Under the pieces are notes generated by a model, which worked only from the letters and a program-made list of their open reading frames with translations, was not told where the DNA came from and made no database searches. Source: Bdellovibrionales bacterium (lineage in GTDB: Bacteria > Bdellovibrionota > UBA1018 > CAIMNF01). Taken from it: a stretch of 42,056 bases of DNA. Both the position numbers and the translations under genes were made by a program. Shown here piece after piece: positions 1 through 42,056 of the stretch. The stretch covers positions 1 to 42,056 of the forward strand of contig JAGWXK010000011.1 of the NCBI GenBank assembly GCA_018969905.1. Reading direction: 5' to 3'. How positions within the stretch are numbered: position 1 is the stretch's first letter; every line of letters begins with the position of its first letter.

Positions 1-866
1 GGAGATCATTTTTACCTCTTTTGTCAAGCTATGCGTGCAATGTTCCCGGGATCATGGGGGCCAGGACGATTGAAAGTAAGGCCGATCGGGTGATTACCAC
101 CCTCATCATTCCGCTTACGACCTGTTCTGCCCGGATCCCTGTATATGGACTTTTGATTTCTGCTTTTGTTCCAAATGTCGCCGTGTTTTGGGGGTTGAAG
201 CTTCAGGGGATTGTAATGCTCGGCCTGTATGCGGTCGGAATTTGCTTCGCCTTTCTTATGGGTGGCATTTTCAAAAGGGTTCTTTTTCGGGGAAAAAGGC
301 CCCCGCTCCTGATGGAGCTTCCTTCCTACAAACGACCCTCGCTCAGGAGTTTGGTACGTGGGCTTCTGTACCGCATCCAGCTTTTTTTGAAGCGGGTCGG
401 GACTGTGATCCTGTTTGCCACGGTAGTGATCTGGTTTTTGCTCAGTTATCCGAAAGATCCCGTCACGGGTGTGCATCTGATTGAGCAATCCTATGCGGCC
501 CAAATCGGACACTGGATTGAACCAGTGCTCAGACCCATTGGTTTTGACTGGCGAATTTCCATGGCATTGATTCCGACCTTTGCGGCCCGAGAAGTGATGG
601 TGGGGACTTTGTCCACGGTTTATTCAATACAGGAAGGAGCCGCAGTTTCGGATGTGGAAAAGTTGAGTCTGATTTTGAAAAACGAATGGAGTCTCGCCAC
701 TGGCATGAGTTTGCTCGTCTGGTTTATCTTCGCTCCGATGTGCGTCTCCACTCTGGCGACCGCTCGAAGAGAGTTGAAAAGTACTCCATACATGATTTTG
801 ATGGTTCTTTATCTTTTCGCTCTTGCTTACATGGGTGCGTTCATTGCGTACCGCACATTTCTCTAA
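1..866 (+). CDS. feoB: Ferrous iron transporter FeoB, C-terminal part (5' end outside window)
   Basis: The frame is open from the first bases of the window, so the start and the N-terminal GTPase domain lie upstream. What is visible is the C-terminal half of the FeoB permease: the gate region SSYACNVPGIMGAR followed by the conserved CSARIPVY segment near the start, and the second gate motif IPTFAAREV about two thirds along. Several hydrophobic helices follow, ending in two close to the stop. FeoB imports Fe(II) across the inner membrane, driven or gated by its cytoplasmic G domain. No feoA or feoC follows; the next gene is kamA about 100 bases downstream. Family assignment is secure from the gate motifs; completeness of the gene cannot be judged. 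Confidence 0.93.
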   Translation, partial: RSFLPLLSSYACNVPGIMGARTIESKADRVITTLIIPLTTCSARIPVYGLLISAFVPNVAVFWGLKLQGIVMLGLYAVGICFAFLMGGIFKRVLFRGKRPPLLMELPSYKRPSLRSLVRGLLYRIQLFLKRVGTVILFATVVIWFLLSYPKDPVTGVHLIEQSYAAQIGHWIEPVLRPIGFDWRISMALIPTFAAREVMVGTLSTVYSIQEGAAVSDVEKLSLILKNEWSLATGMSLLVWFIFAPMCVSTLATARRELKSTPYMILMVLYLFALAYMGAFIAYRTFL

Positions 867-970
867 TCCTGAATTGGTAGGTTTTGTGGCCGGAAAAGTC
901 ATTCATTTCAAAGCATTAGATCAAGGTTTTCGGCTTGAATTCGATTTCCAAATCAGGCAAAGTGTCCGCC

Positions 971-2125
971 ATGGGATACGATATCAAAACCATCAATACG
1001 GTTCGTGAACGAAAATTCAAGCCTGCTCCGCGTCCAGCGATGTGGGCTGATGCGACCGAAAAGGACTGGAATAATTGGATTTGGCAGCAGCAAAAGCGCA
1101 TCAAAACGATGGAGCAGCTGGAGAAGGTGATCCATCCAACCGCGGATGAACGCGAAGCCTTCGCCCAATCGCATGAAATGTTCAATATGGGAATCACGCC
1201 CTATTATGCGAGTTTGATGGATCCAGATGATCCGAACTGCCCGATCCGGCTTCAGTCTGTTCCAGGCAAGGGCGAGCTCCACATCGCGCCCGAGGATCTT
1301 GAGGATCCGCTGGCCGAGGAGCGAGACATGCCGGTACCGGGAGTCACCCATCGGTATCCCGATCGTGTTTTGTTCTACACCACACACAATTGTGCGATGT
1401 ACTGTCGGCACTGCACTCGAAAGCGCAAGGTCGCAGATCCCGATTCTGCCGCATCTGCGAAGGCTCTTGAGGATGGCCTGGCCTACATTGAGCGTACAAA
1501 ATCCATCCGTGATGTGGTCATATCGGGTGGGGATGCACTTTCCAATTCCGATGATCGAATCGAATATATCCTCTCGAGGCTCCGTGCCATGGATCATATC
1601 GAGGTTTTTCGGATCGGTACGCGAAATCTTGTGACTCTCCCTCAGCGAATCACGGATGATTTTTGCAAGATGCTGAAAAAATATCATCCGGTCTTCATTC
1701 ATACCCATTTCAATCATCCCAAAGAGTGCACTCAGGAAGCCTTTGATGCATGTGCCAAACTTGCGGATGCGGGATGCGTGATCAACAATCAGATGGTTCT
1801 TTTGAAGGGGATCAATGATGATCCGAAGACTGTGATGGAACTCAATCACAAGCTGCTTCAGATGAGAGTCCGGCCTTATTACATGTTTCAGGCGGATCTC
1901 TCACAGGGGATCAGTCACTTCAGGACTCCGGTCGAAAAGGGACTTGAGATCATCAAGGCTCTTCGAGGCTGGACTTCTGGCATGGCGGTTCCTCACTTTG
2001 TGATCGATGCCCCGGGCGGTGGTGGAAAAATTCCTTTGCTTCCACAGTATGTGATGAAGCACGAAGGTAAGGAATGGACTCTGAGGAATTATCGGGACAA
2101 AGAGTACACTTATCTTGAGCCGTAG
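971..2125 (+). CDS. kamA: Lysine 2,3-aminomutase (radical SAM, PLP)
   Basis: This enzyme converts L-lysine to L-beta-lysine using SAM, a 4Fe-4S cluster and PLP. Counting from the ATG at 971 (384 residues), the radical SAM cysteines sit in CAMYCRHC at residues 141, 145 and 148. The motif DAPGGGGK carries Asp346 and Lys353, which match the substrate-binding Asp and PLP lysine of the clostridial enzyme; a second substrate Asp is kept in FQADLS. The length fits lysine 2,3-aminomutase better than the shorter EF-P-modifying EpmB. The start is uncertain: an in-frame TTG at 935 adds 12 residues and neither has a good ribosome binding site. No beta-lysine acetyltransferase (ablB) or lysine fermentation genes are adjacent, so the role (osmolyte synthesis, lysine catabolism or translation-factor modification) is open. 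The stop overlaps the next gene by 11 bases. Confidence 0.92.
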   Translation: MGYDIKTINTVRERKFKPAPRPAMWADATEKDWNNWIWQQQKRIKTMEQLEKVIHPTADEREAFAQSHEMFNMGITPYYASLMDPDDPNCPIRLQSVPGKGELHIAPEDLEDPLAEERDMPVPGVTHRYPDRVLFYTTHNCAMYCRHCTRKRKVADPDSAASAKALEDGLAYIERTKSIRDVVISGGDALSNSDDRIEYILSRLRAMDHIEVFRIGTRNLVTLPQRITDDFCKMLKKYHPVFIHTHFNHPKECTQEAFDACAKLADAGCVINNQMVLLKGINDDPKTVMELNHKLLQMRVRPYYMFQADLSQGISHFRTPVEKGLEIIKALRGWTSGMAVPHFVIDAPGGGGKIPLLPQYVMKHEGKEWTLRNYRDKEYTYLEP

Positions 2126-2561
2126 GTCGGTTGTTCTGATCCTGTTTTTTTGTGTTTCTTGCGTCAGTGTTCCTGAACGTACGAACCATCCCCAGTATCT
2201 GTTTCCTGAAAAATGGGTCTATACTGACTTGCCCACCGGTGCTGAGGAGAATCGCCCCTACAAGATCTTGGGCTGGGTGAGAGCGAAGACGGATTGGCCC
2301 ACATTGGATCAGGATGGATACAGCCAATCCCTGTGTAAGAACTATTTCAATAAGGCCTCGGCATCCTTGTTAAAAGAGGCAAAAAAAGTTGGCGCTGATG
2401 CCGTGATTCAGGTCAGGTCGGTGGTATTCACCCTTGACGGCAGGACTGAGGAGCATTCCACTCCCGAGTGCTCGGATGACGGTGCAGTTGGGGAGGTTTT
2501 GCTGCGCGGAATAGCCATAAAATTCAAGCCTTTGGACGAAAAGCGCGTCATTTCGCGCTAG
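2115..2561 (+). CDS. Small lipoprotein with YbjQ-like domain
   Basis: A 148-residue protein starting from TTG inside the 3' end of kamA; no in-frame ATG exists before the signal sequence, so the TTG is the only sensible start. The N-terminus is a short basic stretch, a hydrophobic run (VVLILFFC) and a cysteine at residue 16 in FCVSC, read as a lipoprotein signal although the lipobox is poor. The mature part contains KKVGADAVIQVRS and ends in a LLRGIAIKFK strand, a layout resembling the YbjQ/DUF74 fold (A..LGANAV..V...GTAV). The overlap suggests translational coupling to kamA. Function unknown; likely anchored in the outer membrane facing the periplasm. Confidence 0.7.
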   Translation: MSRRSVVLILFFCVSCVSVPERTNHPQYLFPEKWVYTDLPTGAEENRPYKILGWVRAKTDWPTLDQDGYSQSLCKNYFNKASASLLKEAKKVGADAVIQVRSVVFTLDGRTEEHSTPECSDDGAVGEVLLRGIAIKFKPLDEKRVISR

Positions 2562-2618
2562 GGCTCAAGGTTTTATTCCCTCCGTCCGATACAGATGTGA
2601 CGAGGGTAGACTAGAACT

Positions 2619-4604
2619 ATGAGCGATTCAGTCCTCAAAAAATTCGGGAAATACTTTCTTCTCGATCGAATCGGAGAAGGGGGGATGGCCGAAATCTTCA
2701 GAGCCCGTCTTGCATCTCCGGGATCAAGCGGTCGCTTCGTGGTCATCAAGCGGATTCAAGGCGCGTACAGCAATAACAACGAGTTCGTTCAGATGTTTCG
2801 CGGTGAAGTCCAGGTGACCATGAGATTTACCCATCCCAACATAGTTCAATTGTATGAGTCGGGCGAGGAGAGTGGGCAGCAGTTCATTGCCATGGAGCTG
2901 GTTGAAGGGCGGAATCTCAGGCAAATTCTGTCAAAAATATCGCAAAAACAGCAAAGGGTTCCAGTTGCAGCATCCTGCCACATGATTGAACAGGCGGCTG
3001 CAGGGTTGAATTATGCTCATGGATTCAAGGATCGCATTACCGGAGAACCGCTCAATGTGGTTCATCGGGATGTGAGTCCCCAGAACATTCTTGTCTCTTA
3101 TGACGGAAACATAAAGGTGATCGACTTTGGGATTGCAAAAGCAGCAACAAACGGGGATGCGACGCGAGCCGGAGTGATCAAAGGAAAGCTCAGTTACCTC
3201 TCTCCCGAACAGGTCATGGGAGAGGCGCTCGATGGCAGGTCGGATCTTTTTGCTCTGGGCATTGTGCTTTGGGAGTTGTTGACCGGTAAGCGCCTTTTCG
3301 TTGCAGAGGGAGACAACGAATTCCAGGTTTTGAAGATGATCGAGAGTTGCAACTCCTATGTGAAGCCTCCATCCTCCTTCAATCAGGAGGTGCCAAAGGA
3401 ACTTGATGCTCTCGTGCTCCAGGCTCTGAATCGCGATCCGAGAAAACGTTTTCAGACCGGGGACGAGATGGCTCGAGCGCTCCGAAAAATTCTGGCTCTT
3501 CACTTCTCCGACTTTGGTGCCTCTGATCTTTCGACTTTTGTAAAAAAATTGTTTCATGATCTGATCGTGGAGGATCGCAAGCAACTCCAGCAATTGAATG
3601 CCAAAGCAGAGGACTTGATCGCCCTTGGAAATCAGGTGATCACAAAAGATACACTTTCACCGAATCAGTCTGGACCGCGTGATGTCACGAGGATTACCAA
3701 CCTCGGGAATAAATTTGAAAAGTCCCAAATTACCAATGCTGAAAAGGTTGAAGTTGCCATTCAGCCCGACCGTCAGATGAAGATACCAAGCGCTCGATCC
3801 GGCGCCACACCAGCTTCTGCTTCAAGGCCGAGTCCTGCAGTTCCTCCGCCGGTCAAAAAAACCCATAGTCCGAGTGGAGCCCCGACACCTGTTCAAGAGC
3901 CGAACCCAATTTTTGCATCCATCATGAAGATGGCGGTGGTGGTGGGGGTGATTGCCGTTGCCGGATACTGGTTGAAGGGGCAGTTTCTTCAGAAAAATGA
4001 GGGAGTCGGACCGAGTCGGAGTGTGGCTGCAAGTGCTCCCGGCGCAGTGGTAAATCCCGGCGTGAATACCGCAGTCAATCCGCAAGCGAAGGCAGCCCGG
4101 ATCAAGTTCAGATTTTTTCCAGATGGAAATCTTTCACGAACCAGGGCAGCCATCAACTCATCTCCTGTGGATCTGGCTGGGGGGGATGTTTTGGTCACGG
4201 TGGGGGATCCTCTCGAGCTTGTAGTTGATCGACCCGGTTTTGTCACCTACCGAAAGGAATTTACGGTGAAGGAGTCTGATTTGTCGGACGGGAAGGATTT
4301 CAATCTTGACGTTAAACTTGAGCCGATGGTTTACGGTACTTTGACCCTCTCCACGGTGCCTGATCTTGCCGATGTCACGATTGTCAGCCTGGACCAGGGA
4401 ACGAACGGAAACTTGCAAAAATCGGTGATTTTGAAGACTCCGATTTACCGGGAGAAGCTCCCGGTCGGACACTACCGAGTGATCATCCGAAATGATCTTT
4501 TGAATGTGGAAAAAACATTTCAGATTGAGGTCAAGCAGGGGGATGTCATCGTGAAGAATGGAATTCCTCTGGAAGCGGCTCGGAATCCGGCTGGTCGCCG
4601 CTGA
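2619..4604 (+). CDS. Membrane-anchored Ser/Thr protein kinase with periplasmic PEGA-like region
   Basis: 661 residues from the ATG at 2619. The kinase domain spans roughly residues 8-290: glycine-rich loop GEGGMAEI, ATP-binding Lys44 in VVIKRI, catalytic loop HRDVSPQN with Asp151, and metal-binding DFG with Asp169. The HRDVSPQN variant is characteristic of Myxococcota/Bdellovibrionota kinases. A Ser/Pro-rich linker (about 380-425) leads to one transmembrane helix near 435-455. The C-terminal 200 residues contain repeated beta-strand segments resembling PEGA domains (GGDVLVTVGDPLELVV, LPVGHYRVII) and would lie in the periplasm, where they may sense envelope components. All catalytic residues are present, so it should be active. 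It ends exactly where the convergent response regulator gene ends. No substrate gene is evident nearby. Confidence 0.92.
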   Translation: MSDSVLKKFGKYFLLDRIGEGGMAEIFRARLASPGSSGRFVVIKRIQGAYSNNNEFVQMFRGEVQVTMRFTHPNIVQLYESGEESGQQFIAMELVEGRNLRQILSKISQKQQRVPVAASCHMIEQAAAGLNYAHGFKDRITGEPLNVVHRDVSPQNILVSYDGNIKVIDFGIAKAATNGDATRAGVIKGKLSYLSPEQVMGEALDGRSDLFALGIVLWELLTGKRLFVAEGDNEFQVLKMIESCNSYVKPPSSFNQEVPKELDALVLQALNRDPRKRFQTGDEMARALRKILALHFSDFGASDLSTFVKKLFHDLIVEDRKQLQQLNAKAEDLIALGNQVITKDTLSPNQSGPRDVTRITNLGNKFEKSQITNAEKVEVAIQPDRQMKIPSARSGATPASASRPSPAVPPPVKKTHSPSGAPTPVQEPNPIFASIMKMAVVVGVIAVAGYWLKGQFLQKNEGVGPSRSVAASAPGAVVNPGVNTAVNPQAKAARIKFRFFPDGNLSRTRAAINSSPVDLAGGDVLVTVGDPLELVVDRPGFVTYRKEFTVKESDLSDGKDFNLDVKLEPMVYGTLTLSTVPDLADVTIVSLDQGTNGNLQKSVILKTPIYREKLPVGHYRVIIRNDLLNVEKTFQIEVKQGDVIVKNGIPLEAARNPAGRR

Positions 4605-5279
4605 TCAGGGTACGTACTTGTATCCGACCCCGTAAACACTCTGAATGTGGTTGTTCATCGCCGGAATCTTCTTCCGGAGAGATCGGATGTGCACATCGAT
4701 CGTCCGATCCGTGGTTTCAGAGGCCGAGTCCTTCCAGATTTCCCTCATGATCTCCTCCCGGGATACCACAACCCCGAAACGGGCGGCCAAAAGTCGGAGA
4801 ATGTCGAATTCAGTAAGAGTCAATGAAACGGGAGATCTCTCGTAGTGCGCGACTCTTTGAAGAGTGTCGATCTCGAGCTTTCCTACCACAACTTTCGGAG
4901 CCGGGTTTGAAAGCGATCTTGCGAGCCTTGTCTTGATTCTTGCCAGGAGTTCCTTGTGGTCGAATGGCTTTGGAAGATAGTCGTCTGCGCCCATGGAAAT
5001 CCCGTAGGTAATTTCCGCTGTGGTATTTTTTCCGGAAAGGAAGATCACTGGAATGTTTTCGGTTTCGGGAATGGACTTCAGGCGTTTGCACGTGTCGTAT
5101 CCATTCAGGCTGGGCATGACCACATCGAGAACAATCAACTCAGGCTGGAGGGATTTGGCCAGTTCGATCCCCTCGATGCCGTCTCGGGCGATTGCGACCT
5201 CGAATTCACGGCTTAACATGACTTGAAGAAACTTTCTGGTATCAGCGTTGTCTTCGATAACGAGTATTTTTGCCTTCAT
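4605..5279 (-). CDS. OmpR/PhoB-family response regulator
   Basis: 224 residues. The receiver domain (1-120) has the acidic pair E9-D10, phospho-acceptor Asp52 in LIVLDVVMP, and the conserved Lys104 in YLPKPFD. The C-terminal part (about 127-224) is a winged-helix DNA-binding domain with LTLTEFDILRLLA and RTIDVHIRSLRKKI, ending GVGYKYVP. It should be a phosphorylation-controlled transcription factor. No histidine kinase is present in the locus; instead the upstream gene encodes a STAS-like protein whose stop overlaps this start by the four bases ATGA, implying coupled translation. The gene is convergent with the Ser/Thr kinase and shares no intergenic space with it. Confidence 0.95.
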   Translation of the reverse strand: MKAKILVIEDNADTRKFLQVMLSREFEVAIARDGIEGIELAKSLQPELIVLDVVMPSLNGYDTCKRLKSIPETENIPVIFLSGKNTTAEITYGISMGADDYLPKPFDHKELLARIKTRLARSLSNPAPKVVVGKLEIDTLQRVAHYERSPVSLTLTEFDILRLLAARFGVVVSREEIMREIWKDSASETTDRTIDVHIRSLRKKIPAMNNHIQSVYGVGYKYVP

Positions 5280-5749
5280 TTTTCACTCCAAAGGCGCTCA
5301 AAAAGGGGGTTGAAGGGATTTCTGCGATTCAGCGTCAGAGCCGAGCTCTTTTCATCGATTGCGGATTTGAGCGCACGGTTTGCCTCCAGAATCCGTTCCA
5401 TGTTCTGCCGCATTTCTTCTCGAAGTTCGAGTTTTCCTTGGAGGATTCGGAGTTGCTTTTCGAGAGCATTCTGCAGCACTGTTTTGCGCGCCGTGCCGGC
5501 CTCAATGTCGCTCAATGCAATCTGGAGTGAGACTCCTTTCGCCAAAGCAAGAGTACGAATTTCTGTGAGAGTGGTTTGGAGTTCGAAATCCGGAACTTGG
5601 AGCGTGATTTCACTAAGGTCCACGACGACAAACTCCGGGGTCGATTCCAGAAAGCGACAAAGACTGTCTTTCATGACTTGGAGATCGGAGGGAGAAATTT
5701 CTCCGTTGATCTTGAAGTGATGCACTTTTTCATCCATGGAGAAGAGCAT
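5276..5749 (-). CDS. STAS-like protein with C-terminal coiled coil
   Basis: 157 residues from the third of three clustered ATGs; this one is chosen because GGAGG lies eight bases before it, whereas the first ATG (5764) would place that sequence inside the gene. Residues 1-90 alternate strands and helices in a STAS-like pattern: a strand EFVVVDLSEITL, then a helix with LTEIRTLALAKG and a strand SLQIAL. The serine normally phosphorylated in STAS anti-sigma antagonists (DSSG) is replaced by VPDFEL. Residues from about 95 on form a charged helix likely to be a coiled coil (ELREEMRQNMERILEANRAL). It is translationally coupled to the response regulator. Its likely role is binding a signalling partner, perhaps that regulator or the SpoIIE-type phosphatase encoded across the divergent promoter; this is inference. 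Confidence 0.7.
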   Translation of the reverse strand: MLFSMDEKVHHFKINGEISPSDLQVMKDSLCRFLESTPEFVVVDLSEITLQVPDFELQTTLTEIRTLALAKGVSLQIALSDIEAGTARKTVLQNALEKQLRILQGKLELREEMRQNMERILEANRALKSAIDEKSSALTLNRRNPFNPLFERLWSEK

Positions 5750-5826
5750 TTTCATATCCTCCATTTTTACATGATCTTAACAAATTCAAAAGGGCGGCGT
5801 TTCCGGATTCTTTGAGTGTTTGTTTT

Positions 5827-5856
5827 TTGACATAAAGGCACGGAACTTCATACAAA
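5827..5856 (+). promoter_or_regulatory. Candidate sigma70 promoter for the barrel protein/SpoIIE operon
   Basis: A perfect -35 box TTGACA at 5827-5832 and a weaker -10 box TACAAA at 5851-5856 are separated by 18 bases. The predicted start of transcription is about 45 bases before the GTG at 5907. It sits in the divergent region between the STAS-like gene and the barrel gene. Read by eye only. Confidence 0.45.
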
Positions 5857-5906
5857 CCGAGCTTTGGTTTTCTCGCGATTTTTCCGATCAGAAATTTGGA
5901 GAACTT

Positions 5907-7040
5907 GTGAAAAAGTGGATTCATTCATATCGCTTGATCTGGATCATTGGAGGCATCTTCCTTGGAAGAGCATCGCTAGCCCTTCCGTACTCCTATCCTG
6001 CGGTCCGATACATCAGTCCTCTGGGACACTCCCTCGGGGGCATGACCCTCCCTTTGAGTGCCGAAACAGGAAATGCCCTCTTCAACAATCCTGCTGCGCT
6101 CTCCCGGAATACCAAGTTCAGGGCCGAAGCACTCAACCTAAATTTCGACCTTAACAGCTCAATCCTTGGGTCTTTGTCAACCTCTACGGGTTTTTCATCC
6201 CTCGGAGGATTCACTTCGAGCCTCAACTCTAATGTGAACAGGATTTTTAGTGGTGGCCTTGGCAACCTCACTGCGGTTTCCTGGGGGGGGCTTGCTGTTG
6301 GGCTTCTTTTGCAGGAAAGGGTGCGGGCCTACTCCGATGGAACCACGGTGAATTACGAGACCACCAGCAACCTGGTTCCGGCGGTGGGATACGGCCTGGC
6401 CCTCGCCCGAGGCGTGGTGAGAGTAGGGTACAGTCTTCAACTTGTAAGTCAGGCAAGCGGAGTCGCACAGGCTCCCTCCAATTCCTCCGCAGCATATTTG
6501 AGTGGGATTTCCGAGGGTAAGGGACTTTCCCATACCGCCTCTGTCAACTTCGTTTTTCCATACACCTACACTCCAACTGTATCGCTCCTGGCGAGAAATC
6601 TTTTTGGCATGCGCTATTTTTCAAGAGGTTTGATCCCCAGAGCGAGTTCACCGATCGGGACTCCCGCGAGTGAACCGATGAGTATTGATGCGGCGCTGGA
6701 CTTTACAGCAAGGCTTTCAGGACCCATCAAGTCCAACTGGTATATTCAATTCAAGGATCTCACCAGTGCGACATCTCTGGCGCTCTTGGACAAATTGAGT
6801 TTCGGGATAGACCTTGGAATCAGTCAGCCTGTTTCGATTCGTCTCGGGCTGAACCATTTCCAATTCAGCGGTGGAATCGGATACCGCAGCGAATTCAGCG
6901 AAATCAATCTTGCCTATTACCAGGAGCTTACACCGTTTCCTGCGATTTCGAAGTGGGACACACGGTATGCCTTGCAGTACAAGGTATTCATCCAGGACAA
7001 AAACAGCAGGGATCGAGAGACGGAGAACCAATCAAAATGA
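5907..7040 (+). CDS. Outer membrane beta-barrel protein (PorV/FadL/TraF-like)
   Basis: 377 residues from a GTG at 5907, chosen because GGAG lies five bases upstream and the next residues form a clean signal peptide (KKW, hydrophobic IWIIGGIFLG, then a SLA cleavage region). The open frame continues upstream to a TTG at 5820, but that part looks like leader. The mature N-terminus has RYISPLGHSLGGMTLP and ETGNALFNNPAALS, the hatch-like pattern (G.A...NPA.L) seen in PorV/FadL/TraF-type barrels, followed by many alternating amphipathic strands rich in G, S, L, F and Y. It should be an outer membrane channel or assembly factor. Its stop overlaps the start of the phosphatase gene by ATGA, tying a barrel to a cytoplasmic signalling protein. 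Confidence 0.8.
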   Translation: MKKWIHSYRLIWIIGGIFLGRASLALPYSYPAVRYISPLGHSLGGMTLPLSAETGNALFNNPAALSRNTKFRAEALNLNFDLNSSILGSLSTSTGFSSLGGFTSSLNSNVNRIFSGGLGNLTAVSWGGLAVGLLLQERVRAYSDGTTVNYETTSNLVPAVGYGLALARGVVRVGYSLQLVSQASGVAQAPSNSSAAYLSGISEGKGLSHTASVNFVFPYTYTPTVSLLARNLFGMRYFSRGLIPRASSPIGTPASEPMSIDAALDFTARLSGPIKSNWYIQFKDLTSATSLALLDKLSFGIDLGISQPVSIRLGLNHFQFSGGIGYRSEFSEINLAYYQELTPFPAISKWDTRYALQYKVFIQDKNSRDRETENQSK

Positions 7041-8191
7041 AGCCGGAAACAAGAAACCAAGAAGTCAGTATCAGTATTTTGTGTCGGGATACACAGGTGG
7101 AATCGACATGGAATTCGGAATTGAAAACACTCCTTCGATCTCTCACGGGGCAGATGGTTTCAAGGGTTTTCCCGGTGAGGGAGTCGGTATCGGAACTGAT
7201 TTTCATAGATTCAGGTAAAACCAACTGGAAGGGATGGGCCAGGGATCTTGACCGCGAGGGAAAGAGTCTTGTTCTGGTACTGGAAGAGTCCGAGGTTTTA
7301 CCCGACCCTGATTCGATTGCCCTCGTGGACGATCTGATCCTGAGTCCCTTTCGTCCCGCTGGATTCTTGTCAATTCTGCGCCATCACCATCAGAGAAGAT
7401 ATGCGCATGAACTTTTTTTGGAGACCCAGGCGACACTGCAGGATCTTGATTCGGCAAAGGGGGTTTTGGAGAGCATTCTCCAGTTGAAGACCCCAAAACG
7501 GTTTACCGGATTGAAGGGGATCGAGGTCATGAGCAGGCATCTCGCGGGTCTCAAACCGGGCGGAGATTACTTTGATCTCTTTGAGTCCGACAAAAAGGAT
7601 CATGTGAACTTTCTTTTGATGGATTCCTCAAGTTACGGGATTTCGGCGGCGCTTCTTGGGATGATTCTTTCAAGTTCCGCAAAGATCGCTAGTTCAACCC
7701 AGATTCCGTCATCGCACTGGGTAAAAGCCATATTTGAGGAAATCAGGTTGACTCTTGGCGAAGAAGGGCACTTCAGTGTATTTCTCGGAAGGCTGAACCG
7801 GAAGGATTTTTCACTTCATTATCAGATGTACGGAAGCATCGAGGCATTCGTGGTGGATCGGGATGGAGTCAGCAGTAGGCTCGCAAAGCACGGACTGCCG
7901 ATCAGCAATCGATCAAGGCCGGTGACGGAAGAAGAAAGCGTGGTTCATCTCCAACCAAAAGACCGCCTGGTGTTGCTCTCGGATGGGTTTGTCAGTGGGG
8001 CGGGCGGAGAGCATCGTTTGGCACGTTTGTTCGCAGATCAAATGAACCAGAATCCATTTGCACTTGTCAATGAACTTGCCTTTCAGATCAAATCAAAACT
8101 GAGTCCAGGCGAGACCTTTCCCGGGGAGGATTGCACCGCGATCGTGATCGACATTCAAAATCGGGTGTTACGCCTCGCTCCGACCGGTTGA
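7037..8191 (+). CDS. SpoIIE/RsbU-type PP2C phosphatase with degenerate receiver domain
   Basis: 384 residues; ATG at 7037 is inside the stop of the previous gene. Residues 1-115 look like a receiver domain: a strand VSISILCRD, a strand ending ELIFIDSG with an Asp where the phospho-site belongs, and the terminal DDLILSPFRPAGFLSIL, which matches the usual ..KPF...EL..I but with Ser replacing the conserved Lys. A linker helix (about 115-150) leads to a SpoIIE domain (about 160-384) with metal-binding Asp residues in PGGDYFDLF, LLMDSSSYGISAALL, LLSDGF and EDCTAIVI. Such phosphatases dephosphorylate STAS-domain proteins in partner-switching systems, and a STAS-like gene lies across the divergent promoter. 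The last 24 bases overlap the convergent mscS gene. Confidence 0.85.
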   Translation: MKPETRNQEVSISILCRDTQVESTWNSELKTLLRSLTGQMVSRVFPVRESVSELIFIDSGKTNWKGWARDLDREGKSLVLVLEESEVLPDPDSIALVDDLILSPFRPAGFLSILRHHHQRRYAHELFLETQATLQDLDSAKGVLESILQLKTPKRFTGLKGIEVMSRHLAGLKPGGDYFDLFESDKKDHVNFLLMDSSSYGISAALLGMILSSSAKIASSTQIPSSHWVKAIFEEIRLTLGEEGHFSVFLGRLNRKDFSLHYQMYGSIEAFVVDRDGVSSRLAKHGLPISNRSRPVTEEESVVHLQPKDRLVLLSDGFVSGAGGEHRLARLFADQMNQNPFALVNELAFQIKSKLSPGETFPGEDCTAIVIDIQNRVLRLAPTG

Positions 8192-9007
8192 GGAATGCAG
8201 AAGGGTTTTGTACTGGGGTGCAGGATATCGTTCTGAATTGAGAATCTCCGCGATCCTTAGATTTCCTTCATTGAGGATGGAGGAGTGGTTTCGGTTTTGT
8301 GCTGCCACTTTGAATTGAATCACCGTGCCCATCGGATTAAATTCGACAATTTCTCCGTTTACGGGAGGTTCCTGCAGGGCGCCTTCCACGGTTTCAAGCG
8401 TGGCTCGGATTTTTTCAATCGCGTCCTTGGAATCCACTGAATGGTCGAGTTGGATCCGGAAGGTCGCCATCCGGTATTCATTGCTGCTGTAATTCAGAAT
8501 GTTTTCACTAAAGAGCTTGTTATTTCCGACAAAGTATCTAAGGTTGTCGCCGTTGTCGATGATGGTGGCAAAGAGGCCGATCTCCCGGACCGTTCCTGTT
8601 ACTCCTGCCGCACTGACGGTATCCCCGACCTTGAACGGACGGAAAAGGATCAGGAAAACCCCTGCTGCAAAATTCGAAAGCAGTCCGGACCATGCAACAC
8701 CGATGGCGACACCTGCAGCTGCAAGAATCGCAGAAAACGAGGTCGTCTCGAAACCGAAAATCCCAAGAATCAGGATCACAGCCAGAGCCTTGAGGGCGAG
8801 TCCCACGGAGTTTTTTGCATAGGTAACCAGCGTCGGGTCCACCTGCTTTCTCACCAGGGTACGGATCAACAGTCCCTTTATGGCCCGGATCAAAAGGTCC
8901 GCAAAAAACCAAAGTAGAAATGCACCGATTACTTTTAGAAAGAAGGGGAGCAGGTATTTCTTGAAAAGAATCTCGATTTGCAGGGGATCCATTAACGAAG
9001 AGATCAT
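8168..9007 (-). CDS. mscS: Small-conductance mechanosensitive channel (MscS family)
   Basis: 279 residues, close to the length of E. coli MscS. Three hydrophobic helices lie near residues 16-40, 66-85 and 90-120; the third is the glycine/alanine-rich pore helix (AAAGVAIGVAWSGLLSNFAAG). It is followed by the family signature FLILFRPFKVGDTV and the beta domain with VTGTVREIGLFATII and NNKLFSENILNYS. It releases solutes from the cytoplasm under hypo-osmotic shock. The ATG overlaps the dapF stop (ATGA), and a GAAGGTG ribosome binding site lies five bases upstream. It is the last gene of a long operon, and its 3' end overlaps the convergent phosphatase gene. Confidence 0.95.
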   Translation of the reverse strand: MISSLMDPLQIEILFKKYLLPFFLKVIGAFLLWFFADLLIRAIKGLLIRTLVRKQVDPTLVTYAKNSVGLALKALAVILILGIFGFETTSFSAILAAAGVAIGVAWSGLLSNFAAGVFLILFRPFKVGDTVSAAGVTGTVREIGLFATIIDNGDNLRYFVGNNKLFSENILNYSSNEYRMATFRIQLDHSVDSKDAIEKIRATLETVEGALQEPPVNGEIVEFNPMGTVIQFKVAAQNRNHSSILNEGNLRIAEILNSERYPAPQYKTLLHSSTGRSEA

Positions 9008-9792
9008 ATTTCACCTTCAAAGGTTTTTTCCACCGGGCCCGAAAGCCAGATGTTTTTAAAAGAGGAGTCGATCGATGGGGTAAAGCGGATTCTGAGTTCA
9101 CCGCCCTGACAGTGAACCACCGTTTGCAACTCCTCATCCGGCTTCATGGATCCTGAGTCCCTGGCCACTACCATGGCTGTTGCAATTGCTCCGGTTCCGC
9201 AGGAAAGGGTTTCGTCTTCTACGCCTCGCTCGTAGGTTCGCAAAAAAATCCTGTCAGATTGTATCTCAAAGAAGTTGACATTGATTCCAGCAGGCATGAA
9301 GAGGGGGGAGTTTCGCAGTGCGCGACCCTCTTTTACCACCTCGTACTGGAGAAGATTTCCTACACTGATCACCAGGTGTGGAGATCCGGTGTCGAGTGTG
9401 GGTCCGACTGGAGTTTCGGTGATTCGGAACACGTCGGTCATCTTCAGTTCGATTCCTTGTGTCGAGTTGTTGGCCTCATGTGGACCGTCGATGGCAAGAA
9501 AACGGTAGTGTTCCTGTCCTGGGCCGAGATCTTGTACGAACTGGATGAGTGCCCGACCCCCATTGCCACACATGCTGCACTCACCTCCATCGGAGTTGAA
9601 GTTTTTCATTGCAAAGTCAAATCCGTTTGAGTCTTCTAGCAAAATCAACCCGTCCGCACCGATTCCATATTTCCGGTGGCAGAGGCGGGCAATTTCAGCT
9701 CTCGCCAGTCGCAGAGCTCCGTTGCGATTGTCGATCAGGATGAAATCGTTTCCTGCAGCTTGATATTTTGAGAATAGGATTTTTGGTTTCAT
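9004..9792 (-). CDS. dapF: Diaminopimelate epimerase
   Basis: 262 residues. It interconverts LL- and meso-diaminopimelate for lysine and peptidoglycan synthesis. The two catalytic cysteines are in ECSMCGNGGR (Cys75) and ETLSCGTGA (Cys198), both in their classic context; the N-terminal KYQAAGNDF motif is also present. The length is normal for the family. It lies six bases after the acidic hypothetical gene and four bases overlap with mscS, so it is a member of the secA operon. No strong Shine-Dalgarno sequence is visible before the ATG, which fits translation coupled to the upstream gene. Confidence 0.97.
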   Translation of the reverse strand: MKPKILFSKYQAAGNDFILIDNRNGALRLARAEIARLCHRKYGIGADGLILLEDSNGFDFAMKNFNSDGGECSMCGNGGRALIQFVQDLGPGQEHYRFLAIDGPHEANNSTQGIELKMTDVFRITETPVGPTLDTGSPHLVISVGNLLQYEVVKEGRALRNSPLFMPAGINVNFFEIQSDRIFLRTYERGVEDETLSCGTGAIATAMVVARDSGSMKPDEELQTVVHCQGGELRIRFTPSIDSSFKNIWLSGPVEKTFEGEI

Positions 9793-9798
9793 GGAGGA

Positions 9799-10908
9799 TC
9801 AAATTCTTTTCAGTAGGCTTGCACTCATCTCGATCTGGTATTGGGAGGGAAGGCGAAGCGGGGTGATCTTGTGACTGAGGTGGGTGAGTGCATTTGCGCC
9901 CTTAAGTTTCGCCCGCTTACGAAGCGCTTCAGTCATTCGATCCAATAACTCCTGAAAAAGGTCTGATTGTTCCACCTCAAGGATTTCCGCTCTGAGAAAC
10001 TGAACCATTCGGATCGAGTCGAGCACACGATATTCCTCTGCCTTGACTTCTCCCGAAGGAAGGATCGGAACCTCAAGAGGCTTTTGAGTCTGTCTCACCT
10101 CAAAATGGTAGGATTTGGAATTGCCATCATCGGCAATCAAAGAGGCTTCCTCTGACTTTTTCAAGATAAAGGACAGTCCTGAGTCTCTGAGGTCCTGGAT
10201 CAATTTAATTCCGGAAAACTCACTGACTCTTGGCATCAATACGCGACGGCTTTTGATCTGGAAATCCAGTTCGCTTGAGGTGATTCCGATCGAGTTTTCT
10301 GTGAGAAACAATAGAAGTTTATCCCTTGAATAGGGGTCAAAATCCCCGGAAATCATGAGATGAAACTCATTTCTCGTTCCCGGATCGAAAACAGCTTCTT
10401 TCTTGGACTCTGCGTAGGTCTTCAGGTCATCGAGAACCGGTTTGGGCGGGACAGGTGGTTCTGAAAAAACCGCGACAGGAGCTGCATCGAAAGTTTCAGG
10501 GGCCTCTGTCATTTCCTTCAGAAACAGGGGCTCTCCGCTCAAGGACGCATCGAAAGGCGGTGTCTCATCCACGCTTGAAAATGGATCCGCAGAAAGAGGG
10601 GGTTCGGTGGATTCAGGAAAGGAGGGAGTATCGCCTGGTGTATCGGTGGTAAGATTTTGAAATGGATCTGACGGATCGGGCTGCAGGGAGAGTTCTGGCT
10701 CCACCTGCTCCTCGACAACCGGGTGATCCATCATTCCGATCTGATCAAGCGAGGCAAAGTCATCGATTTGCTCGATCGGTTTAATTTCATTGAACTCAAG
10801 CGAATCCGCCCCCTCTGGCGCGTTCGGATCCTTCACCGGATCTGCTTGGGGCAGATCCATGATTCCGGTCAGGTCCTTTTTGGGAGGGGCGTTTTCATCC
10901 TGACCCAT
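9799..10908 (-). CDS. Acidic Pro-rich protein with C-terminal YbjQ-like domain, in secA operon
   Basis: 369 residues, not recognised as a named family. Residues 1-160 are acidic and rich in Pro, Asp, Glu and Ser, with no predicted fold and repeated DPF/PFD motifs, so likely disordered. Residues about 175-270 look like a small alpha/beta domain (EFHLMISGDFDPYSRDKLLLFL). The C-terminus from about 290 contains KLKGANALTHLSHKITP and a final IEMSASLLKRI strand, resembling the YbjQ layout. There is no signal peptide or membrane segment, so it should be cytoplasmic. It starts three bases after secA and ends six bases before dapF. It may be an adaptor in export or envelope control; that is context-based inference. 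Confidence 0.75.
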   Translation of the reverse strand: MGQDENAPPKKDLTGIMDLPQADPVKDPNAPEGADSLEFNEIKPIEQIDDFASLDQIGMMDHPVVEEQVEPELSLQPDPSDPFQNLTTDTPGDTPSFPESTEPPLSADPFSSVDETPPFDASLSGEPLFLKEMTEAPETFDAAPVAVFSEPPVPPKPVLDDLKTYAESKKEAVFDPGTRNEFHLMISGDFDPYSRDKLLLFLTENSIGITSSELDFQIKSRRVLMPRVSEFSGIKLIQDLRDSGLSFILKKSEEASLIADDGNSKSYHFEVRQTQKPLEVPILPSGEVKAEEYRVLDSIRMVQFLRAEILEVEQSDLFQELLDRMTEALRKRAKLKGANALTHLSHKITPLRLPSQYQIEMSASLLKRI

Positions 10909-10911
10909 GAC

Positions 10912-13638
10912 TCAGAGGTGTGCTCCGTGGCACTTTTTGAACTTCTTGCCGCTCTGACAAGGGCATTCATCATTTCTGCCAATTTTGGTCAGATCAATGC
11001 CCACTGGCAGTGGCTTCATTCCGGAGAGCGCCTCTCTCGCAGAGGGGAGCTTTTGTGGCATGGAGCCCGCTTGAACAGGCGCTTCCTGGATTGCTTCCCC
11101 TTCGAGATCTTCCGAGAGTTCCTCCGGTGCGTTTGCTGAAATCTGGACAGCGAACATCTTCCGAACCACATCTCCCGTGATCTGGGCCATCATCATTTCA
11201 AAGAAACGGAACCCCTGTTTCTTGTATTCTACCAGTGGGTCCTTTTGTCCGTAGCCCTGCAGCCCGATTCCATCCCGAAGATGATCCATGGCAAGAAGGT
11301 GATCCTTCCAGAGGTGGTCGATGGTTCCAAGAAGAACCATTTTTTCAACCTGGCGGATCATCTCAGGTGAGTATTGTTTCTCTTTTGCGCCGTAGGCTTT
11401 CTCGGAGATGTCGGTCAGAATCTTTTTCAATCCTTCACCGGTGAGAGGAACAATATCACGTTCCGTCAGGTTCGCATGAGTCTGGAAGGTGACCGCAATT
11501 GCTTCATTGAGTTCCTTCAAATTCAAGCTGCTTGAACCATCCACCTTGCGGATCTTCCCGCCTGGAAAAAAATCTTCGCAAATGGCATTGATGATTTCTT
11601 CCACCATGGAAAAGACCATTCCCCGGAGGTCCTGTTGACTCAGAACCTCACGTCGCCATGCATAGACAACTTTGCGCTGTTGATTCATGACATCGTCATA
11701 CTCGAGCAGGTGTTTCCGGATGTCGTAGTTGTGGCCTTCGACTTTTTTCTGAGCACCAGCGATCGATTTGGTGATCCAGACATGCTCGATCGGAGCATCG
11801 TCTTCCATGAAACGTTTGATATTCACGCCGCCAAAAATGCGCATCAAGTCGTCATCCAAGGAAAGATAGAATTTCGATTTCCCAGGATCTCCCTGACGCC
11901 CGGCCCGGCCTCTCAGCTGATTGTCGATCCGGCGGGATTCATGGCGTTCCGTACCGATGATGTAGAGACCTCCGGCGGACTTCACGGCCTCGCGCTCGGT
12001 TTCAACGGATTGGGCCCAGTGTTTCGCATTTTCCTCAAGGCGCCTGTGCCAGTCGGCTTTTTCCTCATCGCTTGCATCGGGAGCGAGGGTGCCTGTGGCC
12101 TGCTTTGCAAGGAACTCAGCGTTTCCTCCCAGAAGAATGTCGGTTCCGCGTCCCGCCATGTTGGTGGAGATGGTCACGGATCCGCGTCGGCCCGCTTGAG
12201 CCACAATGTCAGCCTCGCGCTCATGTTGTTTTGCGTTCAACACATTGTGACGGATGCCGGAGGTCTTCAGTAGTTTGGAGAGCTGCTCGGACTTGTCGAC
12301 CGAGATGGTTCCCACCAGAACCGGCTGGCCTTTTTCGTTGGCGTTCTTGATTTCATCCACGATCGCCTTGAGTTTGGAACCTTCGGATTTGTAAATGGTG
12401 TCAGGCTCATCCTTCCGGATGTTGGTCCGGTTGGTCGGAATGATGGTCACATCCAGATTGTAGATTTGCTTGAATTCGGTTGCTTCTGTGTCGGCAGTTC
12501 CGGTCATGCCGGAGAGTTTCTTGTACATCCGGAAGTAATTCTGGAAGGTGATCGTGGCAAGCGTTTGGTTTTCGCTTTCAATGGTCACTCCTTCTTTCGC
12601 CTCAACTGCCTGGTGAAGACCGTCGCTCCAGCGTCGGCCCGGCATGAGTCGTCCGGTGAATTCGTCCACGATGCAGACTTCGCCGTCTTTGACTACGTAA
12701 TCGACATCCCGCTTGAAAAGAACGTGAGCCCGAAGGGCCTGATTCACATGATGCAGGAGTTCGATGTTGGCCGGATCGTAGAGGTTCTTGATTCCAAGGC
12801 GCTCTTCCATTTTATCGACGCCGGACTCCGAAAGTGCGGCGGTCTTGGATTTTTCATCCACAGTGTAATCGGTGTCCTTGATCAGACCCCCGTTTGCCCT
12901 GATCTGTCGGTCGATCACATAGTAAAGCTCGGTTGAATCTTCGGAAGGACCAGAGATAATGAGAGGGGTTCTTGCCTCGTCAATCAGAATCGAATCCACT
13001 TCGTCGATGATCGCATAATTGAGTTCGCGCTGAACATAGTCTTCAAGCCTGAACTTCATGTTGTCGCGGAGGTAATCGAAGCCGAATTCATTGTTTGTGC
13101 CGTAGGTGATGTCGCAGCCATAATTCTGCTGACGCTGGCGATCATTCAGTCCATGAACAATGATGCCTGTCGATAGTCCCAAAAATCCATACACACGGCC
13201 CATCCACTCGCTGTCGCGCCGGGCAAGATAATCGTTTACCGTGATGACATGAACGCCTTTGCCCTCGAGTGCATTGGTGTAGGAGGGAAGGGTGGCAACA
13301 AGAGTTTTTCCTTCTCCCGTTTTCATTTCCGCAATCCGGCCCCGATGAAGAGTGATCCCTCCGATCATCTGCACGTCGTAGTGCCGCTGGCCGATCACCC
13401 GCCACGCGGCTTCCCGAACGGTCGCGAAAGCTTCGGGAAGAATGGAGTTGAGCTTTTCGCCTCGCGCAAGTCTCTCTTTGAATTTTACGGTTTGCGCCTT
13501 CAGGTCGTCATTCGTGAACGCTTTGATTTTTGGTTCGAGCGCATTGATTTGGCGCAGGATCGGGTCAATGCTTTTCAGTTCTCGATCATTCTGTGTGCCG
13601 AAAATCTTTTTTCCAATGGTACTCAGTTGCTGGATCAT
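10912..13638 (-). CDS. secA: Protein translocase ATPase SecA
   Basis: 908 residues, full length. It drives Sec-dependent export of preproteins through SecYEG at the inner membrane. Walker A is MKTGEGKT (105-112), Walker B is [14 protein letters not shown] (212 on), and the helicase-like motif [14 protein letters not shown] and [11 protein letters not shown] are present. The C-terminus keeps the zinc-binding SecB/lipid-interaction motif, with Cys892, Cys894, Cys903 and His904. GGAG lies seven bases before the ATG at 13638. It is central in a six-gene operon downstream of a LytM-type peptidase, an arrangement that joins export to cell-wall remodelling. Confidence 0.98.
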
Positions 13639-13666
13639 GGAGTTTCTCCGTTTCTTATCTCTTTCA

Positions 13667-14590
13667 CTAATTCTCTAAAATATAGGCCAATGGGTCGACC
13701 GGAATGCCTTGCACCCGAACTTCGTAATGCAAATGGGATCCTGTGGACTGTCCCGAATTTCCCATGAGCGCAATGGTTTGACCGCGCTTGACCTTCTGAC
13801 CGGCTTTCACCAGGATTCTTGAAGTGTGACCGTACCAGGTCTCGAGACCATATCCATGGTCAAGAATCACAATCTGTCCATATCCTGATTTTCGGCCTGC
13901 ATACAGTACTGTCGCAAGGGCGGGGGAGCGGATCGGGGTTCCGACCACATTGGCAACGTCGACGCCTTCGTGCATTTTTTCAACCCCGTCGCCAAGGGGG
14001 GAGAGGCGCACGCCAAACCCATTCGTAAAGTAACCTTCCGCAGGTTTTTTCGTGGGAAGGGCATTCAAAAAAGACTTTTGGTCTGAAAGCAGCTCATAAA
14101 GGTCATGCAGGTTTTGTTCAAGTGTGAGGGACTTCAGACTCAGCCGTTCGAAATTTTGATCTTCTTTGCGGGGCAAGGTTTGCTCAATCGGAGTCTCGAG
14201 CTGCTTTGATGCAAACGAGAGATTTGCTGCTGCGTTAGGGGGAGGGAGCTCTATGTGCTGGGACAGTTGGTCCTGATCCATCAGGTTGGTGATCATTTTC
14301 AGGCGGGCCGAAAAATTCTCGATCCGGTCCAGACTCGCTTCTAGCGCTTCCATCCGGTTTTGATACAACTGCACATTTTGTCTGAGTCTCCTGTTTTCGG
14401 ATTGGAGCTCACGGTTTTCATAAACCTGATTTGCGACAAAGCGATAATCCAGGAAAAGAGTGAATGCGATCAAAACGAGCACCGGAAGAATCACCATCGC
14501 CGCCCGAAGCAGCCATGCTGGAATGTGAATCTGCCGGGCCCTGGAGGAATTCTCCGGAATGATCATGATGGTGTAGAAGCGGTTTGCCAT
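13667..14590 (-). CDS. M23 (LytM-type) peptidoglycan endopeptidase, membrane-anchored
   Basis: 307 residues. A single transmembrane helix (about 28-48) follows a basic N-terminus; residues about 55-105 are a coiled coil ([15 protein letters not shown]). The C-terminal LytM domain (about 190-305) has all zinc and catalytic residues: His207 and Asp211 in MHEGVDVA, His255 in WYGHTS, and His286/His288 in SHLHYEV. The layout matches MepM/NlpD-type proteins that cleave peptide cross-links in the periplasm. It sits five bases after the PP2C gene and 28 bases before secA on the same strand. Confidence 0.93.
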
Positions 14591-14595
14591 GAGGA

Positions 14596-15357
14596 TCAGA
14601 CCCCCTGCGCTTTGACTAGAAGGACGGTCACGTTGTCGTCACCTCCGTTTGAGTTTGCCGCATGGACGAGTCTTTCCGCTGCATCAAGAAGAGGAAGGGA
14701 TCGTTTCTCCCCGTCCATCAGAATCTCATGCATGACGTGATCCTCGACAGGACCGCTCAGACCATCCGAGCACAGAAGAAAACCATCTCCAGGACGGACT
14801 TCAATCTTGAAGATTTCGCCTCGAACATTGGGCTCATACCCTACAGAACGCGTGATCACGTTTTTCATGTCATCGGACTTCAATTGTTCGCGAGTGATCA
14901 GACCTGCACGTAGTTTTTCCTGCACAAGGGAATGATCCTTGCTGATCTGCCAGATTCCATCTTCATTCCAGAGGTATGCCCGGCTGTCTCCCACCTGGAG
15001 TATGGTGGCTTCGTGATCCGAGATCTTCAGGATGGTGGCAGTGGTCCCCATTCCCTCGAGTTGGGGCTCTTTCGAAGCTCTTTCATATATGGCCTGGTTT
15101 GCGATTTGGATGGATTGCTGCAAGATCAGAGAGTCAGACGAATCGCTTTTGTCTGTTGAGGCTCTCACATGTTCCGCCACTTTCTCGACACAAAGCTGAC
15201 TTGCGATCTCACCACCCTGATGACCGCCCATTCCGTCCGCAACCATGAAGAGTCCCAGATCTGGTTCTGCGAGGCCGGTGTCCTGGTTTTGTTTTCGTTT
15301 CAAACCAATGTCTGAAAGCAAGGCGCAGCTCAATTGAAGGGTGGTCGTTGGATTCAT
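14596..15357 (-). CDS. PP2C-type Ser/Thr protein phosphatase (Stp/PrpC)
   Basis: 253 residues from the ATG at 15357; an in-frame TTG at 15381 would add eight residues. Metal-binding motifs are complete: QNQD (Asp26), VADGMGGHQGG (Asp41), LLCSDGLSGPVEDH and NGGDDNVTVLLV. It should remove phosphate from Ser/Thr residues placed by kinases such as the one at 2619. It is the first gene of the operon leading to secA and is divergent from prkA, so a phosphatase and a kinase share one promoter region. The length and the GGHQGGE loop place it with the small bacterial Stp1 family rather than SpoIIE. Confidence 0.95.
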   Translation of the reverse strand: MNPTTTLQLSCALLSDIGLKRKQNQDTGLAEPDLGLFMVADGMGGHQGGEIASQLCVEKVAEHVRASTDKSDSSDSLILQQSIQIANQAIYERASKEPQLEGMGTTATILKISDHEATILQVGDSRAYLWNEDGIWQISKDHSLVQEKLRAGLITREQLKSDDMKNVITRSVGYEPNVRGEIFKIEVRPGDGFLLCSDGLSGPVEDHVMHEILMDGEKRSLPLLDAAERLVHAANSNGGDDNVTVLLVKAQGV

Positions 15358-15508
15358 GATGCTTAGGTGTATTGTGTCCAAAAAGACTTGGAATGTCCAC
15401 GATTTCTGCCAGAAAATCCCAAGGGATTTGGTAAAAAAACCTTACTTGTGGAGTGAAGAAATCAGGATTGGAAAACCCCTTCCTCTTGCGCGCCGCAGCA
15501 GGGAGCTC

Positions 15509-15536
15509 TTGAGTTAAATTAAATTGGTTTTATGGA
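15509..15536 (+). promoter_or_regulatory. Candidate promoter for the prkA operon
   Basis: In the 263-base divergent region between the PP2C gene and prkA, a TTGAGT box at 15509-15514 and a TATGGA box at 15531-15536 are separated by 16 bases in an AT-rich patch. The predicted start would be near 15543, giving a leader of about 80 bases. The match is moderate and read by eye. The rest of the region up to 15508 shows no further clear signal. Confidence 0.3.
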
Positions 15537-15538
15537 AT

Positions 15539-15562
15539 AAAACGCGCCGCAAGGGGCGTTTT
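15539..15562 (+). other. Hairpin with GCAA tetraloop in the prkA leader
   Basis: The arms AAAACGC (15539-15545) and GCGTTTT (15556-15562) pair, and inside them CC (15547-15548) pairs with GG (15553-15554) after one G-G mismatch, closing a GCAA loop of the stable GNRA class. Thymines follow the GC-rich part, so it could act as a terminator/attenuator, or as a protective stem at the 5' end of the prkA transcript. It lies immediately downstream of the candidate -10 box. Confidence 0.4.
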
Positions 15563-15620
15563 CCTTAGACGCTCGCAAAGTCGGTCGATACACTAATAGG
15601 GAGAAGAGGGCCTCCAAAAC

Positions 15621-17693
15621 ATGACTCAATCCGCACAAGAGTGGTCGAAATATTTGAATCAAATTCAATCCAAAGAAGAATTCCAGAGCTTGAACTGGGA
15701 AGGGAATTTCTTTGAATATCTTGAAATGGTGAAGAAAGATCCGTTGATCGCGAGAAACGCGTTTCAGCGGATGTACGACATGGTTCTCACCTGGGGAACC
15801 GAGAACTACGTCGAGTACAAAAAAGAAATCACCCGGTACAAGTTCTTTGATGATCCGATTGACCAAGGAAAAGACGCTGTTTTCGGTCTTGATGTCCAGC
15901 TGATGAAGCTTGTGAATTTTTTCAAGTCCGCAGCCTATGGGTACGGAACTGAGAAGCGAGTTCTTCTCCTTCATGGTCCCGTGGGCTCGGCGAAGTCCAC
16001 CATTGCTCGGCTCTTGAAAAAGGGAATCGAGCAATATTCCAAAACTGAAGCGGGTGCGCTTTATTCTTTCAAGTGGATTGATCCGACAGGAAAAGGCGAA
16101 CCTCTTTTTGGTGGCGCAACCGAGATGATGTCTCCCATGCATGAGGATCCTCTGAAGCTCATCCCGGAGGAAATGCGAGCGAAGGTTCTTTCTGAGGTGA
16201 ATCTAAACGCGAAGGGTGATTACAAGGTTGCCATCAAGGGCGATATGGACCCGGCCTCACGTTTTGTCATGCGGGAGCTCTTGAAACGGTATCACGGGGA
16301 CTGGACCCAGGTTATTGCCAATCACGTTCGGGTGGTCCGGATCGCGCTGTCTGAAAAAGACAGGCTTGGAATCGGCACTTTTCAGCCAAAAGACGAGAAA
16401 AACCAGGATTCCACCGAGCTTACCGGAGACATCAATTACCGGAAGATCGCGGAATACGGCTCGGATTCCGATCCGCGTGCCTTCAATTTTGATGGTGAAT
16501 TCTGTGTTGCCAATCGGGGCGTGATCGAGTTTATCGAGGTGCTCAAGCTTGATGTCGCGTTCTTGTACGACCTTCTCACTGCATCCCAGGAACATAAAAT
16601 TAAGCCCAAGAAGTTTGCCCAGACCGACATTGATGAGGTGATTATCGGTCACACCAACGAGCCTGAATTTAGAAAGCTCCAGAACAACGAGTTCATGGAA
16701 GCGCTTCGGGATCGGACAGTAAAGATCGATGTTCCGTACATCACGAAGCTCAAGCACGAAGTCAAGATTTACGAAAAGGACTTCAATTCCCAGAAAATCC
16801 GCGGAAAAAGTATTGCGCCACATACGATCGAGGTGGCTGCAATGTGGGCGATCCTGACCCGCCTTGAGCATCCGAAAAAAGCGAACATTTCGCTCATGCA
16901 AAAGCTCAAGCTCTATGACGGAAAAACTCTCTCCGGGTTTTCTGAGGAAAACGTCAAGGAGCTTAGGAAAGAGGCGATACGCGAGGGTCTCGACGGGGTT
17001 TCCCCCCGATACGTCCAGGACAAGATTTCAAACGCGATCGTGAAGAGTGAGATTCCCTGCGTGAATCCGTTCATGATCCTGAATGAACTTGAAAGTGGGC
17101 TGAAGAACCATGCGCTCATCGCAAGTGAAGAGCGCAGACGCGAGTACCGGGATCTGATCGGACTTGTGAAGCAGGAGTACGAGGACATCGTGAAGAACGA
17201 GGTTCAGCGCGCGATATCTGCAGACGAAGATGCGATTGCCAAGCTTTGCGGCAACTACATTGATAACGTAAAGGCCTACACTCAGCGTGAAAAAATCCGG
17301 AACAAATACACCGGGATGGATGAGGAGTGCGATGAGCGTTTGATGCGTTCGATCGAGGAAAAGATCGACATTCCTGAGAGCCGCAAGGATGATTTTAGGC
17401 GTGAGATCATGAACTACATCGGAGCGCTTGCGATCGAGGGGCGTACCTTTGATTACAAAACAAATGAGCGGCTCCACAAGGCTCTTGAGCTGAAGCTGTT
17501 TGAGGACCAGAAGGACACGATCAAACTGACCAGTCTTGTGTCCAACGTGGTGGACCGCGCAACCCAGGAAAAAATCGATGTCGTGAAATCAAGGCTCATC
17601 AAATACTTCGGCTATGACGAAATCTCTGCGACCGATGTGCTGAACTTTGTTGCGAGCATTTTTGCCCGCGGCGATGTGAAGAAGCGGGAGTAG
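15621..17693 (+). CDS. prkA: PrkA-family AAA+ serine protein kinase (YeaG)
   Basis: 690 residues, somewhat longer than E. coli YeaG and Bacillus PrkA. The N-terminal AAA+ core has Walker [10 protein letters not shown] at 119-127, preceded by the family signature RMYDMV and [15 protein letters not shown]. The C-terminal region holds the kinase-like part described for PrkA. In other bacteria PrkA/YeaG acts in starvation, stress or sporulation-like responses together with the next two genes. The genes are co-directional with five bases to yeaH. No start alternative is needed; the ATG at 15621 gives the usual N-terminus. Confidence 0.95.
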
Positions 17694-17698
17694 AAAGA

Positions 17699-18817
17699 AT
17701 GATTGATGGCGCACGCCGGGATCATGCACGCTTCCGTCAAATTGTACGAGGGAAGATCAAGCAGGACCTGAAGAAGTACATCACTCACTCGGAAATGTTC
17801 GGTCGCAAAGGCAAGGACACGGTTACCATTCCCATGCCTCAAATCGACATTCCAAGGTTTCGCTATGGTTCCAATCAGGGCGGGGTGGGGCAAGGGGATG
17901 GAAATCCCGGTGATCCAGTGCCCGGTCAGGGAGATCCGAATCAAGAGGGTGAGGGTGGCAAGAAGGCTGGGCAAGACAGCGGGCAGCATGATCTTGAGGT
18001 TGAGTTTACGCTTGAGGAGTTGGCGGAAATTCTGGGGGAGCAGCTTCAGCTTCCGAAGATCGAGCCACGAGGCCAGAAAAACCTGAAATCCAAGGTCGAC
18101 AAGTATACGGCCATCGCATCCCAAGGGCCTAATTCTCTTCGGCACTTCAAAAGAACCTTTAAGGAGGCATTGAAACGCCAGATTGCCTCCGGGATCTATG
18201 ATCCGGAGAATCCGGTGATTGTTCCCATCAAAAAAGACATGCGTTTTCGCTCCTGGAAATCGGATGTGAAGCATGAGAACTCAGCCGTAATCATCTATAT
18301 GATGGACGTTTCGGGCTCGATGGGGGATGAGCAAAAAGAGATTGTCCGTACTGAAGCATTTTGGATTAACACGTGGCTTAAATCCCAGTACAAGGGCGTT
18401 GAAACCCGTTACATCATTCACGATGCAACGGCAAAAGAGGTAGATGAAGACACTTTCTTTCGGACCCGTGAGAGCGGTGGAACCTTGATCAGTTCTGCCT
18501 ACAAGATTTGTGAGCAGATCATCAACAAGGATTATCCGCCTGGAGATTGGAACATTTACCCGTTTCATTTTTCGGACGGAGACAACTGGTCTACTGAAGA
18601 TACGAAGCTTTGCATTGATTTGATGAAGAACTCATTGCTTCCGAAGGTGAATGCGTTTTGCTACGGACAGGTGGATTCGCGCTATGGATCGGGTCAGTTT
18701 TACAAGGACCTGATCGAAGTGTTTGGAAACGACGATGACTCGGTAATCCTTTCGCGGATTGAAAACAAAGACGGGATTTTGCAGTCCATCAAGGATTTTT
18801 TAGGGAAGGGTCGATAA
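17699..18817 (+). CDS. yeaH: DUF444 protein YeaH/YhbH with VWA-like domain
   Basis: 372 residues. After an N-terminal helix and [17 protein letters not shown] comes a Gly/Gln/Pro-rich linker (about 57-98), normal for the family. The C-terminal half is a von Willebrand A-like fold with a MIDAS metal site MDVSGSMGD (Asp203, Ser205, Ser207), and [11 protein letters not shown] as the second metal-site segment. GGAG lies eight bases before the ATG at 17699. It is the fixed partner of PrkA and SpoVR in many phyla; its biochemical role is still not established. It is one base from spoVR. Confidence 0.95.
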
Positions 18818-18818
18818 G

Positions 18819-20309
<1,491 letters not shown>

Positions 20310-20335
20310 CCTGCCGCGGAATTGGCCCACCCAGT

Positions 20336-20620
20336 TTAGTTGTTTCTGGAGAGATATCTTTTCTCAAAGAAAAAGGTCCCAAACGGAAGGCAGGAAAAAA
20401 CCCAGGCGCGCGCAAGCAGACCGCGGTTCCAGTTTCTTTTCTCGGAGAGAATCAGTGCCGCAACACAGTAGGCAACAAACAAGCCCCCATGGATTCGGCC
20501 CGTGTGTTTCACCCATTCTGGATTTTGAAGAAGATATTTGATCGGCATCGCAATGAACATCAAGACCAGAAAAGAAACGCCTTCCAATCGCCCGATCCAC
20601 AAAAACAGCTTTTCATTCAT
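20336..20620 (-). CDS. DUF3817-type small integral membrane protein
   Basis: 94 residues from the ATG at 20620; a longer version from 20656 adds 12 residues without a hydrophobic character. Three hydrophobic helices are visible, with the family pattern RLEGVSFLVLMFIAMPIKY, then GRIHGGLFVAYC and a final segment ending PFGTFFFEKR. The HG pair in the second helix and the LEG motif in the first are typical of DUF3817 (YdzA-like) proteins, whose function is unknown. It is convergent with spoVR and seven bases downstream of ppk on the same strand after allowing for the shorter start, so it is probably co-transcribed with ppk. Confidence 0.75.
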   Translation of the reverse strand: MNEKLFLWIGRLEGVSFLVLMFIAMPIKYLLQNPEWVKHTGRIHGGLFVAYCVAALILSEKRNWNRGLLARAWVFSCLPFGTFFFEKRYLSRNN

Positions 20621-20663
20621 GCGGGAGACTATGCCTGTGAATGAGGGGTGAGTCAACGTGTGG

Positions 20664-22697
20664 TTAGGTTTGCCGTGAGCGGGCTTTCATCATCAAAGAC
20701 AGATGGGTCCCAAGCTCTCTTTTTGGGTGTTTCACCTTGTGCCTATGGTAGGTGCCGTCCGAGCGCATTTCCCAGCCCTGACGATGATCTTCAATGAGGG
20801 TTTGAAGAAAGTCATAAATACGGTCTTTGTGTGAGTGGTCTTCGATGGGAACAACCGCCTCTACACGGGTCGCAAGATTACGGTGCATCCAATCTGCAGA
20901 TCCGATGAAGAACTCTCCGTGTAATGGGTCTTTTTCTCCATTTTGAAAATAGAAAACACGGGAGTGTTCCAAAAACCGCCCAATCACTGAGAATACGCGG
21001 ATGTTCTCGGAGTGACCCTTGACTCCGGGGCGAAGGCAACAAAATCCCCTGACAATCAGATCGATCTTTACGCCGGCTTCGGATGCCTCATATAGGGCCT
21101 GGATCATCTCGCGATCATCCAGACTGTTCATCTTCGCGATGATTCTCGCAGGCTGGCTCTTTTTTGCGTGGACGATCTCGCTATGGATCTTCTTTAAGAA
21201 CTGCTCCTTCATGGTGAGTGGAGCAACGAGAAGTTTTTGATAATCGCGTTTTTGGGATTTTCCGGTCAGAAAGTGAAACAGGTTCACTACGTCATCCGCG
21301 ATATCCCGTTTGCAGGTGAAGAGTCCGAAGTCGGTGTAGAGGCGGGAAGTGACAGAGTGATAGTTGCCGGTTCCAATATGGCAGTAGCTGCGCATTTCGT
21401 CGCCCTCCTGTCGAACCACCAGTGTGGTTTTGCAGTGGGTTTTTAGCCCGATGACTCCGTATACGACATGCACTCCGGCATCCTCGAGATTCTGAGCCAC
21501 CAGTATGTTTTTTTCCTCATCAAAGCGGGCCTTCAGTTCCACAAGGCATACGACATGCTTCCCGAGTTCGGCAGCACGGATCAAAAGCGGAATGAGAGGG
21601 CTGTCTGCGCCCACCCGGTATAAGGTCATTTTGATCGCAACGACTTTCGGGTCATTCACGGCCGAACGGATGAAGCGTTCCACGGAATTTGCGAAGCTTT
21701 CATAGGGGTGATGAACCAAAATGTCATTTTGCTTGATGGAGAGGAAGATATCTCGCTCAGGGTCCGAAAGAGCAGGAGGAGGCACCGGGATCCAGGGCTC
21801 GTATTTGTATTCGGGTCTCGAGAGGTCGAGAATGGGCTTCAGTGAAGTATACTCGAGCAGCCCTTTTACACCGAAAATCTGGTCTTCATCGAGATGAAGC
21901 TCATCCCGAAGCATGTCGATGATCATGGTGTCGCCGTCGCCCCAGTATTCGAGGCGAACCACATCTCCGAATTTTCTTTCTTTCAGTTCTTCCGAAAGCT
22001 GCTCCAGCATGTCGTCGGATTCATCATCGTGATCGATGTTGGTGTTCCGAGTGATGCGAAAGGGCATGACATTCATGATTTCCATGCCTTGAAACAAGGA
22101 GTTCAGGTTTGCTGTGATTACCTCAATGATTGATACAAAACGGGCCTTTTTGGCATCTCTTCTTCCGTCAATTCGAAGCCATTGAGGAAAATGATTCGGG
22201 ACCTTGAGGCGCGCAAACTGGGTTTCCTCCTCACGGCCAGGGTAGCGAAGGGTTACTCCAAGAGAGATCGATAGGTTGGAAAGGAAAGGAAAGGGGTGGC
22301 CCGAGTCCACCGCAAAGGGCGTCAGTACCGGAAAGATCTGGGTTTGGTAAAAGACGTTCGCCCTTTCCCGCTCGGCTTGGGAGAGATCATCCCAGGGTAC
22401 CAGCTCAATCCCTCCCTCCTTCAGTGCGGGGAGGAGGTCTTTCTTGAAGCAGGCTTGGGCCTCCTGAATCAGAGGGATCAGTCGTTCCCTAAAATGAACC
22501 CGCGCATTGGAATACAAGGATCCAAGCCGCTTCATGAAGTATTCGTCGAGATTGCTTTGAAAGATTCCCAAAAACCGAACCCGTTCAAACAGGGGGGTGC
22601 GATCATCGAGCGCTTCGTGGAGCACTCGTGCGTTGAACTCAAGCCAACCTAAATCGCGGTTGATGTAGAGGTTCTTTTCGCTCATGAGCTTAGCCAT
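20664..22697 (-). CDS. ppk: Polyphosphate kinase 1
   Basis: 677 residues. It makes and reverses polyphosphate from ATP. The autophosphorylated histidine corresponds to His421 in GLKTHCK, and the second catalytic histidine to His440 in CHIGTGNYH; ADWMHRNLATRVE is the later conserved block. The N-terminal NRDLGWLEFNARVL and LDEYFMKRLG are classic. Either the ATG at 22697 or the one at 22685 could be used. No ppx exopolyphosphatase gene is adjacent. It is divergent from nrdJ and shares a 115-base intergenic region with it. Polyphosphate is linked to stress survival, which fits the neighbouring prkA operon. Confidence 0.97.
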   Translation of the reverse strand: MAKLMSEKNLYINRDLGWLEFNARVLHEALDDRTPLFERVRFLGIFQSNLDEYFMKRLGSLYSNARVHFRERLIPLIQEAQACFKKDLLPALKEGGIELVPWDDLSQAERERANVFYQTQIFPVLTPFAVDSGHPFPFLSNLSISLGVTLRYPGREEETQFARLKVPNHFPQWLRIDGRRDAKKARFVSIIEVITANLNSLFQGMEIMNVMPFRITRNTNIDHDDESDDMLEQLSEELKERKFGDVVRLEYWGDGDTMIIDMLRDELHLDEDQIFGVKGLLEYTSLKPILDLSRPEYKYEPWIPVPPPALSDPERDIFLSIKQNDILVHHPYESFANSVERFIRSAVNDPKVVAIKMTLYRVGADSPLIPLLIRAAELGKHVVCLVELKARFDEEKNILVAQNLEDAGVHVVYGVIGLKTHCKTTLVVRQEGDEMRSYCHIGTGNYHSVTSRLYTDFGLFTCKRDIADDVVNLFHFLTGKSQKRDYQKLLVAPLTMKEQFLKKIHSEIVHAKKSQPARIIAKMNSLDDREMIQALYEASEAGVKIDLIVRGFCCLRPGVKGHSENIRVFSVIGRFLEHSRVFYFQNGEKDPLHGEFFIGSADWMHRNLATRVEAVVPIEDHSHKDRIYDFLQTLIEDHRQGWEMRSDGTYHRHKVKHPKRELGTHLSLMMKARSRQT

Positions 22698-22774
22698 CTC
22701 ACGTTTCGGAGGAAAGGGGCAAGGTCTTGAGGGGATGCGGTGGCACTCAAATAACCAACCGGATTCATTGGGGT

Positions 22775-22803
22775 TTGGCCGAAGTGCGGGTTTCTGCTAT
22801 CAT
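22775..22803 (+). promoter_or_regulatory. Candidate sigma70 promoter for nrdJ
   Basis: TTGGCC (22775-22780) and TATCAT (22798-22803) are separated by exactly 17 bases. The expected transcription start is only two to four bases before the nrdJ ATG at 22813, and no ribosome binding site precedes that ATG, so the message could be almost leaderless. Read by eye. Confidence 0.45.
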
Positions 22804-22812
22804 CTATATTGA

Positions 22813-25800
22813 ATGAAGCGATCGAAGGGAAAGGTCAAAAAGCAATCGTCGAGACTGGTTTCCCGGTATTTCACGAAGGGGGGGGGTGTTTCTCCCCTGA
22901 AGTCCGGTTCTTTTGTCCGGGCTCACTCGGTCATCCGGGAGCCCGGCGGCCGCGTGGTTTTTGAGCGAAAGGACATCGAAGTTCCCGAAGGCTGGTCCCA
23001 GCTTGCGATCGACATTCTCGCATCCAAATACATGCGGCGTGTTGGCGTTCCAAAGACGGGGCAGGAAGTCTCGGTGAAGCAAGTGATCGCAAGAATCACC
23101 GGAAGTCTGAAGCGAGAGGCAATTCGAACGAGGATCCTGACCCCGGCCGAGGCTCGGATTTTTGAAGAAGAGCTTCAGTACCTTCTTCTTCATCAGATTG
23201 CGGCCTTCAATTCTCCGGTGTGGTTCAATCTGGGCTTGCATCAGTTTTATGGAATCTCGGGATCAGGTGGGAACTTCCGCTTTGATCCCAGGCAAAAGCG
23301 GGTCCTCGAGGTTCAAGACAATTTCAAATTTCCTCAAACCTCGGCATGTTTCATTCAGTCGGTTGAGGATGATCTGATGGACATCTTTGATCTGGTGAAG
23401 AGTGAGGCAAGGCTGTTCAAATATGGATCGGGCACAGGAACCAATTTTTCAAGCATCCGCGGAAGGCAGGAAAAACTTTCCGGGGGCGGGACCTCGTCCG
23501 GACTTTTGAGTTTTCTGGAAGTGCTGGATCGGGGGGCGGGTGCAACGAAGTCCGGTGGCACCACCCGTAGGGCTGCAAAAATGGTTTGCCTCGATTCGGA
23601 TCATCCGGAGATTCTGGAGTTCATCCGGTGGAAAAAACTCGAAGAAGAAAAGGCCCGCGCCTTGATCCGCGAAGGGTATCCTGCAGACTTCAACGGGGAA
23701 GCCTATCGTACGGTCTCGGGTCAGAATTCGAATAATTCAGTGAGGCTTTCGGATGAGTTCATGGAGGCACTTCTGCAAGGAAAGTCGTGGGCCCTGAAAG
23801 CGCGCACTACCGGAGAGGTGATTTCGGAGATTCCCGCGCAAGTCATCTGGAAAGAGATCGCGGAATCCGCCTGGTTCTGTGCCGATCCGGGAATTCAGTT
23901 CGATTCCACCATCAACGCGTGGCATACGTGCGCGGCATCCGGCCCCATTCGGGCGTCGAATCCCTGTTCGGAATTCATGTTTCTGGATGATACCGCGTGC
24001 AATCTCGCCTCGATCAATTTGCTGAAATTTCTATCTCCGGAGGGGCGGTTTGATTTTGATGGGTTCGCGCATTCGGTTCGAACCTTGATTCTCGCACAAG
24101 AGCTTCTGGTGGGACTTTCGAGCTATCCGACTCCCGAGATCGCAAAGCGCTCCCATGAGTTCCGGCCGCTTGGCCTTGGGTACGCGAACCTGGGTGCGCT
24201 TCTCATGGTCAAAGGATTTCCTTATGACTCGGATGAGGGGCGGGCGCTTGCAGCGGGGGTTACCGCCTTTATGACAGCCGAGGCCTATGCAATGAGTGCC
24301 GAGCTTTCGAAAGCCTCGGAGCCTTTTCAGGGATACGGAAAAAACAAGTCTGCGATGCGGAGGGTGCTTGCCCGTCATCAGAAAGCCGCAAACCACATTC
24401 CCTATGAAATGCTCGAACCTGTTTTCAAGGAACGGGTAAGCGAGGCCTGGGAACGTGCATTGAAGTCAGGCATAAGTCATGGCTATCGGAATTCGCAAGT
24501 GACCGTTCTTGCTCCAACTGGCACGATTGGGCTTCTCATGGATTGCGATACCACTGGAATTGAACCGGATTTTGCATTGGTGAAGTTCAAAAAGCTCGCT
24601 GGAGGCGGTTCCTTCAAGATGGTGAATCAATCGATTGGGCTTGCCCTGGCAAGATTGGGATACTCCTCTCCGGAGATCGATGGGATGATTCGATACCTGC
24701 TCGGAACTCGGGAGTTTCATGAAACCGATGGACCGCTTTCAAAAGCGAGGCTCAGGGGATATGGGTTCTCGGATTCGGATTTGATTCGGCTGGAAAAGAG
24801 GATTCCCGAAGTTTTTGAACTTTCATCACTCTTTACGCGCGCCCATTTGGGCGATGCGCTCCTTCAAAGGCTTCATGTTTCAAGGGTGGATTTCGAGAAT
24901 CCGGATTTTAACTGGCTTAGGCATGTCGGAGTTTCGGATCAGGAGTTGAGTGTTGAAGAGGCGCGCATTTGTGGAAAGATGACCCTGGAAGGGGCTCCGG
25001 GAATTGAGGCATCTGATCTTGCTGTTTTTGATTGTGCGAATCGCGCTGGAATGTGGGGGAAGCGGGTCATCACGCCCATGGGGCATATCCGGATGATGGC
25101 GGCCGTTCAGCCGTTTTTGTCGGGTGCAATCTCAAAAACCGTAAATTTGCCGCAAGAAACAAGTGTTCAGGAGATCGAGATGATTCATCTCATGGCTTGG
25201 AAGCTGGGGCTGAAGTCCATCTCTGTGTATCGGGATGGGAGCAAGGCTTCGCAGCCTTTGAGCGCCGCAACCGCCCACCCGGAGAAAGGGTTGCTCAGGC
25301 GGGGTTTACCCGAGCGAAGAGCCGGGCTTACGATCGAAGCAAGGGTTGGCGGGGAGACGATTTACTTGCGGACAGGAGAGTATGGGGACGGATCCCTTGG
25401 AGAGATTTTTCTCGATCAAAAGGGAGGCGGAGAGGACGCGCGGGCGCTCCTGCATTGTTTTGCGATCGCCATCAGTCTTGGATTGCAGTACGGTGTGCCG
25501 CTCAAGGAGTTTGTCGATCGGTTCACCTTTACGAAGTTCGAGCCTGCGGGAACGGTGCAAGGGGATCCTCACATCAAGATGGCGACATCCGTCATTGACT
25601 ATGTTTTTCGGACGCTTGGGGTTGAGTATCTTCAGCGGACAGAATTGGCTCACGTTTCGACTGAGGAGAAGAGGGAGCGCCATGCCTCGTTCACGGGTGA
25701 TGCGATAGATGAACAACTGACTGCAATCTCTGGTGATGCTCCATCTTGTGATGCTTGCGGACATTCAACGGTGAGAAACGGATCCTGCTTTCGTTGTCTT

Positions 25801-25830
25801 CATTGTGGAAACAGTATGGGATGCAGTTGA
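22813..25830 (+). CDS. nrdJ: Class II (adenosylcobalamin-dependent) ribonucleotide reductase
   Basis: 1005 residues. It reduces ribonucleotides to deoxyribonucleotides using a B12-generated thiyl radical and works with or without oxygen. The radical cysteine is Cys385 in NPCSE; the redox pair is Cys179 (TSACF) and Cys396 (TACNL). APTGTIGLLMDCDTTGIEP is the substrate-site block. A TSCPD-type domain (about 860-945, LHCFAIAISLGLQYG) and a C-terminal Cys-rich segment (CDACGH...CFRCLHCGNSMGC) complete the form seen in many proteobacterial NrdJ. The N-terminus is unusually basic. No B12 riboswitch is recognisable upstream, where only 115 bases are available. Its last ten bases overlap the next gene. 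Confidence 0.95.
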   Translation: MKRSKGKVKKQSSRLVSRYFTKGGGVSPLKSGSFVRAHSVIREPGGRVVFERKDIEVPEGWSQLAIDILASKYMRRVGVPKTGQEVSVKQVIARITGSLKREAIRTRILTPAEARIFEEELQYLLLHQIAAFNSPVWFNLGLHQFYGISGSGGNFRFDPRQKRVLEVQDNFKFPQTSACFIQSVEDDLMDIFDLVKSEARLFKYGSGTGTNFSSIRGRQEKLSGGGTSSGLLSFLEVLDRGAGATKSGGTTRRAAKMVCLDSDHPEILEFIRWKKLEEEKARALIREGYPADFNGEAYRTVSGQNSNNSVRLSDEFMEALLQGKSWALKARTTGEVISEIPAQVIWKEIAESAWFCADPGIQFDSTINAWHTCAASGPIRASNPCSEFMFLDDTACNLASINLLKFLSPEGRFDFDGFAHSVRTLILAQELLVGLSSYPTPEIAKRSHEFRPLGLGYANLGALLMVKGFPYDSDEGRALAAGVTAFMTAEAYAMSAELSKASEPFQGYGKNKSAMRRVLARHQKAANHIPYEMLEPVFKERVSEAWERALKSGISHGYRNSQVTVLAPTGTIGLLMDCDTTGIEPDFALVKFKKLAGGGSFKMVNQSIGLALARLGYSSPEIDGMIRYLLGTREFHETDGPLSKARLRGYGFSDSDLIRLEKRIPEVFELSSLFTRAHLGDALLQRLHVSRVDFENPDFNWLRHVGVSDQELSVEEARICGKMTLEGAPGIEASDLAVFDCANRAGMWGKRVITPMGHIRMMAAVQPFLSGAISKTVNLPQETSVQEIEMIHLMAWKLGLKSISVYRDGSKASQPLSAATAHPEKGLLRRGLPERRAGLTIEARVGGETIYLRTGEYGDGSLGEIFLDQKGGGEDARALLHCFAIAISLGLQYGVPLKEFVDRFTFTKFEPAGTVQGDPHIKMATSVIDYVFRTLGVEYLQRTELAHVSTEEKRERHASFTGDAIDEQLTAISGDAPSCDACGHSTVRNGSCFRCLHCGNSMGCS

Positions 25831-26924
25831 ATCGAATCCGTCTTGGGATGAATTTTTGGCAGGCAATTGTCTGGGAGTCATCCCTAGATCCTGAGGATGA
25901 AAAACGCCTGGAGAGTTCACTTTCACAGTTTAAGGCGATGGGAATTGGGTTTGTTCGAATTCTCGCAAGCACTCAGAAAATTTCATCTCCATTTTCAATC
26001 AGACCGGCGATGGAAACCGGAGGTGAGGGCGATGAAGAAAGAAGTGCCCGGGTTTTACTTCGTTTGCTAGATCGTCTGGAGCGTCATGAAATTCAGGCGA
26101 TCATCGTACTGGGGAATTTCTGGAGCTGGAGTGGCGGGTTTCCTGCCTATGCAGAATGGTCGGGGCAGGCTCCATTTCCCCGGATCGGACCTGACTCCTC
26201 TCTCCTTCAGATGGCGCGATTTTTCCTTCGAGCATCGCGGGTGTATTCTGATGCGAAGGTAAACCTCAGATATCGCAATCTTGTGAATGCAATTCTTGAA
26301 ACAGTTCCGGCAAGACATTCCGCGATTTTTTGTTATCAATTGGCAAATGAACCGACACCCTTGTTTAACTCGGGTGATCTTTCTTCGTGGGCTGAGGAGC
26401 ACACGCGACTCATTCGATTCCGGAATCCCGGGGCGCCTGTTTCCCTTGGTGGGATTGGAACAGGACCCTTGCCTTTTGGTACCAAAACCGATTTGCGAAA
26501 AATCTACAGGCTTTGCAACTTTGATTTTCTTACGGTCCACATCTGGCCTCAGAACTGGGGATGGTACGACCCTAAAAATCCACGAAAAACCCTTGAGTCT
26601 ACCTTGATCAAGACCCGGAAGTACCTCGCACTCCACGGGAGAATCTCAAAAGAGCTTGGAATTCCTTTGCTCCTTGAGGAAATCAATCTTGCCCGGGATT
26701 TGGGGAGTCTCGATCCGGAAAGTTCGACAAACAACCGGGATCTCTACCTTCAGTTTGTTCACGAAGAACTCGGAAACATGTCAAAAAGCGGTGTTTCCAT
26801 TGCGGGAATCGCCTACTGGACCTGGGAATCCGACCCCCCACACGAGCCGAGGGGGTGGTACGCGATTCACCCTACGGATCAATCAACGATTGGGATGATT
26901 AAAAAGTTCAGTAGCCCCACTTGA
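25821..26924 (+). CDS. GH5-like glycoside hydrolase (endo-mannanase-like), no signal peptide
   Basis: 367 residues from the ATG at 25821, which overlaps the nrdJ stop; the frame is open further upstream inside nrdJ but that part is not conserved-looking. Features of the GH5 mannanase type include FWSWSGGFPAYAEW, the acid/base glutamate in QLANEPTP (Glu177) and a second glutamate in LLLEEINLA (286 or 287). No signal peptide or membrane segment is seen, so it would act inside the cell, for example on a storage or recycled glycan, or be exported by another route. The overlap with nrdJ suggests co-transcription although no functional link is obvious. Confidence 0.72.
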   Translation: MQLNRIRLGMNFWQAIVWESSLDPEDEKRLESSLSQFKAMGIGFVRILASTQKISSPFSIRPAMETGGEGDEERSARVLLRLLDRLERHEIQAIIVLGNFWSWSGGFPAYAEWSGQAPFPRIGPDSSLLQMARFFLRASRVYSDAKVNLRYRNLVNAILETVPARHSAIFCYQLANEPTPLFNSGDLSSWAEEHTRLIRFRNPGAPVSLGGIGTGPLPFGTKTDLRKIYRLCNFDFLTVHIWPQNWGWYDPKNPRKTLESTLIKTRKYLALHGRISKELGIPLLLEEINLARDLGSLDPESSTNNRDLYLQFVHEELGNMSKSGVSIAGIAYWTWESDPPHEPRGWYAIHPTDQSTIGMIKKFSSPT

Positions 26925-27900
26925 GGAGAGTCGCACCCCAGGTGAATCCGCCTCCGAAGGCGGCAAGGATCAGATTGTCCCCTTTTTTCAGTTGTTTTTC
27001 CCAATCCCAAAGGCAGAGGGGAAGTGTGCCTGCGGTGGTGTTTCCATACCGCTTGATGTTGAGCATGACTTTTTCCATCGGCATGCCGGCGCGTTCGGCC
27101 GTAGATTCAATGATGCGAATATTTGCTTGATGAGGGACGAGCCATGCAACTCTTTCCGCGGTGAGATCATTTCGTCGCATGAGCTCTTCGACGGAATCGG
27201 CCATGCCCTTTACCGCGAATTTGTAAACTGCAGCGCCCTCCTGATAGACATAGTGTTGTCTTTTTTCAACGGTTTCGTGGGACGCGGGGAGAAGTGAACC
27301 GCCAGCATCCATTCGAAGATGTTTTCGTCCGGAACCATCGCTTTTCAATACGCTGTCCAAAACCCCGAAGCCCTCTGTGTTCGGCTCGAGCAGCACGGCT
27401 CCCCCTCCATCCCCGAAAATGATGCAGGTATTTCGATCTTTGTAGTCGATGATGGAACTCATCTTATCTGCGCCTGCGACCACCACTTTTTTGTAGCGTC
27501 CGCTCTCGATTAGGGCAGCTCCCGTTGTGAGGCCATACAAAAAGCCTGAACACGCTGCAGAAATATCATATCCCCAAGCCCCGGTCGCGCCGATTTTATC
27601 GCAAACCACATTCGCAGTCGAAGGAAAGGGGTGATCGGGGGTGACCGTGCCCACGATCAGGCAGTCAATTTCCTTTGGGTCGATTCCCCGTTTTTTACAA
27701 AGTTCAAGCACTGCAGGCGCAACGAGATCCGAGGTGGCAAGGCCTTCTCCCTTCAGGATTCTTCGCTCTTCGATGCCAGTCCGGGTACGAATCCACTCAT
27801 CGTTGGTGTCGACCAGTTTTTCGAGTTCTTGATTGGTCAAGCGGTACTCGGGAACGAAGCCACCCACGGCGGTGACGGCGGCAGTGATCTTTTTATCCAT
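26908..27900 (-). CDS. fabH: Beta-ketoacyl-ACP synthase III
   Basis: 330 residues from the ATG at 27900; an upstream extension to 27987 lacks family similarity. It condenses acetyl-CoA with malonyl-ACP to start fatty acid synthesis. The catalytic triad is complete: Cys117 in DISAACSGF, His257 in LVPHQAN and Asn287 in GNTTAGTLP. The N-terminal TNDEWIRTRTGIEERR is diagnostic. The gene stands alone rather than in the common plsX-fabH-fabD cluster; fabI lies about 4 kb away on the other strand. No clear ribosome binding site precedes the ATG. The 3' end overlaps the GH5-like gene by 17 bases, convergent. Confidence 0.96.
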   Translation of the reverse strand: MDKKITAAVTAVGGFVPEYRLTNQELEKLVDTNDEWIRTRTGIEERRILKGEGLATSDLVAPAVLELCKKRGIDPKEIDCLIVGTVTPDHPFPSTANVVCDKIGATGAWGYDISAACSGFLYGLTTGAALIESGRYKKVVVAGADKMSSIIDYKDRNTCIIFGDGGGAVLLEPNTEGFGVLDSVLKSDGSGRKHLRMDAGGSLLPASHETVEKRQHYVYQEGAAVYKFAVKGMADSVEELMRRNDLTAERVAWLVPHQANIRIIESTAERAGMPMEKVMLNIKRYGNTTAGTLPLCLWDWEKQLKKGDNLILAAFGGGFTWGATLLKWGY

Positions 27901-28069
27901 AAGGGAGGCATTTATACGGGAAAAGAGTGAAAAAGGGGAGTTTTGTTTGGAATCCCGGAAGGGTGCCATCGGGTTGGGTGAGGCCATGCGGAGTATTGAT
28001 TGTCCGGGCGCTCAATCATTTTCATTGCCAAGCGGGCTTTGCTTCGAGACTCTTTCGGCGGGGGGAATC

Positions 28070-28933
28070 ATGAAAACATTCATTTTGGTCATTCTTTTTG
28101 GAGCAAGCAGCAGTTTTGCAAAACCGTTGGCAGATCATGGTCCCATGGGTTCGGGACTTTGGCGCCGTGACATTCAGGCAGTTGGAGGCTACGATTTCAG
28201 GGGAATTGTTAAACTCTCCAACTGCTCGGGCTCGCTGGTTCGTTTTCAGGGAGCAAAGGATTCCGACCCGGGGCTCATCCTTACGAACGGCCACTGCGTG
28301 GGCGGGGCTTTCGGGGGCATGATGCCCGCCAACCAGTATTCCTACCATGTGCCGTCGAAGAGAACCTTTCAGTTTCTGGATGCGGATGGCTCAATCAAGC
28401 CCGGTACCGTTTCGGCAAGGGAGCTTTTGTATGCGACTATCACGTGGAACGATGTGGCTTTGTACTCGCTGGAACTGAGCTATGCGCAAATAAAAAAGAG
28501 CTTCGGGGTGGATGCAATTCTGATCAATCCGGCACGACCAAACCTCGAAGATCCGATCCAGATTCTTTCGGGCTACTGGCAAAAAGGCTATTCTTGCAGA
28601 ATTGATCGCTTCGTGTACCAGCTGAAAGAAGGAGAGTACGTGAGCAAGGACTCCATGCGATACAGCAAGGGTGGATGTGAAACCATTCACGGAACTTCCG
28701 GCTCGCCGGTTCTGGATCCCCGTACGAGGACCGTGGTTGGAGTCAATAGCACCGGAAATGACAGTGGCGAGAAGTGCACCATGGACAACCCGTGCGAGGT
28801 TTCTGAGGACGGACTGATCCATGTTGAAAAGGGCCGAAGTTATGGAGACCAGACCTATGTGTTCTACAGCTGCCTTGATTCCAACTTGAAGTTGGATCTT
28901 TCAAAAGAGGGATGTCAGCTTTTTCGGAATTAG
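28070..28933 (+). CDS. Secreted trypsin-like serine protease
   Basis: 287 residues from the ATG at 28070, preceded by GGGGGAA; the frame upstream runs into the fabH promoter region and is not used. A signal peptide (residues 1-17, MKTFILVILFGASSSFA) directs it to the periplasm or outside. The chymotrypsin-fold triad is readable: His75 in LTNGHCVG, Asp128 in WNDVALY and Ser210 in HGTSGSPVL. Cysteines 52 and 76 could form the usual disulfide next to the catalytic histidine, with more cysteines near the C-terminus. It may degrade prey, environmental or envelope proteins. It is divergent from fabH; the 169-base region between them shows no clear promoter to my eye. Confidence 0.88.
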   Translation: MKTFILVILFGASSSFAKPLADHGPMGSGLWRRDIQAVGGYDFRGIVKLSNCSGSLVRFQGAKDSDPGLILTNGHCVGGAFGGMMPANQYSYHVPSKRTFQFLDADGSIKPGTVSARELLYATITWNDVALYSLELSYAQIKKSFGVDAILINPARPNLEDPIQILSGYWQKGYSCRIDRFVYQLKEGEYVSKDSMRYSKGGCETIHGTSGSPVLDPRTRTVVGVNSTGNDSGEKCTMDNPCEVSEDGLIHVEKGRSYGDQTYVFYSCLDSNLKLDLSKEGCQLFRN

Positions 28934-28968
28934 TCCGAGTCCCGACTGAATCCCGGTACCCGCAGTTT

Positions 28969-29335
28969 TCATTCTCGGAGCCAGAGGGTTGTCGGGATGG
29001 ATTGCTCTCGGATGCAAGAGAAGACATGGTTCACTCCGGTTGGGGTGCCCTGATCCGGCTCGAACCCTAATGTGCTTTCGGAAACATGGGTTTCTCGTGA
29101 TGGTAGTCCCATTTTTTTTTCCGGTCCGATCTTCATTTTCAGTTTCAGTTGTTTATAGCCTTTATTTTCGCCTACAAACTCGAAGTAGCCATCATTGTTC
29201 TTTGTGATTTCGCAAACGGGCAATCCCGTGCTCGAGCTTTGATTGTATTGGGTAGTGCCCAATGTGCAGGGGTGGGAGATCCTTGGCACCGAGTGATAAT
29301 GAGCAGGTTAGAACAATGCAAAAAATGATTTTCAC
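28969..29335 (-). pseudogene. Frameshifted small secreted protein
   Basis: A GTG at 29335 opens a frame with a convincing signal peptide (MKIIFCIVLTCSLSLGA) that then stops after about 47 codons. One base later in frame, a second frame runs to 28969 with sensible composition (GLPVCEITKNNDGYFEF, KQLKLKMKIG). Removing a single G from the run at 29269-29272 joins them into one secreted protein of about 121 residues. The two frames separately make little sense: one has only a signal peptide, the other no start except an internal GTG at 29289. It is either a real pseudogene or an assembly error in a homopolymer. Family not recognised. Confidence 0.45.
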
Positions 29336-29371
29336 GAGGGTGTCTAAGCTGAAATTGCCGCACTGATAAAG

Positions 29372-30082
29372 TCAGGATTCGGTCAGTTCCAATCCTTCTT
29401 TGGCATCGGACTCGATTCGATATTGGTAGCCTTTGTAGTGAAATTCCACTCGTTCAGCATGGAGTGCGAGCCTTGGAAACGGAGGAAGGTTTCGTCCGTA
29501 GAGTGGATCACCTAAGATCGGAAACCCAAGGTGCGAGAGATGGACCCGGATCTGGTGCATGACTCCGGTCTTGATCTCGATTTCAAATTCAATCCCGGAA
29601 ATCTCGTCCGTGAAGGCGCAAGGAAGGGAGATGGGCTTCATTTTGTGAATGATGCTGATCGCGGAAAGAGGTTTTCCGCGGTAATCCCTCCTTAAGCCCG
29701 TGGGTAGAGCAATCATCCTCTTTTTGCTTTTTGGGTGATGAGCAAGGGGAAGATCCAGAGTCATGGGCAATGTAAGGGCGGTCGGTGCTTCAACCGGGTT
29801 TGTCGGGCGCATCCCGCATCTTGCTCGATAGAATTTTCTGATTTCACGGTTTTTGAACTTTAAACGAATTTCATCAAAAATGGATCGTGATTTCGCAAAA
29901 AGTAGCACCCCGCTGGTGCCCGTATCGAGCCGATGAAGAAGATGAAGCTCTTCCGCAGGTCGGAGTCTACCCACAAGCGCCTCAATGCTTTCAAGGGATG
30001 AATGGGTCTGGGTCTGAGAGGGAACCCCGCTTTCTTTTTCGATCGCAAGAATGCTCTCATCTTCGAAGATCGGCTCAAGCAT
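29372..30082 (-). CDS. RluA-family pseudouridine synthase
   Basis: 236 residues, compact and without an N-terminal S4 domain. The catalytic motif [16 protein letters not shown] carries Asp53. Later family blocks are present: [26 protein letters not shown] split around residues 170-200. Such enzymes change uridine to pseudouridine in rRNA or tRNA; the exact target (RluA, RluC/D, TruC-like) cannot be read from the sequence. The lack of S4 fits RluA/TruC-type members. Its 5' end lies 81 bases from the divergent barrel gene. Confidence 0.92.
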
Positions 30083-30163
30083 GATGGAACATTAGCATGT
30101 AAATATTACTTTTTTAACGGAATCGGGTTCAAATTTCCGAGTAAATGCGTTAGGATTCTAAGC

Positions 30164-30715
30164 ATGAAACTAAAGCTCAGATGGCAAAAAACATGCTTTG
30201 CGATCGGACTGACTTGTCTTTTCTGGAGTTCCCTCTCCGAGGCCGCATCGGGAATCAAGGCGGCTGTGGAGTATCCGGTGGCGGTGGGCACTTCGGCCCA
30301 GAACTTCAATTCGAATCTGGGCTTCAGTGCCGAACTCGATCTTGATGGTTGGCTTGCACCCTGGATGAGAAATTATCTGAGCGTAGGGTATGCTTCCTTT
30401 TCCCTTCGTTCGGATCCCTTGAGCAGCTTCCGATTGATTCCGGTGATGGTCGGGATCGGGCTTCCCGGAAAGGTTACCGATGATCTTTGGACCGTAATGG
30501 ATCTCGGCTTGGGCGGGGCCTTTGGGTACATCAACGCGCCTGGTGCTGTAAGCTACCGAGCGTATGGGTATTTCATGATGCAAGTGCGTGGTGGCATCGA
30601 ATATGATTTCGGGTCCGGATTCTCGGCATTTGCTCGAATCCCCGTGAACTTCATTCTGGGTGTGAACCGGATGACCTATCTTGCCTATTCCGGCGGGCTT
30701 GGGTTCAAATTTTGA
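30164..30715 (+). CDS. Small outer membrane beta-barrel protein
   Basis: 183 residues from the ATG at 30164, eight bases after AGGA. A signal peptide (about 1-27, ending SEAAS) is followed by alternating amphipathic strands with aromatic girdle residues (YLSVGYASFSL, YGYFMMQVRGGIEYDFG) and a C-terminal Phe in GGLGFKF, the usual beta-barrel end signal. It probably forms an eight-strand barrel in the outer membrane. The gene is the first of a co-directional run: 15 bases to the lipoprotein, then fabI and cysE. The 81-base upstream region is AT-rich in part (TAAATATTAC) but I cannot pin a promoter. Confidence 0.75.
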   Translation: MKLKLRWQKTCFAIGLTCLFWSSLSEAASGIKAAVEYPVAVGTSAQNFNSNLGFSAELDLDGWLAPWMRNYLSVGYASFSLRSDPLSSFRLIPVMVGIGLPGKVTDDLWTVMDLGLGGAFGYINAPGAVSYRAYGYFMMQVRGGIEYDFGSGFSAFARIPVNFILGVNRMTYLAYSGGLGFKF

Positions 30716-30730
30716 GGGGGAGATCAGATC

Positions 30731-31291
30731 ATGAAAGTAAATTATAATTTTTTTGCAGGTCTCGGGATGCTCTTGAGTCTTTCCGGTCTTTCCGCGTGTG
30801 GGAATGCGGGTGGAAATGTGGATCCGCTTTCACTTTTCAACGACAGTTCGATTCCTCTGCTCGAACCAATTGTGGGTAACTTTGGTATCTTTGGTACTGG
30901 AACAACCCAGCCCTTCACTGCGGCAAATCCATTCTGGAGGCTTTTGGCAGCTGGGTCTTTCGGGGGCGCAAATTATCTTGCGCCAGCAAGAGGGATTGTT
31001 ACTTCAAGTGGAATTGGAGCTTTAAACGGGGAGACCGGCTTTTCCCTTACCATTGCGCATTCCGGACGACTGGCAACAAGGTTTGTGGGGCTCACGCCCG
31101 TAGTTCGTACGGGTGATTCAGTTCTTGCGGGTCAGGTAATTGGAGCGATCGTTGGCTTTTCCTCGAATTCGGGTGCCGTGGGTTTCCAGGTACTCCTTGA
31201 TGGTTCTCCGATCTGTCCACTTTCTTTTCTTTCCTCGAATTTTCGTCTTCAACTTGGCGGAGCATTCGGCGTGAATGCATTCTGCCAATGA
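30731..31291 (+). CDS. Lipoprotein with degenerate LytM/M23-like domain
   Basis: 186 residues; GGAG lies eight bases before the ATG. The signal LSLSGLSAC places a lipid-modified Cys at about residue 23. The second half follows the LytM fold: YLAPARGIVTSSG, FSLTIAHSGRLATRFVGLTPVVRTGDSVLAGQVIGAI, and GAVGFQVLLDG where an active enzyme has HLHFEV. Here the HxH pair and the first His/Asp ligands are missing, so zinc binding and catalysis should be lost. Degenerate LytM proteins such as EnvC and NlpD activate amidases, which is a possible role. It sits between a barrel gene and fabI, 15 and 20 bases away. Confidence 0.72.
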   Translation: MKVNYNFFAGLGMLLSLSGLSACGNAGGNVDPLSLFNDSSIPLLEPIVGNFGIFGTGTTQPFTAANPFWRLLAAGSFGGANYLAPARGIVTSSGIGALNGETGFSLTIAHSGRLATRFVGLTPVVRTGDSVLAGQVIGAIVGFSSNSGAVGFQVLLDGSPICPLSFLSSNFRLQLGGAFGVNAFCQ

Positions 31292-31311
31292 TTCTCTAGA
31301 AAGGTATATTT

Positions 31312-32085
31312 ATGAGTTCACTTAAAGGAAAAAGAGCCTTGATTCTTGGGCTTGCAAACGATCGTTCTATTGCTTGGGGAATTGCTCAGGCCCTTCATGC
31401 TCAGGGGGCAAAGCTTGCGTTCAATTATCTGGGCGAATCTCTTGAGCGAAGAGTGCGCCCGCTTGCGGAGAGTGTTGGGGCGGAGATCATCGAAGCATGC
31501 GATGTCACTCAAGATGACCAGGTCGCTGCGATATTCGGCAAAGTGAAAGAAAAGTGGGGTGGTCTTGATGTCCTGATCCATTCCGTTGCGTTTGCAAGCA
31601 AAGACGATCTTCACGGTCGCTTCGTCGACACCTCTAGGGATGGCTTCAAGCTCGCGCTCGACATCAGCGCGTACTCGCTGGTGGCGACTTCACGTGAGGC
31701 GTCGAAGCTCATGCCCGAGACGGGTGGAACGATCATTACCCTTACCTATTACGGTTCCGAAAAGGTGATCCCGGGGTATGGAGTGATGGGAGTGGCAAAG
31801 GCTGCTCTTGAGTCGTCGGTGCGATATCTTGCGCATGATCTCGGAAAGCAAAAGATTCGGGTCCATGCGATCTCCGCAGGTCCGATCAAAACTCTTGCGG
31901 CCGCCGGAGGAATATCGAACTTCCGGGACATTCTGAGTCAGATTGAAGAGAAGGCGCCTTTGCACGAAAACGTAAGCCCCGAGGATGTAGGAGAGCTCGC
32001 TGCATTCTTGTGTCAGGATGGCGCGCGCCATATGACGGGGAATCTTCTGTATGTGGATTCCGGATTCAACATCATGGGATCCTGA
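31312..32085 (+). CDS. fabI: Enoyl-ACP reductase (NADH), FabI
   Basis: 257 residues. It reduces trans-2-enoyl-ACP in the last step of each fatty-acid elongation cycle. The SDR-type nucleotide motif is [13 protein letters not shown]; the catalytic pair is Tyr156 and Lys163 in GYGVMGVAK, with Tyr146 in TYYGSEK, numbered exactly as in E. coli FabI. Residue 93, central to triclosan binding, is Ala in SVAFAS, as in several Gram-positive enzymes. AAAGG lies seven bases before the ATG. It is the target of triclosan-class inhibitors. The stop overlaps the cysE start (TGATG). Confidence 0.97.
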
Positions 32086-32639
32086 TGCCAGGGCTCATCG
32101 AATCGTACCGGAAATACGATCCCGCAACCAAAAGTTCGCTCGAGGTAATCCTGCTTTACCCCGGGGTGAAGGCTATTTTTTTTCATCGTTTGGGTCACGC
32201 TCTTTATGAGCTGGGCATTCCATTTTTTCCGCGAGCCATCAGTGAGTTCAGTCGTTTTTTGACCGGAATTGACATCCACCCGGGGGCAAAAATCGGGGCA
32301 AATCTGATCATTGATCACGGAATGGGAGTGGTGATCGGGGAAACCGCTGAAATCGGGGATCATTGCCTCATTTATCACGGAGTGACCTTGGGCGGAGTGG
32401 ATTTGAGTCCGGTGAAGAGGCATCCTACTCTTGGAAATCACGTGGTGGTAGGGGCTGGCGCGAAGATTCTTGGTAACATTCGAATCGGACATTTTGCCAG
32501 AATCGGCGCAAATTCCGTGGTCATCAAGGACGTCCCTGAACATTGTACTGCCACGGGTATTCCTGCAAAAATCGTGAATTCAAAGGGTGTTCGGCCGGGA
32601 GATGAGCTCAAGCACGATCAAATCGACGAAGAGCCTTAA
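32085..32639 (+). CDS. cysE: Serine O-acetyltransferase, short form
   Basis: 184 residues from the ATG that overlaps the fabI stop. It transfers acetyl from acetyl-CoA to L-serine, giving O-acetylserine for cysteine synthesis. The left-handed beta-helix hexapeptide repeats are clear ([25 protein letters not shown] broken into I-x-x-G units), with catalytic His in IDHGMG and YHGVTLGG, and ATGIPAKIV near the end. It lacks the long N-terminal helical domain of E. coli CysE, resembling the short EpsC/Gram-positive form. No cysK is adjacent. It converges with the next gene, overlapping by four bases. Confidence 0.93.
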
Positions 32640-33034
32640 GATGGAGCGGGGCAAAGTTTAAAAAACAGTTCCTGTAGTGCCTTCAGATGTGAGTCGCTCA
32701 GTTCGTCGGGAGAGGCGTTTCGTGGCAAACTCCGCTCGATGCAGTTGTTCAATTCGCTCTTTTGATTCTTGCACTGAAATGAAACTTCTTCCAGTGTCTC
32801 CAGGTGACTTTCCAAAAAATAAAGAAGTCCGAGCTTGAGAAGATCAGGCTCGCTCGAGGTGTGATTCCTGGCTTCAGATATCTCTTTCCGAATCCAGGTC
32901 TTTGCCTCGTTGATTCTCTTGGTTACAGATTTTTCCTTGAGTGACGGGAGGGTGAATCCCGTGGATGCGTCAGCACGGGCTTGAAACACAAGAAGACTAA
33001 GAACAAATAGAATCAACGGGGCTCTGCGAAGCAT
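32636..33034 (-). CDS. Small secreted helical protein, unknown function
   Basis: 132 residues; signal peptide at 1-22 ([15 protein letters not shown]). The mature part is predicted helical and charged ([39 protein letters not shown] in pieces) with three cysteines. No family recognised. Its start lies inside the 3' end of the transglycosylase-like gene (22-base overlap), so the two are probably translated together in the PAP2 operon. It is likely periplasmic and may assist the transglycosylase; that is inferred from context only. Confidence 0.7.
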
Positions 33035-33870
33035 TCGAAACCTGTGCTTTCTTTGATCTGGGCATTGGTTTTTTCAATTCTATCGACATAATCGCGAACT
33101 TCTTTTCTTCGGTCCGGGTCTTTGTCCGGATAGTGTGAATAGAGGTAGTTTTTAAAGCCGCTCCAGAGAGTTTCGCCTTTTTGGTCACTCCCGAGTGCGC
33201 TGGATTTGAGAGTGGCCAGGAAAGTCTGGAAGTTTGAACCGATGGAGGGATAACCTCCGTTGTACATGACCTGCGCGAGTCGAACCTGGAGGATGGAGAG
33301 TTCGGTTTCTTTCCACTCCAGATCGGGCCATCGATCTTTGATTGCGGAAATCAGCGAGTGAGCCTTCACGTCTTTCAACATTCGATACAATCGAAGTGAG
33401 TAGAGCAAGTTTGAATCGGGATTATCGGGAATTGCAATTACCTCACATTCCCCCAATTTCTTTGAGTGATCGGGAATGGGTGCGGAGAGGGTTTTTTGAA
33501 ACTCGGCACATTCCGAATGTTCCAGAAGTGAGCTTTTTGAGTAGGGTTTTCCCTTTTTTTTGAGATCGCTTTGGTCGATCTGATCCATCTCGTGCGCGGC
33601 GATACGGCTCAATTGGCCCAAGCCCCGGCATCCTGACCCGCTGGTAACGTTGAGGTGAAATCCCGATTCATGGGCAAAAAGAGGAAAGGTTTCTTTTGGG
33701 CTGATGGAGGAATCATGGAGCACGCAGGACGAAACAGCCTTGTAGCGATCAAGAATGTGACCGACATAATTTTTGGAGATGCACGGGCGATCCACTCTGG
33801 ATGGTTCCGACTTTGAGCTCGGACATTTTTTGTAAGAATACCCTGAGCCCTGCTCGGAAAAGCGAGACAT
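33013..33870 (-). CDS. Lytic transglycosylase-like (SLT) domain protein, lacking its own signal peptide
   Basis: 285 residues from an ATG at 33870 with no ribosome binding site. Residues about 60-90 carry the SLT motif: catalytic Glu68 in FAHESGFH, then SGSGCRGLGQLS in place of the usual SxxGAxGLMQ. Further C-terminal motifs (RLAQVMYNGGYPS) fit the 'AYNGG' block of this fold. Such enzymes cut peptidoglycan in the periplasm and need export, yet this frame has no signal peptide. The same frame continues upstream past a single TAA codon (33874-33876) into a 72-residue piece that does begin with a signal peptide. The gene is therefore probably the 3' part of one gene split by a nonsense codon, or is made by readthrough. 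Confidence 0.75.
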   Translation of the reverse strand: MSRFSEQGSGYSYKKCPSSKSEPSRVDRPCISKNYVGHILDRYKAVSSCVLHDSSISPKETFPLFAHESGFHLNVTSGSGCRGLGQLSRIAAHEMDQIDQSDLKKKGKPYSKSSLLEHSECAEFQKTLSAPIPDHSKKLGECEVIAIPDNPDSNLLYSLRLYRMLKDVKAHSLISAIKDRWPDLEWKETELSILQVRLAQVMYNGGYPSIGSNFQTFLATLKSSALGSDQKGETLWSGFKNYLYSHYPDKDPDRRKEVRDYVDRIEKTNAQIKESTGFECFAEPR

Positions 33871-33873
33871 TGC

Positions 33874-34092
33874 TTATGCAATACAGGAAATTTCGGATTC
33901 GGGTGGGGAGAGGAGTTCAGAGCCTGGCACCTCGGCCATCACCTGCGTGGCCTTTGAGCACCGCCGGGAAGTATGTTTTTCCAAGGTTTCTTCGGGATAA
34001 TTGTTTTTGGATGTGCACGCATTGAAGTCCAAGCAAAAGGCTGACCCGGATGGGAGCAAAAAAACGGCCATGAGGTGAATGAACCGACTCAT
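33874..34092 (-). CDS. Signal-peptide fragment of the split transglycosylase gene
   Basis: 72 residues starting with a signal peptide (FIHLMAVFLLPSGSA) and followed by a Cys-containing, otherwise featureless stretch ending SEISCIA before TAA. The ATG overlaps the stop of the PAP2 gene by ATGA, showing it is the natural translation start in this operon. After the stop, one codon (GCA) precedes the ATG of the SLT-domain frame in the same reading frame. Read as one gene, the product would be about 359 residues with a signal peptide and a transglycosylase domain. A CAA to TAA change would explain the break. It could also be an independent small secreted protein. Confidence 0.6.
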   Translation of the reverse strand: MSRFIHLMAVFLLPSGSAFCLDFNACTSKNNYPEETLEKHTSRRCSKATQVMAEVPGSELLSPPESEISCIA

Positions 34093-34796
34093 CTTTGCAA
34101 AGGATACAAGACTCGGTCGGGAGAGTGGGAGTTATTTTCGCCCAAAGCCCTCAGCACTCCAAGAACCACGAGAACCCCAAAAACCATGCCTGCGATCACA
34201 TCCGTGGGATAGTGGCGCCCGCCAATCACGCGAAGGGCTCCCGTGGCGATACTTGCCAAAGCAAAAAACACCAACAAAAACAGACGTGTCTTCCTGTGGG
34301 CAGGCAATACCCTCCCAACCCAAAGAAAGCTAAAGAACAGGGCCAGGGTTACAAAGCTGGTATGGCCGGAATAAAAGGAGGTATATTGGTGAATGTTGGC
34401 ACCATCCGTGAGGGGGGAGGCGTACACAAGGGGTCGTGGTCTTTGCACCAAGGCCCGGACGACCTCAATAAGAACCCCATTCCATGCCGTGAGGGACAAA
34501 AGCACAAGGTTCAAGCGAAGGGATTTCGGGGTTGGAACCCGGAGTAGCCACGGAAGAAGGAAGGCAATGACTCCCACGCCATTTTGGAGAATGTTGGAGC
34601 AGAAGTCCGCAAAAACAGAGCCGTATCTGAATGCAAGTTGATCAAAACCGTTGACCGAAGCTCGGGTGCAGACCTCAGGCTTAACTCCGCAAATTGGATG
34701 AAACCACAAAGGACGCAAGAAAAACAGGCCGAGATAAAGAAATCCGGGGAGAAGGGTGAAGAGAAAAAGCTGTTTTAGGGACAATGGCTTAGGCAT
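34089..34796 (-). CDS. PAP2-superfamily membrane phosphatase
   Basis: 235 residues with about six hydrophobic helices. The three phosphatase motifs are complete: RALVQRPRP (motif 1), YSGHTSF with the active histidine (motif 2) and RVIGGRHYPTDV (motif 3). Family members remove phosphate from lipid substrates such as undecaprenyl pyrophosphate or phosphatidic acid at the periplasmic face. Because the next genes encode a peptidoglycan lyase-like protein, an undecaprenyl-pyrophosphate role is attractive but unproved. First gene of a three-gene operon; divergent from the peroxiredoxin gene. Confidence 0.9.
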   Translation of the reverse strand: MPKPLSLKQLFLFTLLPGFLYLGLFFLRPLWFHPICGVKPEVCTRASVNGFDQLAFRYGSVFADFCSNILQNGVGVIAFLLPWLLRVPTPKSLRLNLVLLSLTAWNGVLIEVVRALVQRPRPLVYASPLTDGANIHQYTSFYSGHTSFVTLALFFSFLWVGRVLPAHRKTRLFLLVFFALASIATGALRVIGGRHYPTDVIAGMVFGVLVVLGVLRALGENNSHSPDRVLYPLQR

Positions 34797-34801
34797 TTTG
34801 C

Positions 34802-34830
34802 TTGTCAGAGTTTACCTCTGCCGCTAAGGT
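34802..34830 (+). promoter_or_regulatory. Candidate promoter for the peroxiredoxin gene
   Basis: TTGTCA (34802-34807) and TAAGGT (34825-34830) are separated by 17 bases, about 35 bases before the ATG at 34866. The -35 match is good, the -10 match weak. No OxyR- or PerR-like site was recognised in this short divergent region. Confidence 0.3.
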
Positions 34831-34865
34831 ATGGAAATTCAAAAAATGAAAGGAACTTCCATCCC

Positions 34866-35393
34866 ATGTGGAATCTTAAAGTAGGACAAGCCGCGCCTGA
34901 GTTCAAATCTCCAGCATATGTTGCCGGTCAATTCAAAGAGGTATCTCTTAAGGACTACCGCGGCAAATGGGTCTGTTTGTTTTTCTATCCCCTCGATTTT
35001 ACCTTCGTTTGCCCGACCGAGATTCGTGGTTTTGCCCAGCTCGAAAAGCAATTCTTGGAGGCAAATTGTCAGGTGATCGGGTGCTCCACCGACAGCCAGC
35101 ACTCGCACAAGGCGTGGTTTGAGCGTGATCTTCCCGAGGTCAAGTTTCCGGTTCTCGCCGACACGAATCACTCTGTGTCGCGCAACTTCGGTGTTTTGAT
35201 CGAGGAGAGTGGAATTGCCCTTCGGGGAACTTTCTTGATTGACCCGGATGGGAACCTTCAGGCAATGAGCGTGAATGCGCTCGGAGTCGGGCGATCGGTG
35301 GATGAGACTCTGCGCACCCTCCAGGCCCTTCAAACCGGGGAGCTCTGCCCGGTCAATTGGAAGCCCGGACAGGCAACCTTGACAAAAAAATAA
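34866..35393 (+). CDS. 2-Cys peroxiredoxin (AhpC/Prx1 type)
   Basis: 175 residues. It reduces hydrogen and organic peroxides in the cytoplasm. The peroxidatic Cys49 lies in DFTFVCPTEI and the resolving Cys161 in GELCPVNW, so it is a typical 2-Cys enzyme. APEFKSPAY at the start and PVLADTNHSVSRNFGVL are further family marks. The C-terminus after the resolving cysteine is short. No ahpF or thioredoxin reductase gene is adjacent. It is followed after 28 bases by a small basic protein and then a strong terminator, so the two form one transcript. Confidence 0.96.
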   Translation: MWNLKVGQAAPEFKSPAYVAGQFKEVSLKDYRGKWVCLFFYPLDFTFVCPTEIRGFAQLEKQFLEANCQVIGCSTDSQHSHKAWFERDLPEVKFPVLADTNHSVSRNFGVLIEESGIALRGTFLIDPDGNLQAMSVNALGVGRSVDETLRTLQALQTGELCPVNWKPGQATLTKK

Positions 35394-35421
35394 AAAAATC
35401 AGAACAGTAAAGAGGTAATTT

Positions 35422-35619
35422 ATGACAACAACGACTCAGACTCCTTCCACTTCAGCAAAAAAGAACCTTGGACGCCGCTCATTGAAAAAGCTTGGCCGCG
35501 ATAAGCGCAAGGCTAAGCTCCAGGCTGACAAGGCTTTCTCCAAGACCTATCATGAAGCAAAAAGCAAAAGGTCTATCGAGAAGAAAAACGCCTTCCGCAA
35601 GAAGAAGTCGAAGAAATAA
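35422..35619 (+). CDS. Small, highly basic Lys-rich protein
   Basis: 65 residues preceded by AGAGGT at a good distance from the ATG. After a Thr/Ser-rich start, the protein is about a third Lys/Arg (SLKKLGRDKRKAKL, FRKKKSKK), with no hydrophobic core. It may bind nucleic acid, ribosomes or polyphosphate. The good ribosome binding site, its place between a peroxiredoxin gene and a terminator, and codon use like its neighbours make it likely to be real. No family is recognised. Confidence 0.75.
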   Translation: MTTTTQTPSTSAKKNLGRRSLKKLGRDKRKAKLQADKAFSKTYHEAKSKRSIEKKNAFRKKKSKK

Positions 35620-35653
35620 ATCCCAAATAGCAGAATCCTGAAAGACCGGAGAA

Positions 35654-35680
35654 GCCGGACCCGCAGGGGTCCGGCTTTTT
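35654..35680 (+). terminator. Rho-independent terminator after the peroxiredoxin/basic protein genes
   Basis: A perfect nine-base stem, GCCGGACCC (35654-35662) with GGGTCCGGC (35667-35675), closes a four-base loop GCAG and is followed directly by five thymines. It is the clearest terminator in the window. The next gene starts only five bases after the T-run. Confidence 0.92.
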
Positions 35681-35685
35681 CATTC

Positions 35686-36360
35686 GTGAAAAAAGAGCGA
35701 GCACAAAAGATCATCGCGGCCAGTGGAATCATGAGCAGACGGAAGGCCGAATCTGCGATCGTGCAGGGTCGAGTGTCTTTGAATGGAGATGTGTTTCATG
35801 ATCTTGGAAGATTGGTGGATCCATCCACGGACACGCTGACTGTTGATGGGGAAAAAGTCACGTTGCCCCTGCGGAAACGCACATTTCTGTTTTATAAACC
35901 AAGGGGCGTTGTCACCACAAAGTCGGATCCGGATGGAAAGCCAACGGTGATGAGTTATTTCAAGGATGTTCCAGGAGTGAATCCTGCGGGAAGGCTTGAC
36001 GAAGAGTCTGAAGGCTTGCTGGTGATGACAGAGGACGGGGATCTTTTGCTCAAGCTGACCCATCCCAGGTTTGGAAAAATGAAAGTTTATGAGGTCGAGG
36101 TTCAGGGGCGGGGAAGGGAGAACTTCAGAGAGGACCTTTGCCGAGAAGTCCAACTCTCTGATGGGCCGGGTCGGTTTGAAAGTCTTTTGGAACTCGAGAA
36201 AAACTCCTTGTTTGAAGTGACCGTCGGAGAAGGTCGTAACCGTTTTGTCCGAAGGATGTTTGCTGCGGTCGGACTGACTGTGGTCTTCCTGAAACGGACT
36301 CGCATGGGAGAGTACTCTCTCGGAAGCCTTGCCCCGGGTGAGCGACTTGAAGTCGATTGA
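35686..36360 (+). CDS. RsuA/RluB-family pseudouridine synthase
   Basis: 224 residues from a GTG at 35686; the S4 RNA-binding domain (RAQKIIAASGIMSRRKAES) starts right away, so a later start would cut it. The catalytic motif is GRLDEESEGLL with Asp105, preceded by the KPRGVVTT motif, and GRNRFVRRMFAAVG is the later block. It should modify a uridine in 16S or 23S rRNA; which one cannot be told. The start is five bases after the terminator T-run, with no ribosome binding site. The stop overlaps the UDG start codon. Confidence 0.92.
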   Translation: MKKERAQKIIAASGIMSRRKAESAIVQGRVSLNGDVFHDLGRLVDPSTDTLTVDGEKVTLPLRKRTFLFYKPRGVVTTKSDPDGKPTVMSYFKDVPGVNPAGRLDEESEGLLVMTEDGDLLLKLTHPRFGKMKVYEVEVQGRGRENFREDLCREVQLSDGPGRFESLLELEKNSLFEVTVGEGRNRFVRRMFAAVGLTVVFLKRTRMGEYSLGSLAPGERLEVD

Positions 36361-37052
36361 AAGGTAAGGAATTGAATTTCGAGAAAATCAAGCAAGAGAT
36401 TGAAGCATGCGGAGAGTGTGAGCGCCTTCGATCGCACTGTGTTTCCATCGCGAGAGAGAAAAAACGGCAGTTTCGAGAGGAATCCTATTGGGGAAAACCG
36501 GTACCAGGGTTTGGAGATGCCAAAGCGAAGCTCTTGATCGTTGGACTTGCTCCCGCCGCGCACGGCGCGAATCGTACGGGAAGGATGTTTACGGGCGATC
36601 AATCCGGGCTTTGGCTATATCGAGCGGTCTACAAGGCTGGATTCTCAAACCAACCCACAAGCGCTCATCGCGAGGATGGTCTGAGACTGAAGGAGGCATT
36701 CATCACCGCGGTCGCTCGGTGTGCGCCGCCCGCAAACAAACCCCTTCCATCTGAGATTGAGGCCTGCTCTCGGTTTCTGAAGGCAGAACTGGAGCAATTG
36801 AATTGTGTCCGGGCCTTTCTCGCTTTGGGAAGCGTTGCGCTTCGTGGGCTATGGCGGGTTCTTCCTGAAGATGTGAAGCCATTCGGCAAACTACCCGAGT
36901 TTTCTCATGGCGGGGAGATTCGCCTCAGGGATGGGCGGATGATTTTTTGCTCGTATCATCCAAGCCAGCAAAACACATTCACAAAGAAACTCACGGAACC
37001 CATGTTCGACCAAATTTTCAATCGGGTGAAAATTTTTTTGCAAAGAGGGTAA
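36357..37052 (+). CDS. Uracil-DNA glycosylase, family 5 (UDGb type)
   Basis: 231 residues from a TTG overlapping the previous stop; another TTG at 36372 is possible. The family-5 motif GLAPAAHGANRTGRMFTGD is unmistakable, and motif 2 is YHPSQQNTFTKKL. Four cysteines expected to hold a 4Fe-4S cluster are Cys18, Cys21, Cys122 and Cys137. It removes uracil and related deaminated bases from DNA in base-excision repair. Family 5 is common in thermophiles and actinobacteria and less so in mesophilic Gram-negatives. A second, degraded UDG-like gene lies at 38756. Confidence 0.93.
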   Translation: MKGKELNFEKIKQEIEACGECERLRSHCVSIAREKKRQFREESYWGKPVPGFGDAKAKLLIVGLAPAAHGANRTGRMFTGDQSGLWLYRAVYKAGFSNQPTSAHREDGLRLKEAFITAVARCAPPANKPLPSEIEACSRFLKAELEQLNCVRAFLALGSVALRGLWRVLPEDVKPFGKLPEFSHGGEIRLRDGRMIFCSYHPSQQNTFTKKLTEPMFDQIFNRVKIFLQRG

Positions 37053-37072
37053 ATCGGAGTCAGGATCAAGAA

Positions 37073-37831
37073 ATGATTCGACAGCAGTTGAAATGGATTT
37101 CCATTGCAGTTTTGTTTTTTGCTTTGAATGCAGGGGCCAGACCCGTTGCCCTGATCTATCAAGGAGATGGATCATGTGAGGACGGATGCTCCGAGGCTTC
37201 AGCGGAAGTTGCCACTCAAGCGGGTTTTGAACCCCGATTTGTAGGCCCTGAAGCCTTGAATGCAGATTCAAGCGAGGCGGATGTGGCGGCGCTCTATCGT
37301 AATGCCCGTGTGTGGATTCAGCCGGGGGGCGTGGCGGTGACCGCGTTTTATTCCATGACTCCCGAACTCCGTAATTCGATTCGCGAATTTGTCGGTCGGG
37401 GTGGAGGCTATGTGGGATTTTGCGCAGGGGCTTTCATGGCAACTCTGCGAATTGGCTCCAGTCGATATGCTGGGCTCGGGATTTTACCAGGGTTCACAGC
37501 TCCCTATGGTTTAAATCCCATCAAACCCAGCCTCGGATACTCGCTTCCCTTCGTGAGCTGGGGCGGAACCCGGCGTCAGATTTTTTTTGAAGGTGGACCC
37601 TACTTTTACGGATTCGAGAGCCAAGCGGAGACTGTTGCAAGGTACGATACCGGATATGCTGCCGCGGTTCGCGCGTTTTTCGGGAAGGGAAGGGTTTTTG
37701 TGAGTGGTCCTCATCCAGAGGCCCCTCTGTTCTGGACCCAAGAGGATGGGATCATGGATCCGGACGGGATTGAACAGGACCTTGCGGTTCAAATGGTGAG
37801 ATGGGCCTCGGGGATAACTCGAACCCAATAA
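37073..37831 (+). CDS. Secreted BPL_N-like (class I amidotransferase-fold) protein
   Basis: 252 residues from the ATG at 37073, with AGGA seven bases upstream; the longer frame covers the end of the UDG gene and is not used. A signal peptide spans about 1-22. The fold is that of the N-terminal domain found in some biotin-protein-ligase relatives: ARPVALIYQGDG at the first strand, VWIQPGGVAV and GGGYVGFCAGAFMA with Cys117 at the nucleophile elbow, and VSGPHPEAP with a His near the C-terminus. Exported forms occur in several Gram-negatives, and their substrate is unknown. Twin cysteines in SCEDGCS may form a disulfide. Confidence 0.82.
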   Translation: MIRQQLKWISIAVLFFALNAGARPVALIYQGDGSCEDGCSEASAEVATQAGFEPRFVGPEALNADSSEADVAALYRNARVWIQPGGVAVTAFYSMTPELRNSIREFVGRGGGYVGFCAGAFMATLRIGSSRYAGLGILPGFTAPYGLNPIKPSLGYSLPFVSWGGTRRQIFFEGGPYFYGFESQAETVARYDTGYAAAVRAFFGKGRVFVSGPHPEAPLFWTQEDGIMDPDGIEQDLAVQMVRWASGITRTQ

Positions 37832-37881
37832 AATCCGTCAGATAAGCCTAAATTTTCGGGAAGAGCCGGCCGATACGGTTT

Positions 37882-38358
37882 ATGATGGCTCGACCACGTC
37901 AATCTTCTTTTCTTGGACTGATCGCTCTGCTCTCTCTGGCAGGGTACTCCTGCTCATTGCCATTTTTTGAGAAAAACGGGGAATTCGGTTTGAGTGGCGT
38001 GCCACAGGGGAAAGGAAATGTGCCCAATTCAGCACGCCTTTCCGGTGTGATTCTCAGGAACGAGGCCTGCAAGGCCGGATACTTCCAGATTAAGCTCCAC
38101 GGGCTTTTTGAAGGTGGATCAAACCAAGTGGAGGCTCAGTCCGATCAGAACGGAAGGTTCAGTGTGGTTGCGCCTCCGGGGCATTATCTGATTCAAGTTC
38201 AGAAGGATGGCTGCGGCACCAAGGAAACAATTGAACTTGAGGAAAATACCGAGCACATGATTTCTCTCACTGTAGGCGAGGTGACCCCCATGGTTCGAAT
38301 GGGGGATCCTGACGCCCGACTTCCTGCGTCAGTCATCATTCTTCCTGAAAAGCGATAA
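37882..38358 (+). CDS. Lipoprotein with carboxypeptidase-regulatory-like (transthyretin-type) domain
   Basis: 158 residues starting at paired ATGs (37882 or 37885). The signal sequence LIALLSLAGYSC gives a lipid-anchored Cys at about residue 24. The rest is beta-rich: SGVILRNEACKAGYFQIKL, then SDQNGRFSVVAPPGHYLIQVQKDGC, the classic pattern of a CarboxypepD_reg-like Ig fold (D..G.F.f...PG.Y.l.v). Such domains bind partners or stabilise surface proteins. No enzyme motif is seen. Probably outer-membrane anchored. Confidence 0.78.
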   Translation: MMARPRQSSFLGLIALLSLAGYSCSLPFFEKNGEFGLSGVPQGKGNVPNSARLSGVILRNEACKAGYFQIKLHGLFEGGSNQVEAQSDQNGRFSVVAPPGHYLIQVQKDGCGTKETIELEENTEHMISLTVGEVTPMVRMGDPDARLPASVIILPEKR

Positions 38359-38456
38359 CCCACTGGTATCGATTACCCTCCGACGGGCAATCATTTCCCA
38401 TTTAGATCCAATCAATTGCGCCCGAGAAGGATTTTAAGACCAAGGGGGGCACCAAA

Positions 38457-38726
38457 ATGGCCAAGCACACTGAAATGACTGATGATTTGGACTTGATCGA
38501 TGAGGGGAATCTCGAGACTGCGGTTCAAAAAGGGCCCATCCCATCGATTGCCCCTTTGGTGGGGAGTTTGGACAGGGTTGTTCAAAAGTACTCCCATTGT
38601 GGGGTGTGCGGGGGACGCCTGCATTTCAATTATGCCTCGGACTTCAGCCGGAATTTGACCGAAGAAAAGGCATCTTGTCCCGAGTGCGGTCTTGATTCAC
38701 GCCAAAGTTTGCACCGTTTACAATAA
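38457..38726 (+). CDS. Small zinc-ribbon protein
   Basis: 89 residues, with AAGGGGGG before the ATG. An acidic N-terminus (EMTDDLDLIDEGNLE) is followed by a two-knuckle zinc ribbon: CGVCG at about 48-52 and CPECG at about 77-81, separated by HFNYASDFSRNLTEEKAS. Proteins of this kind bind RNA polymerase, DNA or ribosomes; DksA/TraR-type relationship cannot be shown. The 98-base upstream region contains no obvious promoter. It is 29 bases before the UDG-like gene. Confidence 0.75.
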   Translation: MAKHTEMTDDLDLIDEGNLETAVQKGPIPSIAPLVGSLDRVVQKYSHCGVCGGRLHFNYASDFSRNLTEEKASCPECGLDSRQSLHRLQ

Positions 38727-38755
38727 CTCCGAAATGCGCTAAAATACGGCGCTTC

Positions 38756-39319
38756 ATGAGTCAATCTGTTTCATCCCTTTTATCCCTTCTGCCGGGCAAT
38801 TCGTTTGTCATGGGCAGGGGTGTGACCGCCAAAGAGGTGCAAGTCTCACATGAAGATCTCTGTGGATTCTGTGAACGCCCAGGTCATCAGGTACGATTGA
38901 CCGGTGGGAGAGGTGCGGATGCGGTCTTTCTACTGGAGTCGGATTCTTTTGAAGACTCCAAGGAAGAGCAGCTCCTTTCAAGGATTTGCGAGGCCATGAA
39001 AATGGATTTCGAGCGGGTGGGGATCCTGGTCCGAAGTGGAGGCGTCTCACAGGAGTCTTGGAACTCGTGTATGCCTTTCCAGTGGAATGAGCTCAATTTG
39101 CTGGATCCCCGTGTGGTCATTGTCCTGGGAGATCAGCTGGGACGTTCGATTCTTGGAGACCGGGAATCTGTTTCTGCGCACAGAGGACGCATTCACGATC
39201 GTTTCGGTCTGAAGGTGCTGATTACGGAGGATCTCTCAGGCATGCTTCAGAATCCAAATTTGAAGAAACAGGCGTGGGAGGAGCTTAAACTCGCCCTGAA
39301 GATCATTAAGAATTTATAA
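38756..39319 (+). CDS. Degenerate family-4 uracil-DNA-glycosylase-like protein
   Basis: 187 residues. The overall pattern follows UDG family 4: an N-terminal CxxC (LCGFCE, Cys36 and Cys39), a central strand VFLLES where GEAPG should be, and a later CMPFQWNELNLLDPRVVIVLGDQLGRSIL that matches CRPYL..QI.LL.PKVIV.LG...A..LL. However, the catalytic GEAPG motif is lost, one of the four cluster cysteines is replaced by a non-Cys residue, and the final HPS motif is not found. It should not be an active glycosylase and may have been re-used for binding. It is 15 bases from the deoxyhypusine-synthase-like gene. Confidence 0.6.
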   Translation: MSQSVSSLLSLLPGNSFVMGRGVTAKEVQVSHEDLCGFCERPGHQVRLTGGRGADAVFLLESDSFEDSKEEQLLSRICEAMKMDFERVGILVRSGGVSQESWNSCMPFQWNELNLLDPRVVIVLGDQLGRSILGDRESVSAHRGRIHDRFGLKVLITEDLSGMLQNPNLKKQAWEELKLALKIIKNL

Positions 39320-39334
39320 CCAAAGGAGAAAACT

Positions 39335-40309
39335 ATGTCAGGAAACATTACAAGATTCATGGAGCATCACTATCGTCACTTCAATGCGGCTGCGATGATG
39401 GATGCAGCTAAAGGATATAGGATCCACCTTGAAAAAGGGAACAAGATGTTTGTCACGCTTGCCGGTGCAATGAGTACCGCCGAGCTCGGCCTCAGTCTTG
39501 CCGAAATGATCCGCCAGGACAAGGTTCACGGAATCTCCTGCACTGGTGCGAACCTGGAAGAGGACATCTACAATCTGGTTGCCCATGACCATTATGAGCG
39601 GATCCCAAATTATCGGGATCTTACTCCTGAGCAGGAGCACGGACTATTGAAGCGCAATCTGAACCGCGTTACCGACACCTGCATTCCGGAAGAGGAAGCC
39701 ATGAGAAAAATCTGGCGAATCATGGAGGAGGAGTGGCTTGAAGCCGAAAGCAAGGGCGAGCGCTGCTTTCCTCATGAGTTCTTTTACCGCGCGCTCAAAA
39801 AAGGAAAATTCAAGCCCCACTATCAGATTGACCCCAAGAACTCCTGGATGCTTGCGGCCGCGGAAAAAAACCTGCCCATGGTCGTACCAGGCTGGGAAGA
39901 TTCCACCCTTGGAAACATGTATGCCGCCTATTGCATGGAAAAGCGGGTAAAGAATGTGCATACTGTGAAAACCGGGATCGAGTACATGATGAGTCTTGCG
40001 GATTGGTATACAGAGGCTACCAGCGGTAAGGCGACGATTGGATTCTTCCAGATTGGTGGCGGGATTGCAGGTGACTTTCCGATTTGCGTGGTTCCGATGC
40101 TTGAAAAAGACCTGAACCGCAATCCAAAACTCTGGGGATATTTCTGCCAGATCAGTGATTCGACCACCAGCTATGGTTCGTACTCTGGCGCGGTGCCGAA
40201 TGAGAAGATCACCTGGGCGAAGCTCGGAGTAGATACACCGAAGTTCATCGTGGAGTCTGATGCAACGATTGTTGCTCCTCTGATTTTCTCCTACGTTCTT
40301 GGCTGGTAA
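39335..40309 (+). CDS. Deoxyhypusine-synthase-like protein
   Basis: 324 residues with AAAGGAG before the ATG. Deoxyhypusine synthase moves the aminobutyl group of spermidine to a lysine of eIF5A; bacterial members often act on putrescine or other amines instead (for example as homospermidine synthase-like enzymes). Family marks include MFVTLAGAMSTAELG, SCTGANLEED, HEFFYRAL, FFQIGGGIAGDF and the C-terminal ITWAKLGVD, in which Lys296 matches the lysine that forms the enzyme intermediate. It is probably active. No polyamine or EF-P gene is adjacent; the partner here is the degraded UDG-like gene upstream. Confidence 0.88.
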   Translation: MSGNITRFMEHHYRHFNAAAMMDAAKGYRIHLEKGNKMFVTLAGAMSTAELGLSLAEMIRQDKVHGISCTGANLEEDIYNLVAHDHYERIPNYRDLTPEQEHGLLKRNLNRVTDTCIPEEEAMRKIWRIMEEEWLEAESKGERCFPHEFFYRALKKGKFKPHYQIDPKNSWMLAAAEKNLPMVVPGWEDSTLGNMYAAYCMEKRVKNVHTVKTGIEYMMSLADWYTEATSGKATIGFFQIGGGIAGDFPICVVPMLEKDLNRNPKLWGYFCQISDSTTSYGSYSGAVPNEKITWAKLGVDTPKFIVESDATIVAPLIFSYVLGW

Positions 40310-40312
40310 GGA

Positions 40313-40753
40313 TCAGGTCCTCGGATATAGGGTGATTGTGCCGTTTTCGTGAAGGCTTATTGCGTGGGTCAGGAGCTTTTCGCGGGCGGCCTCCACATCT
40401 GTTTTCTTCTGAGGTCCCATGGCATTCCGTTCCTCGCGGATCGCGTTCCCTTGGCGAATCGATAGTTTTGAAAAAAAGTTCTCGTCCTCCGAGGCTTCGA
40501 GTCCCCGGGTGGCAAGAGCAATCAACGAATTTGGAAAAGAGTGTACCACCCTTGCAAGGGAGGCCGGGTCGAGAGCAAGTAAATGTTCAAACCTTGTCAT
40601 CCCTTTTCGAAGAGTTTTTGCAAGACCCGGATCTGATTTTTCGATATCGGTAAGGATGCGATCCCGAGTCTTTGAGTCGAGAGAGGCGAGCAGGGAGGAA
40701 GCCTCTTTTTTGCCGTCAATCCGAATGGCTTCCTGCTCTTTTTTCTTCGTCAT
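40313..40753 (-). CDS. Stand-alone FliG C-terminal-domain homologue
   Basis: 146 residues. After a Lys/Glu-rich start, the sequence follows the helical FliG middle/C-terminal pattern: SKTRDRILTDIEKSDPGLAKTL, FEHLLALDPASLARVV, LIALATRGL, FFSKLSIRQGNAIREE, and MGPQKKTDVEAAREKLL, comparable to the FliG series ..R..IL..L...DPELA..I, F.DL..LDD..LQ.VL, LA.ALKG, ..MS.RA...L.E, and .GPVRL.DVE.AQ..I. The N-terminal FliF-binding half is missing. No flagellar gene is nearby. It could be a motor-associated regulator, or a re-used armadillo-like scaffold. Convergent with the DHS-like gene, three bases apart. Confidence 0.65.
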   Translation of the reverse strand: MTKKKEQEAIRIDGKKEASSLLASLDSKTRDRILTDIEKSDPGLAKTLRKGMTRFEHLLALDPASLARVVHSFPNSLIALATRGLEASEDENFFSKLSIRQGNAIREERNAMGPQKKTDVEAAREKLLTHAISLHENGTITLYPRT

Positions 40754-41233
40754 CTACTCTTTATGATAGCGCTTGCACACGACAGATTCCTCAAGAATCT
40801 CGCCTGTTCGCTTCAGGTAAAAGACTTTTCCAGGAATTTCAGCCACCGAATTGGCAAGAGAGGAGTCGTGGTGGGAATAGGAGAACTCGATGTCCAATTG
40901 GATACTCTTCAGTTCGCCAAGCTTTGTGCCCGCAATATTTTCGCCCTTTCGGCCAGTTTCAGGGTACCTCAGATCGACTTGCCCCTCGTATACCCCCCTG
41001 CCTCGGTATGCGAGAGTGTGGTTTTTAGCGCTGAAGACTGCAATCGTCTTGCGGTCGGAGATCACGTACGGAGAAGAAATCACCATTACGGCAGGAGTTC
41101 GAGTGCCTGCAGATGCCCTCGTGTGATTGATCACCTTGAAATCAAGGCCCGTGTGATTGCCCTTGCAGAAGAATCCGTCGGCCAATGCAAGAGAAGGAAG
41201 AATCAGAACACTCAAGAGAACAATTGTTTTCAT
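40754..41233 (-). CDS. Small secreted protein, unknown function
   Basis: 159 residues from the ATG at 41233, with AAGGTG upstream; a GTG at 41242 would overlap that site. Signal peptide at about 1-18 (MKTIVLLSVLILPSLALA). The mature part is beta-rich with two cysteines (FFCKGN near the start, VVCKRY near the end) that could form a disulfide, and a strand LKSIQLDIEFSYSH. Not recognised. It ends directly beside the FliG-like gene start (stop next to ATG), suggesting one transcript. Confidence 0.75.
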   Translation of the reverse strand: MKTIVLLSVLILPSLALADGFFCKGNHTGLDFKVINHTRASAGTRTPAVMVISSPYVISDRKTIAVFSAKNHTLAYRGRGVYEGQVDLRYPETGRKGENIAGTKLGELKSIQLDIEFSYSHHDSSLANSVAEIPGKVFYLKRTGEILEESVVCKRYHKE

Positions 41234-41299
41234 AGAGGGCACCTTAGCAGAGGTGTTGTAAAATAATATTCAAAAAATTTATTATTTAATATAAAAAAT
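41234..41299. promoter_or_regulatory. AT-rich divergent region between the secreted-protein gene and the LysR gene
   Basis: About 55 bases are almost purely A and T (for example TTATTATTTAATATAAAAAAT), far above the rest of the window. LysR regulators usually repress their own gene and control the divergent one from such a region; no clear T-N11-A operator was pinned. Promoter boxes for either side cannot be fixed by eye because many TATA-like hexamers fit. Confidence 0.4.
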
Positions 41300-42056
41300 A
41301 TGAATATGAGCAAGAGTCTCGACATCGCAGAACTTTCACGGACTCTTCCCGAGCAGGATGCGGTTTTAGCCCTTCTTGCGTTTGAACGGGAGGGAGATAT
41401 GGTCAAAGCCGCAAAGTCACTTGGGCTCAGTCAGCCAGCGCTCTCGTTTCAACTGAAAAAGCTGGAGGGGGCGGTGCAGTTCCCGATCTTTTCCTTTTCC
41501 GGCAAGCGTAAGGTCTTGACGAGGCTGGGACAGGCTTATGTAGATCAGTTGAAGGAGTCCTACCATTCCTTGCATTTGATTCATGAGCGAATCAACCGGC
41601 AAGCCCGGGATCTTGATCATCAGAAAATCAGGATTTCTGGAAGACGCGAACTTTTCTTGCCCTTTTTGCCTTTTCCTTTTCCTGGGCAAATTGAATTCAT
41701 TCAAAGCAGCTCCTCCGATGCGCTTCTTGCTCTCAGGGAGCATCGGGTCGACTTGGCGGTTTCCGCCCGCACTCTTGATTCCTCGGATCTCGTGGCGAGG
41801 CTTTTTTTTGAGTCCAGTTTCAAGTTGATCTACCCAAGATCGTGGAGTCTTGCTGGTGTGGGTGGAGACGCCCTTCGAGCCAAGCCAGTCGTGGTCTACG
41901 GCAACCATCATGCCTATCTCGATGATTTCCTCGCTTGGAAGAAATGGCGTTTTCATGATCTTCAGGTATCAAGAATTGTGGAGGATTGGTTCAGTGTAGT
42001 GGAGCTGGTGAGTCGGGGGATGGGCTGGGCTATCATTCCCGAGGGTTGGGCGCTTC
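41300..42056 (+). CDS. LysR-family transcriptional regulator (3' end outside window)
   Basis: The frame opens with ATG at 41300 (or 41306) and stays open to the window end, 252 codons. The N-terminal winged helix is clear: a recognition region MVKAAKSLGLSQPALSFQLKKLE, shown here as VKAAKSLGLSQPALS plus FQLKKLE. The effector domain follows with SDALLALREHRVDLAVSAR in pieces (DALLALREHRVDLAVS) and ends in LVSRGMGWAIIPEGWA, the usual LysR C-terminal block, so only about 30-50 residues are missing. It likely controls the divergent small secreted gene. The ligand is unknown. Confidence 0.88.
   Translation, partial: MNMSKSLDIAELSRTLPEQDAVLALLAFEREGDMVKAAKSLGLSQPALSFQLKKLEGAVQFPIFSFSGKRKVLTRLGQAYVDQLKESYHSLHLIHERINRQARDLDHQKIRISGRRELFLPFLPFPFPGQIEFIQSSSSDALLALREHRVDLAVSARTLDSSDLVARLFFESSFKLIYPRSWSLAGVGGDALRAKPVVVYGNHHAYLDDFLAWKKWRFHDLQVSRIVEDWFSVVELVSRGMGWAIIPEGWAL

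Follow-up and report, generated by a model that had tools for sequence, protein, structure and literature searches.

What kind of signalling system places a membrane Ser/Thr kinase, a DNA-binding regulator, a STAS protein, an outer-membrane barrel and an RssB-like phosphatase side by side? Such a locus lies in the window analyzed here, a 42,056-nt stretch of DNA from a Bdellovibrionales bacterium, an uncultured relative of predatory Bdellovibrio. Our analyses indicate that it probably encodes a motility-linked signalling system that has gone unstudied. The reading we prefer, with somewhat less than even confidence, is a kinase/RssB-like phosphatase module linked to FliA, belonging to an uncultured Bdellovibrionota order, in which the STAS protein would be a non-switching adaptor. 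The features of the locus are as follows:

2565..2591, + strand, FliA (sigma-28)-like promoter of the kinase gene (TCAAG-N16-CCGATA, 10/11 against the published Bdellovibrio consensus)
2619..4604, + strand, Ser/Thr protein kinase, 661 aa (Pfam Pkinase, 3e-42)
4605..5279, − strand, OmpR-family response regulator (Pfam Response_reg, 4e-25; Trans_reg_C, 1e-22)
5276..5749, − strand, STAS-like protein, 157 aa (STAS residues 1-97, bases 5459-5749)
5863..5889, + strand, weak FliA-like site 5′ of the barrel gene (TTTGG-N16-CCGATC, 8/11)
5907..7040, + strand, outer-membrane beta-barrel, 377 aa from GTG 5907, probably of the FadL/PorV kind
7037..8191, + strand, RssB-like receiver-PPM protein, 384 aa (Pfam SpoIIE, 5e-15, residues 187-373)

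A sequence-only reading of the last four genes had described two divergent pairs, each with an ATGA overlap, and these are present, at 5279-5276 and 7037-7040. It had overlooked the adjacent Ser/Thr kinase within the conserved block, the stop codon of which abuts that of the convergent regulator gene (4604/4605). The likely barrel start, GTG 5907, is preceded by GGAG, and alternative in-frame ATGs at 5755 and 5764 would give STAS-like proteins of 159 or 162 aa.

The same reading had treated the four genes as one locus; genome comparison showed that they adjoin in relatives as well. The barrel gene lies directly 5′ of the phosphatase gene in 36 of 44 related phosphatase loci, at a distance of −107 to +27 nt (longest ORFs). 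The other eight, not counted among the 36, have no barrel match beside the phosphatase; seven (L123-L129) encode shorter proteins of 289-316 aa and the eighth is L141 (380 aa). In 25 of the 36 barrel-bearing loci the sequence reaches more than 4.5 kb leftward from the barrel. All 25 have the regulator, 24 the kinase, 18 an HD-GYP gene and 16 the STAS gene; the genomes are related and the counts are not independent. The STAS gene, missing from nine of these loci, is therefore not an indispensable part of the core. It is, nevertheless, found in 12/12 genomes of the genus, the window's own included, and this, together with the barrel preceding the phosphatase in 36/44 loci, is more than chance. 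Most of the order keeps kinase, regulator, barrel and phosphatase in one cluster, and the outer flanks vary by group (MurC-like or KAM on the left, MscS/DapF or CGS/CysK on the right) around a constant inner block. Some neighbours (MurC-like, CGS, CysK) are themselves frequently conserved in parts of the order, and general synteny may account for part of the gene order. One exception is genome G013 (locus L077), which yielded no regulator of the family and has a 626-aa ORF between barrel and phosphatase; a phosphatase match at 1e-10 was absent from four of the 55 genomes of the order. In relatives, HD-GYP, HDOD and coiled-coil genes, an enlargement that had also been overlooked, often intervene in the locus; they are absent from the loci of the genus. 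Genus genomes do contain HD-GYP matches (12/12; best E 1e-42 to 1e-33) and HDOD matches (11/12; 1e-22 to 8e-15), compared with 1e-92 or better and 1e-93 or better, respectively, for locus members (save the L101 HDOD, 4e-23), scores that come from a different search space. By sequence, the genus matches look like paralogues of the locus genes and not moved copies, less certainly so for HDOD. The relatives' loci define a STAS-HDOD pairing; a literature search found no paper combining these two terms.

The 384-residue protein has the receiver-helix-PPM architecture of Pseudomonas aeruginosa RssB by profile, model, Foldseek and VIA, with a receiver at residues 10-104 (7064-7348), a helical linker at 107-151 (7355-7489) and a PPM/SpoIIE domain at 158-377 (7508-8167). 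Specifically, the profile matched RssB (3eq2) with an E value of 2e-12 over positions 6-321, the top Foldseek matches of the model (pLDDT 84) were RssB structures 3f7a/3eq2 (E 1e-17), and VIA aligned 324 residues with 3eq2 (Z 21.0; rmsd 19.2 for the two domains jointly). The PPM fold itself matched the RssB phosphatase domain 3f79 (Z 20.7, rmsd 2.5) and 3ke6 (Z 22.8, rmsd 2.4, 205 aligned). The full-length RssB match, the altered catalytic motif and the FliA-like promoters had escaped the sequence-only reading. Its description of the receiver as degenerate was correct: the predicted topology is that of a receiver, with D58 in 24/27 family members, Thr at position 82 in 3/27 and the Lys before the conserved Pro in 0/27, so that none of the 27 N termini has the complete set (Asp, Thr/Ser, Lys). 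In PPM phosphatases the leading Asp of DDxT is a metal ligand. Because it is missing in 26/27 members (E364 in the window), catalysis is uncertain. The window protein retains GGD, D196 and SDG, and three of the four metal Asp positions are kept in 25-26/27 members, which suggests selection for metal binding; the Glu at the window's fourth position could still bind metal. The DVSGHG-type motif reads DSSSYG in 20/27 and a near variant in the remainder. Core acids are also lost in L062 and L075, and in the short relatives L124-L129 (likewise L123 over its aligned part) GGD is retained and D196 missing, with the SDG Asp absent in the six that align there. The DD of DDxT is kept in 30 of 36 loci from other phyla, the other six not aligning over the motifs; these 36, among the best 80 of 86 relatives, were used for motif comparison only. 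Graded loss of catalytic residues within one PPM phosphatase family of one phylum is a situation like that proposed for the origin of RssB.

We also predicted the structure of the 157-aa protein, and it adopts the STAS fold that had been assigned to it. The AlphaFold model (pLDDT 90.5) superimposed on RsfB (VIA Z 11.6, rmsd 1.9, 89 aligned) and RsbS (Z 11.6, rmsd 2.1, 93 aligned), and the 50 VIA rows (Z 11.6-7.7) comprised anti-sigma antagonists, stressosome proteins and SLC26/SulP-type transporters, with six rows for glutaminase Mglu. The family profile matches TM1442 (E 2.5e-6). Pfam STAS was matched by 11/21 family members at E values up to 1 (best 7e-7) and not by the window protein, whose sole Pfam match was a sub-threshold one to DUF835. 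The domain is shortened by one helix-strand unit, and a long C-terminal helix runs to residue 142, followed by an [LI]W[SG] tail. A replaced STAS serine had been noted, and the window indeed has VPDFEL at the phosphoserine place: a phosphorylatable Ser/Thr in the D-S-x-G-L segment is absent, and the DS pair occurs in 2/21 relatives. The [LI]W tail is found in 10 of 21 aligned STAS proteins, namely all 10 genus members, and resembles the tail of the relatives' separate coiled-coil protein. A profile built from the latter protein scored the STAS coiled coils of other families equally or better (best 1e-10, versus 5e-3 for the window STAS), and so the test does not separate a STAS-coiled-coil fusion from plain coiled-coil similarity.

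The barrel is probably a FadL/PorV-type outer-membrane protein as judged from weak family matches: Toluene_X (OMPP1/FadL/TodX) in 5/35 members (best 5e-6), the window protein, which has no Pfam family match, not among them, and PorV at E 0.06. Homologues were matched in 90 of 117 genomes searched, the window's own included; in eight stretches from elsewhere in the phylum the barrel has no neighbouring phosphatase of the RssB-like family.

The catalytic residues of the kinase are intact, with the catalytic Lys in 24/25 aligned sequences (one gap) and the HRD and DFG Asp residues in 25/25. The kinase gene adjoins the regulator in 24/25 loci, convergently in 22; the contig of the remaining locus, L110, stops 77 bases beyond the regulator. 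The regulator's own receiver is intact (E9 D10, D52, S82 and K104 in the window; D52 and S82 in 26/26 and K104 in 25/26 aligned), and may therefore answer to a histidine kinase or to acetyl phosphate; by eye, no histidine kinase gene was noticed in the neighbourhood stretches read. The sequence-only reading had stated that neither an anti-sigma kinase nor a sigma factor is present. This holds for the neighbourhood, where no RsbW-type HATPase was found; FliA and FlgM are, however, encoded elsewhere in the genome, and each is over cut-off in 12/12 genus genomes. In the window's 97% complete genome, three HATPase_c_2 matches, none of which reaches the cut-off, lie in frames of 450-751 aa, compared with over-cut-off matches in 4/12 genus genomes (frames of 259-584 aa). 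Because the window's genome has no RsbW-type kinase over cut-off, the Ser/Thr kinase is the nearest source of Ser/Thr phosphate.

The E. coli FliA consensus pointed to the kinase, barrel and HD-GYP genes, and upstream regions were rescored with controls against the published Bdellovibrio FliA consensus, TTAAG-N16-CCGATA (PMC3627812). The window's kinase promoter scores 10/11, a score that Markov shuffles of kinase upstream regions reached at a rate of 0.0033. Among genes with 150 upstream bases, 20/24 kinase regions scored at least 9/11 versus 9/174 controls, with a peak at spacing 16 (19/24); HD-GYP regions did so in 11/17. Thus, at the level of sequence, the kinase gene looks FliA-driven. 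Barrel regions gave a weaker signal (13/31 versus the same 9/174) with no sharp spacing peak. The window barrel, whose longest ORF starts 5′ of the site, was counted there as a miss; its 8/11 site is not significant alone (32/174 controls reach 8 at spacing 16), and its CCGAT is retained in L048 and reads CCGAA in L056. A flagellin positive control was modest: 7/29 upstream regions reached 9/11 (30 fetched, L204 excluded for missing upstream sequence). The strict E. coli-like pattern GTTTN{11,12}NCCGATAA had one match in the window's own genome, equal to the backward control count and apparently, by eye, inside a coding stretch; this strict pattern is not the form used by the genus. A sigma-70 scan (0 found, 2.7 expected by shuffles) was uninformative.

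How might these parts work together? The likeness to partner switching that had been seen in them holds, with a SpoIIE-type phosphatase and a STAS protein of confirmed fold in one locus. In a canonical switch the PPM protein would dephosphorylate the STAS protein, which would then bind an RsbW-type anti-sigma kinase encoded elsewhere, and four genus genomes do have over-cut-off HATPase_c_2. We consider this very improbable, and it ranks behind other readings since the locus has neither a phosphoserine motif nor an RsbW-type kinase; moreover, the two genes lie on opposite strands and nine of 25 loci do without STAS. It is improbable that the genes are unlinked in function and merely kept together by slow rearrangement. 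Some flanking genes are syntenic too in parts of the order, but the inner block persists between flanks that change from group to group, and the kinase and HD-GYP genes share a promoter type that control genes lack.

Ser/Thr kinases are known to cross-talk to other OmpR regulators, and the near-constant adjacency of kinase and regulator could mean that such cross-talk, reversed by the phosphatase, is the whole function, with STAS protein and barrel as passengers. We find this quite unlikely, as the regulator's receiver is canonical and the STAS gene is kept throughout the genus. An adaptor of the RssB type is possible, if on the unlikely side: the receiver-PPM protein, barely or no longer a phosphatase, would bind its target to hold or deliver it, with STAS as co-adaptor. 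RssB is indeed its closest solved relative over the full length and the motif losses point the same way, and P. aeruginosa RssB is reported to be an adaptor that needs RssC, though its phosphatase is active (PMC12143880); against this stand the three retained metal Asp positions and the Glu that could bind metal.

In the FliA-linked kinase/phosphatase module that we tentatively prefer, the transmembrane kinase and the RssB-like protein would have opposing activities, with the OmpR regulator, the small STAS adaptor and the barrel making up the rest. FliA would transcribe the kinase gene, probably the barrel-phosphatase operon and, in relatives, HD-GYP, and the STAS-regulator operon would not be transcribed with it. 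In swimming cells, the kinase would phosphorylate a cytoplasmic target, either the OmpR regulator or a different protein bound by STAS, a phosphorylation that the RssB-like protein would reverse or sense. The STAS protein would be a fixed adaptor and not a switch, presenting its cargo, the regulator or FlgM, to the phosphatase-like partner, and the barrel may be a sensor. The earlier interpretation is supported in part: relatives keep the genes as neighbours and the 157-aa protein has the STAS fold, so neither of the two outcomes named as refuting it occurred, and the partner-switching likeness holds. The route from outer membrane to regulator that it suggested is hypothetical. A more novel, partner-switch-like version, in which a eukaryotic-type Ser/Thr kinase replaces the anti-sigma kinase, STAS is a fixed coiled-coil adaptor and the barrel, made with the RssB-like phosphatase, passes envelope or prey-contact state on to a FliA-dependent control of motility, we regard as unlikely. 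For the swimming (attack-phase-like) cells of a large uncultured Bdellovibrionota group, the locus is a candidate link, open to test, between Ser/Thr phosphorylation and motility.

Among known systems, the Rsb/SpoIIE switches (RsbU-RsbV-RsbW; SpoIIE-SpoIIAA-SpoIIAB) share the PPM phosphatase and STAS folds, but the window locus has no RsbW, dedicated sigma factor or phosphoserine motif. FadL/OMPP1/TodX and PorV barrels share weak family matches with the barrel, which differs in its conserved place before a PPM phosphatase. P. aeruginosa HsbR, a receiver-PP2C protein, is reported to use the STAS protein HsbA to act on FlgM/FliA and a diguanylate cyclase (PMC6482189); the receiver-PPM and STAS proteins, the FliA link and, through HD-GYP in relatives, the c-di-GMP link recur here. 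HsbR, however, carries its own kinase/anti-sigma domain, whereas the 384-aa protein ends after its PPM domain; HsbA switches by phosphorylation, whereas the window STAS protein lacks the site; and the FliA link here is known from FliA-like promoter sequences only. The genes for RssB and its STAS partner RssC lie in one operon (PMC12143880). The window protein has the full-length domain order of RssB, which ranks top by profile and Foldseek and among the top by VIA, and a STAS gene nearby. It differs in its receiver without Lys and altered DDxT, in a STAS gene that is shortened, on the opposite strand and without phosphoserine motif, and in the barrel gene directly before the phosphatase and the Ser/Thr kinase in the block. 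On our best reading, the locus resembles both HsbR-HsbA-FlgM-FliA and RssB-RssC and would be a member of neither.

The window represents contig C33 in a 180-contig genome of 2.73 Mb (97% complete), and its nearest named records are, among the best 80 of 86 relatives, uncultured Bdellovibrionales or Oligoflexia MAGs, with a few deposited under other names (for example, the relative carrying locus L093). The four genes that the sequence-only reading had described as two divergent pairs are present and in place, with an ATGA overlap within each pair. The next gene past the regulator encodes a Ser/Thr kinase (Pfam Pkinase, 3e-42), and the stop codons of the two genes abut:

2619-4604, forward strand: Ser/Thr kinase
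4605-5279, reverse strand: OmpR-type response regulator
5276-5749, reverse strand: STAS-like protein
5907-7040, forward strand: outer-membrane barrel
7037-8191, forward strand: RssB-like protein (receiver, helix and PPM phosphatase domain)

Through the phosphatase we found 44 related loci among the best 80 of 86 relatives. The close arrangement of the barrel and phosphatase genes is genuine; the barrel directly precedes the phosphatase in 36 of these loci and does not in the other 8. Gene presence was counted in the 25 loci whose sequence extends more than 4.5 kb to the left of the barrel; these contain the regulator (25/25), the kinase (24/25; the contig of the 25th ends just past the regulator), and genes for HD-GYP (18/25), STAS (16/25), HDOD (10/25) and small coiled-coil (10/25) proteins. 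Specifically, STAS, coiled-coil, HDOD and HD-GYP genes occur together in 10 loci, HD-GYP only in 8, STAS only in 6, all from the window's genus, and none of the four in 1. Outside the genus, the STAS, coiled-coil and HDOD genes of these 25 loci are all together or all absent; beyond the 25, genome G017 (locus L076) has STAS with HD-GYP alone. Kinase and regulator are convergent in 22 of 24 loci, their orientation not being fixed, and the outer flanks vary between groups while the inner block stays. An exception is genome G013 (locus L077), with a 626-aa ORF between barrel and phosphatase and no regulator of the window's family found. Of the order's 55 genomes, four (G013, G028, G044 and G047) gave no phosphatase match at 1e-10, and G042 gave a weak match only, in a 584-aa frame. 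The STAS gene is present in 12/12 genus genomes; the STAS family profile matches in 49 of 117 genomes, many of these matches being paralogues elsewhere in the genome or coiled-coil-only matches. HD-GYP members keep both HDxG and HHExxDGxGYP in 12/12 aligned.

The barrel is matched in 90 of the 117 genomes searched, and its family matches are weak (Toluene_X, or FadL, in 5/35 members; PorV at E 0.06). In eight stretches examined from other classes of the phylum (L066, L079-L085), no neighbor of the barrel matched the window's phosphatase. The stretch 5774-5794 (ATCTTAACAAATTCAAAAGGG), between the STAS and barrel genes, shows no difference among three species with ~75% identity in their STAS proteins. 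Two more genus members (L050 and L058) retain part of it, and inspection by eye did not reveal it in the remaining six that were compared; it is a possible operator or promoter of the STAS–regulator operon. At ten loci (L061, L063, L064, L069, L071-L074, L078 and L086), a coiled-coil protein with C-terminal [LI]WK[NDS] (10/10) is encoded by a gene that, as the longest ORF, overlaps the regulator start by ~20-55 bases; three members of this small protein family searched against Pfam gave sub-threshold matches only.

The regulator is of the canonical OmpR type, with the receiver Asp and Ser in 26/26 and Lys in 25/26 aligned. The window's STAS-like protein gave no Pfam STAS match; within its family of 21, Pfam STAS is matched by 11 at E up to 1 (best 7e-7), and the family profile matched the anti-sigma antagonist TM1442 at E 2.5e-6. 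Its AlphaFold model (pLDDT 90.5) runs b1-b2-a1-b3-a2-b4, followed by a single helix (81-142). The first Foldseek match was RsbV (6m36; 2.8e-4), and by VIA residues 1-97 gave Z 11.6 to both RsfB (rmsd 1.9, 89 aligned) and RsbS (rmsd 2.1, 93 aligned). Judging from the alignment to relatives and from a jump in the chain ranges, the protein lacks the usual a3-b5 unit. At the place of TM1442 M-D-S-A-G-L, the window has V-P-D-F-E-L, and the D-S pair is left in 2/21 members. At other genome sites, members of the same STAS family occur several times in a pair with an HDOD protein (L177:4686-6294, on contig C42 of the window's genome; L179-L182; L184-L186), with a CBS-domain-like gene, by eye, beside the pair in L182, L184 and L185; a literature search returned no paper that contained both terms, HDOD domain and STAS domain. 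On contig C142 of the window's genome (L178), a 126-aa GSSG-motif protein (8471-8851), canonical STAS-like by eye, is encoded ~1.2 kb away from an HD-GYP paralogue (6654-7286).

The phosphatase family profile, A2, matched Pseudomonas aeruginosa RssB (3eq2) at 2e-12 over the receiver, linker and most of the PPM domain, and RssB was the top Foldseek match of the model (pLDDT 84; 1e-17). By VIA, 324 residues aligned to 3eq2 with Z 21.0 and an rmsd of 19.2, presumably because the two domains lie at different angles; the phosphatase domain alone gave Z 20.7 and rmsd 2.5 against 3f79. The PPM domain scores equally high with other PPM phosphatases (3ke6, Z 22.8; SiaA 6k4e, Z 22.1; SpoIIE 5ucg, Z 21.4). 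In the receiver, the conserved Lys is absent in 27/27 and the Asp retained in 24/27. The PPM acids are retained at GGD (26/27), D196 (26/27) and SDG (25/27). At the first position of DDxT, 13 of the 27 members have Q and 11 have E, with D, H and S found once each; the DD is kept in 30/36 loci of other phyla, the remaining 6 picks being unaligned over the motifs. The DVSGHG-type motif is DSSSYG in 20/27 and a close variant in 7. Core acids are lost in L062 and L075. The short relatives L123-L129 retain GGD but carry Ser or Cys in place of D196, and in the six whose alignment extends further, both the SDG Asp and the leading D of DDxT are absent. Given these altered motifs and lost acids, it is uncertain whether the window's protein is active, and some relatives have probably lost activity. 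Elsewhere in the phylum, a short phosphatase relative, similar to those in L123-L129, lies near a citrate synthase-like gene, by eye (L187:6402-7271, L188:6361-7287, L189:5986-6924). Within the window, at 14596-20309, a PP2C-like phosphatase gene (14596-15381) adjoins three genes that we take to resemble PrkA, YeaH and SpoVR.

In Bdellovibrio bacteriovorus, TTAAG-N16-CCGATA is described, in the available text of the source, at 92 of 140 attack-phase promoters and attributed to the motility sigma factor FliA (PMC3627812). We scored the region from 150 bases before each gene to 60 bases into it against this consensus at spacings of 15-17, and also at single spacings from 8 to 26, with 16 families, including the phosphatase, regulator, STAS, HDOD and coiled-coil genes, as controls. 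At spacings of 15-17, sites of at least 9/11 were found for 20/24 kinase, 11/17 HD-GYP and 13/31 barrel genes, compared to 9/174 control regions. Kinase sites peak at spacing 16 (19/24; at most 7 at any other), as do HD-GYP sites (7/17; at most 3 at any other). For the barrel no spacing stands out clearly (7 at 16, 0 to 5 elsewhere), and its case thus depends chiefly on the CCGATA box. As a positive control, flagellin genes reached 9/11 in 7/29 (shuffles 4%). FliA and FlgM are over cut-off in 12/12 genus genomes. The sites in the window, each belonging to a forward-strand gene, are:

2565-2591: kinase FliA-like site, TCAAG-N16-CCGATA, 10/11
5863-5889: barrel FliA-like site, TTTGG-N16-CCGATC, 8/11, a score reached by 32/174 controls at spacing 16

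The locus contains no RsbW-type kinase; HATPase_c_2 matches in the window's genome are all below cut-off, in long frames, and 4/12 genus genomes have matches over it. The adjacent kinase would be the nearest source of Ser/Thr phosphate, with the RssB-like protein as its natural opponent. The STAS protein would serve as an adaptor rather than a switch, a role that better fits a protein without the usual serine. We infer every step from kinase to target, and a signal through the barrel is speculation.

Among the matches listed, in a literature coverage mostly outside subscription journals, no title or abstract start concerned such a locus (Bdellovibrio or Bdellovibrionota, FadL–PP2C). In P. aeruginosa HsbR–HsbA, as the available text describes it, a receiver–PP2C protein acts via a STAS protein on FlgM/FliA and a diguanylate cyclase (PMC6482189); RssB–RssC of the same species, also from partial text, is a second precedent (PMC12143880). 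With no kinase/anti-sigma domain, no phosphoserine motif and a degenerate receiver, the window's locus is a member of neither system, but its mode of action may be similar to both.
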